From positions 6,592,622 to 6,656,621 of the forward strand of contig NZ_LT629771.1 of NCBI RefSeq assembly GCF_900105175.1: a stretch of DNA of 64,000 nt, read 5' to 3'. The DNA comes from Jiangella sp. DSM 45060 (GTDB lineage Bacteria; Actinomycetota; Actinomycetes; Jiangellales; Jiangellaceae). A program made the translations under genes and the position numbers. The notes beneath the pieces are model-generated. The model saw nothing but the letters and a program-made list of their open reading frames with translations. It had not been told where the DNA came from and searched no databases. Below are positions 1-64,000 of this stretch, piece by piece; the stretch's first letter is position 1; every line of letters begins with the position of its first letter.

Positions 1-69
1 TGGAGCGCCGGGGTGCTGCTGCTGGCGTGCGAGCAGGTCATCGCCGGTGAGGGACAGCCGGACGGCTGA
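1..69 (+). CDS. C-terminal end of an unidentified protein (partial)
   Basis: The window opens inside a reading frame that runs 22 codons (ending ...VIAGEGQPDG) to a TGA at 67-69. The body of the gene lies upstream of the window, so the family cannot be recognised. The only support is an open frame followed by non-coding GC-rich sequence (70-161) before the convergent soxR end. Confidence 0.4.
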   Translation, partial: WSAGVLLLACEQVIAGEGQPDG

Positions 70-161
70 CCGCGGGCCGCACGAGCGCCGGCCCGCGTCC
101 GCTGGACCGGGCGGCCGCTGGGCCGGGCGAGCGCCGGCCGGGCGGTCGCTGGGCTGGGCGG

Positions 162-638
162 TCAGCCGCAGCAGACCCCGTCGCGGTCCTCGATCAGCCG
201 CCGCGGTCCCGGGCCGTGCTCCCCCAGCTCGTCGTGCATGTTCGCGAGCCTGCAGTTGCGCAGCGACAGGCAGCCGCAGCCGATGCAGTCGGTGAAGTCG
301 TCGCGCAGCTGCTGCAGCCGCCGGATGCGCTCGTCGAGGTCGGCCTGCCACTGCGAGGACAGCTCCGCCCAGTCCTTCTGGTTGGGCGTGCGGCCGTCGG
401 GCAGGCAGGCCAGTGCGCGGTTGATCTCGGCGAGCGGGATGCCGACCCGCTGGGCGATGCGGATCAGCGCGACCCGTCGCAGCACCGCACGCTTGTATCG
501 TCGCTGGTTACCCGACGTGCGCCGCGACGTGATCAGGCCCTGCCGCTCGTAGAAGTGCAGCGCCGACACCGCGACGCCGCTGCGTTGTGACAGCTCGCCG
601 ACGGTCAGCTCGGACTTGTTCCACGCGACGGTGTCCAC
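162..638 (-). CDS. soxR: SoxR-type redox-sensing MerR regulator
   Basis: A 158-residue MerR-family protein. Residues about 10-75 form the winged HTH ([20 protein letters not shown]), followed by a dimerisation helix. C118-x2-C121-x-C123-x5-C129 is the SoxR [2Fe-2S] cluster motif, one residue off the E. coli numbering. The GTG at 638 was chosen because GAGGAG lies 5 nt upstream; the frame stays open to an ATG at 719, but that extension would run across the sox-box. In actinomycetes SoxR responds to redox-active compounds and activates a small set of oxidoreductase and efflux genes. It is divergent from a quinone oxidoreductase and separated from it by a matching operator. The last residues (VCCG) add two cysteines of unknown role. 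Confidence 0.93.
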
Positions 639-652
639 GGCGGCTCCTCGAT

Positions 653-683
653 TTGACCTCAACTTTGATTCAGGTTTTAGCGT
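653..683 (+). promoter_or_regulatory. SoxR operator inside a MerR-type promoter
   Basis: 657-674 reads CCTCAACTTTGATTCAGG, an imperfect 18-bp dyad close to the known sox-box CCTCAAgttaacTTGAGG. It is flanked by TTGACC (-35, 653-658) and TAGCGT (-10, 678-683) with a 19-bp spacer, the over-long spacing that MerR regulators compensate for. The promoter points to the oxidoreductase gene at 761. Confidence 0.8.
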
Positions 684-760
684 AGCGGCGACAGCATGCG
701 AAGCCAACGGGCGCCGCACCCGCCGAACCGGTGGGCGGCGCCACGACGCGGAGGACCTGG

Positions 761-1741
761 ATGCACGCGATCCGTCTGCACGAGTTCGGCCCGGCCGAGA
801 ACCTGCGCTACGAGGAGGTGCCCGATCCGGTGCCCGCGGCCGGCCAGCTGCGCGTCGCCGTCGAGGCCAGCGGCGTGCACCTGATCGACACGGCGCTGCG
901 GTCCGGTGGGGGCGGCGGCGGTCCGTTGCCGTTGCCGGCGCTGCCGTCGATCCCCGGCCGGGAAATCGCGGGCACCGTGGACTCCGTCGGCGACGGCGTC
1001 GATCCGGCGTGGGTGGGGCGGCGGGTGGTGGCGCACCTCGGTCAGGCCGGCGCCGGGTACGCGCGGCTGGCGGTCGTGGCGGCCGAGTCGGCGCACGTGC
1101 TGCCGGACGGGCTTGGCGCCGACGCGGCGGTGGCGATGATCGGGACCGGGCGGACGACGGTCGGCGTGCTGGATCGGGCCGCTCTGACCGGTGACGACGT
1201 GGTCCTGGTGACGGCCGCGGCGGGTGGGGTGGGCAGTCTCCTCGTCCAGGCGGGGCGGGCCGCCGGCGCCGTCGTCGTCGGGTTGGCCGGGGGTTCGGCG
1301 AAGGTGCGGCAGGTGCGCGCGCTCGGCGCCACGCACGCCGTCGACTACACCGACCCGGCCTGGCCGGAGCACGTCCGCGCCGCCCTCGGCCCGCTCGCCC
1401 CGACCCTCCTCCTCGACGGCGTCGGCGGCCCGCTCGGCCGTGCGGGCATGGACCTCCTCGGCGTCGGCGGACGGCTCGTCATGTTCGGGTGGTCGTCCGG
1501 CGAGCTGCTCCCGTTCGCCTCCTCCGACCTCGTCGAACGCGCCCTGACTGCGTCGTGGCCGATCAGCCGGCACCAGGTCGGGCGGCCCGGGTTCCTGCGC
1601 GGACTGGAGACACGAGCGCTCGCCGAGGCAGCGGCCGGCCAGCTGGTCCCGCTGGTGCACCGGTTCCCGCTCGAACGCGCCGCTGACGCCCACTCCGCCC
1701 TCGAGTCCCGCCGGACCACCGGCAAGGTCGTCCTCGTCTGA
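761..1741 (+). CDS. NADPH:quinone oxidoreductase-like zinc-type dehydrogenase
   Basis: A 326-residue medium-chain dehydrogenase/reductase of the zeta-crystallin type. An N-terminal GroES-like domain ([21 protein letters not shown], about 1-120) is followed by a Rossmann domain with [12 protein letters not shown] near residue 145 for NADPH. No structural-zinc cysteine cluster is visible, which fits the quinone reductase branch. The ATG at 761 has GGAGG 6 nt upstream; an earlier in-frame ATG at 731 lacks one. It is divergent from soxR and lies directly downstream of the sox-box promoter, so it is the likely SoxR target, detoxifying quinones or redox-cycling metabolites. A homologous quinone reductase is a known SoxR target in Streptomyces. 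Confidence 0.88.
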
Positions 1742-1783
1742 CGGCGCCGTCGTACTCGGGACGCCGTGCCGCGGGAGCTGCGC

Positions 1784-3049
1784 CTACCCGGCGCAGAGCA
1801 GCCCGGGGAAGCCGACCTCGTCGCCGAGCCATTCCTCGCCGTCGCCGTTGCCGGTCTCGGTGGTCTCGCGCTGGTGCGCCCGGCAGGCGCGCAGCCGCAG
1901 CGTGTCGATCACCTGCTCGGCGTCGGAGAGGTCGCTGGCGGCGATGGTCGCGCCGACCTCGTTGCGATACACCGTCGGCAACGCGTCGAGCGGCAGACCG
2001 CCGGGCACCGCGTACAGCTCAGACAGGTGCACGGGACCGAGTTCGTGCCGGACGCCCTGGTAGATCGCCACCTGACCGTTGCTGACGCCGACGTAGTACT
2101 GGTCGCGGACCCAGCCGTTGGCGAACGTCAAGCCGGCCCAGCCGAGCGCCATCACCGCCGCTACCGCGATCGCCGGCCGCAGCCAGCGCCGCCGCCGGCG
2201 CCGTCGGGCACGGGGCGCGTAGCGCATGGTCTCGGCGTCCTGTTGCGGCTCCGACGGCTGGTCGCCGTCGAGGCTCTCGGCGGCCGATCCGACGACGTAC
2301 GACTCAGAGGCGGCGTCCGCGCCGGCGGCGTCGGCCTCGACGATCTCGCCGACGACCGCGGTGACGTTGTCGGGCGCGCCGGCGTCGAGGGCCATCGCGA
2401 TGAGCTGGCCGGCCGCGTCGTCGACGGTGTGCGCGCGGGCCAGCGCCGCCTCGATCTCCTGGTCGGTGACGACGTCGGACAGGCCGTCACTGCAGATCAG
2501 GAGCCGATCGCCGGCCTGCACGTCGATGATCGAGTAGTCCGGGCGGATCGGCGACTGCCCCTGCAGCACCTTCGTCACGACGGAGCGCGCGGGATGCTCG
2601 CGGGCGTCCTCAGGCGTGATGCGGCCGTCGTCGACCAGCGACTGGACGAACGTGTGGTCGCGGGTGATCTGCGTCAGCGACCCGTCGCGCAGCAGGTACG
2701 CGCGGGAGTCGCCGATGTGCCCGAGCGCCAGCTGCACGCCGTTCCACAGCAGCGCCGTCGACGTGGTGCCCATGCCGGCGCGGGACGGATCGGCGCGCGC
2801 CATGTCGTCGATGCGGCCGTTCGCGGCGCTGACGGCGGCCGACAGGACGTCGATCGGGTCTCCGTCGGGCAGGTGGTCGGCGTTGACGAGTTCGTCGATG
2901 GCCGCCCGGCTGGCGACCTCACCCGCTGCGTGGCCGCCCATGCCGTCGGCGACGGCCAGGAGGTACGGGCCGGCGTAGCCGGAATCCTCGTTGCCCTCCC
3001 GGACCAGGCCGACGTCGGAACGCGCGGCGTAGCGCAGCGTCAGCGGCAT
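1784..3049 (-). CDS. PstP-like membrane PP2C Ser/Thr protein phosphatase
   Basis: A 421-residue protein with the domain order of actinobacterial PstP. Residues 1-237 are a PP2C phosphatase with metal-binding aspartates D22 (GNEDS), D35 (ADGMGG), D188 (SDGLSD) and D227 (APDN). An acidic linker and a basic stretch (about 280-290) precede one membrane helix (about 292-311), followed by an outside domain of about 105 residues with the PstP-like YYVGVSNGQVAIYQGV. It would dephosphorylate PknA/PknB-type kinases and their substrates. Canonical pstP sits beside FHA, rodA, pbpA and pknAB genes; none is here, so this may be a second paralogue or a rearranged locus. Confidence 0.9.
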   Translation of the reverse strand: MPLTLRYAARSDVGLVREGNEDSGYAGPYLLAVADGMGGHAAGEVASRAAIDELVNADHLPDGDPIDVLSAAVSAANGRIDDMARADPSRAGMGTTSTALLWNGVQLALGHIGDSRAYLLRDGSLTQITRDHTFVQSLVDDGRITPEDAREHPARSVVTKVLQGQSPIRPDYSIIDVQAGDRLLICSDGLSDVVTDQEIEAALARAHTVDDAAGQLIAMALDAGAPDNVTAVVGEIVEADAAGADAASESYVVGSAAESLDGDQPSEPQQDAETMRYAPRARRRRRRRWLRPAIAVAAVMALGWAGLTFANGWVRDQYYVGVSNGQVAIYQGVRHELGPVHLSELYAVPGGLPLDALPTVYRNEVGATIAASDLSDAEQVIDTLRLRACRAHQRETTETGNGDGEEWLGDEVGFPGLLCAG

Positions 3050-3189
3050 CGATTCCCTACTCCCGCACCCATTGAGGCGCCGGGGGCCCGGAGAGCGCCC
3101 ACACGCCGCCTCCCCCCAGAGACTTGTCGATCACAGCGGATCGTAGCCGCCCCCGGTTCCTGACTGTGGAGACGCCACGCGGACGGGCC

Positions 3190-3227
3190 TTGTCCACAGC
3201 CCACTCCGATCTGCCGACTTGTCCACA
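3190..3227 (+). promoter_or_regulatory. Two perfect DnaA boxes
   Basis: TTGTCCACA occurs exactly at 3190-3198 and again at 3219-3227, same orientation, 29 bp apart. A weaker reverse match (TGTGGAGAC) lies at 3165-3173. TTGTCCACA is the strong DnaA box of high-G+C actinobacteria. They lie in the divergent gap between the PP2C gene and the secreted-protein gene, so transcriptional control by DnaA or a DnaA-titrating locus is possible. No oriC gene neighbourhood is visible. Confidence 0.65.
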
Positions 3228-3345
3228 ATTCCGGGTTCGGCGGGAGCGGGCGGGTGCCGGTTCGGCGAACGATGAAGGGGTCCGGCCGCGAATGGTCGGA
3301 CCGAGGTGCCAAGCCTCGTCGGTTTCGTCGGAGAGGACGCTATTC

Positions 3346-4095
3346 ATGCAGCTCATCAAGAGTGCCGCCGTGTGCGGCGCGACGGTCGCGGCGTTGGTCG
3401 CGGGAGCGTCGGTCGCCGCTCCCGCGTGGGGCACGGTTCGGCCGGCGGAGAGTCCGCCGTCCGTCGAGGCGTTGGCCGGCCAACCGCCGGCGCGCGTGGT
3501 GACGGAGCCCGGGTCGGCTCGCGCCGCACCGAGACCCACGGCAGTGGTGACGGATGCGGCGGCGGGCGCGGTGGCGGATGCGGAGCCGGGCGCGGCGCCG
3601 GCCGCAGGCACGCCGACGACGACCTCCGTGCCGGGCTGGACGGTCGACTGCAGACCCATGCCGCCGCCCCGGCATCGCCAGCTGCTCGACGGATTCGCGC
3701 TCGGCTGGATGCCGCCGGGCATCGGCCCACTCGTCAGCGACTTCGCGTACGAGTGGGACGACGTCGGCTTCCGGTCGCGGGTCTGGGAGTCCGGCCCGTA
3801 CCCCGACGACTCCTACCGGGTCGACCTCCAGGTCACGGTCATGCGCAGCCCGACGTTCACCGATGCGGCGGCGCTGCGGGGTTTCCTGGTCGAGTACCTC
3901 GAGCGCGATCCCGCCGGCTGGGCCACCGACCCGTTCGCCCACCCCGACGGCCCCGGCTTCACCGACGTCGGTGAGCTCTTCTGGCTCGCCTCCCCCGGCG
4001 TCGCGGTCCGCGTCTTCGGCTGCGGTGAACAGGTCGACTTCCGCGATCTCACCCGGACCGCCTGTGCCGTACGGCAGGTGCTGCCGATGCGCTGA
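3346..4095 (+). CDS. Secreted protein of unknown function
   Basis: A 249-residue protein beginning MQLIKSAAVCGATVAALVAG, a signal peptide with probable cleavage near residues 25-30. An Ala/Pro/Thr-rich linker (about 30-100) leads to a globular domain with DCRPMPPPRHRQLLDGF, FRSRVWESG and two late cysteines (FGCGEQ and TACAVRQ). I do not recognise the family. The start at 3346 is preferred over an upstream frame extension because GAGAGGA lies about 8 nt before it and it gives a clean signal peptide. The DnaA-box pair lies 120-155 bp upstream. Confidence 0.8.
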   Translation: MQLIKSAAVCGATVAALVAGASVAAPAWGTVRPAESPPSVEALAGQPPARVVTEPGSARAAPRPTAVVTDAAAGAVADAEPGAAPAAGTPTTTSVPGWTVDCRPMPPPRHRQLLDGFALGWMPPGIGPLVSDFAYEWDDVGFRSRVWESGPYPDDSYRVDLQVTVMRSPTFTDAAALRGFLVEYLERDPAGWATDPFAHPDGPGFTDVGELFWLASPGVAVRVFGCGEQVDFRDLTRTACAVRQVLPMR

Positions 4096-4178
4096 TGCCT
4101 TTAGGCCGCCCGACTGGACGCGTTGGCAAGGGAGGACGAGATGACGAAGACCTGACGACAATCTGGACGCGCGCTGCC

Positions 4179-4373
4179 TGGTCCAGCACCGGCACGAGTA
4201 GCGACGGCCGCAGCGTCTGGTCGAGCGCCGGCACCGGTAGCGACGGCCGCGGCGTCTGGTCGAGGGCCGGCACCGGTAGCGCCGGCACCGATGTCTGGTC
4301 GAGCGCCGGCGCCGGTAGCGACCGCCGTGACGTCTAGTCGACTGCCGGAGCCGGTAGCGACCGGACGTCCGGT
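4179..4373. repeat. Five tandem 39-bp repeats
   Basis: Units start at 4179, 4218, 4257, 4296 and 4335, each exactly 39 bp, beginning TGGTCGAGCGCCGG or a close variant. The period equals 13 codons, and one forward frame from 4095 reads WSS(A/T)GTGSDGRxV repeats, but there is no ribosome binding site and the frame stops in unit five. I read it as a non-coding minisatellite; a small repeat peptide cannot be excluded. Confidence 0.8.
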
Positions 4374-4601
4374 GGTGCGGGTGGCTGACCGGACTCCACC
4401 CGCCGGCCGCCGCGCGTGCACCGGACCCAGGCCAGGCTGTGGCGCGCCGAACAGGGCTCGCCAGACCTGGGGCCGGCCGTGTCGCGCGGGCTTGCGGCAC
4501 CGGTGGACTGCGCCGGGCTCGCCACCGTGCCGGGCAGCCGCCGCGCCGGGCCGCGGGTGCCGTCCCGGTCGCCGGAGGTGGGCCGTGTGGCGGCCGTGCC
4601 T

Positions 4602-4922
4602 CGCGGTGGCTGCGCCGGGGGTGGTGGCCGCGCCTGCCGGGTTGGGCTCGCCGGAGGTGGGCCGTGCGGTGGCCTTGCCTCGCGGTGACTGCGCCGGGGT
4701 GGTGGCCGCGCCCGCCGGGTCGTCCCCGTCGGGCGTCGGCGGGGCGGTGGCCGCGCTCCGCGGTGACCGCGCCGGGGGTGGTGGCCGCGCCTGCCGGGTT
4801 GGGCTCGCCGGAGGTGGGCCGTGCGGTGGCCTTGCCTCGCGGTGACTGCGCCGGGGTGGTGGCCGCGCCCGCCGGGTCGTCCCCGTCGGGCGTCGGCGGG
4901 GCGGTGGCCGCGCTCCGCGGTG
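4602..4922. repeat. Higher-order tandem repeat (alternating 79/78-bp units, 157-bp period)
   Basis: CGCGGTG marks unit starts at 4602, 4681, 4759, 4838 and 4916, so spacings are 79, 78, 79, 78. Units alternate between two related types. 4612-4765 and 4769-4922 are identical over 154 bp. The 157-bp period is not a multiple of three, so the block is not under reading-frame constraint. No gene is recognised between 4096 and 4944. Confidence 0.88.
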
Positions 4923-4944
4923 CTACGTCGGCGCAGCGGCGTGG

Positions 4945-5904
4945 TCAGCCGGCGGCGTCGCGGGTGTGGCGGGTCGGTTCGGGAGCCGGGCGGGCGATCG
5001 CTCGATGCTGCGACGGCGTCAGCCCGCGGCGTCGTTTGAACGCGGCGCTGAGCGCGAACGCGCTCCCGTACCCGACCTGCCGGGCGATGCTCTCGACCGT
5101 CGCGTCGGTCTCGCGCAGCAGGTCGGCGGCGATCGACAGGCGCCAGCCGGCGAGGTAGCTCATCGGTGGCTCACCCACGCGGGCGACGAAGTCGCGGGCC
5201 AGCAGCGCCCGGGACACGCCGGTCGCGGCGGCGAGCGAGCCGACCGTCCACCCGCGCCCGGGATCGTCGTGGAGGAGGCGGAGCGCCTGGCTGACCGGCG
5301 AGTCGTCCAGCCGCGAGTACCAGTGCGGCGCCGACGCCTGCGGCCGGTCGAACCAGCCGCGCAGCGTCGAGACCAGCATGAGGTCGAGTAGCCGGTCGAG
5401 CACGACCTGCTGGCCCGGCCGGTCCGCGGCGATCTCGTCGGCGACGAGATCGAGCATCGGGCACGCGCAGTCGTCCTCGGCGATCACCAGCACCCGTGGC
5501 AGCGCGTCGAGCAGCCGTTCGCTGATGCCGGCGGCGCCGTCGTACGTCCCTGTCAGCACGACGGTCTCGCCGGCGACGCCCGGGTCGCAGGTCCGCCCCA
5601 CGGCGCCGGCTTGCGCACTCCTGGCGCAGTAGTCGGCCAGCGCGATGGCGTCGTCGGGGCGGGCGTCGGGATCGGCGGCGACGGTGAACGGCTCGGGCCC
5701 GCGGACGACGGCGATGTCGCCAGTGCCGACTCGAACCGGATTGCCGTCGAGCGGGTGCAGCCAGGCGGTCCCGTCGAGGACGGCGACCAGCGTCAGCTCG
5801 GCGCCCGTCGCGAACCGCACCGACCAGCGCGAGTCGAGCACCGTTCGCCCGATCAGCGCGCCGCTCGCCCGCACGCCGTCGAGCAGGTCGGTCAATGGAT
5901 CCAC
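4945..5904 (-). CDS. AraC-family transcriptional regulator with cupin domain
   Basis: A 319-residue regulator. The N-terminal cupin-type sensor (about 1-170, DPLTDLLDGVRASGALIGRT) carries a cysteine pair (DDCACPMLDLVADE) that may bind a metal. The C-terminal AraC HTH pair spans about 205-310 (GWTVGSLAAATGVSRALLARDF and SIARQVGYGSAFALSAAFKR). GTG at 5904 is chosen because homologues begin at DPLTDLLDGV, although the GGAGG is only one base away; the frame stays open to 5961. It is divergent from an NmrA-type gene, a common pairing. A dyad ATGAAT-N15-ATTCAT at 5928-5954 lies in the shared promoter gap and is a candidate operator. Confidence 0.9.
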   Translation of the reverse strand: MDPLTDLLDGVRASGALIGRTVLDSRWSVRFATGAELTLVAVLDGTAWLHPLDGNPVRVGTGDIAVVRGPEPFTVAADPDARPDDAIALADYCARSAQAGAVGRTCDPGVAGETVVLTGTYDGAAGISERLLDALPRVLVIAEDDCACPMLDLVADEIAADRPGQQVVLDRLLDLMLVSTLRGWFDRPQASAPHWYSRLDDSPVSQALRLLHDDPGRGWTVGSLAAATGVSRALLARDFVARVGEPPMSYLAGWRLSIAADLLRETDATVESIARQVGYGSAFALSAAFKRRRGLTPSQHRAIARPAPEPTRHTRDAAG

Positions 5905-5984
5905 CCCTCCACCGTAGACGACGTCGCATGAATCAGAGTGTCTGGACCATTCATCGTCCACCGGTGGCGAGGTTGGCTGGCGGC

Positions 5985-6818
5985 ATGACGATTCTCCTCA
6001 CCGGCGCCACCGGCAAGGTCGGCCGCCGGGTCGCCGCCCGCCTCGACGACCTCCGGGTGCCGTTCCGCCCGGCCAGCCGCACCAGCGCGACGCCGTTCGA
6101 CTGGACCGACGAGACCAGCTGGCCGGCCGCGCTCGACGGGGTGCGGTCGGCGTTCGTGGTCCCATACGACGCCGCTCCGCTGACGCGCCCGTTCGTCGAT
6201 GCCGCGATCAAGAGCGGGGTGGAGCGGATCGTGCTGCTCTCCGGTCGCGGCGTGGACGTGCCCGACTATCTGCCGCCGCACCTGATGGAGGGCAACGCGC
6301 ACATCGACGGCGAGGCGGCGCTGCGCCCGGCCGCGGTCGAGTGGACGATCCTGCGGCCGGGCTGGTTCGCCCAGAACTTCAGCGAGGGCTTCTTCCTCGA
6401 CGCGGTGCTGGCCGGCGAGCTGCGGCTGCCCGCCGGCGACGGCGCCGCGAGCTACGTCGACGCCGACGACATCGCGGCGGTCGCTGTGGCAGCTCTGACC
6501 GAGGATCGCCACGTCGGGCAGACGTACGAGCTGTCCGGCCCGCGCGCGGTCACGATGGCCGAGGCTGCCGCCGAGATCACCACGGCGTCCGGCCGCAACG
6601 TCCGATACACCCACATCGACCACGACGACCTCGTCCGCGAGCTGGTGAGCGACGGCTGGCCCGCCGCCGAAGCCGACGAGTACGTGAGCCTCATCGGACC
6701 GATCCGCCGCGGCATCGACGCCCACCTGTCCGACGGAGTGGAACGCGCACTCGGCCGCCCGCCGCGCGACTTCCGCGCCGTCGTCCAGGCGGCCGCGGCC
6801 GCCGGGGCGTGGTCCTGA
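5985..6818 (+). CDS. NmrA/TMR-type NAD(P)-binding oxidoreductase-like protein
   Basis: A 277-residue atypical short-chain dehydrogenase fold. It opens MTILLTGATGKVGRRVAARL, with the GxxGxxG dinucleotide motif, and continues with VERIVLLSGRGVDV and ILRPGWFAQNFSE, typical of NmrA-like azoreductase or sensor proteins. These either reduce small substrates or sense NAD(P) redox state. The start at 5985 places the nucleotide motif at the extreme N terminus as usual. The divergent AraC-family gene is its likely regulator. Confidence 0.87.
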   Translation: MTILLTGATGKVGRRVAARLDDLRVPFRPASRTSATPFDWTDETSWPAALDGVRSAFVVPYDAAPLTRPFVDAAIKSGVERIVLLSGRGVDVPDYLPPHLMEGNAHIDGEAALRPAAVEWTILRPGWFAQNFSEGFFLDAVLAGELRLPAGDGAASYVDADDIAAVAVAALTEDRHVGQTYELSGPRAVTMAEAAAEITTASGRNVRYTHIDHDDLVRELVSDGWPAAEADEYVSLIGPIRRGIDAHLSDGVERALGRPPRDFRAVVQAAAAAGAWS

Positions 6819-6883
6819 CGCCGGCGGGCTGACACGCGCCGGCCGGACGCGCTTGCGCGGCGACGCCGGGCCCCGGCCACGAG

Positions 6884-6918
6884 AGCGCCGACCCGTCCTG
6901 CGGGACAGGGTCGGCGCT
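6884..6918. terminator. Bidirectional hairpin terminator
   Basis: AGCGCCGACCC pairs perfectly with GGGTCGGCGCT, with a short inner stem and tiny loop. It lies between the convergent ends of the NmrA-type gene and the LPXTG gene. Confidence 0.7.
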
Positions 6919-6983
6919 CCGGAGCATCGCGCTGTGCTGATCAAGCCCGGGCGCCACTCACCCGGCGGCCAGTGCGGGACGGG

Positions 6984-9497
6984 TCAGGCGGTGTCCATGG
7001 CGCGGTGACGCGCTCGCAGGGCCAGCAGACCGGCGGCGAGCAGGAGTGCGGCGAGCGCGACGCCGCCCAGCGTCCACACCCCGGTGTCCGGCAGCAGGTC
7101 GTTCTCGGCCGGGCCTTCGTCGCCCACGCCGGAACCGTCGTCCGAACCGGCCTCCGAACCGGCCTCCGAGCCAGACTCCGAGCCAGACTCCGAGCCAGAC
7201 TCCGAACCGCTCCCCGACTCGGAACCGGACTCGTCGCCCGGGCCGTCGGTCGGATCGGGCGACGGGGACGGCGTGGGCGGCAGGTCCGGCGCCGAGGTGA
7301 CGCGCAGGAGCACGTCGGCGCCGTCCCACACCGCGTCGAACGTGTAATCGCCCGACGTGACCTCCTGCGCCGCCAGATCCGTACTGCCCGGCCCGGACGT
7401 CGTCACGACGGCGAACTCGTCGCCCTCCGCCGGGGCGAACCCGTCGAGCACTGTCACGTCCCAGGTGATGTCGCCGAGGGTCTGGAACGAGGTGGCGATC
7501 CGGTCGAACCCATCGCACGCCGCGTGCCCGCCGAGCTCGACGCCGAGGGTGCCGTTACCGGTGAACTCGTCATTGACGGTGAGACAGCCGGCCGACGACC
7601 CGGCGGCGACCGTCCCGCCGTCGAGCGCGAGCGACAACACCGTCCCGGTGCCGCGCAGCATCCCCTGCGCCGTCGCCGCCGTCTGACCCAGGTCGCCGTC
7701 GACCGCCACCGACCCGCCGGCCACCGACAGCCGCGACCCGTCGGCGTTCTGCGTCCAGTCGCCGCCCAGCACCAGCGAGCCGGAGCCGCCGTGCCGCAAC
7801 GTCCCCGCACCGCGCAGGTCGCCGCCGAACGACGTCGACGCGGAGCCCACGACGGACAGCGCCGACGCCGCGTCCACCAGCAGCACCGAGCCCGAGTCCG
7901 ATCCGGACCCGGACAGCGCGCCCACCGCCTCGTTGTCGTTCAGCACGAACGTCCCGCCGCCGGTGATCGACAGCTCGGCGGTGTCCGGGATCAGGTCGTG
8001 CAGGTCGGCGTGGTCGGTGTGGACCGTCGTGACGTGTGCGTCCTGGATCTCGAAGTCGCCCGGCACGGACGTGTCGCGGTGCAGCGAGACCGCGCCGCTC
8101 TCGGCGACCGTCCGGCCGGCGAACGTGCTGGACCCGCCGTCGCTGAAGATGATCGGCGCGTCGATGCCCGCGCTCTCGAGGCTCAGGTCGCCCGAGCCCG
8201 CGACGGACACGAGGTCGACGACCGACGGCGTGGCCCGGGTCTCGACCCGCCCGCCGCCGTTCGTCAGCGCGACGTCGGTCACCGTCAGGCTCGCCCCGGG
8301 CGCGAGCGTGGCCAGCACCGACTGGTCGCCGATCCGCAGCTCCTCGTCGAGCGTGATCGTGTCCGCGGTGCCCACCACCGCGCCGTCGTACGCCGTCGTG
8401 ATGCCCGACCCCGCCGGCCCCAGCGCCAGTGCGTCGTTCACCACGAGCAGCGACTCCGCGCCGTTGACCGCAGTCAGGCCGTCGTGACCCAGCTGGCCCT
8501 CCTCGATGCTCAGGCGCCCCGGGCCGTGCGCCGTCCCGACCCGCACCTCGCCGTTCGGGTCGCTGGTCAGGCTCGCGAACTGCGGCACGACGGCGTCGCC
8601 GTCGAGGGCGAGCACACCGTCACCGACGTGCAGGTCGCCGGCGAACGACAGCGGGTCGCCGCCGCTGCCGCCCTGCACGTGCACGTACGCGCCGAGCGTC
8701 ACGGGCTCAGCGAGCGTGACGGCGTGCGGCCCCGCGACCAGCGAGTACGGCCCGAGAACCCCGCCGTCGCCGAGTGTGATGGGCCGCTCGAACTCGGTGT
8801 CACCGGTGAACTCCACCGTCGCCTCGTCGACGACGGTAACGGCGCCGCCCGCGCCGCCGCAGTCCGTCCCGCCGCAGCGCAGCGTGATGTCGTCCTCCAG
8901 CCCGATCGTCCCCGCGTAGGTCGAGCCGCGGAGTGCGACGGTCCCGGCGCCGCGGAACCGCAGCGCCTCGTCGTCGCCGCCGATGCGGGCCGCAAGCGTC
9001 GCGCCGTCCTCCAGCTGGACGATGTCCGTCGCGTTCGCCGCCTGCGTGAACCGCAGCTGGTGCGGCGCCTCGATCGTGAGATCGGCGGTGACGTGGTGCA
9101 GATGCTCGCCCGCGCTGGACGGGACCTCCAGGCCGGTCGCCAGCGTCGTCGGCGCCGAGACGGTGAAGAAATGCGCCTCGATGTCGTCGCCGGAGAGGTC
9201 GTAGCCGGGCGCCTCGACCCGCAGCACGCTGAACGTCGTGCCGCCGAGGTCGTTGACGGCCTCCTGGGCGGCGGCACCGGGCCCGAAGACGACGCCGTCG
9301 CCCTCGCCGGGCGCCCCGCCCGCGCAATCGGCCCAGTTCTCTGCGGTGGACCAGTTAGCATCGCCCCCGGCTCCGGTCCAGCGGCAGGTCAGGCCGAGGG
9401 CTTGGGCGGGTGTGGCCGGAAGTGTCAGCGCGACGAGCACCGTGGTAACGGCGCAGGTGGCAGCGGCCCGGAAACGGGCAGAGGTCGTCGAAGTCAC
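6984..9497 (-). CDS. LPXTG-anchored surface protein with beta-helix-like body
   Basis: An 837-residue exported protein. A signal peptide (1 to about 33, ...LTLPATPAQA) leads to a long Gly/Asp/Val/Thr-rich body (about 35-740) with autotransporter/pectin-lyase-like repeats (for example GDGGVLGPYSLVAGPHAVTLAEPVTLG). About 755-793 is a Ser-Gly-Glu repeat stalk. The C terminus has the sortase motif LPDTG (802-806), a hydrophobic helix and a basic tail. It is therefore probably attached to the cell wall and projected from the surface, perhaps as an adhesin. The stalk is encoded by a short DNA repeat at 7141-7230 that could vary in length by slippage. It is divergent from a LuxR-type regulator with a gap of only about 50 bp. 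Confidence 0.85.
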   Translation of the reverse strand: MTSTTSARFRAAATCAVTTVLVALTLPATPAQALGLTCRWTGAGGDANWSTAENWADCAGGAPGEGDGVVFGPGAAAQEAVNDLGGTTFSVLRVEAPGYDLSGDDIEAHFFTVSAPTTLATGLEVPSSAGEHLHHVTADLTIEAPHQLRFTQAANATDIVQLEDGATLAARIGGDDEALRFRGAGTVALRGSTYAGTIGLEDDITLRCGGTDCGGAGGAVTVVDEATVEFTGDTEFERPITLGDGGVLGPYSLVAGPHAVTLAEPVTLGAYVHVQGGSGGDPLSFAGDLHVGDGVLALDGDAVVPQFASLTSDPNGEVRVGTAHGPGRLSIEEGQLGHDGLTAVNGAESLLVVNDALALGPAGSGITTAYDGAVVGTADTITLDEELRIGDQSVLATLAPGASLTVTDVALTNGGGRVETRATPSVVDLVSVAGSGDLSLESAGIDAPIIFSDGGSSTFAGRTVAESGAVSLHRDTSVPGDFEIQDAHVTTVHTDHADLHDLIPDTAELSITGGGTFVLNDNEAVGALSGSGSDSGSVLLVDAASALSVVGSASTSFGGDLRGAGTLRHGGSGSLVLGGDWTQNADGSRLSVAGGSVAVDGDLGQTAATAQGMLRGTGTVLSLALDGGTVAAGSSAGCLTVNDEFTGNGTLGVELGGHAACDGFDRIATSFQTLGDITWDVTVLDGFAPAEGDEFAVVTTSGPGSTDLAAQEVTSGDYTFDAVWDGADVLLRVTSAPDLPPTPSPSPDPTDGPGDESGSESGSGSESGSESGSESGSEAGSEAGSDDGSGVGDEGPAENDLLPDTGVWTLGGVALAALLLAAGLLALRARHRAMDTA

Positions 9498-9548
9498 GGG
9501 CTCGACCGTAGGGAGGGGGCACGGGATGGGCGAGTGGGGTTCCTACGC

Positions 9549-11387
9549 ATGCCGCCGTCCGGGCATGGGGGTTTCCACGGTTTCTCGGTGGCGGCGGTGA
9601 GGCGGGGACTGGTCGACGGCGAGGGCGCCGCGCTCGCGAGCGGGTCGTTGCCGGCGCTCACGCGCGGTGATGTGGCGGCGGCGCTGACGACGTCCGCGCG
9701 CGGCGTGCTGCGGCTGGCGCGGTACGAGCAGCTCAGCGGGCGGGAGCGGCCGGCGCACGAGCGGCTCACCGCGGTCCTGCCGACGCTCACCGACGCGGCG
9801 CTGCGCCGCGACGTCGAGGTGCAGCTGCAGCTCGGGGTGGCGTTCGAGCCGGCGTTCGGCGCGTTCACGCTGACGCTCGACGTCCCGCTCCCGGGCGGGC
9901 CGGCGGGGACCGCCGCGACCCGCGTCCGCGCCCTCGTCGCCGTCGCGTTCCACCGCCTCGTCATGGACGGCGTCGAGCCGGCCGGAGGTTGGACGGCGGC
10001 GCCGACGGCCGCGGACTGGGCGGAGCAGCTGTCGCTCGAGGAGCAGGCCCGGATCGGGTTCCTGGAGCTGCTGGAGCGCGGCGACCCGGACGAGATCCTG
10101 GACGCGATCGACCTGCTCTACTGGGTGCCCACGCTGTCGCTGGCGCACTCATTGGTGGTCGAGGCGCTGGCCGTGGCCGACGCCGCCCGGCGCGCGGCCG
10201 AGCGGGCCGGGATCGGCGCGATCGGGCCGTTCCTCGACCACACCACCGGCTGCAGCTACACGACACAGTTGCGGGTGGCTGACGCGGCGGGGCTGATCGA
10301 GCGGGCGCTGACCGGCTTCGAGGACTCAGGCAACTGGTCGTGGTGGATGCACGCGCGCTCGGTGCAGCACGTACTCGCGGTGATGTCGCGCGAGCAGCTG
10401 CCCGACGGCGGCGCGACGATGTCCGAGCTGGAGCGGCTGCTGCTCCTCGGCGACTGGCGGGAGGGACGGCGCTCGCTGGGGCACTCGGTGCTGATGGAGA
10501 TGGCGATCGTCCTGACCAGCGTCGGTGACGCCGACGGCGCCCGGCGGCTCGTGCTCGCCGACGGCGGCATCGACGAGATGGTGCTCACCAACTCCGACCG
10601 CGCGCTGATCGCCGAGATGCTGTTCGCGGCCGCCGTGGCCGACGGCGACGACGCCGAGGCGGCGCGGCTGCGGCGCGTCGTCGAACACATGATGCCGTCG
10701 CCGTACGTGCTGATCGTGCGGGAGCGGATGGGAGCGCTGCTGTCCGGCGGCGCCGTCCAGGAGGCACCGGTGGTCGAGGATCTGGGCAACGGGTTCGAGA
10801 TCTTCCGGACCCGCTGGCTGCTGCTGTCCGACGCCGTCCGGCGCGGTCGCCGCGACGCGGCGCTCGGCGCCCTCGCCAACCTCGACGCCTACGCCAGCGA
10901 GGCGCGCGTCGCCGCCGTCCGGACCCGGGCGGTGCAGCTGTTCCGGACGCCGGTGGCCGCGGCCGAGGACCTGCTGAGCACCAGGCAGCTCGAGGTCGCG
11001 ACGCTCGCCGCCGCCGGCCGCACCAACCGGGAGATCGCGGCGGCGCTGTTCCTCGGCGTGCGGACGGTCGAGGGGTACGTGGCGAGCGCGCTGCGGACCC
11101 TCGGGCTGACCCGCCGGGAGGACCTGGCGACGGTGTCGCTGCCGGTCTCGCTCGGCGACGCGGACGGGACGTCGGCGGAGCCGGTGTACCTGACGTTGCG
11201 GCAGGGCCAGGTGGCGGCGCTGATCGCGGCGGGCGCGAGCAACCTGGACATCGGTGAGGCGCTCGGGATCACCGAGAAGACGGTCGACAAGCACATCGCG
11301 GCGATCAAGGAGCGGACCGGGCTGGGGACGCGGACCGCGATCGCCGCGTCGTTCCACACCGTCCTGGCCCAGCCCGCCGCGACGTGA
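9549..11387 (+). CDS. LuxR-type regulator with two C-terminal HTH domains
   Basis: About 612 residues. The N-terminal 450 are helical and unrecognised, without an obvious Walker A motif. Two LuxR/GerE HTH domains then follow in tandem: about 477-527 (STRQLEVATLAAAGRTNREI) and about 547-600 (TLRQGQVAALIAAGASNLDI, then GITEKTVDKHIAAI). Most LuxR proteins have one. The start is uncertain: ATG 9549 is used, with GTG 9588 and 9597 as alternatives, and the frame stays open far upstream only as a shadow of the opposite gene. It is divergent from the LPXTG gene and probably controls it or itself. Confidence 0.82.
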   Translation: MPPSGHGGFHGFSVAAVRRGLVDGEGAALASGSLPALTRGDVAAALTTSARGVLRLARYEQLSGRERPAHERLTAVLPTLTDAALRRDVEVQLQLGVAFEPAFGAFTLTLDVPLPGGPAGTAATRVRALVAVAFHRLVMDGVEPAGGWTAAPTAADWAEQLSLEEQARIGFLELLERGDPDEILDAIDLLYWVPTLSLAHSLVVEALAVADAARRAAERAGIGAIGPFLDHTTGCSYTTQLRVADAAGLIERALTGFEDSGNWSWWMHARSVQHVLAVMSREQLPDGGATMSELERLLLLGDWREGRRSLGHSVLMEMAIVLTSVGDADGARRLVLADGGIDEMVLTNSDRALIAEMLFAAAVADGDDAEAARLRRVVEHMMPSPYVLIVRERMGALLSGGAVQEAPVVEDLGNGFEIFRTRWLLLSDAVRRGRRDAALGALANLDAYASEARVAAVRTRAVQLFRTPVAAAEDLLSTRQLEVATLAAAGRTNREIAAALFLGVRTVEGYVASALRTLGLTRREDLATVSLPVSLGDADGTSAEPVYLTLRQGQVAALIAAGASNLDIGEALGITEKTVDKHIAAIKERTGLGTRTAIAASFHTVLAQPAAT

Positions 11388-11399
11388 GAAAACACGAAA

Positions 11400-11423
11400 C
11401 CCCAGACCGGTTGCGGCCTGGGG
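11400..11423 (-). terminator. Hairpin terminator, probably the original tRNA-Arg terminator
   Basis: CCCCAGACCG and CGGCCTGGGG form a 10-bp stem with one mismatch and a 4-nt loop. Read leftward it is followed by TTTCGTGTTTT, a typical intrinsic terminator tail. Before prophage insertion this lay directly downstream of the tRNA-Arg 3' end; it may also stop luxR transcription. Confidence 0.7.
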
Positions 11424-11432
11424 CTTCACCGT

Positions 11433-11467
11433 GCGCGCCCGAAGGGACTCGAACCCCTAACCTTCTG
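11433..11467. repeat. attL core (tRNA-Arg 3' fragment)
   Basis: 35 bp matching 32886-32920 except C instead of T at 11447. It holds the T-arm and 3' acceptor strand of tRNA-Arg but not the anticodon or D arms, so it is a displaced tRNA end rather than a working tRNA. Confidence 0.93.
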
Positions 11468-11611
11468 GTTAGAGGCCGCCACCCAAGTTGACCAGCCACG
11501 ATACCCCGGGCCAGCGCTCGTGCCCGCCGCGTCCACGGACTGGTCAGTAGCGTCACGACACGACGGCGATGTCGTCACGCTTCGGCCAACTAGGTTTAGC
11601 GGACGTGCGGC
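11468..11611 (+). other. Stop-free attP-proximal stretch encoding a virion-form repressor tail
   Basis: In the integrated form this precedes integrase and holds no gene. Read in the frame of the repressor-like gene of attR (codons counted from 11466, where the stop TGA becomes TGG) it is open for 49 codons, beginning WLEAATQVDQ and ending TRFSGRAA, with TGA at 11613-11615. That TGA overlaps the integrase ATG (11612) as ATGA. In the excised circle the repressor would thus carry a 49-residue tail and be translationally coupled to integrase. Confidence 0.8.
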
Positions 11612-12496
11612 ATGATCCCGGAACGGGATATTGCATTGTCCGTGACTAACCCATTTTCCCCGGAATGGGCGGTCGTGATCGATATGTTCGCTACCGCTCT
11701 GCGGGCTGCCGGGCAGCCCGACTCCACCATCAAGACACGCACCGCCCACACGAAGCGGCTCGCCCGCGTGTTCTCCCCGACAGGGCCGTGGGAGATCACC
11801 GGCGAGCAGCTGGTCACGTGGGCCGGCACCCAGCGGTGGGCAGCCGAGACCCGCCGCAGCTACTACGCGTCGTTCAGGAAGTTCTACGGCTGGGGGTTCG
11901 GCAGCGGCCGCACGTCAGCCAACCCGGCGCTGACGCTGCCCAGTGTCCAGCCCGGCCAACCCTGCCCGCGGCCGACACCGGACCGCGTCTACCGGGAAGC
12001 CCTGCTCGCGGCCGGCCGCCGCGAGCGGCTCATGGTCCGGCTGGCGGAGGAACAGGGCATGCGCCGCGGCGAGGTTGCCGTCAGTCACGCCGACGACCTG
12101 ATCGAGGACCTGGCCGGCTGGTCGCTGATCGTGCACGGCAAGGGCGGCAAGACCCGCATCGTGCCGTTGTTGGACACCATCGCCGCCGAGCTGCTCGCGC
12201 TCGGACCCGGGTACTTCTTCCCCGGCCGGGTGAACGGGCACCTGTCGGCCGAGTATGTCGGGAAGCTGATCGCCCGGATCATGCCCGGCACCTGGACCAT
12301 GCATTCGCTGCGGCACCGGTTCGCCAGCAAGGCGTACGCGGTCGACCGGGACCTGTTCACCCTGCAGGAGCTGCTCGGCCACGCCAACCCGAACACGACC
12401 CGCGTCTACGTCCACGTCGCCGACGACACCCGCCGTGCGCTGGTGCACGCCGCCGCCGGCGTACGCCAGCGCGCCCAGCTGGCGACGGTGGCGTGA
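11612..12496 (+). CDS. int: Phage tyrosine integrase
   Basis: A 294-residue tyrosine recombinase. A SAM-like core-binding domain spans about 15-110. The catalytic set is visible: R151 (GMRRGEV), K177 (HGKGGKTR), H231 and R234 (HSLRHRF), H257 (LLGHANPNTT) and Y266 (RVYVHV). It would integrate and excise the element at the tRNA-Arg 3' end, and lies 144 bp from attL as usual. There is no good ribosome binding site before ATG 11612; in the circular form this ATG overlaps the repressor stop codon, so translation is likely coupled to repressor translation. An ATCCC-N5-GGGAT operator lies over codons 2-6. Confidence 0.95.
   Translation: MIPERDIALSVTNPFSPEWAVVIDMFATALRAAGQPDSTIKTRTAHTKRLARVFSPTGPWEITGEQLVTWAGTQRWAAETRRSYYASFRKFYGWGFGSGRTSANPALTLPSVQPGQPCPRPTPDRVYREALLAAGRRERLMVRLAEEQGMRRGEVAVSHADDLIEDLAGWSLIVHGKGGKTRIVPLLDTIAAELLALGPGYFFPGRVNGHLSAEYVGKLIARIMPGTWTMHSLRHRFASKAYAVDRDLFTLQELLGHANPNTTRVYVHVADDTRRALVHAAAGVRQRAQLATVA
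11615..11629. promoter_or_regulatory. Operator-like palindrome O1 (ATCCC-N5-GGGAT)
   Basis: ATCCCGGAACGGGAT, inside the first codons of integrase. It shares ATGATCCC...GGGATAT with the site at 13934-13948. Confidence 0.6.
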
Positions 12497-12510
12497 CGAT
12501 GTGCAGCCGA

Positions 12511-12756
12511 TCAGCCGCGGCGGGCGACCTCGAACCGCTCGACCACGGCCGCCAAGGACGACCCCAGCGCGTCGGCCACGTGCGCCAGCTCGACGACGTC
12601 GAGGCGCCGTTCCCCCGACTCGTACTTGGAGACGAACGACTGCGGGGTACCGAGCCGCCCAGCGACGTCGTACTGGGTCAGGCCGGCCTCATGCCGGAGC
12701 GCACGCAGCACCGCGCACAGGTGCTCGTACTCGACCGACCCCCGGGACCTCTCCAC
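12511..12756 (-). CDS. XRE-family HTH regulator
   Basis: An 81-residue protein that is nearly all one XRE HTH domain: LCAVLRALRHEAGLTQYDVAGRLGTPQSFVSKYESGERRLDVVEL without any effector domain. It could be a Cro-like or accessory phage repressor. It is convergent with integrase and divergent from the small rightward genes; operator-like site O3 lies 31 bp upstream of its start, suggesting it binds that site and controls both itself and the rightward genes. Which of the two HTH proteins (this or 32580-32921) binds the ATCCC operators cannot be told from sequence. Confidence 0.85.
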   Translation of the reverse strand: MERSRGSVEYEHLCAVLRALRHEAGLTQYDVAGRLGTPQSFVSKYESGERRLDVVELAHVADALGSSLAAVVERFEVARRG

Positions 12757-12786
12757 GAGGTGAACTCGACCGCCTCACCACGCGTA

Positions 12787-12801
12787 ATCCCAAACCAGGA
12801 T
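12787..12801. promoter_or_regulatory. Operator-like palindrome O3
   Basis: ATCCCAAACCAGGAT, matching the ATCCC-N5-GGGAT pattern with one mismatch in the right arm. It lies in the divergent gap between the XRE gene and the rightward gene at 12844. Confidence 0.45.
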
Positions 12802-12843
12802 CACGGCCCGCGAGCCGACACGGACTCCCCGAGAGGAACGATC

Positions 12844-13176
12844 ATGACCGCCACCACCGACGCTCCCGCGATCGACATCAAGGCCCCGATCGGTGCTCGC
12901 GAGGTCCAGGCCGTCGCCGACCTCCTCGACACGCACCGCGACCTGGCGCCGCCGCGCTACCTGACGATCGGCCGCTATAGCGACGACCTCGGCGGCAACG
13001 TCTACGCCAGCTGGTCCGCCGACAGCCGCGAGGACGTCGCCGCCTGGGCAGCCATGCTCGGCGCCGACGTCTACGAGTACACAACCGGCGTCGGGTGCTC
13101 CCTGCGTGCCACCGTCACCGTTGACGGCCTCGACGTCGAGGTGGCGCTGCTCTGGCAGGCCGGGCAGGACCGATGA
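12844..13176 (+). CDS. Prophage hypothetical protein
   Basis: 110 residues (MTATTDAPAIDIKAPIGARE...). GAGAGGAA lies 6 nt upstream of the ATG. No recognised domain; composition suggests a small soluble alpha/beta protein (YLTIGRYSDDLGGNVYASW, VTVDGLDVEVALLW). First gene of a rightward unit, overlapping the next gene by ATGA. Confidence 0.75.
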   Translation: MTATTDAPAIDIKAPIGAREVQAVADLLDTHRDLAPPRYLTIGRYSDDLGGNVYASWSADSREDVAAWAAMLGADVYEYTTGVGCSLRATVTVDGLDVEVALLWQAGQDR

Positions 13177-13445
13177 GCGCGCGCGGCGACCACGCCGAGT
13201 ACGTCGCGTTCGCGCGGCGGATCCTGCGCGCACTCGGCCGGCGCATGGCGGCAGCCGACCCCGAGGACCTGGTCGAGCTGCTCGCGCTGTCACGCGACGT
13301 CGACACCGCGATCGTGCAGGCCATCGTCGGGCTGCGCGCCGCCGGGTTCTCGTGGTCAGAGATCGCGATCGCCACCGGGACCACGCGGCAGGCCGCCCAC
13401 AAGCGGTGGGCTGCCGACGTCGATCGGCTGTCAACCGCTAGTTGA
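13173..13445 (+). CDS. Small HTH-like prophage protein
   Basis: 90 residues. The C-terminal part FSWSEIAIATGTTRQAAHKRW resembles the HTH of a widespread actinobacterial small-protein family, so DNA binding is plausible. It starts by ATGA overlap with the previous gene. Its 3' end is duplicated as a decayed fragment between the terminase and portal genes (25611-25715). Confidence 0.75.
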   Translation: MSARGDHAEYVAFARRILRALGRRMAAADPEDLVELLALSRDVDTAIVQAIVGLRAAGFSWSEIAIATGTTRQAAHKRWAADVDRLSTAS

Positions 13446-13554
13446 CGTCCCCGAGCACGGCGGACCCGCCGTGCCGACGGGGCGGACCCGGCTCGGTGGT
13501 CGCACACCGGGCCGGGCCCTTGATCCACCACCAGATCGAACCTGGAGGCAGACC

Positions 13555-13734
13555 ATGTCCGACCCTACCCAGCTCGCCCGGCTCGTCGACGTCGTCGTGG
13601 ACGACCTCGACCGCATGCGGGGATTGCTCGACAGCGCGCGGGTGACGCTTGCCGCGGCCGTCGACGTCGTCGACAACAGCAAGACCGGCCTGACCGCACT
13701 CCGCGACCAGCTCGGCAATCGGTCAGCACGGTGA
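13555..13734 (+). CDS. Small helical prophage protein
   Basis: 59 residues, MSDPTQLARLVDVVVDDLDR..., predicted to be largely helical or coiled coil. CTGGAGG lies 7 nt before the ATG. Its TGA overlaps the GTG of the next, very small gene. Function unknown. Confidence 0.7.
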   Translation: MSDPTQLARLVDVVVDDLDRMRGLLDSARVTLAAAVDVVDNSKTGLTALRDQLGNRSAR

Positions 13735-13808
13735 ACCGCCGCCGTGTCGAGATAGCAGCCTGGCTGCTCGCGCTGGCGCTGCTCACGATCGTCATCTGGC
13801 TCGTCTGA
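13731..13808 (+). CDS. 25-residue single-pass membrane microprotein
   Basis: GTG start overlapping the previous stop (GTGA). It encodes VNRRRVEIAAWLLALALLTI followed by VIWLV and TGA: a basic N terminus followed by one hydrophobic helix and nothing else. The coupling and clean topology argue for a real gene. It could act on the membrane or on a partner such as the upstream 59-residue protein; function unknown. Confidence 0.6.
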   Translation: MNRRRVEIAAWLLALALLTIVIWLV

Positions 13809-13821
13809 CGAAGCGAGGGCC

Positions 13822-13840
13822 CGGCACCGTGATGGTGCCG
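13822..13840 (+). terminator. Hairpin after the small-gene unit
   Basis: CGGCACC-GTGAT-GGTGCCG, a perfect 7-bp stem just after the microprotein stop. No T tract. Confidence 0.5.
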
Positions 13841-13933
13841 AGCCGCACGCCGTCTACCCCATCCACCATCCCAGGCCCCCGCGCTAACCTCCCACGGCGC
13901 GTTCGGCCTCTCACGTCGGGACGCTACCAGATG

Positions 13934-13948
13934 ATCCCAATTTGGGAT
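13934..13948. promoter_or_regulatory. Operator-like palindrome O2 (ATCCC-N5-GGGAT)
   Basis: ATCCCAATTTGGGAT, a perfect 15-bp dyad 48 bp upstream of the next rightward gene, the same pattern as O1 with matching flanks (ATG before, AT after). Confidence 0.65.
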
Positions 13949-13995
13949 ATCGTCACCGTCGCACCGCCGCATCAACCGTCCGGGGAGTGTGCTAC

Positions 13996-14211
13996 ATGAC
14001 GATCATGACGAAACCCACGCCGAGTCGGCCGGCGGCCGGCCGCCGCCCGCCGATCGTCCTCCTGCTGGCGCTCGCCCTCGCGGCCGTCGCCCTGGTCGTC
14101 GTTCCGATCGTCGTGCTCGAGCAGCGCGACGATCGCAGAGAGCGCGAGACGCAACAGGAGATCGAGCAGCTCGACGACGCGCTCTGCTACCCGGGCGAGC
14201 CTGGCTGCTGA
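13996..14211 (+). CDS. Small single-pass membrane protein
   Basis: 71 residues: a basic N terminus (MTIMTKPTPSRPAAGRRPP), one hydrophobic helix (about 20-42), then a charged tail (QRDDRRERETQQEIEQLDDA) with two cysteines near the end. GGGGAG lies 8 nt upstream. Operator O2 precedes it, so it is probably controlled by a phage repressor; a role in exclusion or lysis is possible but not shown. Confidence 0.7.
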   Translation: MTIMTKPTPSRPAAGRRPPIVLLLALALAAVALVVVPIVVLEQRDDRRERETQQEIEQLDDALCYPGEPGC

Positions 14212-14325
14212 GACTCGGCGTCAACCTCACCGCCCGCTGGCACTTGCATGGTGCCGCCGCGGGGCCACGGATGGATGGCCGGAGAGCGGGACCCTCAAGC
14301 CTGCGAAGACCCGACCAGCGCCGAA

Positions 14326-14367
14326 GCGGGACCCCCGCCACCCACGCAGAGGTGACGGGGGTCCCGC
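14326..14367. terminator. Strong hairpin terminator at the end of the late operon
   Basis: GCGGGACCCCCG and CGGGGGTCCCGC form a perfect 12-bp stem around an 18-nt loop. It lies between the convergent rightward small-gene unit and the leftward structural operon and could stop both. Confidence 0.75.
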
Positions 14368-14371
14368 ACGT

Positions 14372-14572
14372 TCAGCCGCCGAAGACGCCGCCGACGTACG
14401 AGCCGATCGCTGACCCGCCGGCCGCTGCGAGGCCGGCCGCGATCCACAGGGCGCGCTCGAGCTTGCGGATCCGCGTCTCGTGGTCGAGCACCTTCGGTGC
14501 GAGGTGCTCGCGCAGCAGTGTGTGGATCTCGACGATGCGGTCGTGGTCGGAGGTGATGGCGTCGTCGGTCAC
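14372..14572 (-). CDS. XhlA/holin-like small membrane protein
   Basis: 66 residues: an amphipathic coiled-coil part (HDRIVEIHTLLREHLAPKVL...RIRKLERAL) followed by one C-terminal membrane helix (WIAAGLAAAGGSAIGSYVGG). That layout matches phage hemolysin XhlA/accessory holin proteins. GTG at 14572 has GGAGG 7 nt upstream and overlaps the preceding stop (GTGA). Last gene of the leftward operon. Confidence 0.65.
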   Translation of the reverse strand: MTDDAITSDHDRIVEIHTLLREHLAPKVLDHETRIRKLERALWIAAGLAAAGGSAIGSYVGGVFGG

Positions 14573-14736
14573 GGGACCGCCTCCGGGCCAGCGGTGCACT
14601 CGGGGTCGAGCATCGCGAACCCGAACCGGTCCCGCGGCGCCTCGTGCTCGAAACCGCCGACGTGCACGCACATCGCGACGCCGCCGGTGCTGGCCAGCCC
14701 GACGATCTGCGTCTCGCCCTGCTCCTCGTCGCTCAT
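14569..14736 (-). CDS. Small prophage hypothetical protein
   Basis: 55 residues, MSDEEQGETQIVGLASTGGV..., linked to both neighbours by ATGA and GTGA overlaps. No family recognised; position after the tail fibre genes suggests an accessory tail or lysis role. Confidence 0.65.
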   Translation of the reverse strand: MSDEEQGETQIVGLASTGGVAMCVHVGGFEHEAPRDRFGFAMLDPECTAGPEAVP

Positions 14737-15266
14737 GCTGCGAAGTACACCCCTCCCACGCTGATGACGTCACCCGACACCCAGGTCCCGCCGGACAGTG
14801 GCGAGGTGGCCTGTAGCGAGTTGCCGTCCATCCACAAGTTGATCGTGGTAGATCCCGACATCCGACATGCCAGCGTCATCCGACCAGTGCCGGAGGTGCC
14901 ACGGGACACATAGCCGGACCCCACGGTCATCCACGATGCGCCGGTCACGAGCGTTGGCAGGTCGACTGCGAGCGTGCCGGTGATGGTCGACGTGGACCCG
15001 AGAACCCACTTCCACTGCCATGCCACGAGGTCGCCGATGCGGCCCCAGTAGGCGTTCACCGCACCGTTCCCGACGCTCGCGTTGGTGAACGTCGGCGTCC
15101 AGGCCGAGGCGTTGCCGCGGCCCTCGAGGGCGTCGAGGCGGGCGCGGTCGTTCGCGATCTCGTCCGAGACCGACTCCTGGCCCAGGTTGAGCAGGTCGGA
15201 GAACGGCGCGGCGAGGTCGGTCTCGTCGTAGATGTAGATGCCGTTGGCGTCGAGGGATCCGGACAT
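14733..15266 (-). CDS. Probable tail fibre / minor tail protein
   Basis: 177 residues. The N terminus MSGSLDANGIYIYDETDLAAPFSDLLNLG is typical of actinophage tail proteins downstream of the hub; the rest is Gly/Ser/Thr/Trp-rich beta structure (SASWTPTF-like, TWVSGDVISVGGVYFAA), as in receptor-facing fibre domains. Overlaps its neighbours by TGATG and ATGA. Confidence 0.7.
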   Translation of the reverse strand: MSGSLDANGIYIYDETDLAAPFSDLLNLGQESVSDEIANDRARLDALEGRGNASAWTPTFTNASVGNGAVNAYWGRIGDLVAWQWKWVLGSTSTITGTLAVDLPTLVTGASWMTVGSGYVSRGTSGTGRMTLACRMSGSTTINLWMDGNSLQATSPLSGGTWVSGDVISVGGVYFAA

Positions 15267-15847
15267 CAGGCCACCCCCAGGCAGATGTAGTCGAGCCGGT
15301 TGAGGATGCCGGAGAACGGCGCGTTGGTCGCGCAGACCTTGGCCCTGATGAACACGTTCTCGCTGTTCCAGGACGGCTGCTGGTCGCGGACCACAACGAG
15401 GATCGCCGTCGAGTCGTGGTCGAGTCGCGGCATCGGCATGATCAGCGAAGGAGTGAACGGCGCGCCATGGGGCAGCGCGAGGTCACCACTGGACCCGAAG
15501 TTCAGATCCTCCCAGGTGCCCCAGTGGATCCGGAAGCCGAGATACTGCGGGGAGAGCTTGCCGGTAGCGCGGCGGAGCACGTTGGCCGACGACACCGTCA
15601 GGATCGCGTTCGTGGACCGGTTGATCTCCTCGGCCCAGGCGGCGCCGTAGAGGTCGCCGCGCCCGGTGCCGCCGCGCTTGACCGGGAGGAAGCCGGAGGT
15701 GATCTGGTCGGCGCGGTGGGTGCCGTCGGTGCGGTGCCGGGCGATGTAGTCCCTGGTGACGTTGATCTCGTCATACGCCTGCCGGATGTCCTCCGAGCCC
15801 GCGACGGTGTCGTAGCCCACCGCGGCGGCGTCGTCGCCGTTGGCCAT
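15266..15847 (-). CDS. Minor tail / fibre-like protein
   Basis: 193 residues. The N-terminal AYDEINVTRDYIARHRTDGTHRADQITSGFLPVKRGGTGR contains the GGTG-type collar motif common near the attachment end of tail fibres. The C-terminal half is beta-rich. Sits between the tail hub gene and another fibre gene in the late operon. Confidence 0.7.
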   Translation of the reverse strand: MANGDDAAAVGYDTVAGSEDIRQAYDEINVTRDYIARHRTDGTHRADQITSGFLPVKRGGTGRGDLYGAAWAEEINRSTNAILTVSSANVLRRATGKLSPQYLGFRIHWGTWEDLNFGSSGDLALPHGAPFTPSLIMPMPRLDHDSTAILVVVRDQQPSWNSENVFIRAKVCATNAPFSGILNRLDYICLGVA

Positions 15848-15851
15848 TCGT

Positions 15852-18032
15852 TCAGCCCTCCCAGGCGTACTCGGTGTACGACGTCCCGGCCGGGACGTCG
15901 TCGTAGCTCACCCCGGGCGGGGTGTACAGGTAGCTGTTCTGGTCGATGCCGAGCAGATCGCGGGTGCGCACGGTCATGACGTCGTCGGGCTGCGACCACG
16001 AGACCGCGGCGACGGCGCCGGCCTGAACGCCTCCGTCGGGCATCGTCATGAGGAACGGCTGATAGGGCCGCACGGAGTAGTCCGAGACGCCGCCCAGGCC
16101 GAGCACGCGGCCGAGCGCCCGGGCCCGGCGCAGGATCCCGCGGGCCAGCCCGGCGCCCGGGTACGGGCGCTCTACGGTGCGGGTGATGGTGCGGGTGCCG
16201 GTGACGCCGGCAGCGTCGTAGCGGGTGCGGCGCTGGCCGGTGCCGGCGTCGTCCCACTCGTAGGTGACGACCGCGCTGTCGCCCCAGCCTCCCTGCTCGC
16301 GGGACAGGGCGTCGGTGAGGTCGGTCGCGGTGAGCGGTGACGCGGCCAGCACGCCGGGCACGATCAGCACCTCGGGGTCCTCGAGGTGCCACAGGCCGCG
16401 CTCGTCGCACCACAGCCGCAGCCCGGCGATGCCAATGATCCCGGACAGGTACGACCAGGCACCCTCGCCAGGCTGCCACGGCAGCGCGTCGGTCTCGACG
16501 AGCTGGCTCCCGGCCGGTCCGGCGGGCAGCGCGACGCCGAGCACGTGGCCCAGCACCATGTTGCAGCAGTCGCGGATGGTCGACCCGGACGGCGTCATCG
16601 CCGTGGTGGCGGTCAGCGCGTAGTCCGTCAGCAGCGCGTCGGCCGACGCGGCGACGATCTCGACCGTGCCGGCGGCGTAGTCGACGGTCCGGTCTCGCAG
16701 GTGGAGGTTGGCGCGGACCCTGGTCGACGGCCGCCAGCCGCCGGGGTTGAACGGCTCGCCGTACTCGGTGGTGAAGCTGGCCAGCCCCATCCGCCCGTAC
16801 CGGAACGTGACGTCGTCGACGTAGGCGTGCGGGTTCGTGCCGCTGAGGCGGATCTCCATGCGGGCGAACCGGTAGCCGGCCGCCTCGATCGGCGACGGCA
16901 CGCTCTCGAATCCCGACCCCAGCCGTGTCCACTGGCCGACCGGCGGGTTGGCGATCGCCGTGCCGACCCACACGTACTCGACGCCGTCGGCGTCGTAGTA
17001 GTAGCGGCGCAGCTGCGCCAGCGTGATCGGCGTCGTCGGGTAGACCCACGCCCGCCAGTACCAGCGCACCAGGGTCTCGATCGGGAACATGTCGGTGGTC
17101 CACGCCGTCGCGCTACCGCCGGCCGGGTTGGTGATCTCCATCGAATGCGTGCCGGTGTGGGCCTGGGCGTCGGTCCACGCGATGGTCGTGCCAGCGCCGC
17201 CGTCGCTCGGCTCCCACTCGCTGATGCCGTACTCGAAGGACCCGTCATCCGGCGCGATGACGGTGGGCGCGATCTCCATCTCGGCGAGCGTCTGCCCGGC
17301 GTAGAAGGCCGAGAGGTCGGCCACCGGCCGGCCGTAGCCGAACGCCTGCGTCAGGCCGACGTGGACCCGCTGCGGCGGGCTGGTGCGCGGGTCCAACGTG
17401 AGCACGGGCGACGCCCGGTACAGCTGCACGCCGTCCTGGCGCAGCTGGTCGCCGATCGCGTAGCCGTCGACGGCGCGGGTCTCAACGTGCACGTGGATGT
17501 ACTCCGGCCGCTCCGGCGCGGCGAACTCGACCTCGAGCTGCTGCCACTGCCCGGCCGGGATGTTGGCCAGCGTGACCCGGCCGACCTCCGCAAACCAGCC
17601 GCCCTCGCGGACCAGCTCGACGACCATCGTGGCGGTGAGCAGGTCGACGTCGGCCATGACCCGCGTGTGGGCGGTGTAGGAGTAGAGCCCCTGCACCGGC
17701 ACATACTGGAACGAGGTGCGGGAGTGCGGCAGCGCCGACGACGGCGCCGTCCAGGTCGTCACCCACTGGCCGTCGACGAGCACCGTGTCGGCAGGGCCCG
17801 GCACGCCGTGCGGGTTGAACCACCAGGACTCCGGGTCCTCCGCGAAGATGTCCCGCGGCCCGAACTGGCCGCGGCCGTTCGTGGTGACGTCGCGGTCCCG
17901 GCTGTCGATCGGCAGCGTGGCGCGCATGAGTGCGTACGGCACGCGATCCTCGTCGAGGTCCAGCGAGAGGCTGTCCGGCTCGAAGGTGAACCCGCCGACC
18001 TGCAGCCGGTTGATGTGCGTCGACGCGGTCAC
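15852..18032 (-). CDS. Large tail protein (baseplate hub-like) with carbohydrate-binding-like modules
   Basis: 726 residues. An early region (about 1-120) resembles the hub entry domain (RLQVGGFTFEPDSLSLDLDE). A middle region (about 240-440) has jelly-roll-like segments (AHTGTHSMEITNPAGGSATAWTT split by WYWRAWVYPTT). The C-terminal part resembles siphovirus tail-associated hub proteins. GTG at 18032 overlaps the upstream stop (GTGA); the frame is open further upstream but only as a shadow. Probably the host-surface-contacting tail tip. Confidence 0.75.
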   Translation of the reverse strand: MTASTHINRLQVGGFTFEPDSLSLDLDEDRVPYALMRATLPIDSRDRDVTTNGRGQFGPRDIFAEDPESWWFNPHGVPGPADTVLVDGQWVTTWTAPSSALPHSRTSFQYVPVQGLYSYTAHTRVMADVDLLTATMVVELVREGGWFAEVGRVTLANIPAGQWQQLEVEFAAPERPEYIHVHVETRAVDGYAIGDQLRQDGVQLYRASPVLTLDPRTSPPQRVHVGLTQAFGYGRPVADLSAFYAGQTLAEMEIAPTVIAPDDGSFEYGISEWEPSDGGAGTTIAWTDAQAHTGTHSMEITNPAGGSATAWTTDMFPIETLVRWYWRAWVYPTTPITLAQLRRYYYDADGVEYVWVGTAIANPPVGQWTRLGSGFESVPSPIEAAGYRFARMEIRLSGTNPHAYVDDVTFRYGRMGLASFTTEYGEPFNPGGWRPSTRVRANLHLRDRTVDYAAGTVEIVAASADALLTDYALTATTAMTPSGSTIRDCCNMVLGHVLGVALPAGPAGSQLVETDALPWQPGEGAWSYLSGIIGIAGLRLWCDERGLWHLEDPEVLIVPGVLAASPLTATDLTDALSREQGGWGDSAVVTYEWDDAGTGQRRTRYDAAGVTGTRTITRTVERPYPGAGLARGILRRARALGRVLGLGGVSDYSVRPYQPFLMTMPDGGVQAGAVAAVSWSQPDDVMTVRTRDLLGIDQNSYLYTPPGVSYDDVPAGTSYTEYAWEG

Positions 18033-18388
18033 GGCAGCACCTCCGTGAAGTCGGCCGTGACCACCCAACGCAGGAGCGTCACCTGGTCTAGCTCCGTCGT
18101 CAGCTGCCCGCTGACCACGTACGCCATCGCGGCCGTGGCGACATCGTCGTCGGCCAGCGTCAGCACCGTGCCGGCGGCGTGCATCTGCTCCATCGCCGCG
18201 GCGGCGACCTCGTCGGCGCAGAGGATCCGCAGCTGCCCGGCGCGCAGCGCGTGCGGTCGCAGCGTCACGTCCGGGTCCGGCCGGCCGAGCAGCTGGTGCA
18301 CGCGGGTCCGCGCCTGCCGCGCCGGCGCCCAGCCGAGCACCAGCAGCGGCGTGAGGGTGGTGGTGCCATCGGTGATCGTGGTCGTCAT
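18029..18388 (-). CDS. Tail protein, possible distal-tail component
   Basis: 119 residues, beginning MTTTITDGTTTLTPLLVLGW, beta-rich. It lies between the tape measure and hub genes, the position of distal-tail proteins. It is short for a Dit, so the call rests mainly on position. Confidence 0.6.
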   Translation of the reverse strand: MTTTITDGTTTLTPLLVLGWAPARQARTRVHQLLGRPDPDVTLRPHALRAGQLRILCADEVAAAAMEQMHAAGTVLTLADDDVATAAMAYVVSGQLTTELDQVTLLRWVVTADFTEVLP

Positions 18389-18391
18389 CGC

Positions 18392-20146
18392 CTACACCGC
18401 CTGGTTGCCGAAGGTCTGGACCCGGATGGGCACGGTGATGCCGTTGCGACTCACGCGATTCGCCCACGCGACCCATGCCGAATCGTCGACGCGAGTGCGA
18501 ATCGCCGGCCCCTCCACCGTGGCGGGCAGGGTCCGCTCCAGCCCGCCGACGACCCCGTTCGCCTCCGCGGTCCCCTTCCGGTCGCCGATCGCGGTCAGGC
18601 GGGCCAGCGCGTCGGCCCGCAGCTCGGGCGTGGCGTTGATGAGTCCCTGTAGCGCCAAGAACCCGTCCTCGCCCATGTCGAGCAGCACGCCCCGCTGCGT
18701 CGTGGTGAGGTTCTGCTGTGCCCACGCCCATGCCTGGATGCGCTCTTCCTGGTCGGCGAGCTGCTGGTCCAGGATGCCGATGAGTTCCTGCGCGGTGATC
18801 TCGCCGTCGCTGATCGCTGCGTCGCGCACCTCGGCGTAGGCGTCAGTCAGTCCGAGCACGCTCTCGGCGATCTGCTGGTCCGCCGCGACAGCCGCGTCGA
18901 CGCGGGCCTGCTGCATGTCCTCTTCGCGCTGCTTGTTCGTCTCGCGGGCCGCGGCGAGCCGCTCATCATGCGCGCCGCGGGCCTCCTCGATCCGGGCGTT
19001 GGTCTCCTCGGTCGCGCGAGCGCGCTCCTCGTCCTGTGCGATTGCCGCTGCGGCCTGCTCGCTGCGGGCGGTGGCGGCCTGCTCCTCCGCGGTCTGCTCC
19101 GCGCCCAGCAGCTCGAGCCGGCGCTCGGCGTCGGCGATCTGCCTGGCACGCTCGCGGCCCTCGCCACGCAGCACGTCCAGCACAGAGATGTCGCGATCCT
19201 TCGCGATCTGCAGTTCTCGCTCGGCCAGCTCGATGGCCCGTTCCCGCGCCTGCGGGTCACCGGCGACACCACGCAGGTAGTTGGTCCAGTCGATCTCGGA
19301 CAGGTGCTCGGCGCCCTCGGTGAGCCGGTCGAGGTTGAGCTGATCGGGGTCGGTCTCGGCGACGATCTGCCGCATCCGGTCGGCGACAGCGCTCAGCGCG
19401 GACTCGCCGTCCACGCGCACGGCGAGGAAGTTCTCGCGGATCTCACCGATGCGGTCCCGCAGCTCCTGCGCCTTCTCCTGGCTCTTGTCGAACGCCGCGC
19501 CGATGAGGCCGATGCCGATGGCGCCGGCCGCGCCGATCGCAGCACCCACGGGGCCGAGCCCGGCGACCAGCCCACCGAACGTGCCCTGGATGCCGTCGGC
19601 GAACGAGCGGGCCGACCCGTCGAAGGACGAGAACGTCTCGCTGGCGTTCTGCAGGCCCTCCTGCTTGATCTCCTGCATCGACGCCTTGGTGCGCGACTCG
19701 GTCTCCTGGACGTCGGCCACGGTGCGCTGCGAGGCCTGCTTGCTCGCCCCGCCAGCGGAGTCGAACGCGTCTTTGAACGACTGTTCCATCCGCTCGGTCG
19801 CGGACTCCACCTGCGCTGCGGCCTGGTCGACCTCCGCTTCGACGGTCTGCATGCCGCTCTTCGCGGCGTCGCTGACCTGATCGAACGCGGCCTTGCCGTC
19901 GTCGCCGATGCGGTCGAGCTGCTTGCCCGAGTCGGCCAGGTCATCGACGGCACGTTCGGCGTTGCGGGCGCCGTCCTCGATGCCGTCGGACAGCGCCCGG
20001 CCGGCGTCACGCCCGGCGTCCTGTGCCTCGCGGGAGACGTCGTCAAGGGCGTCGGCGACCTCGTCGAGCGCGCCCTCGACGTCGCGGGTGCCGCGGAGGA
20101 AGCCGGAGACGTCGGAGACGATCGGGATGCGGATCGGTCGCGCCAT
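18392..20146 (-). CDS. Tape measure protein
   Basis: 584 residues. Long alpha-helical, Ala/Glu/Gln-rich coiled coil with a glycine-rich hydrophobic segment in the middle (FGGLVAGLGPVGAAIGAAGA near 180-215), the hallmark of siphovirus tape measures. Using roughly 1.5 A per residue, the tail would be around 85-90 nm. The ATG at 20146 follows the previous stop by 2 bp with AGGAG upstream. No pair of overlapping tail-assembly chaperone genes precedes it, which is unusual. Confidence 0.9.
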   Translation of the reverse strand: MARPIRIPIVSDVSGFLRGTRDVEGALDEVADALDDVSREAQDAGRDAGRALSDGIEDGARNAERAVDDLADSGKQLDRIGDDGKAAFDQVSDAAKSGMQTVEAEVDQAAAQVESATERMEQSFKDAFDSAGGASKQASQRTVADVQETESRTKASMQEIKQEGLQNASETFSSFDGSARSFADGIQGTFGGLVAGLGPVGAAIGAAGAIGIGLIGAAFDKSQEKAQELRDRIGEIRENFLAVRVDGESALSAVADRMRQIVAETDPDQLNLDRLTEGAEHLSEIDWTNYLRGVAGDPQARERAIELAERELQIAKDRDISVLDVLRGEGRERARQIADAERRLELLGAEQTAEEQAATARSEQAAAAIAQDEERARATEETNARIEEARGAHDERLAAARETNKQREEDMQQARVDAAVAADQQIAESVLGLTDAYAEVRDAAISDGEITAQELIGILDQQLADQEERIQAWAWAQQNLTTTQRGVLLDMGEDGFLALQGLINATPELRADALARLTAIGDRKGTAEANGVVGGLERTLPATVEGPAIRTRVDDSAWVAWANRVSRNGITVPIRVQTFGNQAV

Positions 20147-20148
20147 GC

Positions 20149-20652
20149 TCAGCTCCTCCCTTCGGCGGCCTCGTGCACCCGGCGGACGACGGTCTGCACC
20201 ATCAGCGACGCCAGCCGCGGCCCGAGCTCGGCGAAGGCCGGGTGCGCGACGCGGCCCTTCGGGGCGCGGCGGGCGAGCTGCTTGGTGGTGTTGCGGGTGA
20301 CGCGGTGGGTGCCGCCGGAGCGGCGGTTGCGGCGGGTGTAGGTCGTGGTGCGGTTCTGGTTGGACCCGAACTCGAACCCGGGCCACGCGACCACGGGGAC
20401 CAGGCCGCCGGACAGTGCCCTACGTGAGCCGGCGGCCTGGGCGACGGGCGGGTTGCCCGACGCGATCCGGGTGCCCGGGACGATGACCCGGTCGTCCATG
20501 TGCCAGCTCGCGTGCTTGGCGACGACGGACTTCCACTCCGGGCTCATCGTCTTGACCAGGTCGCGCCGGAGGTCGCGAGCGAGGCTGCGGTCCATCGCCT
20601 TGAGGGCGAGGACGACAGCCTGCAGCTCGCGGTGGTCTCCGACCCGGAGCAT
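20149..20652 (-). CDS. Head-tail / neck protein, HK97 gp10-like
   Basis: 167 residues, basic, with the segment LVKTMSPEWKSVVAKHASW and a C-terminal helical part, as in HK97 gp10-type neck or tail-completion proteins. Here it stands between the major tail protein and tape measure genes, where tail chaperones normally sit. Confidence 0.55.
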   Translation of the reverse strand: MLRVGDHRELQAVVLALKAMDRSLARDLRRDLVKTMSPEWKSVVAKHASWHMDDRVIVPGTRIASGNPPVAQAAGSRRALSGGLVPVVAWPGFEFGSNQNRTTTYTRRNRRSGGTHRVTRNTTKQLARRAPKGRVAHPAFAELGPRLASLMVQTVVRRVHEAAEGRS

Positions 20653-20655
20653 GGG

Positions 20656-21249
20656 TCAGGAGACCTGCAACCAGGCGACCGAGCCGTCGATGACCACGTT
20701 GCTGCGCCCGGGCGCCGCAGGCTCGGTGGCGTCGGACGTGCCGTCGGTGAGCGCCCGCAGGACCACGGTGCCACCGTCGATGCCGACCCGGTCGCCGACG
20801 TCGTAGACGGTGGCGGTCACCCAGGCGGCGGGAGCGGGCGACGGGTCGACCAGCACCGGCCGACCCTGCACACCGCACGCCACCGACGCGGTGGCGTAGG
20901 CGTTGCCCGTGCCGCCGATGGCCGGGGACACGAGGGTGACGTTGGCCTCGAAGGTGGGGCCGCTGCCGGACTTCGGCTTGAACGTGACCTCGACGGTGGA
21001 GCCAGCGTTCTGGTACAGGTACCGGGCCAGCGAGTCGGGAGTCTCCCAGTCCTGGGCGATCTCCATCGTCACGGTCCACGTCTCCGAGCCGGGGTCGGTG
21101 AAGACCGCGGTCGGGGTGAGGCCGCGCCACTCCTGCGCGGAGTTGGCCGGGGTGAACGTGACCGCGCTGACGTGGGCCTCGTAGTTGTCGGTCTCGACGG
21201 TGAACAGGACGTCCTTCAGGACGAAGGGCGCCACGGCGATGGTGGCCAT
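20656..21249 (-). CDS. Major tail (tube) protein with C-terminal add-on domain
   Basis: 197 residues. Residues 1 to about 130 read as a tail-tube fold (MATIAVAPFVLKDVLFTVET ... TMEIAQDWETPDSLARYLYQ). The last 55 residues (AAWVTATVYDVGDRVGIDGG...VAWLQVS) look like a small chitin-binding-type (CBM5/12-like) domain that would decorate the tube surface. TGATG overlap with the upstream gene. Confidence 0.82.
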   Translation of the reverse strand: MATIAVAPFVLKDVLFTVETDNYEAHVSAVTFTPANSAQEWRGLTPTAVFTDPGSETWTVTMEIAQDWETPDSLARYLYQNAGSTVEVTFKPKSGSGPTFEANVTLVSPAIGGTGNAYATASVACGVQGRPVLVDPSPAPAAWVTATVYDVGDRVGIDGGTVVLRALTDGTSDATEPAAPGRSNVVIDGSVAWLQVS

Positions 21250-21650
21250 CAGGGCTCCTCGGGATTCTCGGTCTCCTTGGTGCTGATGCACCACGTGCTG
21301 ATGCTGTAGCCGGGGTACTGCTGGTCCCCGTTGACGGTGCGGTCGGCCCGCGTCCATGTCAGGCCCTCGAAGTCGTCGTCCGTCTCGATGACGGTCAGCA
21401 CGGCGTGCACCGCCGCGTCGAGGGCCGCGTCGGCCTTGGCCGGGTCGGTGATGCTGGTCATCACGTCCACGGTCAGCTCGTGCCGGCGCGCGCCCTGGAC
21501 CCCGCCGGGCTCGGCCAGCGTCCGATACACCGACACGTACGTCCTGCCCGGCTCGGCGCCGTCCGGCGCCCACAGGTAGCCGCGCACGATGTACGCGTCC
21601 GGCAGGGCGTCGTCGAGGACCTGCGCGGCCCACGCCTGGATGCTCGTCAC
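21249..21650 (-). CDS. Tail terminator-like protein
   Basis: 133 residues (from VTSIQAWAAQVLDD...). Placement directly before the tail tube gene and the alpha/beta pattern fit a tail terminator or tail completion protein. GTG at 21650 overlaps the upstream stop (GTGA). Confidence 0.6.
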   Translation of the reverse strand: MTSIQAWAAQVLDDALPDAYIVRGYLWAPDGAEPGRTYVSVYRTLAEPGGVQGARRHELTVDVMTSITDPAKADAALDAAVHAVLTVIETDDDFEGLTWTRADRTVNGDQQYPGYSISTWCISTKETENPEEP

Positions 21651-21985
21651 GTCGACGCACCTCCGACCATCCACGGGTCGACGCCGCGGCGTGGCCGCAG
21701 CAGCTGCTTCACCGAGTCGGCCAGGGGCCGGACCCGGATCGCGTAGTCGCCGTCGAACCCGAGCACGTCGCCGTCGCGCTGGGCGTTCGACCAGGTCTCC
21801 CGGGCCTGCTGCACGACGGCCTGCTTGTACCGGGCCGGCACCGGCGCCCCCTCAGCGAGCGCCGGTGCGTAGGCCTCGCACAGCTCCTGCGAGACGTCGA
21901 GCAGGTGCTGCAGGAGGGCAGGGTCCATTTCGACCGCGTCAGCCCAGATGAGCTGCGCGTCCTCGGTGTCTGCCCACGGCGCCAT
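21647..21985 (-). CDS. Head-tail connector protein
   Basis: 112 residues, helical, MAPWADTEDAQLIWADAVEM..., with YKQAVVQQARETWSNAQRD and an extended C terminus (YAIRVRPLADSVKQLLRPRR). This matches the pattern of gp6-type head-tail adaptors that immediately follow the capsid. Confidence 0.65.
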   Translation of the reverse strand: MAPWADTEDAQLIWADAVEMDPALLQHLLDVSQELCEAYAPALAEGAPVPARYKQAVVQQARETWSNAQRDGDVLGFDGDYAIRVRPLADSVKQLLRPRRGVDPWMVGGAST

Positions 21986-21986
21986 G

Positions 21987-22115
21987 TCAGGCGTCCTTCC
22001 GCGCCTCGTCGGTCTCGCCGGCCCGGGCGGCGATCTCGGCGTTGACCTTCGCCAGGTCGGCCTCGAGCTTCGCCTTCCGGGCGGCCAGCTGGGTGATCGT
22101 CGCCCGGGCCGCCAT
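21987..22115 (-). CDS. 42-residue coiled-coil prophage protein
   Basis: A short helical peptide rich in Ala/Lys/Glu (ITQLAARKAKLEADLAKVNA). Its ATG overlaps the capsid stop as TGATG. Possibly a small head or scaffold component; function unknown. Confidence 0.6.
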   Translation of the reverse strand: MAARATITQLAARKAKLEADLAKVNAEIAARAGETDEARKDA

Positions 22116-24079
22116 CAGGCGACGTCCTGCGTGGCGAGGGTGACGTAGGCGGCGCGATTCTGGATCGTGCCGTCCGCCCGCTCCCACGCCGTGAACTCGA
22201 TCTCCCCGTTGTTGGCACGCGACCACGGGTTGACGACGACCGCGAGGTTCGACACGCGGCGGATCACGTACGCCTCGCGCAGGTCACCCAGCGCGGCGAA
22301 CGCGACGTTGTCGCCAGACACGGCGGGAGCGCCCTGGTCGATGGTGACCGGGTACCCGAGCAGCACCTTCTCCGGCCGGCCACCCATGCCCGACGCCGCC
22401 TGCTCCGTGATGAGCGGCCGGTCGTTGCCGTCCACGATCCCGCGGATCTGCGTCCACGCGGCCTTGTTGAGCAGCCACTTCGCGGTCGCCTCATACTCAG
22501 GGTCCAGCAGGCCCTCCGTGTCCAGGAGGTCCTGGTAGGTGATCACGGTCGTCGCGGCCAGGTTGTTGTTCTTCGTCACGTTCGGGTTGAGCAGGCCGAG
22601 CGGCAGCGTGGTGCCGGCGCCGACCACCCAGTCCTTTGCCTGCTTGCGGGCGATACGCGTGCCGAGCGCCCGAGACACCAGGCCGACGACGTCGAACGCG
22701 GAGTCCTGCAGCAGCTCGACCGAGACCCGCAGGGGCGTGTTCTGCCCGCCGACGTCCTCACCGGCCGAGGTGTACTTGAACGCGTTCAGCTCGACCTCGC
22801 CGAACACCAGGTCAGCGCCGCCCTCGAACGCGGCCCCTTCGGCGGTGATGCCGCCCTCGTTGGCGGTGTCGTTCAGCGTCGGCCACGGCAGCTTGTTGCC
22901 GGTCTCGGTGGTGATCTCCTCGGCCTCGTTGGCCAGGCCACCGAACGCCTTGCGCACCTCCGTCAGCTTCTGCCGGAACCCCTCGGGCACCATGTACCCG
23001 CCGTCGGCGCCGCTGCCGACGCCCTGCGCGTTGGTGACCCGCAGGTCGGCGATGTCCGCGTTCGGCTGGCCGGTGCGCAGGTAGGCCTCGAACGCCTTGT
23101 CGAGCGTGTCGGTCTCCTCACGGGCCGGCGCCACGGCGACGGCGGCGGCCGGAACGTGGTCGCGCACCGGCGCCTCGTAGGCGGCCATGCGGGCGCGGAT
23201 CTGCTCGGTGCGCGCGGTGGCGAGATCGTCCTCGAGCGCCTCGAAGCGCTTGGACTCGTCGTCGGTCAGCTTGCGGCCCTGCGCGCCGTCGGTGATGGCG
23301 CGCATCGCGGCCATGATCTCCGCGATGTCCATGGTGTTCCCTCCTTGGTTGGTCGTCGACGCCATCGCGAAGACGGGTTGGCCGCGCCGGACCGGTGCCG
23401 GTGCAGGTGTCTGGGTGGTGGCGGCCGGAGAGACCGGCGTCGCCCTGTTGTCGGCGGCCGCCCGGTCGTTCGCGACCTGGTCAGCCAGGCCCGCGGCGAC
23501 GGCTTCGGCGGACGAGTACCAGGTCTCGACCTTCATGGCCTCGCGCCAGGTCTCGACGTCGCCGCCGGCCCGGTCGGCGTAGATGCCGGCGATGGTGTTC
23601 GACAGCTCGTCGAGCAGGTCGGCCAGCTCGCGCAGGTCCGCGGCGTTGCCGTAGCCGAAGCTGCCAGCGTCGTGGATCATCATGTGCGCGGGCTTCTCGA
23701 TCGAGATCGTGTCGCCGGCCATTGCGACGAACGACGCAGCCGACGCGGCGATCCCGTCGATGTGGACATCCACGGTGGCGGGGTGGTTCAGCAGCGCGGC
23801 GTGGATGGCGATGCCGTCCCAGACGAGCCCGCCGGTGGAGTTGATGTGCAGGTCGATGGCGGGTGCGGTGATGGCGCGCAGCGATCGGGCGAACTGGGCA
23901 GCGGTGACGTCGTCGTCGCCCCAGTAGTCGCCGATGGCGCCGTAGATGAACAGCTCGGCTCGCTCGTCGCTGTCGGCGTTCTCGACGCGGAACCAGCCGT
24001 CGGCCGCGCGGTTCTCCGGCGGGCGGTTGATCAGGTGGCGGCCGCGGTCGGCCAGCTTGAGCAGCGCGTCGAGGTTCAT
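22115..24079 (-). CDS. Fused ClpP-like prohead protease and HK97-type major capsid protein
   Basis: 654 residues. Residues 1 to about 205 are an S14 (ClpP-type) protease with S113 (GIAASAASF), H136 (HMMIHDAG) and D200 (GLADQV). A Pro/Ala/Thr linker (about 206-245) leads to an HK97-fold capsid (250-654): a helical delta-like segment (250-330), then GGYMVPEGFRQKL and the E-loop and P-domain region. Separate genes are the norm, so this is a fusion. An AAGGAGG sequence 8 nt before an internal ATG (codon 250) suggests free capsid is also made, giving a mix of fusion and capsid subunits. The protease would remove the delta region during head maturation. Confidence 0.93.
   Translation of the reverse strand: MNLDALLKLADRGRHLINRPPENRAADGWFRVENADSDERAELFIYGAIGDYWGDDDVTAAQFARSLRAITAPAIDLHINSTGGLVWDGIAIHAALLNHPATVDVHIDGIAASAASFVAMAGDTISIEKPAHMMIHDAGSFGYGNAADLRELADLLDELSNTIAGIYADRAGGDVETWREAMKVETWYSSAEAVAAGLADQVANDRAAADNRATPVSPAATTQTPAPAPVRRGQPVFAMASTTNQGGNTMDIAEIMAAMRAITDGAQGRKLTDDESKRFEALEDDLATARTEQIRARMAAYEAPVRDHVPAAAVAVAPAREETDTLDKAFEAYLRTGQPNADIADLRVTNAQGVGSGADGGYMVPEGFRQKLTEVRKAFGGLANEAEEITTETGNKLPWPTLNDTANEGGITAEGAAFEGGADLVFGEVELNAFKYTSAGEDVGGQNTPLRVSVELLQDSAFDVVGLVSRALGTRIARKQAKDWVVGAGTTLPLGLLNPNVTKNNNLAATTVITYQDLLDTEGLLDPEYEATAKWLLNKAAWTQIRGIVDGNDRPLITEQAASGMGGRPEKVLLGYPVTIDQGAPAVSGDNVAFAALGDLREAYVIRRVSNLAVVVNPWSRANNGEIEFTAWERADGTIQNRAAYVTLATQDVA
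23335..23348 (-). promoter_or_regulatory. Internal ribosome binding site for free capsid
   Basis: AAGGAGGGAACACC immediately precedes ATG at 23332-23330 (codon 250 of the fusion), a near-perfect Shine-Dalgarno at ideal spacing at the protease/capsid border. The nested product would be 405 residues. Confidence 0.75.
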
Positions 24080-24285
24080 GCGGGTGCCTCCTGGGCGACG
24101 ACCTGGAACGTGATGCCGGCCTGGACGATCACGACGTTGACGCCGGCGGGCAGTCGCTCACGGAGCGCGCGGTGCACGTGGTCTGCGTCGGCGGCGTCGA
24201 AGTCGTTCGGGACGGTGACGATGAGGCTCTCGCCGGGCCGGACGTCGAGCCGGGCGATGCTCTCGACCTCGATGGTCTGGCTCAT
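24076..24285 (-). CDS. Small prophage protein between portal and protease-capsid
   Basis: 69 residues, MSQTIEVESIARLDVRPGES..., an alternating beta/alpha pattern. Linked to both neighbours by ATGA overlaps. No family recognised. Confidence 0.7.
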   Translation of the reverse strand: MSQTIEVESIARLDVRPGESLIVTVPNDFDAADADHVHRALRERLPAGVNVVIVQAGITFQVVAQEAPA

Positions 24286-25526
24286 GCGTTGGCCTCCTGG
24301 GGCACGGGCGGCTCGACGTCGAGGTCGGCCAGTGCGACGCCGCCGACGCGGAGCACGTCACCGCCGGGGACCGGCGGGAGGTTGCGGATGCGGCGCGCCT
24401 CGTTCAGGGTGAGCAGGCCAGCGTTGACCTGCTTGATGAGCAGGTCGATCTCCTGCTCCGGGGTCGGCCGTTCGAGGCCGGCGTACTCGAACTCGCAGAA
24501 GGTCGGCCGCGAGAGCGTCAGCGACAGCCGCTGCTCGAACCGGCCGGTCCAGCCGGACAGAGTGAACCGGCCCAAGCCGCGGTTCTGCTCGGCCACGCCG
24601 GTGCCCCAGCTGGTCTGCTTCTCCGTCTGCATGAGCAGGTGCGGCGCCACGCCGGTCCAGCGGGCGATCTCTTCGATCTGGAACTGCCGCGACTGCAGGA
24701 ACTGGGCGTCCTCGGCGGACATGGTCCACGGGGTGAAGTTCAGCTTGCGGCTGACGAACGCGATGGAGCCGGCGTTCTCCCAGCCGGCGGTGCGGCTGTC
24801 GAGTCCGGCCTTGACCGCCTCGGCCTCGTCCTCCTCGAGGTCGTCCTCGGGGGTCACGAGGCCGGAGATCAGCGCGCCGTTCTTGAACATCTTCGCCGCG
24901 GCGCGGTCACCGGCGATGGTGGTGCCGAGGCTGTTGCGGGCGACGCCCAGGATGGACAGGCCGCGCAGGCCGTCGAGTGACGGCCCCATGACCTGCGTCA
25001 TCTCCGCTTCGGTGAACGTGCGGACGCGGCCGTTGTCGAGGGTGGCGCGGAACAGCTTGCGGCCGGTGTACCGGCCGGCGGCGTCCTTCTCCCACTCCGG
25101 CGCCACGCACAGCGGGTGGATCGGGACGGCGCCGATGAGGGCACCTCCGACATTGAAGACGTGCTTCAAGTAGGTGTTGCCGTGCAGCAGCAGGTGCAGC
25201 AGGCAGGTCTCTTTCCACTCGAACGGCGTCTGCCCGTCGACCCCGCCGGGGTTGTCGAGCCACGAGGTCAGCCGCTGGCGCTGGCCGTCCACGGTGTCGC
25301 GGTACGTCTTCAGCGGCAGGCCTGCGATCGTCGTGCTGATCAGGGTGACGGCGCGGAAGAACGCCGAGATCCCGAGCGCGGTGGACTCGCTGACCGGGAC
25401 GCCGGAGTAGTTGGGCTGGACGTTGAAGTAACTGGCGAGCGCGGGGTCGCTGATCGAGATCAGCTCGTTCGTCGGCGCGACGCGCGGGATGCGCTGCCAC
25501 GGCCAGGTCCACCTCACGGGCCACAC
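24282..25526 (-). CDS. Phage portal protein (HK97 family)
   Basis: 414 residues. Portal features include ALGISAFFRAVTLISTTIAGLPLKTY near the N terminus, NTYLKHVFNVGGALIGAVPI, and ARWTGVAPHLLMQTEKQTSW in the C-terminal half, followed by LLIKQVNAGLLTLNEARRI. The portal ring is the DNA gateway and packaging platform. Start is GTG at 25526 (or 25517). About 190 bp separate it from the terminase gene and carry a gene relic. Confidence 0.92.
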   Translation of the reverse strand: MWPVRWTWPWQRIPRVAPTNELISISDPALASYFNVQPNYSGVPVSESTALGISAFFRAVTLISTTIAGLPLKTYRDTVDGQRQRLTSWLDNPGGVDGQTPFEWKETCLLHLLLHGNTYLKHVFNVGGALIGAVPIHPLCVAPEWEKDAAGRYTGRKLFRATLDNGRVRTFTEAEMTQVMGPSLDGLRGLSILGVARNSLGTTIAGDRAAAKMFKNGALISGLVTPEDDLEEDEAEAVKAGLDSRTAGWENAGSIAFVSRKLNFTPWTMSAEDAQFLQSRQFQIEEIARWTGVAPHLLMQTEKQTSWGTGVAEQNRGLGRFTLSGWTGRFEQRLSLTLSRPTFCEFEYAGLERPTPEQEIDLLIKQVNAGLLTLNEARRIRNLPPVPGGDVLRVGGVALADLDVEPPVPQEANA

Positions 25527-25610
25527 GGTAGGTAGCGGTCCGGGCCCGACCCGGCCACTGTCGCGAAGGTCGTCATGCTGCGCGATTCGCGCGGGCTGTA
25601 GCCGTCGGAG

Positions 25611-25715
25611 CCACGCGGCAGACCGGCCCGACCAGCGGTGAGCCTCCGAGGCGATCGGCTGTCAACCGCCAGTTGACGTCCGCTCGTCGCCGCGGACTCG
25701 CCGTGACGACGGGGT
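25611..25715 (+). pseudogene. Decayed 3' copy of the small HTH-like gene
   Basis: 25611-25681 aligns with 13381-13450 (start CCACGCGGCAG; a 30-bp block 25652-25681 differs from 13421-13450 at one base) and still reads ...DRLSTAS then TGA on the + strand. Similarity continues more loosely to 25715 versus 13486. The upstream half is broken by indels and a stop. It lies opposite to the surrounding operon, between terminase and portal. Confidence 0.65.
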
Positions 25716-27226
25716 CAGGCGACGGATGCGACTACCACCGCGGCCCGCTTCGGGAGCCGGTCGAAGGCCAGCAGCGCGACGGACCCGCCGACGATCGGGG
25801 TGATGTCGGCCGCTGATGCTCGCCGGCCGAACAGCTGCCCGGAGTCGCCGAGCGTGCGCCAGGCCGCGCCGTCGGCGGCGGCGTTGAGCGCCTTCTGGTC
25901 GGGGTGGTGCAGCTCGCCCGCCCGGAGAGCAGAGACCAGCGCAGCCTCGGCCGTGACGACGTCCTTGGTCCCCATCGGTGTCGTCTTCGGCTTGGGCTTG
26001 GACCGGGCCAGCATCTCGGCGACTTCGAGGTTGGCGCCGATGGCGTCGTAGGCGATCGGCACCTTGTGCTTCACCCACAGTCGGTAGGCCTCGCGGCCGA
26101 CGGCGCGCGGGTCGGCGTGCAGCAGCACCTCGACGTGTGCGATGCCATCGTCATCGCGCCAGCCGGCCATGAGCGCGGCCGTGCTCGAGTCCGGGGAGAC
26201 GTCGAATGCCAGCCCGAACCGGCGCGGCTTCTCGGCGAACTCGGCGGCGCCAGCTGCCCACAGGCCCGCGTCGATGGCGCGGGAGTCGTCGGTGCCGGGC
26301 CAGATCCCGAGGTACTCCATCGCGAACGCCAGCGCCGACGACGCCTCTTCGCGGCGCTCGAGGATGCGCTCGAGCGTGGTGAGGGTGCCGATGCCGGGGT
26401 GCACCCGCAGCAGGACGTCGTCGTCGTCCCACGCGTCGTCGGGCTGGGCGGCGTAGACGGACACGGCGGTGCCCTTGGCGTAGCGGCCCCGGACAATACC
26501 CGTGCGGCCCGCCAGGCCGGTGCTGAGCGCCTCCCAGTACCAGCCGGACCGGACTTTCCCCGGCGTGCCGGAGAGGACGACCTGGCCCTGCGGGCGGGTG
26601 TCGAACAGCGGCATGACGGCCTGCTTGATGTCGAGCGAGACATCGGGCGCCAGCTCCTGCGGCTCGTCGACGTAGACGACGTCGACGGCGTCACCGCGGA
26701 CGCTGCCGGACTCGGGCGCGACGATCCACAGCCGGGACCCGTTCCGGAACTCGAAGGCCTCGTCGCCCTTGCCCTCGCGGATCTTCGGTCCGCCGGCCTC
26801 CTCCGGCCAGTGCCGGTCGAGCATGCGCTTGACGTCGTACCAGCGCTCGCGCGCCTTCTGGCGGGTCTGGGCGGTGACCATGATGTTGGTGTCCGGCTCG
26901 AGGTCGCAGCGACCGATCAGCCAGGACCAGCAGCCGGTCGTCTTGCCGGCGCGGCGTGGCCACTGGACGGCGGTCGTGGTGGTGCCTTCGTCGAGCAGCT
27001 GGCCGAGCTCGAGCTGGTGCAGGTGCATCGTCAGGCCAAGCCGTCCGGCGCCCGCGGTCATCCGGGGGGATTCCGGGCCTGACCTGCCCGTATGTGCCAC
27101 TGGTTGCGGCTGTGTGCGGGTGCGGCGGCGCTTCTTGCTGGCCTCCGCGCGGCATGCCCCCTTGCAGTATCGGGCGTCAGATCGGCCCTCGAACTCGGCG
27201 CCGCATTCAGCGCAAGTGTGCCTCAT
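25715..27226 (-). CDS. Terminase large subunit with N-terminal zinc finger
   Basis: 503 residues. Residues 1-30 hold C5-x2-C8 and C21-x3-C25, a probable zinc finger, then a basic linker. The packaging ATPase follows with Walker A WPRRAGKTT (89-97) and Walker B VVYVDEPQEL, then a motif III (VVLSGTPGK). The RNase H-like nuclease has FDVSPDSSTAAL and late acidic residues. It pumps DNA into the prohead. A DNA-binding finger fused to the motor may substitute for a separate small subunit, which I cannot identify. ATGA overlap with the preceding small gene; HNH gene nearby. Confidence 0.93.
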   Translation of the reverse strand: MRHTCAECGAEFEGRSDARYCKGACRAEASKKRRRTRTQPQPVAHTGRSGPESPRMTAGAGRLGLTMHLHQLELGQLLDEGTTTTAVQWPRRAGKTTGCWSWLIGRCDLEPDTNIMVTAQTRQKARERWYDVKRMLDRHWPEEAGGPKIREGKGDEAFEFRNGSRLWIVAPESGSVRGDAVDVVYVDEPQELAPDVSLDIKQAVMPLFDTRPQGQVVLSGTPGKVRSGWYWEALSTGLAGRTGIVRGRYAKGTAVSVYAAQPDDAWDDDDVLLRVHPGIGTLTTLERILERREEASSALAFAMEYLGIWPGTDDSRAIDAGLWAAGAAEFAEKPRRFGLAFDVSPDSSTAALMAGWRDDDGIAHVEVLLHADPRAVGREAYRLWVKHKVPIAYDAIGANLEVAEMLARSKPKPKTTPMGTKDVVTAEAALVSALRAGELHHPDQKALNAAADGAAWRTLGDSGQLFGRRASAADITPIVGGSVALLAFDRLPKRAAVVVASVA

Positions 27227-27513
27227 TTAGGCCTCTGACCAGGGGAGATGCGAGGTGGGGAGGGAAAGGGAGCGGAGTGCGCGTTGGGGTTATCAGGGGC
27301 TCCGAACTTTCCGGGCGCGCGGTCGGTGACCTGAGGAACGAGCGCATCCAGCACGAGGACGATCGCGTTGAGACCGTCGATGGTGTTCATTGGTGCGCTC
27401 TTCCGTCGTTGCCCGGTGACCGCGACGTCGACCTCCATCCGGAGCACGCGCAGGCCCAGCGCCAGCTCGGCCACGGTCTGGATCAGCAGTTCGTGTGGTG
27501 TCGCCGTCACCAT
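27223..27513 (-). CDS. Small helical protein before the terminase
   Basis: 96 residues, MVTATPHELLIQTVAELALGL..., helical for about 65 residues and then a Pro/Ser-rich tail. Overlaps the terminase start by ATGA and the HNH stop by 7 bp. Position would suit a small terminase or HNH partner, but there is no motif to show it. Confidence 0.6.
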   Translation of the reverse strand: MVTATPHELLIQTVAELALGLRVLRMEVDVAVTGQRRKSAPMNTIDGLNAIVLVLDALVPQVTDRAPGKFGAPDNPNAHSAPFPSPPRISPGQRPK

Positions 27514-27803
27514 CGTCGCGTCCCTTCGGTGCGTTGGGTGGTGGCCCGCCGTCGTGCGGCGGCGAGCTGGCCGCCGAGCTTGCCGCCAGCTGCGGTGTTG
27601 CAGCGGGCGTGTGCGGGGCCGTGGTTGGTGGGGTCGTCCTTGGCGCCACCGAGTGCCAGCTCGACGATGTGGTCGACGTGCCAGGTCTCGCGGTCGAGGT
27701 CGATGGCCCGCCCGCAGCGGGTGCAGGGCTGGACCTGGCCGCGGGACCGGATGGCCGCTCGGGCCTTCGTGACCCGCCTCCCGGCCCAGCCCCTGCTGCT
27801 CAT
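27507..27803 (-). CDS. HNH endonuclease
   Basis: 98 residues. CTRCGRAIDL and ARCN supply the zinc-type cysteines, with the HNH core in HVDHIVELALGG and NHGPAHARCNTAAGG. Small HNH nucleases adjoining the terminase are required for cos-end cleavage and packaging in HK97-like phages, which supports a cos packaging strategy here. Confidence 0.9.
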   Translation of the reverse strand: MSSRGWAGRRVTKARAAIRSRGQVQPCTRCGRAIDLDRETWHVDHIVELALGGAKDDPTNHGPAHARCNTAAGGKLGGQLAAARRRATTQRTEGTRRW

Positions 27804-27809
27804 CGTTCG

Positions 27810-28094
27810 TCAGCCGACCTGGATCAACCGGCTGTGCTCGTCGAGCGTCTGACCGGTCGGGTACGCGGACGCCTCGCCGGCCACGTATCCCTCGACGGGG
27901 TCAGTGCGGACGAGGACCGTCGGGTCGTCGTTCTTCGGTGCCGCGGCGACCAGGCCGGCGCCCACGAGGACGGCGACGCCGATGAACGTCCACTCCTGCG
28001 CGGTGATGGTGCCGTCGGCGAGCGCCGTCCCGGCCGCGGACAGGCCGGACGCCAGCCCTCCGGCCGCGGCCTTCACGTACTCCCGTGCGCTCAC
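27810..28094 (-). CDS. Holin-like protein
   Basis: 94 residues. The first 55 (REYVKAAAGGLASGLSAAGT ... GTITAQEWTFIGVAVLVGAG) resemble the short actinophage holin family with one or two hydrophobic segments and the typical TAQEW motif. The tail is soluble. It overlaps the endolysin stop by ATGA, forming a lysis cassette. Confidence 0.8.
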   Translation of the reverse strand: MSAREYVKAAAGGLASGLSAAGTALADGTITAQEWTFIGVAVLVGAGLVAAAPKNDDPTVLVRTDPVEGYVAGEASAYPTGQTLDEHSRLIQVG

Positions 28095-28993
28095 TGGCCG
28101 CCGCCGTTCCGGCCGTCGTACGCGTCACCGGGGTACACCGACTCGGCCTCAGCCTCGGTGACCGCCGCCGGCTCGGCCTCGACGGCAGCCAGCGCGGCGA
28201 CGGCGCGGGGGTTGCCCGCGGCGGCCTCGGCCTTCGCCCACTGGTACATCGACTGGATCGCGGTGCCGATGTGCGGGCCGGAGCGGCCGAGCCACTGGCC
28301 GTGTACGCCGATGCCGGCGATCTCGGCCAGCTCGCGCCGAGTGGTGGGCCCATCGCGGAACCCTTCGGCGAGGATGTTGTTGATCTCCTGCCGGACGGCC
28401 TTGTTCTTCAGCAGCGCCAGGAACTGTTCGGGGGTCATGTCGTCGTCCTCCTGGGGGTCGGTGGGTCGGGGTGAGCCGGCGAGCACGCCGGCGCTGATGA
28501 GGTCCATGAGCGGGTCGCCAGGGCACTCGGTTGAGGCGCCGTTGACCTGCTGGTGGCCGCGGAGCCGGGTGGCTCGCGGGGACCGCTTGAGGATGTCGGC
28601 GCGGAGCTGGCGGAATGCGTTGATGCACGCCGTCGTGGGCTCTTCGTCGTCGCCGATGACGAACAGCACGCCGATGCTGTGACGGTTCTGGCTGGGGTTG
28701 CTGTCAGAGGCGGCGTGGGCGCCTACGCGGTCGAGGCCTCGGAGGGTCCAGATGCGGCCAGCGCCGTCGACGGCCATGTTGTAGCCGATGTCGACCCACC
28801 CGCGCTGGTTGACGTGGTAGTCGCGCCAGCCGCGGAGTCTGGAGGCGACCTGGGCCTCGCTGAGGCCCTGCAGGCGGACGTTGCCGGATGCGGGGTAGTG
28901 GACGTCGATCTCGTCGACGTCGGCGGCGGGCAGCGGGTCACCCTTGGCGGCGGTGGGTGTCCAGACGCCGCGTGCCTTGTACGTCGTAGTCAT
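28091..28993 (-). CDS. Endolysin, N-acetylmuramoyl-L-alanine amidase type
   Basis: 300 residues. An Amidase_2/PGRP-like domain (about 20-170) shows zinc ligands in IDVHYPAS and GHQQVNGASTECPGD, with a central YNMAVDGAGRIW. An acidic linker (PQEDDDMTPEQFLALL) leads to a C-terminal helical part (about 190-300) that may bind the cell wall. It would cut the peptidoglycan stem from the glycan at lysis. Paired with the holin-like gene. Confidence 0.9.
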   Translation of the reverse strand: MTTTYKARGVWTPTAAKGDPLPAADVDEIDVHYPASGNVRLQGLSEAQVASRLRGWRDYHVNQRGWVDIGYNMAVDGAGRIWTLRGLDRVGAHAASDSNPSQNRHSIGVLFVIGDDEEPTTACINAFRQLRADILKRSPRATRLRGHQQVNGASTECPGDPLMDLISAGVLAGSPRPTDPQEDDDMTPEQFLALLKNKAVRQEINNILAEGFRDGPTTRRELAEIAGIGVHGQWLGRSGPHIGTAIQSMYQWAKAEAAAGNPRAVAALAAVEAEPAAVTEAEAESVYPGDAYDGRNGGGQ

Positions 28994-28999
28994 CGTTCC

Positions 29000-29653
29000 T
29001 CACTCGATGGGTCGTGGGGTTCGGCGTGACCGTCGCCTACGCCGCCGCGGCGCGGATGGCGGTGGCTCGACCCGAGTGCCGGGGCCCGGTGCGTGCTCGG
29101 GTCGGCTCGATCGGGGAGCGTTCTGGTCGCCGGCCTTGCGGTCGGCGGCGCATCCACGGCATGGCAGCGGCAGCCAGTGCAGCTCGCAGCGCTCTCGCGC
29201 GCGTTCTGGACCTTGGTCACCTGCAGTACCCCTGATCTCTGGTTCTTTACTTATGGTTCTGGGCCGCAAATTTGCGGCCATGCCCTCCGCATTTCTGCGG
29301 CTGTATTGCTGTGGTGTAGCCGCAGATCTGCGGCCCTTTGGGCGGTGCTGGAGCCTGTAGCGGTTGGTGCGCTTGCGGCCGAGTCCGCGGTCGACGATGA
29401 CCAGCCCGGCCGCCTCGAGTTCGGCGACGGCGCGGTCGACGGTGTCGGTCGCGCACCCCATGTCACCGGCCAGGTGGGCTCGGGAGGTCCACGTGTCCGC
29501 GCGTGACCCCTGGTGGACGTCGAGCAGGCCCCAGACCTGGATCGCGCGGGCGGACAGGCCCTCGCCGAGCAGGCTGGCGGGGATCTGCGCGAAGCCGTTG
29601 AGGCATGGCGGAGAGGCCGACGGGTCGCCGGCCTCCCAGAGAACGGGGTCCAA
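29000..29653 (-). CDS. Winged-helix replication initiator-like protein
   Basis: 217 residues. The N-terminal part (about 15-105) is an HTH_36-type winged helix (FAQIPASLLGEGLSARAIQV, ... MGCATDTVDRAVAELEAAGL), as in phage and plasmid replication initiators. A cysteine/histidine cluster CELHWLPLPCRGCAADRKAGD-like (C157, H159, C165, C168) follows, then a basic tail. The start is taken as TTG at 29653; there is no clear ribosome binding site. The middle of the gene contains three palindromes beside an AT-richer tract, suggesting it binds its own coding DNA as the origin, like lambda O. Confidence 0.75.
   Translation of the reverse strand: MDPVLWEAGDPSASPPCLNGFAQIPASLLGEGLSARAIQVWGLLDVHQGSRADTWTSRAHLAGDMGCATDTVDRAVAELEAAGLVIVDRGLGRKRTNRYRLQHRPKGRRSAATPQQYSRRNAEGMAANLRPRTISKEPEIRGTAGDQGPERARERCELHWLPLPCRGCAADRKAGDQNAPRSSRPEHAPGPGTRVEPPPSAPRRRRRRSRRTPRPIE
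29221..29334. other. Candidate replication origin inside the initiator gene
   Basis: Three related palindromes: GGCCGCAAATTTGCGGCC (29262-29279), CCGCATTTCTGCGG (29287-29300) and GCCGCAGATCTGCGGC (29319-29334), centres 23 and 33 bp apart, about two and three helical turns. They share CCGCA...TGCGG. 29221-29260 next to them is about half A+T, far above the surroundings, and could be an unwinding element. Confidence 0.6.
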
Positions 29654-29657
29654 ACCG

Positions 29658-30014
29658 TCACGCCGTCACGCGGCTCGACGCGGCGACGACCAGCCCGGCG
29701 ATCGCGCGGGCCGACCGGATCGCGAGGCCGGCGGCCGCCAGGTGACGGGAGATGTCGGCGCCGACGGTGCCCTCGGCGAACTCGACGTCGTACAGCTCGG
29801 GGTCGCCGAGGGTTTCGAGGGCGCGGACCGCGGTCGCGTGGTCGGTCTCCATGATGGTGAGCGCGTTGAGCAGGTCGAGCCGGGCCAGGTCGATGTTCGC
29901 GGCGTGCTGAGCCTCGCGGTCGGCGTCCTCAGCGGTGCGCTGCTCGGGCGTCAGGTTGGCCCGGCGCTCGCGCTCCATCTCGCGGCGCACAGCGGGGTCG
30001 ATGTGGAACGTCAT
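29658..30014 (-). CDS. Prophage hypothetical protein
   Basis: 118 residues, MTFHIDPAVRREMERERRAN..., helical and charged with a regular Glu/Arg pattern in the first half. No family recognised. ATGA overlap with the gene upstream; it precedes the replication gene in the leftward early operon. Confidence 0.7.
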   Translation of the reverse strand: MTFHIDPAVRREMERERRANLTPEQRTAEDADREAQHAANIDLARLDLLNALTIMETDHATAVRALETLGDPELYDVEFAEGTVGADISRHLAAAGLAIRSARAIAGLVVAASSRVTA

Positions 30015-30229
30015 GGTCGGTTCCTCCCGTGCGGGTCGGGGCGTGCGGTCGTGATCGTGGGGCCGCCGGGGAGCTGGCGGCGCTGAACGTGCGGGCGGCA
30101 GATCGGGCACGGGATCGGCCGCCCGGACCAGTCCTCGCCGTCCCAGCCGTCGCGGCAGTCGTGGCGGTCCGACGGCTCGGGCACCAGCTCCCCGTTCGGC
30201 TCGCGGTGCATGCCGTCTGGGCGGCTCAC
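30011..30229 (-). CDS. Small cysteine-containing prophage protein
   Basis: 72 residues from GTG 30229 (VSRPDGMHREPNGELVPE...). It carries C-x2-C (PIPCPICRPH) and H/C residues upstream (HDCRDGWDGEDW), so a zinc-binding fold is likely. GTGA and ATGA overlaps at both ends. Confidence 0.65.
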   Translation of the reverse strand: MSRPDGMHREPNGELVPEPSDRHDCRDGWDGEDWSGRPIPCPICRPHVQRRQLPGGPTITTARPDPHGRNRP

Positions 30230-30447
30230 GGGTCGTCCTCGCAGTCCGCGCACACGACACCGTTTGCCGGCGGCCGGTCCAGCCACGGCCCGACACCAGG
30301 TGCCGCGAGCGCACCGCACACGGCGATGTTCGAGCGGCTCTGTCGGTGCCAGCCGCCCCACACGTCGATGAACCAGCGCCGCTGCCGGTCGGCGGTGATC
30401 GTCATCGCCGTACCGCCGAAGTGTCCAGCCTCAGGCGTACCGTCCAC
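30226..30447 (-). CDS. Small zinc-ribbon-like prophage protein
   Basis: 73 residues. The C terminus has AVCGALAAPGVGPW and VVCADCEDDP, a probable metal site. GTG at 30447 has GAGG 7 nt upstream; ATG at 30405 is an alternative. First gene of this leftward sub-cluster and divergent from the single rightward gene at 30450. Confidence 0.6.
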   Translation of the reverse strand: MDGTPEAGHFGGTAMTITADRQRRWFIDVWGGWHRQSRSNIAVCGALAAPGVGPWLDRPPANGVVCADCEDDP

Positions 30448-30449
30448 GC

Positions 30450-30926
30450 ATGGACCTCAGCCTGTTCATTGCGTTCGCCGCCGCCGTGATCGCATTGGGA
30501 GCTGCGATCTTCACCGGCCTGCAATGGAGCGAGAGTCGCCGATCCGCGAACCAGGCGACGCGCTCGGCCGACGAGGCGGCCAGGGCCGCCGATGCTGCCG
30601 ACCGATCTGCGGCGGCCGCCGAAGGCTCGCTCGAGCTTCAGCGTAGGGCGGCCGACCAGGAGCGAGTCGTGTGGGAGTTCACCCAGATCTCTGGGCAGGG
30701 TCGCTACGCACTTCGAAACGACGGCACGGACGCCGCGCTGAACGTCCGGATCGAACCGCACGCCACCGTCTTCGAGGGCGAGACCCAATACGACGAGTTC
30801 GCGGCTGGCCAGGAGGAGGCGTACCACGCCGAGGAGTACGGCAACGAGGGCTACATCATCGTGCGATGGCACCAGGAGGGTGATGCCGCCGATAGCCGTC
30901 CCCGCGCGAAGAAGCTCCATCTGTAG
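30450..30926 (+). CDS. Membrane-anchored coiled-coil protein (moron candidate)
   Basis: 158 residues: an N-terminal membrane helix (DLSLFIAFAAAVIALGAAIF), an Ala/Arg-rich coiled coil (about 28-70), then a beta-rich soluble domain (WEFTQISGQGRYALRNDGTD ... EGYIIVRWHQEG). It is the only rightward gene inside a long leftward operon. There is no ribosome binding site, but a -10-like TACCGT ends 6 nt before the ATG, the spacing of a leaderless actinobacterial mRNA. That fits a gene expressed on its own during lysogeny; surface or exclusion functions are typical of such genes, but nothing here proves one. Confidence 0.7.
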   Translation: MDLSLFIAFAAAVIALGAAIFTGLQWSESRRSANQATRSADEAARAADAADRSAAAAEGSLELQRRAADQERVVWEFTQISGQGRYALRNDGTDAALNVRIEPHATVFEGETQYDEFAAGQEEAYHAEEYGNEGYIIVRWHQEGDAADSRPRAKKLHL

Positions 30927-30949
30927 GGCGGTGACCAGGACTGGCGGCT

Positions 30950-31144
30950 TCACCCGACAGCCCTTCCCCGTCGGTATCGCCCGCGGCCGCGGCGCACCGC
31001 TGGCCGCCACGAGCGGCCCGCGACGCGGCGTGCGGGTGTCGGCGGCCAGGCCGGCGAAGCCGGCCGCACAAGGCGGGCAGCGCGGAAGGTGCCGAGGCTG
31101 ATCGCGAGCGCCGGGCCCCACACGGCGACGAACTCGTGGATCAT
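30950..31144 (-). CDS. Small membrane protein
   Basis: 64 residues. One hydrophobic helix (FVAVWGPALAISLGTF) followed by a very basic tail with many arginines. ATGA overlap with the upstream gene. Function unknown. Confidence 0.55.
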   Translation of the reverse strand: MIHEFVAVWGPALAISLGTFRAARLVRPASPAWPPTPARRVAGRSWRPAVRRGRGRYRRGRAVG

Positions 31145-31365
31145 GACTCGATCACCTCGACCGTGCACCGCTCCGGCACCAGCAGGAACGGCCGGCCGTT
31201 CAGCACCACCCACGTCCGCTCGAGCTGGTGCACGATCCGGTCGAGTACGCCAGCTATCCGGGTCGGTCCGGTCGTCAGGTTGGGCGCGTGCTGCTCGGTC
31301 ACGATGACCTGCCGTCCGATGTCCTCGCCGGACAGCGTCGCCAGCGGTCGCGCCGTCGCCGTCAC
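31141..31365 (-). CDS. Prophage hypothetical protein
   Basis: 74 residues from GTG 31365 (VTATARPLATLSGEDIGRQV...). Beta-rich with LERTWVVLNGRPFLLVPERC, resembling small SH3-like phage proteins. GTGA overlap with the HTH gene upstream. Confidence 0.6.
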   Translation of the reverse strand: MTATARPLATLSGEDIGRQVIVTEQHAPNLTTGPTRIAGVLDRIVHQLERTWVVLNGRPFLLVPERCTVEVIES

Positions 31366-31562
31366 CGTGCGCCGCCGTTGCGCAGGGCGAGGACTTCGGC
31401 CTCGCGGTAGCGGCGGTGGCCGCCCGGCGTGTAGACGGGGGTGAGCTTCCCGGCCTCGGCCCACCGGCTGACCGTCTTGACGTTCACGCGGAACAGCTCC
31501 GCCACCTCGAGCGGCAGCAGCAGCGGCTCGGCGGCAACGGGCGCGGCGCGACGGCGCGTCAC
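31362..31562 (-). CDS. BldC/MerR-like HTH protein, possible excisionase
   Basis: 66 residues from GTG 31562. LLLPLEVAELFRVNVKTVSR, W, AEAGKLTPVYTPGGHRRYRE is the minimal MerR/BldC helix-turn-helix used by BldC and by many actinophage excisionases. It could direct excision or regulate early genes. Coupled by GTGA overlaps to both neighbours. A second protein of the same type is encoded at 32277-32480. Confidence 0.8.
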   Translation of the reverse strand: MTRRRAAPVAAEPLLLPLEVAELFRVNVKTVSRWAEAGKLTPVYTPGGHRRYREAEVLALRNGGAR

Positions 31563-31945
31563 GGCGTCACCGCCGCGGGCCGGTTCGGCACCCACCGTGC
31601 CGCAGTCGTCGACGTCCCAGGGTCAGCGCTCCACCCACCGTCACGGGCAAGCTCGAGCGCCTGGCCGACGGCGGCCTCGTACGGCAGCTCGACCGGCAGG
31701 GTGTAGGCGCCGATCCGGCGGTCCAGCTCGACCAGGTCGGCCACGGTCTCGAGGGCGATCTGCAGCGCAGCGACGATGCCGCCGTAGACGCCGCCCATGC
31801 GCAGCGCGGACTTCATCAGCCGCACCGCGGCGCCCTCGACCTCAATCCGCTCGCGGAGCAGCTCTTCCCGCCGGGTCTTGCGGGCCAGTTCGTACACGTA
31901 CGGGCCGCCCCGCAGCCCGCCTGCCGGTGCTTGTTCAGTCGGCAT
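31559..31945 (-). CDS. Prophage hypothetical protein
   Basis: 128 residues. ATG 31945 is preceded by GGAG at 6 nt. Helical, with ARKTRREELLRERIEVEGAA and GIVAALQIALETVADLVELD. No family recognised; starts the sub-operon below the terminator at 32037. Confidence 0.65.
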   Translation of the reverse strand: MPTEQAPAGGLRGGPYVYELARKTRREELLRERIEVEGAAVRLMKSALRMGGVYGGIVAALQIALETVADLVELDRRIGAYTLPVELPYEAAVGQALELARDGGWSADPGTSTTAARWVPNRPAAVTP

Positions 31946-32036
31946 GGGATACTCCGATCTCTTGGTCAAGGCGGGCGCCGGCCCTTCCGGGGATGGTCTG
32001 GTCGGTGCCCGCCGATCTACGTCGGGTCGGTGGATT

Positions 32037-32078
32037 CCCGGGTGGCGCCGGGGCAGGGAGTCACCGGCGCCACCCGGG
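32037..32078 (-). terminator. Strong hairpin downstream of the first two early genes
   Basis: CCCGGGTGGCGCCGG and CCGGCGCCACCCGGG form a perfect 15-bp stem with a 12-nt loop, just after the stop of the gene at 32086. It would stop or attenuate the leftward early transcript before the rest of the operon. Confidence 0.75.
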
Positions 32079-32085
32079 CGCTCGG

Positions 32086-32280
32086 TCAGTCCTCCGTGTA
32101 GCCGTGTCGCTCGAGTGCGGCGCGTGCGCGGGCGGCCATGTTCGCCCGGTCGACCGCCTGGCCGACGTCGTCACGGGACGCCTTGCCGCGCCGTCGGGCG
32201 CGTTCGGTCGCCGCCACCCGCCGCGTCGCGGACTCCTCGCGCTCCCGCGCCTGCCGGGCCACGTCACGGGACTTGCTCAT
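32086..32280 (-). CDS. Small charged helical protein
   Basis: 64 residues, almost entirely Arg/Ala/Glu helix (MSKSRDVARQAREREESATR...). Coupled by ATGA to the upstream HTH gene and followed by a strong hairpin. Function unknown; possibly a partner of the HTH protein. Confidence 0.65.
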   Translation of the reverse strand: MSKSRDVARQAREREESATRRVAATERARRRGKASRDDVGQAVDRANMAARARAALERHGYTED

Positions 32281-32480
32281 CGGGTGGCCGCCCCAGCCGT
32301 GAGGAGGGTCCGGACGTCCCCGCGGCGGAAGCGGCGGTGCCCGGTCGGTGTGCGGTCCGAGGCGATCTTGCCGGCGCGCTCCCAGCGCTTCAGCGTGTCG
32401 GGGTGCACGCCCAGCATCGAGGCAGCCTCACCGACGGGGATCAGATCCTCGTCGCTGTGCCGTGCTTGCGTAGGTTGCAT
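32277..32480 (-). CDS. BldC/MerR-like HTH protein in the cro position
   Basis: 67 residues: LIPVGEAASMLGVHPDTLKR, W, ERAGKIASDRTPTGHRRFRR is a MerR/BldC-type HTH. It is the first gene leftward from the repressor-like gene, the place where lambdoid and BPs-type phages keep cro or an excisionase. It is expressed from a good -35/-10 promoter and appears leaderless. Confidence 0.8.
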   Translation of the reverse strand: MQPTQARHSDEDLIPVGEAASMLGVHPDTLKRWERAGKIASDRTPTGHRRFRRGDVRTLLTAGAATR

Positions 32481-32487
32481 GCGGCAG

Positions 32488-32517
32488 ACCTAAGCATGCT
32501 CAGATTCAAAGTGTCAA
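32488..32517 (-). promoter_or_regulatory. Leaderless early promoter with embedded palindrome
   Basis: Reading leftward: -35 TTGACA (32517-32512), 18-bp spacer, -10 TTAGGT (32493-32488), then 7 nt to the ATG at 32480. A palindrome AGCATGCT (32493-32500) abuts the -10 and is a candidate operator for the divergent repressor-like protein. Confidence 0.7.
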
Positions 32518-32579
32518 CGGTGTGATTCGGCGTGGCGGCATTCAAGCGGCTCTTGCGCCGGTTTGCATGGGGTGGCAAG

Positions 32580-32921
32580 ATGCCCGCTATGCAGAACTCG
32601 ACCGAACGCGCCAGGCCGCTGATTCCTGAGTGGACACTGGCTGACCGGCTGCGGAAGGTTCGGCTGACCACGGGGCTGCAACAGCGCGACTTCGCCGAGA
32701 GGCTGCAGGTGACGGCGAGCGCCTACGCGCAGTGGGAGGCGGGCAACACGAAGCCGCGTGACATCGTCACGGTGGCCCGTCGAATCGAGATGCTCACCGG
32801 AGTGCCGGCGACGTGGATTCTCGGTCTGTACACGGAAACACCCCGGCCAGATGGCCCGGCCGGGGTGGAGGGTGATGACTCGGTGGCGCGCCCGAAGGGA
32901 TTCGAACCCCTAACCTTCTGA
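32580..32921 (+). CDS. XRE-family immunity repressor candidate, truncated by integration
   Basis: 113 residues in the prophage. An XRE HTH occupies about 19-82 (LADRLRKVRLTTGLQQRDFA ... SAYAQWEAGNTKPRDIVTVA). Its last 11 codons (ARPKGFEPLTF) and TGA lie in attR, antisense to tRNA-Arg. The TGA exists only because the base after the att core is A; with the attP sequence it becomes TGG and the frame continues 49 codons to ...SGRAA, overlapping int. So the prophage and virion forms of this protein differ. ATG 32580 follows GGGGTGG; GTG 32532 and ATG 32589 are alternatives. It is divergent from a BldC-like gene, as rep is from cro in BPs-type phages. Confidence 0.85.
   Translation: MPAMQNSTERARPLIPEWTLADRLRKVRLTTGLQQRDFAERLQVTASAYAQWEAGNTKPRDIVTVARRIEMLTGVPATWILGLYTETPRPDGPAGVEGDDSVARPKGFEPLTF
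32839..32867 (-). terminator. Phage-supplied terminator for tRNA-Arg
   Basis: CACCCCGGCC and GGCCGGGGTG form a perfect 10-bp stem with a 9-nt loop. Read leftward from the tRNA it is followed by TTTCCGTGT. It overlaps the 3' coding part of the repressor-like gene. Confidence 0.7.
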
Positions 32922-32959
32922 TCCGTAGTCAGATGCTCTATCCGTTGAGCTACGGGCGC
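32884..32959 (-). tRNA. tRNA-Arg (anticodon ACG)
   Basis: Acceptor strands GCGCCCG/CGGGCGC pair perfectly; anticodon loop CTACGGA gives ACG; the T loop is GTTCGAATC. 73 nt plus an encoded CCA (32886-32884). The 3' half is part of the prophage att core, and the CCA comes from phage DNA. A -10-like TACACT lies about 30 bp upstream (32995-32990). Confidence 0.96.
32886..32920. repeat. attR core
   Basis: 35-bp copy of the att core within tRNA-Arg, one mismatch to 11433-11467. Confidence 0.93.
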
Positions 32960-33116
32960 TCAGTCCGCGATGAAGCGAACCGGAGACCGAGTGTACCGGT
33001 CCGAGCGACCAGGCCGAAATCGGATTCGGCCGCCGGCCGGCGGACCGCTCGCGACCAGCGCGGACGGCACCTATAGCGTGTGACATGACACCACCACGAC
33101 GAGAAGGTGACCGCCC

Positions 33117-34316
33117 ATGGGCCAGCAGCCGGCCAGCCTGACCATCACGAACGCCCGCATCTTCGACGGCTCCTCGGCCGAGCTGACCGAGGGCGACGTC
33201 CACATCGTCGACGGCGTGATCGTGGACCCCGGCACCGTCGAGGACCGCGCGGCGACGACGATCGACGCGCGGGGTGGGACGGTCGTGCCGGGGCTGATCG
33301 ACGCGCACTGCCATGCGTACGGCATCGGGCTGGACATGGTCGGCATCGAGTCGAGCCCGCTGAGCTACGTCGCGCTCAAGGCGGCGCAACGCCTGAACAA
33401 CGCGCTGTGCCGCGGCTTCACCACCGTCCGCGACGTCGCCGGCGGCGATCCCGGCCTGGCCAGTGCGCTGGACGAGGGCCTGGTGGCGGCGCCGCGCTAC
33501 TTCTACACCGGCCCGGCGCTGTCCCAGACCGGCGGCCACGGCGACCCCCGTCCCGGCGACCGCGACCTGTGCGCCGGGCACTCCCACATGACCGAGGTCG
33601 TCGACGGGGTGGACGCGGTGCGCACGGCCGTCCGCGACCGGTTCCGCCGTGGCGCCCACGCCATCAAGATCATGACGTCGGGCGGGGTGGTGTCGCTGAC
33701 CGACCCGATCCACCGGCCGCAGTACAGCGTCGACGAGGTCCGTGCGATCACCGACGAGGCGGCCCGCCGCGGCTCGTACGTCGCCGCGCACGCGTACTCG
33801 CCGGAGGCGATCGAGCACTCCGTCGTCAACGGCGTCCGCTCGATCGAGCACGGCAACCTGCTCGACGAGCCGACCGCCCGGCTGATGGCCGACCACGGCG
33901 CGTTCCTCGTCCCGACCCTGGCCGCGTACGACGCCATGGACCGCCGCGGCGACGCGGTCGGGCTGAACCCGATCTCCAAGGCCAAGAACCGCGAGGTGCT
34001 CGACTCCGGCAAGCACGCCATCGAACTGGCGCGGGCCGCCGGCGTCCGGGTCGGCTTCGGTACCGACCTCATGGGCGACCTCGAGGACGACCAGCTGGTC
34101 GGGCTGCGGCTGCAGGTCGAGGTGCTCGGCGTGCTGGACGCGCTCCGCTCGGCCACATCGGTCAACGCCCAGTTGCTCGGCCGCGACGACCTGGGCCGGA
34201 TCGGCGCCGGTGCCGCCGGCGACCTCCTCCTGTTCGACGGCGACCCGTTCGCCGATGCGTCGCTGCTGTGGAACGAGAAGGGGCGGACGGTCATCCGGGC
34301 GGGCGCCGTCGTCTGA
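33117..34316 (+). CDS. Amidohydrolase (imidazolonepropionase/prolidase-like)
   Basis: 399 residues. Composite amidohydrolase with N-terminal beta domain (ITNARIFDGSSAELTEGDVH) and metal-dependent TIM barrel: GLIDAHCHAYG (HxH), IKIMTSGGV (lysine or carboxylysine), AAHAYSPEAI, SIEHGN and FGTDLMGD supply the usual ligands. Closest in look to the Xaa-Pro dipeptidase/Sgx9260 and imidazolonepropionase-like group, which hydrolyse N-acyl amino acids or cyclic amides. GAAGGTGA lies about 7 nt before the ATG; TATAGC at 33072-33077 may be the -10. First chromosomal gene beyond the prophage. Confidence 0.87.
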   Translation: MGQQPASLTITNARIFDGSSAELTEGDVHIVDGVIVDPGTVEDRAATTIDARGGTVVPGLIDAHCHAYGIGLDMVGIESSPLSYVALKAAQRLNNALCRGFTTVRDVAGGDPGLASALDEGLVAAPRYFYTGPALSQTGGHGDPRPGDRDLCAGHSHMTEVVDGVDAVRTAVRDRFRRGAHAIKIMTSGGVVSLTDPIHRPQYSVDEVRAITDEAARRGSYVAAHAYSPEAIEHSVVNGVRSIEHGNLLDEPTARLMADHGAFLVPTLAAYDAMDRRGDAVGLNPISKAKNREVLDSGKHAIELARAAGVRVGFGTDLMGDLEDDQLVGLRLQVEVLGVLDALRSATSVNAQLLGRDDLGRIGAGAAGDLLLFDGDPFADASLLWNEKGRTVIRAGAVV

Positions 34317-34444
34317 TCCCGGGGGCGGGCCGGTGAGCTGGGCGCCTTGCCGGTCCGCGGCGGGCGAACGGGTCCGCGCGGGGCGGCGCGGCAGCGGTCG
34401 AGCAGGCCGGACGTGCCCGAGGCCGCGGCGGGCCAGCGGACAGC

Positions 34445-34770
34445 GAGCCGGGGCGCAGGGCTGGCGGGCACAGGGCGGGCACGGGGCTGGCTGGCACAGG
34501 ACCAGCGGAGAAGCGAGCCGGGGGCGCAGGGCTGGCGGGCACAGGGCGGGCACAGGGCTGGCGGGCAGCGCGGTTCGCGGCGCGAGGTTGTCGGTGCCCG
34601 CCCGTAGGGTGGGCCCCACCCGGGCCGGGAGGGGTCGACCTGCCACCGCGCGACGTGGCGCTCCTGGGGTCGTGGGTGGGGTGTCGGTGCCGCGTGCCGG
34701 GAGGGGTCGACCTGCCGCCGCGCGACGTGGCGCTCCTGGGGTCGTGGGTGGGGGTCGGTGCCGCGTGCCG
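34445..34770. repeat. Tandem duplications in a gene-free stretch
   Basis: A segment of about 50 bp (GCGAGCCGGGG...GGGCTGGC) at about 34445-34494 recurs at about 34512-34563. A 72-bp unit starting GGAGGGGTCGACCTGCC at 34628 recurs at 34700 with one-base length change. The whole 34317-35160 interval has extreme G+C and no gene I can support. Confidence 0.75.
34587..34614 (+). repeat. Dispersed hairpin repeat, copy A
   Basis: Begins GTTGTCGGTGCCCGCCCGTA and ends GGGTGGGC; GCCCGCCC-GTA-GGGTGGGC folds into a short hairpin. Same 28-bp core as copies at 37450, 37636 and 54698 (reverse). Confidence 0.8.
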
Positions 34771-35161
34771 GGTGCGGTCGGGCTGCCGTGCCGGATGCGG
34801 CCGAGCTGCCGTGCCGGTTGGTGGACGGGTCCGGCGCCGCACGCCGGGAGTGCCCGAGCCCGTGGTGCCGGCGCGGCAACGGGCTCCGTGCCTCGTGCCG
34901 AGTCGCGGTAGCGGGCGGTGCGCTGGTCCGGCGGTTCGTGCCCGAGTCGCGGCGGCAGGTGGTGCGCGGGTATCAAGGCTGACTGCGCGACCCGCCCGGA
35001 GCCGCGGCGGCGGGCTGGTGTGCCGGGTCGCGGCCCGGCGTGCCCCAGGCGTGGCGCCGAGCGAACCCCGCGCGCGCCCGGCCCGAGGCGGACGGTGGTC
35101 CGGTCGTCCCCGGCGGGTGGCGCGCAGTCGCCCGTCCGAAGCGTCCCGACAGCAGCGCTCC

Positions 35162-35205
35162 TGGTACGTACCACCATCATCAACTGGTGCGGTGAGGTAC
35201 GTACC
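35162..35205. promoter_or_regulatory. Paired palindromic operators upstream of pckG
   Basis: GGTACGTACC occurs at 35163-35172 (within TGGTACGTACCA) and again at 35196-35205, centres 33 bp apart, about three helical turns. They lie 210-250 bp before pckG in an AT-richer stretch. The GT...AC form is typical of GntR-family sites; a TTGTCC-N17-TGTGGT promoter-like pair follows. Confidence 0.6.
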
Positions 35206-35416
35206 ACTGTCCATTTTGTCCGGAATTTTGGGCACCTGTGTGGTCCTGATCACCCCATCGTCGGTTCCAGCACCTGAGATGCCGGTCCTAGCGTGCTGAG
35301 CATCCCCGCGGAACACCGCCCGTCTCCGAATGGCCTGAGACCGGGTCGCTTCCGCACACCCGGAACGCGCCGCAGGGCCGACTGCGCGCCCCGATCACGA
35401 AAAGGGTGACCGCTAC

Positions 35417-37252
35417 ATGACGACGTTCGCCGAACCCGGAGCTGCACACGATCTCGACGACGCGCCCACGTCCCACGCAGGTTTGCTCGCCTGGGTCCGC
35501 GAGGTCGCGGAGCTGACCCAGCCGGACCGCATCCACTGGTGCGACGGTTCCGACGAGGAGTGGACGACCCTCACCGACGAGCTGGTCGACGCGGGCACGA
35601 TCGTCAGGCTGAACCCGGAGAAGAAGCCGAATTCGTTCTGGGCGCGCACGGACCCGACGGACGTGGCGCGGGTGGAGGAGCGGACGTTCATCTGCTCGGT
35701 GAACGAGGCGGACGCGGGGCCGACGAACAACTGGCGCGACCCGAACGAGATGAAGGCCGAGATGACCGAGCTCTACAAGGGCTCGATGCGCGGCCGCACG
35801 ATGTACGTCATCCCGTTCTGCATGGGCCCGCTGACGGCGGCGAACCCGATGTTCGGGGTCGAGCTGACGGACTCGCCGTACGTGACGGTGTCGATGCGCA
35901 TCATGGCGCGCATGGGCGCCCGCGTCCTCGAGGCGATGGGCGACGACGCGCCGTTCGTGCCGTGTCTGCACAGTGTCGGCGCGCCGCTGGAGCCGGGCCA
36001 GCAGGACGTCGCATGGCCGTGCAACGAGACCAAGTTCATCACCCAGTTCCCCGAGGAGCGGATGATCTGGTCGTACGGCTCCGGCTACGGCGGCAACTCG
36101 CTGCTGGGCAAGAAGTGCTACTCGCTGCGCATCGCCAGCGCCATGGCCCGCGACGAGGGCTGGCTGGCCGAGCACATGCTGATCCTCAAGCTCACCGCAC
36201 CGCACGGCGCCGTCCACTACATCGCGGCCGCGTTCCCGTCGGCCTGCGGCAAGACGAACCTGGCGATGCTGGAGCCGACCATCCCGGGCTGGAAGGTCGA
36301 GACGCTCGGCGACGACATCGCGTGGATGCGCTTCGGCGACGACGGCCGGCTGTACGCCGTCAACCCGGAGTTCGGCCTGTTCGGCGTCGCGCCCGGCACC
36401 GGCTGGAAGACCAACCCGAACGCCATGCGCACCATCGCCAAGGGCAACAGCGTCTTCACCAACGTCGCGCTCACCGACGACGGCGACATCTGGTGGGAGG
36501 GCATGACGGACGAGCCGCCGGCGCACCTGACCGACTGGAAGGGCCGCGACTGGACCCCCGACAGCGACGAGGTCAGCTCGCACCCGAACTCGCGGTTCTG
36601 CACGCCCATCGAGCAGTGCCCGATCATCGCGTCGGAGTACGACGACCCGCGTGGGGTGCCGATCTCGGCGATCCTGTTCGGCGGACGGCGAGCGACGACG
36701 ATCCCGCTGGTCACCGAGGCGCGCGACTGGACCCACGGCGTCTTCATGGGTTCCACGCTCTCGTCGGAGACGACGGCGGCGGCGGCCGGCAAGGTGGGCG
36801 TCGTCCGGCGCGACCCGATGGCGATGCTGCCGTTCATCGGCTACAACGCCGGCGACTATTTCGCGCACTGGATCGCGATGGGCAAGGACGCCGACGCCGT
36901 CAAGCTGCCGAAGATCTTCTACGTGAACTGGTTCCGCCGCGACGACGACGGCGGCTTCCTCTGGCCGGGCTTCGGCGAGAACGGCCGCGTCCTCAAGTGG
37001 GTCGTCGAGCGGCTGGAGGGCCTGGCGGCGGCGACGGAGACGCCGATCGGCCACGTGCCGACGCCGGAGTCGCTGGACACCTCGGGCCTGGATCTGACGG
37101 CTGAGCAACTGGCCGCCTGCCTCGAGGTCGACCCGGAGGAGTGGCGGGCCGAGGTGCCGGGCATCGCCGAGTGGTTCGACAAGTTCGGCGACCAACTGCC
37201 GACCCTGCTCTGGGCCGAGCTCGACGGCCTCAAGGCGCGCCTGGGCATGTGA
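35417..37252 (+). CDS. pckG: Phosphoenolpyruvate carboxykinase (GTP)
   Basis: 611 residues, full length for the GTP-dependent family. Recognisable are the substrate region ([14 protein letters not shown]), the kinase-1a P-loop FPSACGKTN (about 275-283) with the active-site cysteine, the metal segment [15 protein letters not shown] and the nucleotide-binding [18 protein letters not shown]. It converts oxaloacetate and GTP to PEP, CO2 and GDP, opening gluconeogenesis. AAAGGGTGA precedes the ATG. A pair of 10-bp palindromes upstream suggests carbon-source control. Followed by repeats, so transcribed alone. Confidence 0.97.
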
Positions 37253-37430
37253 CCACGACGGGCGCCCGGCCGCCGGCCGGGCGCGTGGCCGCTGGCCGGG
37301 TGCCTGGCCGCCGGTTGGGCGCCAGAGCGAGGCCCGGCTGGCGGCGCGCCCGAGCGCGGCGCGGCTGAGCGGGCGGCTGAGCGCGGCGCGGCTGAGCGGG
37401 CGGCTGAGCGGGCGCGGGATGGGCAGTCGC

Positions 37431-37545
37431 GTGGCCAGGCGTTTCGGAGGTTGTCGGTGCCCGCCCGTAGGGTGGGCACCCTCCCTAGAGGGGCGGGTCA
37501 TACCTACCTCGCGACGCCGCCGCCACGACACTGCCACCCGGGTCA
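37431..37545 (+). repeat. 115-bp direct repeat with dispersed hairpin core, copy B
   Basis: Starts GTGGCCAGGCGTTTCGG and contains the 28-bp core at 37450-37477 followed by ACCCTCCCTAGAGGGGCGGG. About 90% or more identical to 37617-37732. No gene between 37253 and 37729. Confidence 0.88.
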
Positions 37546-37616
37546 GCCAGCGGCGGGCACCCGGGTGGGCGCGGCTGGCAGTGTTGCCGGGCGGGCGCGG
37601 GTGGCTGGGCGGCCGT

Positions 37617-37732
37617 GTGGCCAGGCGTTTCGGGCGTTGTCCGTGCCCGCCCGTAGGGTGGGCACCCTCCCTAGAGGGGCGGGTCATACCTACCTCGCGC
37701 CGACCGCCGCCACGACACTGTCACCCGGGTCA
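37617..37732 (+). repeat. 116-bp direct repeat with dispersed hairpin core, copy C
   Basis: Core at 37636-37663. The repeat runs to the stop codon of the luciferase-like gene, which reads the other way, so it may supply that operon's terminator. Confidence 0.88.
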
Positions 37733-38683
37733 CGACTCGACGGCGGCGCGGGCGAGCCGCAACGTCTCCTCGGGCTCGACGTCGGGATCGTCGCGGACGA
37801 CGGCGACGTCCAGGCCGGCCGCGGCGAAGCGGGCGAACGCGGCCCTGACCTCGTCCGGCGTCCCGGCGGCGACCAGCCGGTCGAGCAGGTCGTCGGTCAC
37901 CAGGTCGACCCGTGGCGCACCCGCGACCAGCCCGGCCCGGAACTCCGCGCACGCCGACGCCGACAGCCCGGCGGACCGGGTGATGAGGTGGTCGCCGTGG
38001 ATGCCGAGGAACCGCGCGACCAGCGGCCGGATCCGGTCCCGCGCCGCGGCGCCGGACGCGTCGACGGACAGCCCGACGTACCCGGCCAGCCGCATCGACG
38101 GGCCGACCAGCGACCGCACGGACCGGACGTACGACGGTCCGGCCAGGATCGACAGCAGCACGCCGTCGGCCGACTCCGCCGCCAGTTCCAGCGCCCGCGG
38201 CCCCTTGACGCCGAGCACGATCGGCAGGTCGGGCCGCAGCGGCCGGAACGACAGCGCGGCATCGACGGTGTACGCCGGGCCCGAATGCCGGACGTGCTCG
38301 CCCGCGAGCAGGCGGCGCACGACGGACACGGACTCGGTCAGCCGGCTCAGCGGCCGGTCGAACGGGATGCCCAGCTGGCCGGTCATCCACCGCTCGTTGC
38401 TGGCGCCGATCCCGGCCAGCGCCCGCCAGCCGCTCAGCTCGTCCAGCGTCGCGAACTCCATCGCCAGCACCACCGGGTGCCGGGTCCACGGGTTCACCAC
38501 GCCGATACCGACCTGCACCGACGACGTCGCCTGCGCGATCGCCCCGGCCAGCGCGAACGCCCCGCGCTCGACGTAGTCCTCGGTGACCCACACCTCGTCG
38601 AACCCGGCCTCCTCGGCGGCGACGGCGGCGGCGACGGCCGACCGGCTGGGCCGGTGCCCCGAGAGCGAGAACGCCAGCCGCAT
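37730..38683 (-). CDS. Luciferase-like (F420/FMN) oxidoreductase
   Basis: 317 residues, bacterial luciferase/F420-dependent TIM barrel: MRLAFSLSGHRPSRSAVAAA start, AAEEAGFDEVWVTEDY, LAGIGASNERWM and PIVLGVKGPRALELAAESAD. Flavin or F420 choice cannot be told by eye. Last gene of a five-gene operon; ATG overlaps the previous stop (TGATG). With its paralogue at 41090 it probably carries out oxygenation or hydride transfer on the operon's substrate. Confidence 0.87.
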   Translation of the reverse strand: MRLAFSLSGHRPSRSAVAAAVAAEEAGFDEVWVTEDYVERGAFALAGAIAQATSSVQVGIGVVNPWTRHPVVLAMEFATLDELSGWRALAGIGASNERWMTGQLGIPFDRPLSRLTESVSVVRRLLAGEHVRHSGPAYTVDAALSFRPLRPDLPIVLGVKGPRALELAAESADGVLLSILAGPSYVRSVRSLVGPSMRLAGYVGLSVDASGAAARDRIRPLVARFLGIHGDHLITRSAGLSASACAEFRAGLVAGAPRVDLVTDDLLDRLVAAGTPDEVRAAFARFAAAGLDVAVVRDDPDVEPEETLRLARAAVES

Positions 38684-39915
38684 CAGGACCCGATCGCGGC
38701 CAGCAGCGCGTCGACCGCCGGCTCGATGACCGGCACCTCGGGCAGCGTGGCCGCCGTCGCGCCGACATCCTTGAGCCCCGTGGACGTCCCGATGACGACA
38801 ACCGACGCGGACGGGTCCAGGTCCAGCGCCGCCAGGGCCGGCCACGCCGTCGCCGACGCCGCCTCCTGGTACAGCCCGGCGGACGCTGCCAGCTCGCGCT
38901 GGGCGGCCAGGATCACGTCGTCGGACGGGACCGCGACGGCAGCGCCGCCGGTCGAGCGCAGCGCGCTGAGCCCCTGGAACGTCCCCACCGGCGACGCCGT
39001 CGAGAACGCGACCGACGGCTGGTACGGCACCGGCCCGGCGACCTCGGACCCGCTGGCCAGCGCCGCGGCGTGCGGTCCGAACGGCTCGGCCGCCACCATG
39101 CGCGGCGACCGCTCCAGTACGCCAAGCTCGACGAGGTCGGCGAAGCCGCGGGCGACGCCCACCAGGCCGTCGGCGTACGCGGCCGGGACCACGACGACGT
39201 CGGGGGGTGCGTCGAGCTGGTCGGCCAGCTCGTAGGCGATGGTCTTGTAGCCGTCGACGCCGTACGGGTTGGAGCCGACGGGCGGGTCGGCGTGGCCGGA
39301 CATCGCCAGCCAGCCGAACTTCTCGACCAGCTCGCGCATCAGCCACCACCGCTGCCGCGGCTCGGGCAGCGCGACCACCGACGCGCCGTACGCCTGCATC
39401 AGCGTCTTCATCGTCGACGGCACGCTGGCCACCGTCAGCACGACGCAGCGCAGCCCGGCCCGCGCCGCGTACGCCGCGATGGCGGCGCCGTGGTTGCCGG
39501 TGCTCGCGACGACGACGGTGTCGATGCCCAGCTCGACCGCCTTCGTGACGGCGACCGACGCCAGCCGGTCCTTGTAGGACCACGTCGGGTTGCGGGTCTC
39601 GTCCTTGACGACGACGGACGCGACGCCCAGGCGCTCGGCGACGGCCGGCAGGTCGACGACCGGGGTCGCCCCCTCAGCAAGGGAGACCACCGGGGTCCCG
39701 GCGGCCAGCGGCAGCAGCGCCCGGTACCGGAACAGCCCGGGCTCGCCGTCGGACACCGGCACGGCGCTCAGCCCGGCGAGGTCGTAGACCGGCAGGACGT
39801 TCGACGGCACCCCGGCCGCCTCGCAGGCCGGGCAGCCGCGGCCGACCAGCTCCAGCGACGGATCGGGGTAGCTCGCCGCGCAGCGCAGGCACGCGAGCGT
39901 CCGGGTGTACGTCAT
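38683..39915 (-). CDS. Threonine synthase-like PLP enzyme
   Basis: 410 residues, fold type II PLP family. The N-terminal zinc-ribbon-like CLRCAASYPD...CPAC is followed by the PLP lysine in TWSYKDRLAS, the substrate loop VASTGNHGAA and a C-terminal VVVIGTSTGLKD. Threonine synthase proper is usually next to thrB or hom; here it sits in a transport/oxidation operon, so a lyase or beta/gamma-replacement reaction on another amino-acid-like substrate is more likely. ATGA overlap with the M24 gene. Confidence 0.87.
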   Translation of the reverse strand: MTYTRTLACLRCAASYPDPSLELVGRGCPACEAAGVPSNVLPVYDLAGLSAVPVSDGEPGLFRYRALLPLAAGTPVVSLAEGATPVVDLPAVAERLGVASVVVKDETRNPTWSYKDRLASVAVTKAVELGIDTVVVASTGNHGAAIAAYAARAGLRCVVLTVASVPSTMKTLMQAYGASVVALPEPRQRWWLMRELVEKFGWLAMSGHADPPVGSNPYGVDGYKTIAYELADQLDAPPDVVVVPAAYADGLVGVARGFADLVELGVLERSPRMVAAEPFGPHAAALASGSEVAGPVPYQPSVAFSTASPVGTFQGLSALRSTGGAAVAVPSDDVILAAQRELAASAGLYQEAASATAWPALAALDLDPSASVVVIGTSTGLKDVGATAATLPEVPVIEPAVDALLAAIGS

Positions 39916-41093
39916 GCCGCCACCACCCGCAGGTCGCGGCCGGACCGGGTGAGCCGGTCCACGCCGCCGGCGGTCACGACGACCGCGTCCTCGACCATCA
40001 TCCCGCCCCATCCCAGCTCGTAGTACGGCGTCTCGAAGCAGAACGTCATGCCCTCGGCGAGCTCGGTTCCGACGCCTGGCGCGACGATCGGCGGCTCGTA
40101 GATCGACAGCCCGATGCCGTGCCCGCAGTGCTGCCGACGGTACCGGGGGACGCCGCGCGCGACCGCGTCGAGGCCGATCCCGAACAGCGTCGACGCGGGC
40201 AGTCCCGGCCGCGCGGCCGCCAGCTGCTCGTCCTCGCCGGCCTTCACCGCGGCGTAGACGTCGCGCTGCCGGGCCGACGGTTCCCCGAGCACGGCGGTGC
40301 GGCCGATGTCGGACCAGTAGCCGTCGACGACGCAGCCGACGTCGAAGCGGGCGATCTCGCCCGGCTTCCACGCACGTCCGGACGGGACGGCGTCGGCCAG
40401 CGCGGATCGATCGCCCGTGAGCGCCACGACGAAGCGCGGGTCACCGCCGCCGGCCACCATGGTCCCGGCGACGACGGCGGCCAGCTCGGCCTCCGTGGTG
40501 CCCGGCCCGGCGGCTGCCAGCGCGGCGTCGATGCCGGCCTCGGCCAGCTGGGCGGCGTAGGCCAGCAGCTCCACCTCGGCGGGGAGCTTGCGCGACCGGG
40601 CGGCGAACAGCAGGCCGGCGCCGTCCTCGACCACATCGCCACAGGCGGCAAGCACGTCGGCGGGCACGTCGCGGGTCTCGACCGCCAGTCGCGCCGACGA
40701 CGGCAGCGTCGCGGCGGCCGCCGCCAGCGCCTGGGCCAGCCCGTCGTGCCGGTCGGCGACCTCGGTGACCGGGTCGGGCGCCGCGGACTCGACGTAGAAG
40801 CGGCCGAACGGCGAGATCCGGTCGACGGGTAGGACGGTGGCGCCGGCGGGCACGTCTGCCGCCGGCGCCACCAGCCAGAGGTCGGTGGCGGTCACCAGCG
40901 CCGCCATCCGATGGGTGCGGAACACCTGGCCGGGCATGCTGCGGTAGCCGGTCGCGTACAGGACGCTCTCCGGCTCGGTCAGCACGACCGCGTCATAGGG
41001 CTGGTCCGCGAGACCGGCGCGCAGCCGGGCCAGGCGGTCCCGGGCCAGCGCGGCGGTGTCGATCGTGGGCTTGGTGGGGAGGCCGGGCGTCAT
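39912..41093 (-). CDS. M24 (Xaa-Pro peptidase/creatinase-like) hydrolase
   Basis: 393 residues. An N-terminal creatinase-type domain (about 1-165) precedes a pita-bread domain with FDVGCVVDGYWSDIGRT (two Asp ligands), CGHGIGLSIYEPP (His), FCFETPYYE (Glu) and MVEDAVVV (Glu). Such enzymes split Xaa-Pro bonds or cyclic/guanidino amides (creatinase); the metal ligands here suggest a peptidase-like, metal-using member. Overlaps both neighbours by ATGA. Confidence 0.9.
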   Translation of the reverse strand: MTPGLPTKPTIDTAALARDRLARLRAGLADQPYDAVVLTEPESVLYATGYRSMPGQVFRTHRMAALVTATDLWLVAPAADVPAGATVLPVDRISPFGRFYVESAAPDPVTEVADRHDGLAQALAAAAATLPSSARLAVETRDVPADVLAACGDVVEDGAGLLFAARSRKLPAEVELLAYAAQLAEAGIDAALAAAGPGTTEAELAAVVAGTMVAGGGDPRFVVALTGDRSALADAVPSGRAWKPGEIARFDVGCVVDGYWSDIGRTAVLGEPSARQRDVYAAVKAGEDEQLAAARPGLPASTLFGIGLDAVARGVPRYRRQHCGHGIGLSIYEPPIVAPGVGTELAEGMTFCFETPYYELGWGGMMVEDAVVVTAGGVDRLTRSGRDLRVVAA

Positions 41094-42112
41094 CGGCTGC
41101 CCTTCGTCTCGGCGGCGATGATCGTCTCGCTGAACCCGGCCATCGCGTCGGTCGTCTCCTCGACGGTGTCGACGGCGAACAGCAGACCGGCCAGCGTCGT
41201 CACCCCGGCGTCGCGGTAGGCGCCGACCTGCGCGGCGACGTCGTCAGGGGTGCCGATGAGGTTGCGGGCGGCGAGGTCGCCGACGCCCTGATCCTTCAAG
41301 GTGGTCTTCGACAGCGACGCGAGGTGCTTGAACACCTGCGACGACTCGAACCGGCGCCACGCCTCCTCGCGGGTCGGCGCGACGCTGACGGCGACCTGCA
41401 GGGCGACCTCGAAGTCGGCGGGCAGCTCGCGGCCGTGCTCCGCGGCCTCGGCCGTGATGCCGTCCAGGGCGACCCGGACCTCGTCCGGCGTGAGGCAGGC
41501 CGGCAGCCAGCCGTCGCCGTGCCGTGCCGCTCGCGACCGCGAGCCGGGCGAGTTGCCGCCGGACAGGATCGGCAGCCACCGGTCCCGGTACGGCTTCGGG
41601 AAGCTCTCGACGTCGGTGAACTCCACCCAGCTGCCGTGGAACGACGCCGACCGCTCGGTCAGCAGCGCCCGCAGCGCCGGGATCGCCTCCTCGGCGTGCT
41701 CGCCGCGGTGGATGCGGCGGGCCGGCTCGACCGCCTCCAGCTCCTCGCGGTACGCGCCGATGCCGACGCCGAGCACCGCCCGTCCACGCGACAGCTGGTC
41801 CAGCGTGGCGGCCTGCTTCGCGGCGACGACCGGGTGCCGGAACGGCAGCACCATGACCGCCGTCGCCAGCCGGATCCGCTCCGTGACGGCGGCGACGTAG
41901 CTCAGGTAGCCGAACGGGTCGTAGTAGCGCGGCGCCTGGTCGAACTCGGCGCGGACGTAGCGCTGCGTCGTCAGGTGGTCGTTGCCCCAGATCGACTCGA
42001 AGCCGAGCCGTTCCGCCGTCACCGCCAGCTCGACCGCCTGGTCGATGTCCGCATACGGGACCGGGTACATGAGCCCCTCGGTCCCGGTGGGGACGCCGAG
42101 TCCGAACCTCAC
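41090..42112 (-). CDS. Luciferase-like (F420/FMN) oxidoreductase
   Basis: 340 residues from GTG 42112 (VRFGLGVPTGTEGLMYPVPY). The family core is clear: AERLGFESIWGNDHL, RIRLATAVMVLPFRHPVVAA, GVGIGAYREEL and PILSGGNSPGS. Related to but distinct from the gene at 37730; having two in one operon suggests two oxidative steps or a two-substrate pathway. GTGA overlap with the permease stop. Confidence 0.88.
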   Translation of the reverse strand: MRFGLGVPTGTEGLMYPVPYADIDQAVELAVTAERLGFESIWGNDHLTTQRYVRAEFDQAPRYYDPFGYLSYVAAVTERIRLATAVMVLPFRHPVVAAKQAATLDQLSRGRAVLGVGIGAYREELEAVEPARRIHRGEHAEEAIPALRALLTERSASFHGSWVEFTDVESFPKPYRDRWLPILSGGNSPGSRSRAARHGDGWLPACLTPDEVRVALDGITAEAAEHGRELPADFEVALQVAVSVAPTREEAWRRFESSQVFKHLASLSKTTLKDQGVGDLAARNLIGTPDDVAAQVGAYRDAGVTTLAGLLFAVDTVEETTDAMAGFSETIIAAETKGSR

Positions 42113-43479
42113 GAGCGCACCTCCGCGGCCTGTTCCGAGGAGCGCCATCGGCTGACCGCGGTGCCGACGACGGCGTACAGGACGAATCCGGCGATCAGGC
42201 CCTCGATCGCGTCGGCGATGATCAGGTCGGTGTACCGGGCGATCAGCGCGCCGGCCACCCAGCAGCCCAGTGCCTCCCACCGGACCGACGGGGCGGTGCG
42301 CAGCAGCTCGGTCGCGTCCCAGCGCCTGACCACGACCCAGAAGTACGCGATCAGCACGCCGGCGAACGGCGGCACCACCACCGAGATGACGCCGAGGAAG
42401 CGCTGGAACTCCGCCGCCAGGCCGGCGAACGCGATGAGCAGCGCGATCAGCACCGCGAACACGGTCCACACCGGCTTCGCGACCTTGAGGCCGAGCGTGT
42501 TCGACGCGTTCGTGAACGCCAGTGACGCCGAGTAGATGTTGTTGTCCGCGGTGTTCCACAGCGCGAGGAAGAGCATGACCGCGGCCGGCGCGAGCAGCCC
42601 GAGGCCCTGCATGACGACGACGAAGTTGCTGTTGCCGACCTTCATCGCCGAGACCGTCGCGATGAGCTCGAAGACCGCGGCGCCGACGGCGAAACCGCAG
42701 AAGCTGGAGATGACGACGTCACGGGCGCTGACGGCGTAACGCTGCACGTCGCCGACCAGCGCGGCGCCGGTGACCCACGTCGCGATGACGGCGCCGATCG
42801 CCACCGAGAACCCGATCGGCGCGGCCGGCGCGTAGTTGACGACGTCGCTGAATCCGCCGTCGAGGTCGCCGATACGGACCAGTGCGAACAGCGCGATCGC
42901 CACCTGCACGGGCACCGCGATCGCCGAGTACCGCTGCAGGCCCTTGAACCCGAAGATCGCCGTGGTGAGGATCGCCCCGCTGAACGCCACGATGAACGCC
43001 CACTTCGGGATCTCCGGGATCAGCTGGTTGACCGCCAGCCCCCAGGTGTCCATCAGCACGCCGATGAAGCCCATCGCCACGACGCCGAGGAACAGCGACA
43101 CCACCACCGCGCCGTGCGTCCCGAACACCGCACGCGACGTGAGGTAGCTGGTCAGGCCGGTGCGGAAGCCGACCATGCCGACCAGGCTGGCGACCACCGC
43201 GAGCAGCACGTTGCCGATCAGGATCGCCAGCAGGCCCTCGGTGAACGACGTGCCGCCGCCGACGACGCCGCCGACGAGGAAGCTGCTGACGCTGATGTTC
43301 CAGCCCATCTGGACGACGATCAGCTGGACCAGCGGTTTGCGCCGGTCGGCGGGGACCGGTTCGAGGGCATGGTCCTCGATGTCCGCGGCCACGGTGCTCT
43401 GGACGGCTGTGGTGTCACGCTCGGTGCTCACGAATGCCTCCCCGGTCGCCGACGTCTGCTGGGGTGCCATGTTGTCCAC
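42109..43479 (-). CDS. NCS1-family nucleobase/cytosine permease-like transporter
   Basis: 456 residues with about 12 hydrophobic helices. NCS1 features are QMGWNISVSSFLVGGVVGGG in helix 1, TSRAVFGTHGAVVVSLFLGV, and LWNTADNNIYSASLAF in helix 8. Family substrates are cytosine, allantoin, hydantoins, uracil and thiamine or pyridoxine precursors. First gene of the operon; divergent from a PucR-type regulator. Start is GTG 43479 or ATG 43470. A perfect TTGTCCACA (43472-43480) lies over the start codon, possibly by chance. Confidence 0.88.
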   Translation of the reverse strand: MDNMAPQQTSATGEAFVSTERDTTAVQSTVAADIEDHALEPVPADRRKPLVQLIVVQMGWNISVSSFLVGGVVGGGTSFTEGLLAILIGNVLLAVVASLVGMVGFRTGLTSYLTSRAVFGTHGAVVVSLFLGVVAMGFIGVLMDTWGLAVNQLIPEIPKWAFIVAFSGAILTTAIFGFKGLQRYSAIAVPVQVAIALFALVRIGDLDGGFSDVVNYAPAAPIGFSVAIGAVIATWVTGAALVGDVQRYAVSARDVVISSFCGFAVGAAVFELIATVSAMKVGNSNFVVVMQGLGLLAPAAVMLFLALWNTADNNIYSASLAFTNASNTLGLKVAKPVWTVFAVLIALLIAFAGLAAEFQRFLGVISVVVPPFAGVLIAYFWVVVRRWDATELLRTAPSVRWEALGCWVAGALIARYTDLIIADAIEGLIAGFVLYAVVGTAVSRWRSSEQAAEVRS

Positions 43480-43531
43480 AATCTGCCCGTCGCTCTATGG
43501 GGTATCTCCGGAAGTTGTCACACTACGTTTT

Positions 43532-44719
43532 GTGGATCTGACACAACGGGCCGAGCTCCTCCTCAGCCGCGTCCCCGACGTGGCGCAGTCGCTCGTCGGC
43601 GACGTCTGGGAACGGCTGCCCGGCTACGACGACGCCCGCATGGACCTCGACGACCTCGTCGGCGTGGTCACGCCGAACCTGCGCGCGCTGCTGGTCGCGG
43701 TCGCCGGGAACCGCGGGCTGCGGCCGGACGAGGTGACGCCGGCGGCGCAACTGGGCGAACGGCGGGCCGTCCAGGGCGTGCCGATCGAGGGCGTCGTCGC
43801 GTCGTGGCACTCGGCCGAGCGGCGGCTGCTCGATCAACTGGTCGCCGCCGGCCCGCCGATGCCGCCGGACGAGTACACGCGGCTGGCCCGGCTACTGGCC
43901 GGCGCGGTCGACGTCATGGTCGCGGTGTCGACGGAGGCGTACCGGCGCACGCGCAGCGAAGCGGCGGCGCACCTCGACCAGATCGCGACCGACCTGGTGT
44001 CGCGGCTGGCCGGCGGCGAACCGCTGGATCCGGCGCACGTCGAGGAACGGGCCCGGTTGATCGGTGTCGCCGCGCAGGTCCCCCATCGCGCCGTGGCGGT
44101 GGGTGGGGCGGGCGACGATCCGTTGCAGGTCGCGCGGGCCCAGCGGGAGATCGTCGACGTGCTGCGGCCGCGGCTGCGCTCGCGGATCCTGGTCGGCTCT
44201 AAGGACGCGACGATCCTGCTGGTGCTGCCGGACCTGCAGGGGCTCGGCGACATGCTGTCGCGGGCGGCGCGGCGTCCGGGCGTGGCTGCGGGGACGGTGA
44301 TCGGACTCGGCGAGCCGCGCGACCGGCTGGGTGAGGCGGCCGCGTCCTGCCGTGAGGCCGTGGCGGCGCTCGAGGCCGGCCGGCGCGCCGGGCTGGACCG
44401 CGTCGTCGTCCCGTTCGACCAGGTCATCGCGGACGTCATGTTGATCGACAACCCGCTGGACGCACACCGCTTGGCGGCCAGGGCGCTGTTGCCGCTGGCC
44501 GGGCACGGGCAGCTCGTCGACACCGTCCGGGCGTATCTGGCGACCGGGCTGTCGGTGCGGCGGACGGCCGAGCGGCTGGCGGTGCACGAGAACACCGTCT
44601 CGTACCGGCTGCGCCGGGTGTCGTCGCTGCTGGGGCTGGAAGGGCCGGAGCAGCTGATCCGGGCCGACCTGCTGCTCGCGCTGCGCGCCGTCGACCTCGG
44701 GTTGTACGCGGCGCCGTGA
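43532..44719 (+). CDS. PucR/CdaR-family transcriptional regulator
   Basis: About 395 residues. An N-terminal RsbRD/GGDEF-like helical sensor (LLSRVPDVAQSLVGDVWERL, about 1-170), a middle GGDEF-like domain, and the C-terminal PucR HTH (AYLATGLSVRRTAERLAVHE, then NTVSYRLRRVSSLLGL). PucR proteins control purine/nitrogen-compound catabolism. GTG 43532 was chosen; the long upstream open frame is a shadow of the permease. Imperfect dyads (GTTGT...ACAAC, 43515-43548) at its start are possible operators for both directions. Confidence 0.87.
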   Translation: MDLTQRAELLLSRVPDVAQSLVGDVWERLPGYDDARMDLDDLVGVVTPNLRALLVAVAGNRGLRPDEVTPAAQLGERRAVQGVPIEGVVASWHSAERRLLDQLVAAGPPMPPDEYTRLARLLAGAVDVMVAVSTEAYRRTRSEAAAHLDQIATDLVSRLAGGEPLDPAHVEERARLIGVAAQVPHRAVAVGGAGDDPLQVARAQREIVDVLRPRLRSRILVGSKDATILLVLPDLQGLGDMLSRAARRPGVAAGTVIGLGEPRDRLGEAAASCREAVAALEAGRRAGLDRVVVPFDQVIADVMLIDNPLDAHRLAARALLPLAGHGQLVDTVRAYLATGLSVRRTAERLAVHENTVSYRLRRVSSLLGLEGPEQLIRADLLLALRAVDLGLYAAP

Positions 44720-44787
44720 GGTCCCATTCGTCCAAGCGGGGGCTGCCGCCGCGGGTCTAGCGTGGATCGGGCCGGAAGGAGAGACTC

Positions 44788-45225
44788 ATGGCCACCGTCA
44801 CCCCGTATCTCTGTGCCGAGGACACCGCGGCCGCACTCGAGTTCTACGCGAAGGCGTTCGGCGCGGTCGAGACCAGCCGCTGGACCGACCCCGCCACGGG
44901 CGCCGTCGGGCACGCCGAGTTCACCGTGCAGGGCGCCCGCGTCATGATCGCCGACGAATGGCCCGACGGCGGTGTCTACGCGCCCACGCCGGGGCGTTCG
45001 TCCGTGTCACTCGTGCTCGAGGTCGACGACGTGGACGGCCTGTTCGAGCGGGCGGTCGCGGCCGGCGCCACTGTCGACCGTCCGGTCACCGACTCGCCGC
45101 ACGGCCGCGGCGGCTGGCTGTACGACCCGTACGGGCACCGCTGGCACCTGACCGCGCCCTCGCCGCCGGACGTGTCGAAGGCCGATCTGCAGAGCGCCGT
45201 CGGCGACGACTACGTCATCAGTTAG
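44788..45225 (+). CDS. VOC/PhnB-like glyoxalase-fold protein
   Basis: 145 residues in two beta-alpha-beta-beta-beta modules: TVTPYLCAEDTAAALEFYAK and SLVLEVDDVDGLFERAVAAG...GWLYDPYGHRWHL. This subgroup (PhnB-like) includes demethylubiquinone- and antibiotic-resistance-like relatives; the substrate is unknown. GGAAGGAGA precedes the ATG. Its TAG overlaps the convergent lipoprotein stop by 3 bp. Confidence 0.85.
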   Translation: MATVTPYLCAEDTAAALEFYAKAFGAVETSRWTDPATGAVGHAEFTVQGARVMIADEWPDGGVYAPTPGRSSVSLVLEVDDVDGLFERAVAAGATVDRPVTDSPHGRGGWLYDPYGHRWHLTAPSPPDVSKADLQSAVGDDYVIS

Positions 45226-45980
45226 TAGCCCGCGGCCTGCAGCGCGGCGTCGATGGCCCGTGCGACGTCGACGAGCTCGGCGCCGCCGCTGGCCAGGCTG
45301 GCCGACACCGACGCCGAGACGTCGTCGCGGCGCCAGGCGACCTGAAGGTTCGACGCCGCGCCCAGCGCCGCCCACGCCTCCGTCCCGAGGCCGTCGACCG
45401 TCTCGGCGACGCCGAGCGCGCCGGCCGCGCCCACCCAGTCGTCGAACGTCGAGACGTTGAGCACCAGCTCGCCACCGGCGCCGGTCCAGCCGCAGGACGG
45501 GCCGAACTCCGCCGGGTCGGACAGGTCCTCGGGCGTCGGGGCGGCGCCGAGCAGCGTGGCGATGGCGTCGGCGCCCAGCGTGCACGCGTCGATCGGCTGG
45601 GCGACCGGCGGCGGCGCGTCGCCGTCTCCGTCGTCGCCGGGGTCGGGCTGCGGCTGCTGGCCGCCGCCGTCGGTTCCGCCGTCGGCCGGTGCGCCCGCGG
45701 CATCTCCGCCCGCGGCCGGATCGCCCGCCGGTGGCTCACCGCCGTCGTCGACGGGCGCCTCGGGTGCGTCGGGCGCGGCCTGCGGGTCGTCCGTCGCGGC
45801 CGGCGTCTCCTCCACCACTGCGTCGGTCGGTGCCGCTCCTCCCGGCGTCGACTCCCACGCCGGCGTGGGCGTCGACGCACCGCTCGCGGCGTCGTCGTCA
45901 CCGCCACCACACCCGGCCAGGACGCCGGCGGACAGAATCAGGGCAGCCGCTGCCGCGGACCGCTTGGACGAAGTGTTCAC
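45222..45980 (-). CDS. Lipoprotein, DUF3558-like
   Basis: 252 residues. Signal peptide with lipobox LAGC (C24), then a Pro/Asp/Ala/Gly-rich disordered spacer (about 25-128) and a globular domain (IDACTLGADAIATLLGAAPT ... CGWTGAGGELVLNVSTFDDW) that resembles DUF3558 proteins of actinobacteria. Anchored outside the membrane; function unknown. Confidence 0.8.
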   Translation of the reverse strand: MNTSSKRSAAAAALILSAGVLAGCGGGDDDAASGASTPTPAWESTPGGAAPTDAVVEETPAATDDPQAAPDAPEAPVDDGGEPPAGDPAAGGDAAGAPADGGTDGGGQQPQPDPGDDGDGDAPPPVAQPIDACTLGADAIATLLGAAPTPEDLSDPAEFGPSCGWTGAGGELVLNVSTFDDWVGAAGALGVAETVDGLGTEAWAALGAASNLQVAWRRDDVSASVSASLASGGAELVDVARAIDAALQAAGY

Positions 45981-46058
45981 CTGCGGAAACCTCTCGTGAG
46001 CACATCGAAGCGATCCGACCCTAGCAACACCCCAGCTGGGGGTCGATGTCCGATTCGG

Positions 46059-47009
46059 TCACGATCGAGCCAGTTCCCGGAGGGCGCCCACGGCGGCGCG
46101 GACGTCCGCGTCCGGTGGCGGGCGCATCCAGGTGTACGCCGAGCGCGGGAAGCGGCGATGGTAGAGGCCGGCGTAGGCGAGGTGGTTGTCGCGCGCGTTC
46201 TGCTCGGGGGTGACGTCCTCGCCGACGAGCTGCCGGGCCTCGTAAGACAGGGCGATCCGGTCGGCGAGCCACTCCGGCACGTCCGCACGGGGCGCGGGGT
46301 GGGCGTGCGCCGCGGTGAGCAGCCGGTCGGCGAACGCGGGGTCGCCGTGGCGGCGGGCGCGGGCCTCGAAGAGCGTCCAGTAGCGCCCGAGCGAGCCGGC
46401 CCGCTCGCCCCAGCGTTCCGTCGCGACCTCGGCGATCGCGGTCGCGGCCTGCCGGACGGCGATCCAGGCGGCGGTGGCGTCGTCGTCGGCCCGCCGCTGT
46501 GCGTCGGCGAGCGCCCGCTGCGCCGTGGCGAGCCACGCCTCGACCCGGCGGCCGACGACGGCCTCGTCGAAGCGCCGGCGGGCCGAGAGCTCCAGCAGGG
46601 CCGACGCGACGCCGTCATCGTCGCGGGCCGGGCGGCCGCCGTAGACCTTGTCGAGGCCGTGCAACCAGCGGTGGTCGTCCATCCGCTCGGCCGGGTCGCC
46701 GCTCAGCTCGCCCGCGTCGAACGTCAGCCGCCCCGCGTCGACGGCCGTGTATATGCCGCTGGTCCCCCACATCTCGCTCAGCTGGTAGGCGCACTGGTCG
46801 ACCTCGGCGGCCAGGTCCGCGACCGGGCGGCCGGCGCCGACGACGATGAGGTCGAGGTCGCTGAGCGGCCAGTGCTCGCCGCGCCCGAAGCTGCCGCCGA
46901 GCACCACCCCGGCCACCCCCGGGATCGCGCCCACCGCCGTCGCGGCCTCCTCCGCGCGGGCCGCCAGACGGGCGCGCCAGTGCCGCAGCCTCGGATCGGT
47001 CTCCTGCAT
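46059..47009 (-). CDS. Nucleotidyltransferase-domain protein
   Basis: 316 residues. An NTP-transferase core GVVLGGSFGRGEHWPLSDLD with the GSF/G...D-x-D pattern lies at about 35-60, followed by a long helical C-terminal part (about 130-316). It resembles aminoglycoside or small-molecule nucleotidyltransferases. The start is set at ATG 47009 (GAGG 3 nt upstream); the frame continues to 47075 without support. Confidence 0.78.
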   Translation of the reverse strand: MQETDPRLRHWRARLAARAEEAATAVGAIPGVAGVVLGGSFGRGEHWPLSDLDLIVVGAGRPVADLAAEVDQCAYQLSEMWGTSGIYTAVDAGRLTFDAGELSGDPAERMDDHRWLHGLDKVYGGRPARDDDGVASALLELSARRRFDEAVVGRRVEAWLATAQRALADAQRRADDDATAAWIAVRQAATAIAEVATERWGERAGSLGRYWTLFEARARRHGDPAFADRLLTAAHAHPAPRADVPEWLADRIALSYEARQLVGEDVTPEQNARDNHLAYAGLYHRRFPRSAYTWMRPPPDADVRAAVGALRELARS

Positions 47010-47130
47010 ACCCCTCAGCTCACCCGCCTGCCCGACGTCGGCCGGCCGCGCCCCGATGGCCGGCGGCCACACCACCGCCTCACGCTACGCACCTCGGGCC
47101 GGCCCGCCGCATCGTTGACACCGTGCCAGC

Positions 47131-47661
47131 ATGTCGCGTGTGCGCATTCTGGACAGCCTGGAGACCGATCGCCTCATCCTTCGGCGTAGCCGCGTGGAGG
47201 ATGCCACGGTCTATCGCCAGTTGTGGACCGAGCGGGACCCGCGGGTGCCGCCGCATCGGCGGATCGATCCCGAGGGCCGGCCGACCGTGGAGGACATCGC
47301 CGCGCGGTTGGGTGCGGCGGGCGACGAGTCGAGGCCGGGGATCCTGACGGTGGAGCGGAAGGACGCCGCCGACGTCATCGGGTATTGCGGGCTGACCCCG
47401 TACGGGAACGGATCGCCTGACGAGCCCGAGTTGGCGTACGAGCTGCTGCGTGCGGCCCACGGTCGCGGTTATGCCACCGAGGCGGGCCGGGCCGTTGTGG
47501 CGTGGGCGAGCGAGGTGGGCTACCGGCGGCTGTGGGCGGGGGTCTGGAACTGGAACGTCGCGTCGCGACGGGTCCTGGAGAAGCTCGGGTTCCGCGAGAC
47601 CGGCCGGGTGGAGCCCGTCTCCGTCCACGGCTACAGCCTGCTCACCGTACGAGAGCTCTGA
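47131..47661 (+). CDS. GNAT acetyltransferase (RimJ-like)
   Basis: 176 residues. LETDRLILRRSRVEDATVYR start, ELAYELLRAAHGRGYATEAG (acetyl-CoA pyrophosphate loop) and NVASRRVLEKLGFRETGRVE are hallmark RimJ/RimL-type GNAT motifs. Acetylates a protein N terminus or small molecule; substrate unknown. Followed by a hairpin terminator. Confidence 0.9.
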   Translation: MSRVRILDSLETDRLILRRSRVEDATVYRQLWTERDPRVPPHRRIDPEGRPTVEDIAARLGAAGDESRPGILTVERKDAADVIGYCGLTPYGNGSPDEPELAYELLRAAHGRGYATEAGRAVVAWASEVGYRRLWAGVWNWNVASRRVLEKLGFRETGRVEPVSVHGYSLLTVREL

Positions 47662-47689
47662 ACGACCGCAGGCGTCCGCGACGCACGTC

Positions 47690-47715
47690 GGGCCGGTCCT
47701 GGGGTGGACCGGCCC
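47690..47715. terminator. Hairpin between convergent GNAT and tRNA-Ser genes
   Basis: GGGCCGGTCC-TGGGGT-GGACCGGCCC, a perfect 10-bp stem. Confidence 0.75.
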
Positions 47716-47736
47716 TCGGCATCCTTACTGGTGGGG

Positions 47737-47827
47737 CGGAGGCGGCGGGATTTGAACCCGCGAGAGGGTTTGAGCCCTCAACCCGCTTAGCAGGCGGGCG
47801 CCATAAACCGGGCTAGGCGACGCCTCC
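47737..47827 (-). tRNA. tRNA-Ser (anticodon GCT)
   Basis: Acceptor GGAGGCG/CGCCTCC; anticodon loop CTGCTAA gives GCT; long variable arm (GAGGGCTCAAACCCTC) as in class II tRNAs; T loop GTTCAAATC. CCA is not encoded. Confidence 0.95.
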
Positions 47828-47896
47828 ATGCCCGAACGAAACACCGGGCGACGCAAGGCTACCGTTCCGGCGGCGGAGACGGCAAAGTCGGGTGGT

Positions 47897-48550
47897 GTGA
47901 GATCGCGCGGGCGGGGCTGGCGGGATCGTCGCGAGGCTGGTGAACGGCTGGGCGCAGCGGTCCTGGAGCGGCTCGGCGACGCCGGGGAGGCGCTGGTGCT
48001 GGGGTTGCCGCGCGGGGGCGTGGCGGTCGCGGCGCCGGTGGCCGCTGCGCTCGACGGCGAGCTGGACGTGCTGGTGGTGCGCAAGGCGGGCGTGCCGTGG
48101 CAGCCGGAGCTGGCGCTGGGGGCGGTGACGGCGTCCGGGCATCGGGTGGTGAACAAGGCGGTGGTGCGGGGCGTCCGGTTGCGGCCGGCCGAGCTCGAGC
48201 AGGTGTTCCGCCGGGCACAGGAGGATGCGGAGGAGAAGGAGCGCCTGCTGCGCGGCGACCGCCCCCCGCCGCGGCTGGAGGGGCGGACGGTGGTGCTGGT
48301 GGACGACGGCATCGCGACGGGCGCGACGGTGCGGGCGGCGACCGAGCTGTTGGTGACGGCGCGGCCGCGGCCGGGCCAGGTGGTCGTCGCGGTGCCGGTG
48401 GGGCCGAGGGAGACGGTGGAGGAGCTGGAGCGGGTGGCCGACGCGGTGGTGGTGCTGGAGCGGCCGGTGACGTTCCAGGCGGTCGGTGAGTGGTACGTCG
48501 ATTTCACTCAGGTCGAGGACGCCGACGTCAGGGCGCTGCTGAAACCGTGA
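47897..48550 (+). CDS. Phosphoribosyltransferase-like protein
   Basis: 217 residues from GTG 47897. Type I PRTase fold: DVLVVRKAGVPWQPELALGA and the PRPP-binding loop VVLVDDGIATGATVRAA. This actinobacterial group is often annotated as predicted phosphoribosyltransferase; substrate unknown. The frame is open upstream to 47828 but that begins one base after the tRNA-Ser gene, so the later start with GGGTGG is preferred. Confidence 0.85.
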   Translation: MRSRGRGWRDRREAGERLGAAVLERLGDAGEALVLGLPRGGVAVAAPVAAALDGELDVLVVRKAGVPWQPELALGAVTASGHRVVNKAVVRGVRLRPAELEQVFRRAQEDAEEKERLLRGDRPPPRLEGRTVVLVDDGIATGATVRAATELLVTARPRPGQVVVAVPVGPRETVEELERVADAVVVLERPVTFQAVGEWYVDFTQVEDADVRALLKP

Positions 48551-48672
48551 CGGTGGTCACGATGGCAACTTATGGGCCGGTTCGCGCGTCTTGCTACAGA
48601 GGTGGTTACGCGGAGGTCCGGCTGAGCCGGGCCGCGGTGTGATTATCCTGGCTTCGGCGGACAGAGCGGATC

Positions 48673-50322
48673 ATGAGTGCTGACGACGTGAGAGCGAGGA
48701 GGGGTGACCGGCCGGTGCAACGCGCCCGACGAGCTCAAGGGGCTCGCCGTTCTCGGCTGCAGACGCGCCGGGAACAGCGCAATCAGCGCTACGGCCGCTT
48801 CATCGGACTCACCGCTCTCGGGTCGCTGATCCCCGGCACCGGGCTCATCGCCGCCGGCAAGCGCCGCCTCGGCACGACCGTCCTGGTCATCCTCGCCGCA
48901 CTCGCCATCCTGGCGCTCGCCGTCGTCGTGCTGATCCCGCCGACGGAGCTGGCGTCGTACGGCGGCGACCGCCAGATGATGCTGATCCTCGGGACGGCGC
49001 TCGCGGCCGGCGCGGCGGCCTGGCTGCTCATCGCCGTCGGCAGCCACCGGTCGCTGGAGCCCGACGGCCTGCCCGCCGGCAAGCGGCTGGCCGGCGCGCT
49101 CGTCGTCGTCCTCAGCGCGTCGGTCGTGGTGGCGCCGCTGGCGGTCGGCTCGCGGTACGCGTTCACCCAGCGCGACCTCGTCGGCAACATCTCGTCCAGC
49201 GGCGGCAGCAACACCACACCCGACGTCGACGTGTCCGACCCGTGGGCCGACAAGCCGCGCCTGAACGTGCTCTTCCTGGGCGGCGACGCCGGCGAGGGCC
49301 GCACCGGTCTTCGTCCGGACACCCAGATCGTCGCCAGCATCGACACCGAGACCGGCGCGACGACGATGATCTCGCTGCCGCGCAACCTCTCGCAGATCCC
49401 GTTCCCCGAGGGCACCCCGCTGGCCGAGGCGTACCCGAACGGCTTCACCGGCAGCGGCGACCCGCTCGAGTGGATGCTCAACGCCGTCTACGCCAACGTG
49501 CCGCGCGACCACCCCGACGTGTTCGAGGGCGTCGGCGACCCCGGCGCCGACGCGACGAAGTGGGCGGTCGAGGGCGCGCTGGGCATCGACGTCGACTACT
49601 TCATCATGGTCGACCTCGCCGGCTTCGAGGCCGTGGTCGACGCGCTCGGCGGCATCACCGTCAACGTGCCGCGCGACATCCCGTGGGGCAACAAGAGCCT
49701 TCCCGACGGCAGCTGCACGCAGGCCAACGGCTACATCGAAGAGGGCGACAACCAGCTGCTCGACGGCTTCCACGCGCTCTGGTTCGCCCGCTCACGCTGC
49801 GGCAGCGACGACTACGAGCGCATGGAGCGGCAGCGCTGCGTCATGAACGCCATCGTCGACAAGGCCGACCCCGCCACGCTGCTCAGCCAGTACCAGAGCC
49901 TGGCGTCGGCGGCCGGCGACATCATCACCTCCGACGTGCCGGCCGACCTGTTCCCGGCGTTGATCGAGCTGATGGTGAAGGTCCGCACCCAGCCGCTGGA
50001 GAGCCTGACGCTCGACAACGAGTTCTTCGGCAGCATGGGCACGACGTCCAGCGACCCCGACTACGACCAGCTGCACGCGCGCATCCAGGAGATCCTGGCG
50101 GGCACTCCGGCCACGCCCGACGCCGGTGAGACGCCGCCGGCCGACGAGGACACCACCGAGGCGACCGGCCAGAACGCCAGCAGCGAACGCTCCGGCGCCG
50201 CCGTCGAGCAGGCCTCCGGCGAGGCCGAGGAGCCGGCCGAGGAACCGGCCGACGAGCCCACCGACGGCGCGACGGACGAGCCCGCGGCCGACGAGCCGGT
50301 CGACGCCGGCGCGGTCTGCTGA
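48673..50322 (+). CDS. LytR-CpsA-Psr wall-polymer ligase
   Basis: 549 residues. Arg-rich cytoplasmic tail, three hydrophobic helices (about 40-165), then the extracellular LCP domain (about 200-440): LNVLFLGGDAGEGRTGLRPD, DTETGATTMISLPRNL, YFIMVDLAGFEAVVDALGGI and GFHALWFARSRCGSDDYERM, with the conserved Asp/Arg phosphate-binding residues. The C terminus is a disordered Glu/Pro/Ala repeat (about 470-549). It would attach wall polymers such as teichoic acid or arabinogalactan-like glycans to peptidoglycan. More membrane helices than the single one usual for LCP proteins. Confidence 0.9.
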   Translation: MSADDVRARRGDRPVQRARRAQGARRSRLQTRREQRNQRYGRFIGLTALGSLIPGTGLIAAGKRRLGTTVLVILAALAILALAVVVLIPPTELASYGGDRQMMLILGTALAAGAAAWLLIAVGSHRSLEPDGLPAGKRLAGALVVVLSASVVVAPLAVGSRYAFTQRDLVGNISSSGGSNTTPDVDVSDPWADKPRLNVLFLGGDAGEGRTGLRPDTQIVASIDTETGATTMISLPRNLSQIPFPEGTPLAEAYPNGFTGSGDPLEWMLNAVYANVPRDHPDVFEGVGDPGADATKWAVEGALGIDVDYFIMVDLAGFEAVVDALGGITVNVPRDIPWGNKSLPDGSCTQANGYIEEGDNQLLDGFHALWFARSRCGSDDYERMERQRCVMNAIVDKADPATLLSQYQSLASAAGDIITSDVPADLFPALIELMVKVRTQPLESLTLDNEFFGSMGTTSSDPDYDQLHARIQEILAGTPATPDAGETPPADEDTTEATGQNASSERSGAAVEQASGEAEEPAEEPADEPTDGATDEPAADEPVDAGAVC

Positions 50323-50323
50323 C

Positions 50324-51286
50324 TCACTCGTACAGCACGTAGTCCGGCGTCGGCACCAGCGCCAGCACCTCGGCGGGCGTCATCAGCGGCCCGCGCTCCG
50401 CATCCTCGTCGAAGAACAGCTTGAACCCGGCGGCGACGTGCGGCGGCTTGGTGCCCATGAGCGTCGTCCAGGTGCGCTCCTTGTCGGCGCGGCTGCCGAT
50501 GCCGTCGACGCTCTTGACGGTGACGACGCCCGGGTGCGGCCGCAGCGCCGCCTCGTCCGCGACGACCGACGCGTGCAGCTGGTGGAACACCATGACCTTC
50601 TCCGGCAGGTCGTGCTCGGTGACCAGCGCCGACAGGTAGGCGGCGACGGAGTCCAGTTCGGCGCCGGTGGTGCTGCCGAAGACGTCGCCGGGGACCTCGT
50701 CCGGTCCGACCGCCCACTCGGGGTCCAGCGCCAGCCCGACGTCGGGCTCGCTCAGCCACGGTTCCAGCCGGGTCACCTCGTCGAGGAAGCCGGCCCGGCC
50801 GGGCTGGACGTTGAGCAGCAGCAGCGCCCCGTGCCGCCGGGCCGCGTCCAGGTACGCCGTGATGACGTCGTCCGGCTCGTGCGTGCGGTACAGCCCGTCG
50901 GCGGCGGGCGAGTCGTGCGCGATGACGGTGATCAGCTCGAAGACCGGCAGGACGGTGCGGCCGTCGCCGTCGTACTCGGCGGCGACGGCGTCGATCTGCT
51001 CGGCGGCCGCGTCCAGGCCGTCCGGGGTGAGCCGTCCGAACGCCGGGGAGCGGCCGCCGGCGAAACCGACGAGGCGGTGCTCGGGCAGGATCGTCGTCCC
51101 GCCGCCCGGCAACGTGGGCGACGGCGTGGGTGACGGCGTGGGCGTCTGGTCCGGCGGGGGCGACGCGGGCTCCGACACGGACGGCGTCGTCGGCGTGGGC
51201 CGGCCGCCGGCCGCGCCGTCATCGTCGTCGGCGCAACCGGCCATCGCCAGCGCGGCGATCGTCAGCAGGAGAACAGCTCTACGCAC
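50324..51286 (-). CDS. Lipoprotein with TIM-barrel-like domain, unknown function
   Basis: 320 residues. Lipobox MAGC (C18), an Asp-rich then Pro/Thr/Ser spacer (about 19-65), then a domain with GFAGGRSPAFGRLTPDGLDA, VFELITVIAHDSPAADG, ALLLLNVQPGR and VGLALDPEWAVG, which looks like a barrel related to hypothetical actinobacterial lipoproteins. No catalytic family assigned. Convergent with the LCP gene. Confidence 0.78.
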   Translation of the reverse strand: MRRAVLLLTIAALAMAGCADDDDGAAGGRPTPTTPSVSEPASPPPDQTPTPSPTPSPTLPGGGTTILPEHRLVGFAGGRSPAFGRLTPDGLDAAAEQIDAVAAEYDGDGRTVLPVFELITVIAHDSPAADGLYRTHEPDDVITAYLDAARRHGALLLLNVQPGRAGFLDEVTRLEPWLSEPDVGLALDPEWAVGPDEVPGDVFGSTTGAELDSVAAYLSALVTEHDLPEKVMVFHQLHASVVADEAALRPHPGVVTVKSVDGIGSRADKERTWTTLMGTKPPHVAAGFKLFFDEDAERGPLMTPAEVLALVPTPDYVLYE

Positions 51287-51305
51287 TCCTGCCTAGTGTG
51301 CCGGA

Positions 51306-51782
51306 TCAGGCGAGATCGTCCTGGCCCGAGAGCGGCCGGTAGCCGCGGTCGCGGTTGAGCCGGCCGCGCAGCTCGCGGGCCAGCACCCGCGGCTCGACGT
51401 CGATGGACGCGGTGCGGATGAGGCTCTGCCGCCCGCCGGAGAGGTCGACGGAGACGATGGCGCCGTCGGTCTGCACCTTGCGGACGTCGCGCCACGGCAC
51501 CCGCCGCCCGACGCCGAACCCCGTCGCGTTGACGAAGCCGTCGTCGTCGAGCACCAGCCGGGTGCCGCGACCGAGCACCCGCAGCACCCCGACCAGCAGG
51601 ATGACCAGCGACACCGCCGCGGCCAGCGCCAGCAGCACCAGCAGGACGGCCTGCAGCCAGCCGGGGAGGTCGACGGCCAGCACGACGGTCAGCGCGATGG
51701 TGACGAGACCGAGACCGGCGGCGCCGACTCCGACGCCGCGGACCGCGAGCTGGGTCGGTGGGCCGTAGACCGTGCGTGTCAC
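51306..51782 (-). CDS. Membrane protein with bacterial PH-like domain
   Basis: 158 residues. Two hydrophobic helices (about 18-70) then a beta-rich PH-like domain (RLVLDDDGFVNATGFGVGRR, VPWRDVRKVQTDGAIVSVDL). Similar proteins are common and uncharacterised in actinobacteria. GTG start. Confidence 0.75.
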   Translation of the reverse strand: MTRTVYGPPTQLAVRGVGVGAAGLGLVTIALTVVLAVDLPGWLQAVLLVLLALAAAVSLVILLVGVLRVLGRGTRLVLDDDGFVNATGFGVGRRVPWRDVRKVQTDGAIVSVDLSGGRQSLIRTASIDVEPRVLARELRGRLNRDRGYRPLSGQDDLA

Positions 51783-51825
51783 GGACCCAGTGTGTCACGC
51801 GAGCGCAGGTCAGCCCGCGTGGAGG

Positions 51826-52002
51826 TCAGGCCGTGGAGGCCATGCGGGCGCGGTTCTCGGCGATGATCCGGCACAGCGGGCAGAGGTCGAGCCCGTGCAG
51901 CCGGCTCCAGCCGGAGAGCGTCGCGCGTGCGTGATGTGGCGTCGATCCGAGGTTCCCCAGGTCGCCGCATTGATCGCAGACGATGGCCACCCGTGTGCTC
52001 AT
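51826..52002 (-). CDS. Small zinc-ribbon protein
   Basis: 58 residues: MSTRVAIVCDQCGDLGNLGS ... GLDLCPLCRIIAENRARMAS. The CxxC...CxxC pairs suggest a zinc ribbon. AGGAGACC directly precedes the ATG. The reading frame seen upstream is a shadow of the neighbouring gene. Confidence 0.7.
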   Translation of the reverse strand: MSTRVAIVCDQCGDLGNLGSTPHHARATLSGWSRLHGLDLCPLCRIIAENRARMASTA

Positions 52003-52093
52003 GGTCTCCTGCCTGTTCGTCGTGCGCCGCCCCCGGCGCTTCCCACCCGTCTCCAGGATGCCCGACGGACGGCGTCGCGGTGGGCCGAAACGA

Positions 52094-53743
52094 TCAATTG
52101 GCGGTGACGGCGGCGAGGATGGCCGCGATGCGGTGTGCCGGCAGCTCGACCAGCGACGACTCGAGCACGTGCGGCGGCAGCCCGGACGCGTTGACGATGC
52201 GCCGCGCCTCGTTCTTGGTGAGCGGCTCGCCGCCCGTGCGCCGGCCGGCCTTGACCAGGGCGTCGCGCCAGGCAGAGCCGAGGCGCCTGTGCGCGGCGTC
52301 GAGCAGGAATCGCCGGGCGACGTCGGCGGGCGGGAGATCGGCGGCGTCGACGGCGACGGCCTCGACGATCGCGTGTTTCGGGTCGGGGGTGCTGCGCCGG
52401 AACCGCAGCCGCCACTTCGCGCCGACCAGCCGCTGCAGCTCCTGCTGCCCGGCCTGCGACGTGACCGCCGGGTGGGTGTTCTGGACGGCGAGCGCGAGGC
52501 GCCGTACGTCGAGCGCGAGCAGGGTGCGCAGCAGCCAGGTGTTCGGGTCGCCGACGAGGTGGACGGCGACCGCGGCCGTCCGGGCGTGCGGGATGGCGGC
52601 TGCGGCCCGGCCGGCGAACACGTCGCCGAGCGCGATGCCGCCGGGCGGTCGCCGCAGCGCGACGACGGCACCGACGTCCAGCGACTCGGGTCCCGCGGCG
52701 GCGTCGAGCAGCGCCGTCATGACGTCGTGGGTGTCGGGCCGGCCGCTCTCCAGCGACTGTGGCCCGTGCGTGTAGATGGCCTCCTGGGTCGCCCGCGGCA
52801 GCGCCTTCCACGTGGCCGCCGTCGGCTGGAGGACGTAGAGGTCGCTGGCGCTGCCGATGGCCTGGGCGCCGTCATAGCGGTTGAAGTGCGGCAGCATCGC
52901 CTCGGTGACCAGCGACAGGCCGACCAGCTCGCGCTGCACCTTGAGCCCGAGCGCCGGCTGGTGGCGGCCGTGGCCGTAGGCCAGGACCAGGCGGCCGTTG
53001 GCGTGGTCGCGCAGGCTCTCGAGGCCGCGGGTGAGGAACAGCCGGACGCCCTCGGGGGTGTACGGCGGATCGGTGACGACGAGGTCGCCCACCTCGCGCG
53101 CGACGGACGGCAGCCCGGCCCGGAAGTCGGCCCACACGGTGCGGATCGGCAGGCCGAGCGCGGCGGCCCGCTCGTCGACGTACGCCAGCAGTTCCTCGTC
53201 GAGGTCCGCGACGACGACGTTCACCCGCGGGTTGACCAGGCACAGCGCGATGGACGTCAGGTCGTGGTCGCCGACGCAGACCAGCGTCGCGCCGTCGAGG
53301 TCGTACGTGGCGTCGAGCCACAACGCCCGCCTCAGCGCGGTGACGGGCGTCGCGGGCACGTGGTCGAGCGCCTGAACCGCGGCCGGCGCGGCGGCGATGA
53401 CCTCCGCGACCCGGCTCGCGACATCGCTGCCGGGCAGCGCGTCGACCGGGCCGGGCAGATCGGGCTGCGGCAGGCGGTCCAGTCCGAACCGGTCGCGGTA
53501 GGCCGCCCGCGCGCCGTCGCGCACCGTGAACCGTCCGCCGTGCGTCTCGAGGTCGCCGCCGAGCGCGTCCAGCAGCCGCTCCACCTGACGGCGCGGCACC
53601 GCGGCCCGCCGGACGAGGTCGTCGAGCGGCGCTGACCCGGCGACGAGCGCAGCCAGCACCTCACGCAGCGGGCGCGCGCCGACGCCGAGCCCCGACACCA
53701 GGTCGGCGACACGGTCGATGGCGTCGGCGTTCAGCGGGTCCAA
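52094..53743 (-). CDS. BpsA-like branched-chain polyamine synthase family protein
   Basis: 549 residues. An N-terminal winged-helix-like part (about 1-90) precedes a Rossmann methyltransferase-like aminopropyltransferase core with LVCVGDHDLTSIALCLVNPR and the VVTDPPYTPEGVRLFLTRGL active-site motif, as in BpsA, which makes branched polyamines in thermophiles. A long extra C-terminal half (about 330-549) is atypical of the thermophile enzyme. The start is TTG 53743, two bases from the tRNA-Ser 3' end; GTG 53710 is an alternative. Confidence 0.78.
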   Translation of the reverse strand: MDPLNADAIDRVADLVSGLGVGARPLREVLAALVAGSAPLDDLVRRAAVPRRQVERLLDALGGDLETHGGRFTVRDGARAAYRDRFGLDRLPQPDLPGPVDALPGSDVASRVAEVIAAAPAAVQALDHVPATPVTALRRALWLDATYDLDGATLVCVGDHDLTSIALCLVNPRVNVVVADLDEELLAYVDERAAALGLPIRTVWADFRAGLPSVAREVGDLVVTDPPYTPEGVRLFLTRGLESLRDHANGRLVLAYGHGRHQPALGLKVQRELVGLSLVTEAMLPHFNRYDGAQAIGSASDLYVLQPTAATWKALPRATQEAIYTHGPQSLESGRPDTHDVMTALLDAAAGPESLDVGAVVALRRPPGGIALGDVFAGRAAAAIPHARTAAVAVHLVGDPNTWLLRTLLALDVRRLALAVQNTHPAVTSQAGQQELQRLVGAKWRLRFRRSTPDPKHAIVEAVAVDAADLPPADVARRFLLDAAHRRLGSAWRDALVKAGRRTGGEPLTKNEARRIVNASGLPPHVLESSLVELPAHRIAAILAAVTAN

Positions 53744-53744
53744 G

Positions 53745-53837
53745 CGGAGGGCATGGGATTCGAACCCATGAGGACGGAGAGGGCCCCGCCCTAGAACTTT
53801 TCAAGAGTTCCCCGTTCGGCCACTCCGGCAGCCCTCC
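53745..53837 (-). tRNA. tRNA-Ser (anticodon TGA)
   Basis: Acceptor GGAGGGC/GCCCTCC; anticodon loop CTTGAAA gives TGA; long variable arm; T loop GTTCGAATC. CCA not encoded. Confidence 0.95.
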
Positions 53838-53884
53838 AGGCAGGTGCAAGTGTGCCACGTCCGGCGTGTGGCAGCATCGGGCCG

Positions 53885-54646
53885 GTGAGCGAGGCCGAGA
53901 CACCGTTGCCGGGTGGCCGGGTGGGCGGCGCCGTGCGGGTCGGCGACACCGTGCGGCGGCCCGCCGGAGCGTGGACGCCCGCCGTCCATGCGCTGCTGGA
54001 CGGGTTGCGCACGGCCGGTCTCGACGGCGTCCCTCCGGTGCGCGGGGTCGACGAGCGGGGGCGCGAGGTGCTCGGGTGGATCCCGGGCCGTTCGGTCGCG
54101 CGTGACGAGGTGGTGAGCTCGGCGCTGCTGGCGGACGGTGCCCGCTGGCTGCGCCGCTTCCACGACGCCGTCGCCGGGTACCGGCCGGACGGCGAGGTCG
54201 CGTGGCGGCATGGGAGACGGGCGCTCGCTGCCGGAGAGATCGTCTGCCACAACGACCCGGCCGCCTACAACTGGATCGTCGACGGCGACCGCGTCGTCGG
54301 CGTGGTCGACTGGGACATGGCCGGCCCGGGCGTCGCGCTGGACGACCTGGCGTTCCTCGCGTGGATGTCGGTGCCGCTGCGTCGCGCCGATGTGCCGGTC
54401 GACGTCGCCGCGCGCCGGCTGGCACTGTTGGCCTCCGCCTACGGCGACGTCGCGCCGTCGGCGGTGCTGGCGCACGTGCAGGTGCGGATGGGGATGGCGG
54501 TGGACCGCATCGAGGCCGGCCAGCGTCGTGGCGACCCGGGGCTGCTGAACCTCGCGGCGATCGGCGAGCCGGGTCGCACGCGGGCGGCGCTGGTGGACCT
54601 GGCGGCGCGGGAGCCCGCGATCGTGGCCGCGCTCCGCGCCGGGTGA
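53885..54646 (+). CDS. Aminoglycoside phosphotransferase-like kinase
   Basis: About 253 residues. APH fold with the catalytic loop VCHNDPAAYNWIVDG (H-N-D) and the metal motif VVDWDMAGPG. N-terminal part is short. Related enzymes phosphorylate small hydroxy compounds; antibiotic resistance cannot be inferred. GTG 53885 preferred over ATG 53852, which crowds the tRNA-Ser. Confidence 0.85.
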   Translation: MSEAETPLPGGRVGGAVRVGDTVRRPAGAWTPAVHALLDGLRTAGLDGVPPVRGVDERGREVLGWIPGRSVARDEVVSSALLADGARWLRRFHDAVAGYRPDGEVAWRHGRRALAAGEIVCHNDPAAYNWIVDGDRVVGVVDWDMAGPGVALDDLAFLAWMSVPLRRADVPVDVAARRLALLASAYGDVAPSAVLAHVQVRMGMAVDRIEAGQRRGDPGLLNLAAIGEPGRTRAALVDLAAREPAIVAALRAG

Positions 54647-54670
54647 TCCAGCCCGCCCGGCTGGGAGGGG

Positions 54671-54698
54671 GCCCACCCTACGGGCGGGCACTGACAAC
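54671..54698 (-). repeat. Dispersed hairpin repeat, copy D
   Basis: Reverse complement of the 28-bp core seen at 34587, 37450 and 37636 (one substitution). Lies in the convergent gap between the kinase gene and the sulfurtransferase gene. Confidence 0.8.
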
Positions 54699-54774
54699 GT
54701 CGGCTGATCGCGTGCTCAACGGTGGCTATGGCGCACGTCAGGGGCGGCGGGCCCGTGGTGGCCGGGCCCGGGGG

Positions 54775-55605
54775 TCAGGGGCCGGTGGCGGCGGGGCGGT
54801 CGGGGTCGGCGGACCATTGGGACCAGGAGCCGGGGTAGAGGGTGGCGTCGATGCCGGCGACGGCGAGGGCGGCGAGCTCGTGCGCCGCCGTGACGCCGGA
54901 GCCGCAGTAGGCGCCGACGGGGCGGGAGCCGTCGATGCCGAGGGCGGCGAAGCGGGCCCGCAGCTCGGAAGCCGGCAGGAAGCGGCCGGTCGGGTCGAGG
55001 TTGTCGGTGGCCGGGGCACTGACGGCGCCGGGGATGTGCCCGGCCCGCGGGTCGACCGGCTCGGTCTCGCCACGGAACCGCTCGCCCGCCCGCGCGTCCA
55101 GCAGCACGCCGTCCACGGCCAAGGCGGCGGCAGCGGAAGCGGTCAGCGTCGGCAGCGCCCCCGCCCGCAGGACCACGTCCCCGGCGGGCGGCGTCACGGT
55201 CCCGGTCTCGAGCGCCCCGCCGGCCGCCGTCCACGCGGCCAGCCCGCCGTCGAGCAGCCACACGTCCGTCAGCCCGGCCCAGCGCAGCAGCCACCACGCC
55301 CGCGCCGCCGACAGGCCGCCGAGATCGTCGTAGGCGACGACGGTGTCGCCGGCGCGCACACCCCACCGCCGCGCGGCCGACTGCAGCACGTCCACCGACG
55401 GCAGCGGGTGGCGGCCGGCGGAAGGGGACGGCGGGCCGGCCAGCTCGGTCTCGAGGTCGACGTACGCGGCGCCGGGCAGGTGGCCGGCGAGGTAGTGGTC
55501 ATGGCCGAAGGGATCGCCGAGCTTCCAGCGGACGTCGAGCAGGACGATGCGCTCCCCCGTGGCCAGCCGCCGCCCGAGCGAGTCGGTGTCGATCAGCACG
55601 CTCAT
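54775..55605 (-). CDS. Thiosulfate/3-mercaptopyruvate sulfurtransferase
   Basis: 276 residues, two rhodanese domains. The N-terminal inactive one has LLDVRWKLGDPFGHDHYLAG; the C-terminal one has the active cysteine in AYCGSGVTAAHELA, with LLDARAGERFRGETEP before it. CGSGV is close to the CG(S/T)GV loop of mercaptopyruvate sulfurtransferases. Transfers sulfur from thiosulfate or 3-mercaptopyruvate to cyanide or thiols. Confidence 0.9.
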   Translation of the reverse strand: MSVLIDTDSLGRRLATGERIVLLDVRWKLGDPFGHDHYLAGHLPGAAYVDLETELAGPPSPSAGRHPLPSVDVLQSAARRWGVRAGDTVVAYDDLGGLSAARAWWLLRWAGLTDVWLLDGGLAAWTAAGGALETGTVTPPAGDVVLRAGALPTLTASAAAALAVDGVLLDARAGERFRGETEPVDPRAGHIPGAVSAPATDNLDPTGRFLPASELRARFAALGIDGSRPVGAYCGSGVTAAHELAALAVAGIDATLYPGSWSQWSADPDRPAATGP

Positions 55606-55633
55606 GCCGCCCACGCTAGCGCGCGCAACCCAC

Positions 55634-55676
55634 GAGTTGCACAACAGCCACGCCTTGTGCAACTCTGTGGTTGCAC
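55634..55676. promoter_or_regulatory. ArsR-type operator
   Basis: GAGTTGCACAA (55634-55644) and TTGTGCAACTC (55655-55665) are a perfect 11-bp inverted repeat with a 10-bp spacer; a third half-site GTTGCAC (55670-55676) follows. They lie just upstream of the SRPBCC-ArsR-VOC operon. Confidence 0.75.
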
Positions 55677-55695
55677 GATGAGCGAGGAGGACGGA

Positions 55696-56136
55696 ATGAC
55701 CGACCGCATCGAACGCGACATCGTCATCGCCGCCGCACCCGAGCGGGTCTGGGCGATCGTCACCCGCGCTGAGCACCTCGGCACCTGGTTCGCCGACGCC
55801 GGCGCGACGATCGACCTGCGCCCCGGCGGCGAGCTGACGCTGACCTGGAAGGAGTACGGCGTCTCGCGCGGCGTCGTCGAGACCGTCGAGCCGCACACGA
55901 CGTTCGCGTTCCGCTGGGCGCTCGACGACGGCGCGCCGGGCGACGGCAACTCGACGCGGGTCGTGTTCACGCTCACGCCCGACGGCGACGGCACCCGGTT
56001 GCGGGTGGTCGAGAGCGGATTCGACGGCCTCGCCGGCGGCCCGGAGCAGCAGGCGAAGCACGTCGAGCAGAACACCGAGGGCTGGCGGCTCGAGCTGGAC
56101 GAGCTGCGCGCCTACGCCGAGTCGCACCCGGCATGA
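55696..56136 (+). CDS. SRPBCC (AHSA1-type) protein
   Basis: 146 residues. ERDIVIAAAPERVWAIVTRA start and GGPEQQAKHVEQNTEGWRLE end are typical of AHSA1/START-like proteins that bind hydrophobic ligands and pair with ArsR regulators. GAGGAGGACGGA precedes the ATG at 55696. Its TGA overlaps the arsR ATG. Confidence 0.88.
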   Translation: MTDRIERDIVIAAAPERVWAIVTRAEHLGTWFADAGATIDLRPGGELTLTWKEYGVSRGVVETVEPHTTFAFRWALDDGAPGDGNSTRVVFTLTPDGDGTRLRVVESGFDGLAGGPEQQAKHVEQNTEGWRLELDELRAYAESHPA

Positions 56137-56462
56137 CCCGGACGTTGCTCGACGCCGTGCTGGTGGCGCTGGCCGAGCCGACCAGGCGGCAGCTGCTCGA
56201 CCTGCTGGCCGAGCGCGGCGAGGCGAGCGCCAGCACGCTGGCCCAGGGGCTCCCGGTGACCCGGCAGGCGGTCGTCAAACACCTCGCCGTGCTCGACGAC
56301 GCGGGCCTGGTGAGCAGCCGGCGGGCCGGGCGCGAGGTGCGCTACCGGACCCGGCCGGACCGGCTGGCGGAGGCGGCCCGCGACCTCAGTGAGCTGGCCA
56401 CCGCATGGGAGACCCGCCTGGCGACGATCAAACGCCTGGCCGAGGAGGAAGAGGAAGCATGA
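56133..56462 (+). CDS. ArsR-family transcriptional regulator
   Basis: 109 residues. Winged HTH: LAEPTRRQLLDLLAERGEAS, LAQGLPVTRQAVVKHLAVLD and GLVSSRRAGREVRYR. No metal-binding ELCVCD-type cysteines, so it responds to something other than a metal, as usual for ArsR proteins paired with SRPBCC. Coupled on both sides by ATGA overlaps. Probably autoregulates through the dyad at 55634-55665. Confidence 0.92.
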   Translation: MTRTLLDAVLVALAEPTRRQLLDLLAERGEASASTLAQGLPVTRQAVVKHLAVLDDAGLVSSRRAGREVRYRTRPDRLAEAARDLSELATAWETRLATIKRLAEEEEEA

Positions 56463-56830
56463 CGTTCGAGGGCAGTGTGAACATCGCCATGAAGATCCCG
56501 GCGGCGCAATACCCGGAGACGGTCGCGTTCTACCGCGACGTGCTGGGCCTGCCCGCGAAGGACGTCACCGGCACCGACATCGCCGCCGGGGTGAGCCGCA
56601 GCGTCCGCGTCGAGTTCGGGCCGAACGTGCTCTGGCTGGACGAGGTGCCGAACTACAGCCGCTCCGACGTCTGGCTGGAGCTGTCCACCGACGATCTGCC
56701 CGACGCGATGCGGCGGCTGGCCGAGGCCGGTGTCGTGGCCCGGGACGAGCTGGAGCCGCTGCCCGACGCCATGCGGGCGCACTGGATCGCCAACCCCGCG
56801 GGCGTTGTGCACCTGGTGGCTCAGGCCTGA
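56459..56830 (+). CDS. VOC-family protein
   Basis: 123 residues, one VOC fold: IPAAQYPETVAFYRDVLGLP ... NVLWLDEVPNYSRSDVWLEL ... HWIANPAGVVHLVAQ. Third gene of the ArsR operon; its last 10 bp overlap the convergent gene. Possibly a ligand-binding or detoxification protein. Confidence 0.83.
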   Translation: MTFEGSVNIAMKIPAAQYPETVAFYRDVLGLPAKDVTGTDIAAGVSRSVRVEFGPNVLWLDEVPNYSRSDVWLELSTDDLPDAMRRLAEAGVVARDELEPLPDAMRAHWIANPAGVVHLVAQA

Positions 56831-57384
56831 ACGTGCCGGGTCCACGTCTCGTGGGTGGCGATGACCGCCGACGAGTGGGCCCGGCCGTCGGCGCCGCCCA
56901 CCTCCGGCCGCCCGAGCACCCGCGCGCCGTCGACCTCGAGGGTGGCGTCGGTGCAGAACGTCAGCAGGTTGGTCAGCGTCCACGGCACGCCGCCCAGTTG
57001 CCACGACTCGGCCTCGCCGGGACGGGTCTCGACCGGCCGGCTGATCGTCGTGACCACCCGGGTGCCGTCGGCGCCGACCACCTTCGCGCGGGCGTGGTCG
57101 GAGCCGACGTGCCATTCGACGACGTCGCATTCGACCGGTTCGCCGATCTCCGGCAGCCCCTCCAGCTCCGGGAACCAGCGGCTGAAGGTGTCGGTCAGCC
57201 AGCCGCCGAGCGGCGCGTCAGGGGTGAGCAGCCGGACGACGTCGTCGCCGTCGACCCAGACGAGCAGCGCGAGGCCGGAGCCCTGCACGCTCCACTCCGC
57301 CTCCCAGAGCGAGACGAAACCGGCACGGGAGTCCGCGCGCATGAGGGTGGCGCTCGGGTTGGCTCCGATGAACTCGACCGGCAT
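56821..57384 (-). CDS. Conserved hypothetical protein
   Basis: 187 residues, soluble, beta-rich (LALLVWVDGDDVVRLLTPDA, WQLGGVPWTLTNLLTFCTDA). No family recognised. Convergent with the VOC gene (10-bp overlap) and immediately after the acyl-CoA ligase gene on the same strand, so the two may be cotranscribed. Confidence 0.7.
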   Translation of the reverse strand: MPVEFIGANPSATLMRADSRAGFVSLWEAEWSVQGSGLALLVWVDGDDVVRLLTPDAPLGGWLTDTFSRWFPELEGLPEIGEPVECDVVEWHVGSDHARAKVVGADGTRVVTTISRPVETRPGEAESWQLGGVPWTLTNLLTFCTDATLEVDGARVLGRPEVGGADGRAHSSAVIATHETWTRHVQA

Positions 57385-59019
<1,635 letters not shown>

Positions 59020-59174
59020 GGAGACCTCCCCATCGAGGACCCGGCGACGCCGTGTCTGTCGCCCATACCCTGCCGCAGGAATGTCACCGGCGGAAGCCTT
59101 GATCGCTTCCGGATTAACCGCCTCGTAACGGCAGGCGCCCACCTGGCGAAACGCCCCGCGACCACGCTGCCCGC

Positions 59175-60446
59175 ATGGATACCGGAGACACCGCGTGGAT
59201 TCTCGCGTCCACCGCACTGGTGATGCTGATGACCCCCGGCCTCGCGCTGTTCTACGGCGGCATGGTCCGGGCGAAGAGCGTCGTCAACATGATGATGATG
59301 AGCTTCGGCGCGCTCGGCGTGATCAGCGTGCTGTGGGTTCTGTACGGGTACTCGATGGCCTTCGGCACCGACCTCGGCGGCGGCCTGCTGGGCGATCCGG
59401 GTGAGTTCTTCGGCCTGTCCGGCCTGATGAGCCCCGACGCGCTGTCCGGCACGATCCCGTCGATGCTGTTCGTCGGGTTCCAGGGCATGTTCGCGGTCAT
59501 CACCGTCGCGCTGGTGTCGGGCTCGATCGCCGACCGCGCGAAGTTCTGGACCTGGCTGCTGTTCGCCGCGGTCTGGGGCACGCTCGTGTACTTCCCGGTG
59601 GCCCACTGGGTGTTCGCGTTCGCCGACGGCGACGGCGGCTGGATCGCCGACCGCCTGCTCGCGATCGACTTCGCCGGCGGCACCGCGGTGCACATCAACG
59701 CCGGCGCGGCCGGTCTCGCGCTGGCGTTGGTGCTCGGGCGGCGCCGCGACTTCGCCAAGGGCGCGCACCGTCCGCACAACCTGCCGCTGGTGATGCTCGG
59801 CGCCGGCCTGCTGTGGTTCGGCTGGTTCGGCTTCAACGCCGGGTCGGCCGTGGGCGCCAACGGCGTCGCGGCGGTCGCGCTGGTCAACACCGTCGCGGCG
59901 ACGGGCGCGGCGATGCTGGCGTGGATCGTCGTCGAGAAGCTGCGCGACGGCCACGCGACGTCGCTGGGCGCGGCGTCCGGCGTGGTGACCGGCCTGGTCG
60001 CGATCACCCCGGCGTGCTCGGCGCTGAACCCCGTCGGGTCGCTGATCCTCGGTGTCGTGGCCGGGGCGATCTGCTCGCTGGTGGTCGACCTGAAGTTCCG
60101 GCTGCGCTACGACGACTCGCTCGACGTGGTCGCGGTGCACCTGGTCGGCGGCCTGGTCGGCACCATCGCGATCGGCTTCCTGGCCACGGCGGACGCGCCG
60201 GCCGGAGTCGACGGGCTGTTCTTCGGCGGCGGCGTCGACCAGCTGTGGCGGCAGGCCGTCGGCGCTGGTGCGGTGCTGGCCTACTCGTTCGTCGTCACGT
60301 ACCTGATCGGCCTCGTGCTGCAGCGCACGATCGGGTTCCGGGTGGACGACGACCACGAGGTGGTCGGCGTCGACCGAGTGCACCACGGCGAGTCGGGCTA
60401 CGAGATCGGCTCCGACGAGGTGTCGGAGGACGTCGTCACGGCGTAG
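59175..60446 (+). CDS. amt: Ammonium transporter
   Basis: 423 residues, about 11 membrane helices. The twin histidines are H173 (AVHINAGAAG) and H322 (VAVHLVGGLVGT), as in E. coli AmtB. It carries NH4+ or NH3 inward. Actinobacteria normally have amt-glnK-glnD in one operon; here the next gene is unrelated, so this is an orphan copy without its PII partner. The cytosolic tail is long and acidic (about 385-423). GTCAC and GTAAC half-sites upstream (59082-59133) faintly resemble GlnR boxes. Confidence 0.93.
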   Translation: MDTGDTAWILASTALVMLMTPGLALFYGGMVRAKSVVNMMMMSFGALGVISVLWVLYGYSMAFGTDLGGGLLGDPGEFFGLSGLMSPDALSGTIPSMLFVGFQGMFAVITVALVSGSIADRAKFWTWLLFAAVWGTLVYFPVAHWVFAFADGDGGWIADRLLAIDFAGGTAVHINAGAAGLALALVLGRRRDFAKGAHRPHNLPLVMLGAGLLWFGWFGFNAGSAVGANGVAAVALVNTVAATGAAMLAWIVVEKLRDGHATSLGAASGVVTGLVAITPACSALNPVGSLILGVVAGAICSLVVDLKFRLRYDDSLDVVAVHLVGGLVGTIAIGFLATADAPAGVDGLFFGGGVDQLWRQAVGAGAVLAYSFVVTYLIGLVLQRTIGFRVDDDHEVVGVDRVHHGESGYEIGSDEVSEDVVTA

Positions 60447-60465
60447 CTGTGCTTACGGTGTGCCG

Positions 60466-61749
60466 ATGCAGACTGCAGAACTCGGCACCCGGGGCACGGC
60501 GTGGTCGCCGGAGACCCGGCTGTACTCCGACGGCGTGGTCATCGGCACCGACGGCGCGCCGCTGATCGTCCCGCCGCACAGCGGGCTGCGGCGGCTGCCC
60601 GGCACCGGCTACCTCGACCCGTCCTCCGGCGCGCTGCCCGGCGCGGCGGTCCCGACCGGCGACGAGGCCGACGCGGCGCGTGAGCTGCTGGCGGCGACCG
60701 AGCTGCCGGGCCGGGGCACGCCGTACCAGGCGATGGCCGAGGAGGCGCTGATCGACATCGGCGTGCTGACGTTCGCCAACGGCGCCGCGGTGGCGGCCGG
60801 CAGCCCGTACTGGCGCTACGTGTGGCCGCGCGACGTCGGCTACATGGCCGCCGCGCTGACGGTGTGCGGGCGGCCCGAGCCGGCGTTCGCGCAGCTGGCG
60901 TACGTGGCCGCCATGCAGGAGCAGGACGGCACCTGGCAGGCGCGCTACCTGCCCGACGGCTCGCGCGGGGTGCCCGACGACCGCGGACTGCAGCTCGACG
61001 GCATCGGCTGGACGCTGTGGGCGACGTGGCTGTGGGCCGGCGCGACGGGTGGCGCCGTGGGTGCGCTGGCGCCGATGGTCCGCTCCGCCGTCGACGCCGC
61101 TCTGGCCGCGCTGGACCCGTCGACCGGGCTGCCGCGCGTGTCGCAGGACTTCTGGGAGATGGACCTCGACGAGGCGACGCTCGGCTCGGCGGCCCCGCTG
61201 CTGCTCGGCCTGCGGGCCGGTCGTGAGCTGCTGACCCTGCTCGGCGGCCCGGACGACGCTCGGCTCGCGGCCCGGGCCGCCGACGGCGCCGAGCGGCTGG
61301 CCGCGGCGGTCGCCGGCGGGTTCGGCGCGCACGGCTACGCACGGCGCATCAGCGGCGCCGGCGGCCGCGACGCGTCGGTCGCGTTCCTGCTGCCGCCGTT
61401 CGCTCCCGCCGACGACGCCGTCGCGGCGGCCTGGCGTTCCGCCGTCGACGCCACCAGCATCGGCAACGGCGGGGTCCGGCCCGGCGAGGAGTGGACCGAC
61501 GTCCTCACCGCGTGGACGCCGCAGGTGTCGCTGCACGCGCTGACCGCCGCGTCGACCGGCGACACCGCGCTGGCCCACCGGCTGCTCAGCTGGCTCGACC
61601 TGCGCCGGACCGCCCTCGGCGCGCTGGCGGAGAAGGTCACCGCCGACGGCCGCCCGTCCGCCGTCGCACCGCTCGGCCTGACCGGCGCCACCGTCCTGCT
61701 GGCGCTGGCCGCCCTCGACGGACGGCCGTTGCCGGTGCCTCCACACTGA
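60466..61749 (+). CDS. GH15-like (glucoamylase family) protein
   Basis: 427 residues. Alpha/alpha toroid glucoamylase features: YWRYVWPRDVGYMAAALTVC (substrate region), LDGIGWTLWATWLWAGATGG, FWEMDLDEATLGSA and GEEWTDVLTAWTPQVSLHAL near the end. No signal peptide, so intracellular, as for trehalase or isomaltose-type GH15 enzymes. GTG 60460 or ATG 60466. Starts 19 bp after amt. Confidence 0.8.
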   Translation: MQTAELGTRGTAWSPETRLYSDGVVIGTDGAPLIVPPHSGLRRLPGTGYLDPSSGALPGAAVPTGDEADAARELLAATELPGRGTPYQAMAEEALIDIGVLTFANGAAVAAGSPYWRYVWPRDVGYMAAALTVCGRPEPAFAQLAYVAAMQEQDGTWQARYLPDGSRGVPDDRGLQLDGIGWTLWATWLWAGATGGAVGALAPMVRSAVDAALAALDPSTGLPRVSQDFWEMDLDEATLGSAAPLLLGLRAGRELLTLLGGPDDARLAARAADGAERLAAAVAGGFGAHGYARRISGAGGRDASVAFLLPPFAPADDAVAAAWRSAVDATSIGNGGVRPGEEWTDVLTAWTPQVSLHALTAASTGDTALAHRLLSWLDLRRTALGALAEKVTADGRPSAVAPLGLTGATVLLALAALDGRPLPVPPH

Positions 61750-61773
61750 CGCGGCAGCGGGAGATACTGGACC

Positions 61774-62655
61774 ATGCGCCGGCTGCGGTTCGTCCTGGTC
61801 CTCGTCGTCACGGTGCTGCTGGCCGGCATCGCGGCCACGGTCGTGGCGCTGACCACGGACGATGACGACGACGTCGCGGGCGGCGACGGCGCCGGTGCGG
61901 CGGCGCCCGACCTCAGCGCCACCGCCGAGATCCGCCGCTCGTTCAACCGCTCCGGCCTGGTCGTCATCGCCGTCACCAACCACGGCGCCGAGCCGGTCAC
62001 CGCCACGTCGGCGGAACTGCTCAGCGACTCGTTCGAGGCCACCGGCCCGCAGCCGCGCGACTCCACCATCCGGCCCGGCGACATCCCGGTGGACCTCCAG
62101 GTCGAGTACGGCCCGGCCCGCTGCCCCGACGGCATCGACTCCGCGGCCGCCCCGTCGCAGGTCCGCCTGACCACCCGCGTCGGCGACGGCGACGAGCACG
62201 AGCAGGTGCTCGACCTCCCGCACCCCAACGGCACGCTCGACCGCCTGCTGCGCACCGACTGCCGCGACGCCGCGCTGGCCGAGGCCGTCACGCTGGCGAT
62301 GGGTCCGCTGGAGCCGCGCGCCGACGGCACCCTGACCGGCGTCCTCACCGTCACCCGGGTCGACGGCGGCACGACGCCGGCGACCATCACCAACACCCGC
62401 GGCAGCGTGCTGTTCACCATCACGCCCGAGGCCGACACCGCGCTCCCGCCCGGGCAGCTGCGTGTGGTGGCCGACGTGCTGCGCTGCGGCGGCCACGCCA
62501 TCGGCGACGCGAAGCGGCCGTACGGCTTCACCGCGTGGATCGACCTCGGCGACGGCGCCGAGATCCCCACCGCGATCCCGGTCGACGACGCCCACCGAGC
62601 GGCGCTCGACGCCATGCAGCCGGTCCGCTGCGCCGGCAAGGACAACGACATCTGA
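61774..62655 (+). CDS. Membrane-anchored secreted protein, unknown function
   Basis: 293 residues. One N-terminal membrane helix (RRLRFVLVLVVTVLLAGIAA), an acidic linker (TTDDDDDVAGGDG), then a soluble extracytoplasmic domain with two repeated beta modules (VIAVTNHGAEPVTATSAELL; LRCGGHAIGDAKRPYGFTAW). Family unknown. Confidence 0.75.
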   Translation: MRRLRFVLVLVVTVLLAGIAATVVALTTDDDDDVAGGDGAGAAAPDLSATAEIRRSFNRSGLVVIAVTNHGAEPVTATSAELLSDSFEATGPQPRDSTIRPGDIPVDLQVEYGPARCPDGIDSAAAPSQVRLTTRVGDGDEHEQVLDLPHPNGTLDRLLRTDCRDAALAEAVTLAMGPLEPRADGTLTGVLTVTRVDGGTTPATITNTRGSVLFTITPEADTALPPGQLRVVADVLRCGGHAIGDAKRPYGFTAWIDLGDGAEIPTAIPVDDAHRAALDAMQPVRCAGKDNDI

Positions 62656-62725
62656 GCCGGTTGTCGAGAGCACGACGCCGGCTCCGACTCACTGCCGAGA
62701 ACGCCCACGAGACGGGAGCGACCCG

Positions 62726-63085
62726 ATGAAGTACATGTTGATGATGTTCGGCGACACCGAGTCGATGCAGGCCACAGCCTCGAAGGAGTGGATCGAGGAG
62801 ATGATCGGCTTCATGGTCCAGCTCGACAAGGACCTCGAGGCGTCCGGCGAGCTGGTGTTCCAGCAGGGCCTCGCCGACCCCGGCGCCGCGAAGACGGTGC
62901 GGCTGCAGGACGGCCTCCCGGTCGCCACCGACGGTCCGTTCGCCGAGGCGAAGGAGTCGCTGATCGGCTTCTGGGTGGTCGACGTCGAGAGCGAGGAGCG
63001 GGTGCTCGAGCTCGCCGGGCAGATCGTGAAGTACTCCGGACGGCTCGAGGTCCGCCCGGCGATGGACGCCCCGCCGGACCTGTGA
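62726..63085 (+). CDS. DGPF/YCII-like protein
   Basis: 119 residues. The YCII fold start MKYMLMMFGDTESMQATASK and the signature ATDGPFAEAKE are diagnostic of the DGPF family that accompanies ECF42 sigma factors. Exact role unknown. It is linked to the sigma gene by a GTGA overlap, so the two are coexpressed. Confidence 0.9.
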   Translation: MKYMLMMFGDTESMQATASKEWIEEMIGFMVQLDKDLEASGELVFQQGLADPGAAKTVRLQDGLPVATDGPFAEAKESLIGFWVVDVESEERVLELAGQIVKYSGRLEVRPAMDAPPDL

Positions 63086-64000
63086 CCGACCCCGCCGTCG
63101 AGGACCTGCTGCGCGCCGCCGCGCCGCAGGTCCTCGGGGTGCTCGTGCGCCGGTACGGCCAGTTCGACGCCTGCGAGGACGCCGTCCAGGAGGCGCTGCT
63201 GGCCGCCGCGACGCAGTGGCCGGCCGACGGCGTTCCGGACAGCCCGAGCTCGTGGCTGGTGACGGTCGCGTCGCGCCGGTTCGTCGACGAGGTGCGCAGC
63301 TCCGAGGCGCGCCGTCGCCGCGAGGAGACCGTGGCCGCACTCGACCTCGTCGAGCCGGGCGAGGTGGAGCGCGCCGACGACACCCTCACGCTGCTGTTCC
63401 TGTGCTGCCACCCGTCGCTGGCGCTGCCCGCCCAGCTGGCGCTGACGCTGCGCGCGGTCGGCGGGCTGACGACGGCGCAGATCGCGGCCGCGTTCCTGGT
63501 GCCCGAGGCGACGATGGCGCAGCGGATCAGCCGGGCCAAGCAGAAGCTGCGGGCCGGCGACGCGCGGTTCGGCCCGCCGCCGCCGGAGCAGCGGGCCGAG
63601 CGGCTGCGCACCGTCCTGCACGTGCTCTACCTGATCTTCAACGAGGGCTACACCACCAGCTCCGGCCCGGCGGCGCAGCGGACCGACCTCACCGCCGAGG
63701 CGATCCGGCTGACCCGGCTGCTGGTCCGGCTGACGCCCGGCGACGGAGAGGTCACCGGGTTGCTGGCGTTGATGCTGCTCACAGACGCCCGCCGGGCCGC
63801 GCGCAGCACGGGTGACGGCGTCCCCGTCCCGCTGGCCGAGCAGGATCGGTCGCGGTGGGACGCCGCCCAGATCGCCGAGGGCGTCGCGCTGCTCACCGGC
63901 GTGCTCGGCGGCGGCCCCGTCGGCCCGTACCAGCTGCAGGCCGCCATCGCCGCCGTCCACGACGAGGCGCCGACGGCCGACGACACCGACTGGCCGCAGA
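63082..64000 (+). CDS. ECF sigma factor, ECF42-like (partial, runs off window)
   Basis: 306 residues are visible from GTG 63082. Sigma-2 region: VRRYGQFDACEDAVQEALLA; sigma-4 region: GLTTAQIAAAFLVPEATMAQ, RISRAKQKL. The C-terminal extension has LYLIFNEGYTTSSGPAAQRT DLTAEAIRLTR (split here), the TPR-like module (DUF6596) that marks ECF42 factors and replaces anti-sigma control. Paired with a DGPF gene as usual for this group. The final part lies beyond 64000. Confidence 0.9.
   Translation, partial: MTDPAVEDLLRAAAPQVLGVLVRRYGQFDACEDAVQEALLAAATQWPADGVPDSPSSWLVTVASRRFVDEVRSSEARRRREETVAALDLVEPGEVERADDTLTLLFLCCHPSLALPAQLALTLRAVGGLTTAQIAAAFLVPEATMAQRISRAKQKLRAGDARFGPPPPEQRAERLRTVLHVLYLIFNEGYTTSSGPAAQRTDLTAEAIRLTRLLVRLTPGDGEVTGLLALMLLTDARRAARSTGDGVPVPLAEQDRSRWDAAQIAEGVALLTGVLGGGPVGPYQLQAAIAAVHDEAPTADDTDWPQ

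Follow-up and report, generated by a model that had tools for sequence, protein, structure and literature searches.

A candidate iteron-type replication origin inside the initiator gene of a small Jiangella prophage, and the pairing of its palindromes with a recognition helix

Origins of replication that lie within the gene for their own initiator are an already known kind. In phage lambda, dimers of the O protein bind to iterons situated midway along gene O, and two iterons with the AT-rich tract form the minimal unwinding unit (PMC7466680). The Rep proteins of the staphylococcal plasmids pSK41 and pTZ2162, of the RepA_N type, carry a winged-helix N-terminal domain that binds Rep boxes situated centrally in rep, which in pSK41 is also where the origin lies (PMC5703833). 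In pPR9, an N-terminal domain with the PF13730 HTH and the origin region replace those of pSK41 as a module, and the hybrid Rep replicon works and is compatible with pSK41 (PMC5703833). The mycobacterial RepA prophages yielded no repeats, and their origin was only presumed to be within repA or adjacent to it (PMC7157519).

We analysed a stretch of 64,000 nucleotides from Jiangella sp. DSM 45060, referred to below as the window, for which an earlier note had proposed a lambda O-like origin within a replication-initiator gene. To our knowledge, the origins of most actinobacterial and metagenomic phages are unmapped. The gene in question is part of a 21.5-kb prophage integrated in tRNA-Arg; in a related genome, L349, both prophage flanks are contiguous and the element is absent. 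The gene that follows it encodes an endolysin, and the genes downstream serve lysis and packaging. A second related genome, G013, has an initiator gene 90% identical to that of the window. The features used below are these:

11433-11467, no strand assigned: attL, a 35-bp repeat of the tRNA-Arg end; the empty site is contiguous in L349
11612-12496, plus strand: integrase of the same prophage, beside attL (PHROG_1 integrase, 9.6e-30)
32886-32920, no strand assigned: attR, the 35-bp repeat within tRNA-Arg (32884-32959)
29000-29653, minus strand: initiator gene, an open reading frame of 217 aa with a TTG start at 29653 and an N-terminal winged-helix domain
29351-29599, minus strand: part encoding the winged-helix domain, about residues 19-101 (hmmsearch domain E = 3e-29)
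29408-29449, minus strand: codons of the recognition helix, residues 69-82 with D70 and R74 (25-member alignment, helix-site covariation)
29319-29334, minus strand: iteron 1 in gene order, the 16-bp perfect palindrome GCCGCAGATCTGCGGC, kept in the 90%-identical relative
29287-29300, minus strand: iteron 2, CCGCATTTCTGCGG on the plus strand and CCGCAGAAATGCGG on the gene strand, its arms perfect and its centre not
29262-29279, minus strand: iteron 3, the 18-bp perfect palindrome GGCCGCAAATTTGCGGCC, from the sequence and compared with the 90%-identical relative
29220-29263, minus strand: A-rich tract by A+T content, presumed unwinding element, directly 3' of the iteron 3 core
29150-29188, minus strand: Cys/His-rich motif CELHWLPLPCRGC of the C-terminal tail

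The three palindromes share the core CCGCA-N4-TGCGG (CCGCANNNNTGCGG), which starts on the plus strand at 29264, 29287 and 29320, where the earlier note had placed it, and which occurs exactly three times in the 64 kb, against an average of 0.48 in shuffled sequence. Three such cores within 70 bp have an expectation of about 7e-8, and no second pair of sites exists elsewhere in the 7.49-Mb genome. Start-to-start spacing in gene order is 33 and then 23 bp, or about 3.1 and 2.2 helical turns, in agreement with the claimed three and two. The first palindrome begins 18 bp after the winged-helix-coding part, at codon 107. Conservation in relatives had been suggested as a check, and the arms are indeed kept in the 90%-identical gene: iteron 2 differs there by one base in its centre with its arms unchanged, and the A-rich tract by one substitution in 44 bp. 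Palindromes and tract together show 2 differences in 86 bp against 56 in 568 for the rest of the gene, a modest contrast (p = 0.02).

The adjoining stretch had been described as about 50% A+T over 40 bp, and positions 29221-29260 reach 55%. No 40-mer of the prophage exceeds 29233-29272 in A+T (57.5%, against 30% in the gene), and a single other place equals it; this 40-mer overlaps the last palindrome in gene order. Read on the gene strand, the tract lies 3' of the sites and holds 16 A and 5 T in its first 40 bp. Across 59 loci with such sites the pattern recurs: in 56 of them the A+T content of the 40 bp following the last site exceeds that of the gene, and in 50 these 40 bp contain more A than T. 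Mean A+T is 53.5% in the 40 bp, 37.8% over the gene and 38.5% ahead of the first site. A few words within the tract are weakly shared with relatives, AGAACC in 10 of 46 loci where 1.4 are expected, and also CCAGAG. They are perhaps a single-strand recognition element, and were left out of the evidence for an origin.

The resemblance to lambda is one of architecture. Annotated lambda iterons lie 20, 24 and 23 bp apart and start at O codon 117, and the tract after them has 26 A and 5 T in 40 bp on the gene strand. In the window, too, repeated dyad sites stand inside the initiator gene just after the part for the DNA-binding domain, with an A-rich tract, conserved as sequence, immediately 3' of them. 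Unlike lambda, the window has three sites rather than four, of a different sequence and spaced 33 and 23 bp, and its protein is shorter than O. Among the prophage genes examined we recognised no helicase or helicase loader gene, such as a dedicated P-like loader beside the initiator, whereas relatives have one: the related phage genes adjoin ssb, helicase loader or DnaC/DnaB genes.

In six related contigs (L142, L150, L180, L194, L198 and L202) perfect or near-perfect DnaA boxes of the TTATCCACA type accompany the sites; they come in pairs next to the sites or in between them, and hardly any others occur over 4-13 kb. In the window prophage, by comparison, the DnaA box TTWTNCACA is absent, exact TTGTCCACA does not occur, and no canonical DnaA box lies near the sites. 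The same six contigs have palindromes beyond the initiator open reading frame; they look like plasmid-style origins, perhaps those of phage-plasmids.

By profile search the 217-aa window protein matches the PHROG_270 replication initiation proteins (6e-11) and the O-like PHROG_391 (4.5e-6). All 25 aligned members match PHROG_270 as well, and on these profile matches the putative initiator of the window belongs to that family. It had been called a winged-helix HTH_36 protein. The winged helix stands, as a predicted fold, but the family match is sub-threshold: the Pfam HTH_36 score (PF13730) is 20.1 bits (E = 5.7e-4), under the curated cut-off of 25 bits, although 23 of 25 aligned relatives match that model at E 0.001. 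The lambda O family model PF04492 (Phage_rep_O) gives no match to the window protein even at E 0.1, while lambda O itself scores 5.7e-36. The description "lambda O-like" applies to architecture and way of working and not to the Pfam family. A profile comparison between the window family and lambda O, a weak test, gave no alignable similarity, and sequence searches of solved structures with the window protein, lambda O and the family profile returned nothing significant.

The AlphaFold model is confident in the winged helix, with mean pLDDT above 85 over residues 31-90, but has low confidence across most other residues. Its secondary structure comprises helices at 35-48, 58-65 and 69-82 and a wing at 85-101; D70 and R74, in the third helix, are invariant across the 25-member alignment. 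In a fold search the staphylococcal Rep N-terminal domains 4pql, 5kbj and 4pt7, from the pSK41/pTZ2162 type, rank first, fourth and fifth, in modest matches (TM 0.32 by query, about 0.5 by target) that stand among many MarR- and ArsR-type regulators. At the protein level the likeness to these Reps is in fold only: there is no Pfam match to RepA_N (PF06970), and the window system belongs to a phage rather than a plasmid and to a high-GC host. The pPR9-type Rep shares the PF13730 HTH, sub-threshold in the window member, but comes from a Staphylococcus plasmid. The short C-terminal tail has no known match; its CELHWLPLPCRGC motif, identical in the 90%-identical relative and modelled with low confidence, is a possible zinc knuckle.

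We scanned viral and genome contigs by DNA alone for two CCGCA-N4-TGCGG sites within 35 bp of each other; many of the loci are metagenomic. Viral contigs yielded 82 such stretches, compared with 9 and 12 for two control palindromes matched in base composition. In 55 of 80 viral clusters, but in 1 of 21 controls (p = 7e-8), the sites are preceded on the same strand by a winged-helix domain that ends 5-367 bp upstream of them, and the 55 may be an undercount because two of the remaining loci (L143, L038) look like missed or decayed initiators. The single control cluster with a winged helix (L224) itself looks like an initiator gene of this kind whose sites have different arms. An alignment of six domains proved too diverse to serve as a query for the viral scan and was rejected. 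Among genome contigs there were 42 stretches, 18 of them with a winged helix upstream of or at the sites; as labelled, these 18 come from Actinomycetota, Chloroflexota, Pseudomonadota and Acidobacteriota, some being MAGs that may be misbinned. No winged helix was detected for 25 of the 80 viral clusters and about half of the genome clusters, and pattern matches of this sort (e.g. L024, L030, L003, L016, L152 and the kin of L152) were set aside. Spacings in the viral clusters peak at 22-24, 32-34 and 44-49 bp.

Site sequence and recognition helix also covary. Position 3 of the helix is Asp in 51 of 57 domains associated with CCGCA and in none of 11 associated with CCTCA (p = 8e-9), and among relatives collected by protein similarity alone, at least two CCGCA sites accompany six of eight D..R helices and none of 37 others (p = 3e-6), although these p-values, like that of the scan, overstate the strength of the evidence because the sequences are related and not independent. 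The two remaining D..R relatives have one CCGCA site each. Position 7 is Arg in all 57 CCGCA-associated domains; next to pairs of CCTCA sites, Lys, Ala or Met occupies position 3, and close relatives in which Ala replaces Asp have CCTCA or CGTCA half-sites instead. This covariation points to direct binding of the sites by the protein, and it could plausibly be explained in chemical terms if Asp contacts a cytosine of the half-site. D..R helices of GntR type in the motif-blind set, rejected as candidates, resemble transcription regulators and lack such sites; the rule therefore holds only within initiators. Two loci (L112, L079) are exceptions, with CCGCA arms at other centre lengths or wide spacing and winged helices without D..R.

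A motif-blind census showed that other initiators of the family have arrays of their own at similar spacing, those of Laroye, Waltz and SfV among them. SfV orf39 and Bolt007 fall in the same PHROG_270 family as the window protein, and Laroye was found by similarity. In Laroye, Waltz and SfV, repeated palindromes particular to each phage follow the winged helix at a distance of about 20-135 bp, with spacings that are mostly 21-24 or 42-46 bp; the Laroye site is GCCCG-N4-CGGGC. Compared with the window, these proteins and that of Bolt007 have other arms, other recognition helices and longer C-terminal domains; in Bolt007, an Arthrobacter phage like Laroye and Waltz, no array was detected.

Taken together, the comparative tests computed here (the position and spacing of the sites, the A-rich tract, independence of reading frame, helix-site covariation and the DnaA boxes of relatives) support the earlier proposal, and we put at about 0.86 the probability that a small temperate phage has its replication origin at 29220-29334, inside the gene of its own initiator, the origin being of iteron type and working in the manner of lambda O and ori-lambda and of the staphylococcal Rep plasmids. 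We infer a course of dimer binding, array assembly, melting and helicase recruitment. Dimers of the winged-helix protein would bind the three CCGCA-N4-TGCGG palindromes, the recognition helix reading one half-site each through D70 and R74; bound dimers, each 23-33 bp from the next, would assemble into an array; opening of the A-rich tract beside the third site would follow, and the initiator would recruit the host helicase. Helicase loading is the weak point of this scheme, and its passage through the host's own loader is a guess.

A different account of the same contacts, improbable on balance, makes the palindromes operators: a winged-helix regulator would bind within its own gene and switch the lysis and head genes, with no origin involved. 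Most winged-helix proteins are regulators, MarR- and ArsR-type repressors appear among the fold matches, lysis and packaging genes lie downstream, and the helix-site covariation speaks for binding rather than for replication. Operators, however, would be oddly placed more than 300 bp inside a gene and with paired copies nowhere else in the genome, and relatives of the protein are found within replication modules and among the PHROG replication families. The A-rich tract, which is conserved, and the DnaA boxes of relatives are features of origins. Autoregulation could occur in addition to an origin.

The repeats might also be kept for the peptide that they encode, such as a linker with Arg-Lys-Ala or Pro-Gln-Ile-Cys-Gly-like words, since the sites lie in coding sequence and similar words are seen in some relatives. 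Across the scan, however, sites occupy all three codon phases, 28 of 45 viral clusters inside an open reading frame mix phases, single genes use several (0,1,0,2,1 in L026 and 0,1,2 in L019), and the sites of some relatives are located beyond the reading frame. It is the DNA, therefore, that is conserved and not the peptide; the palindromic arms, moreover, change together with the recognition helix, and this explanation is very unlikely to be correct. Equally slim are the prospects of RNA hairpins, of attenuator or terminator type, in place of protein-binding DNA. RNA copied from palindromes with a 4-nt centre can fold into hairpins, but no run of T follows the sites, their spacing is helically regular, their arms covary with a DNA-binding helix, and the gene must be translated through them. 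Chance palindromes, thinkable for only three sites with GC-rich arms in coding sequence, are the least credible of all given the expectation of about 7e-8, their retention in relatives and the rarity of control palindromes. On shuffles, controls, frames and covariation, these last three readings were rejected.

Returning to the intragenic origin, the interesting part is the cross-phylum rule joining site and helix. We lean, with much less assurance than for the origin itself, towards these phage initiators being one modular family in which helix and intragenic palindrome coevolve by a readable rule (Asp3 with Arg7 for CCGCA-N4-TGCGG, Ala or Lys at position 3 for CCTCA), so that for many uncultured phages the origin could be located, and its sequence predicted, from the protein alone; one such pair is found in phages of at least four phyla. 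The literature searched, with subscription journals mostly outside it and its silence thus weak evidence, contained no description of the CCGCA-N4-TGCGG palindrome or the rule for the helix. Together with its helix partner and the A-rich tract beside it, this short DNA motif would directly mark a probable origin; the pairing makes initiator specificity testable by single residue swaps and offers compatible replicon modules for high-GC hosts.

Some further repeats were seen in passing. Six Bacteroidota-type contigs (L024, L025, L030, L040, L059 and L060) have CCGCA-N4-TGCGG pairs that repeatedly lie 33 bp apart, and near these sites no winged helix was detected. In four others (L003:398-432, L014, L016:12259-12293 and L164:7121-7155) CCGCA pairs lie 21 bp apart, and in L016 and L164 an apparent integrase gene ends about 30 bp ahead of the pair; these are possibly attP or terminator sites rather than origins. 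The window itself has degenerate tandem repeats at 4170-5034 and a tandem duplication at 37385-37732, and two 100-bp stretches at 13381-13482 and 25611-25714, both in the prophage and 12 kb apart, are 82% alike.
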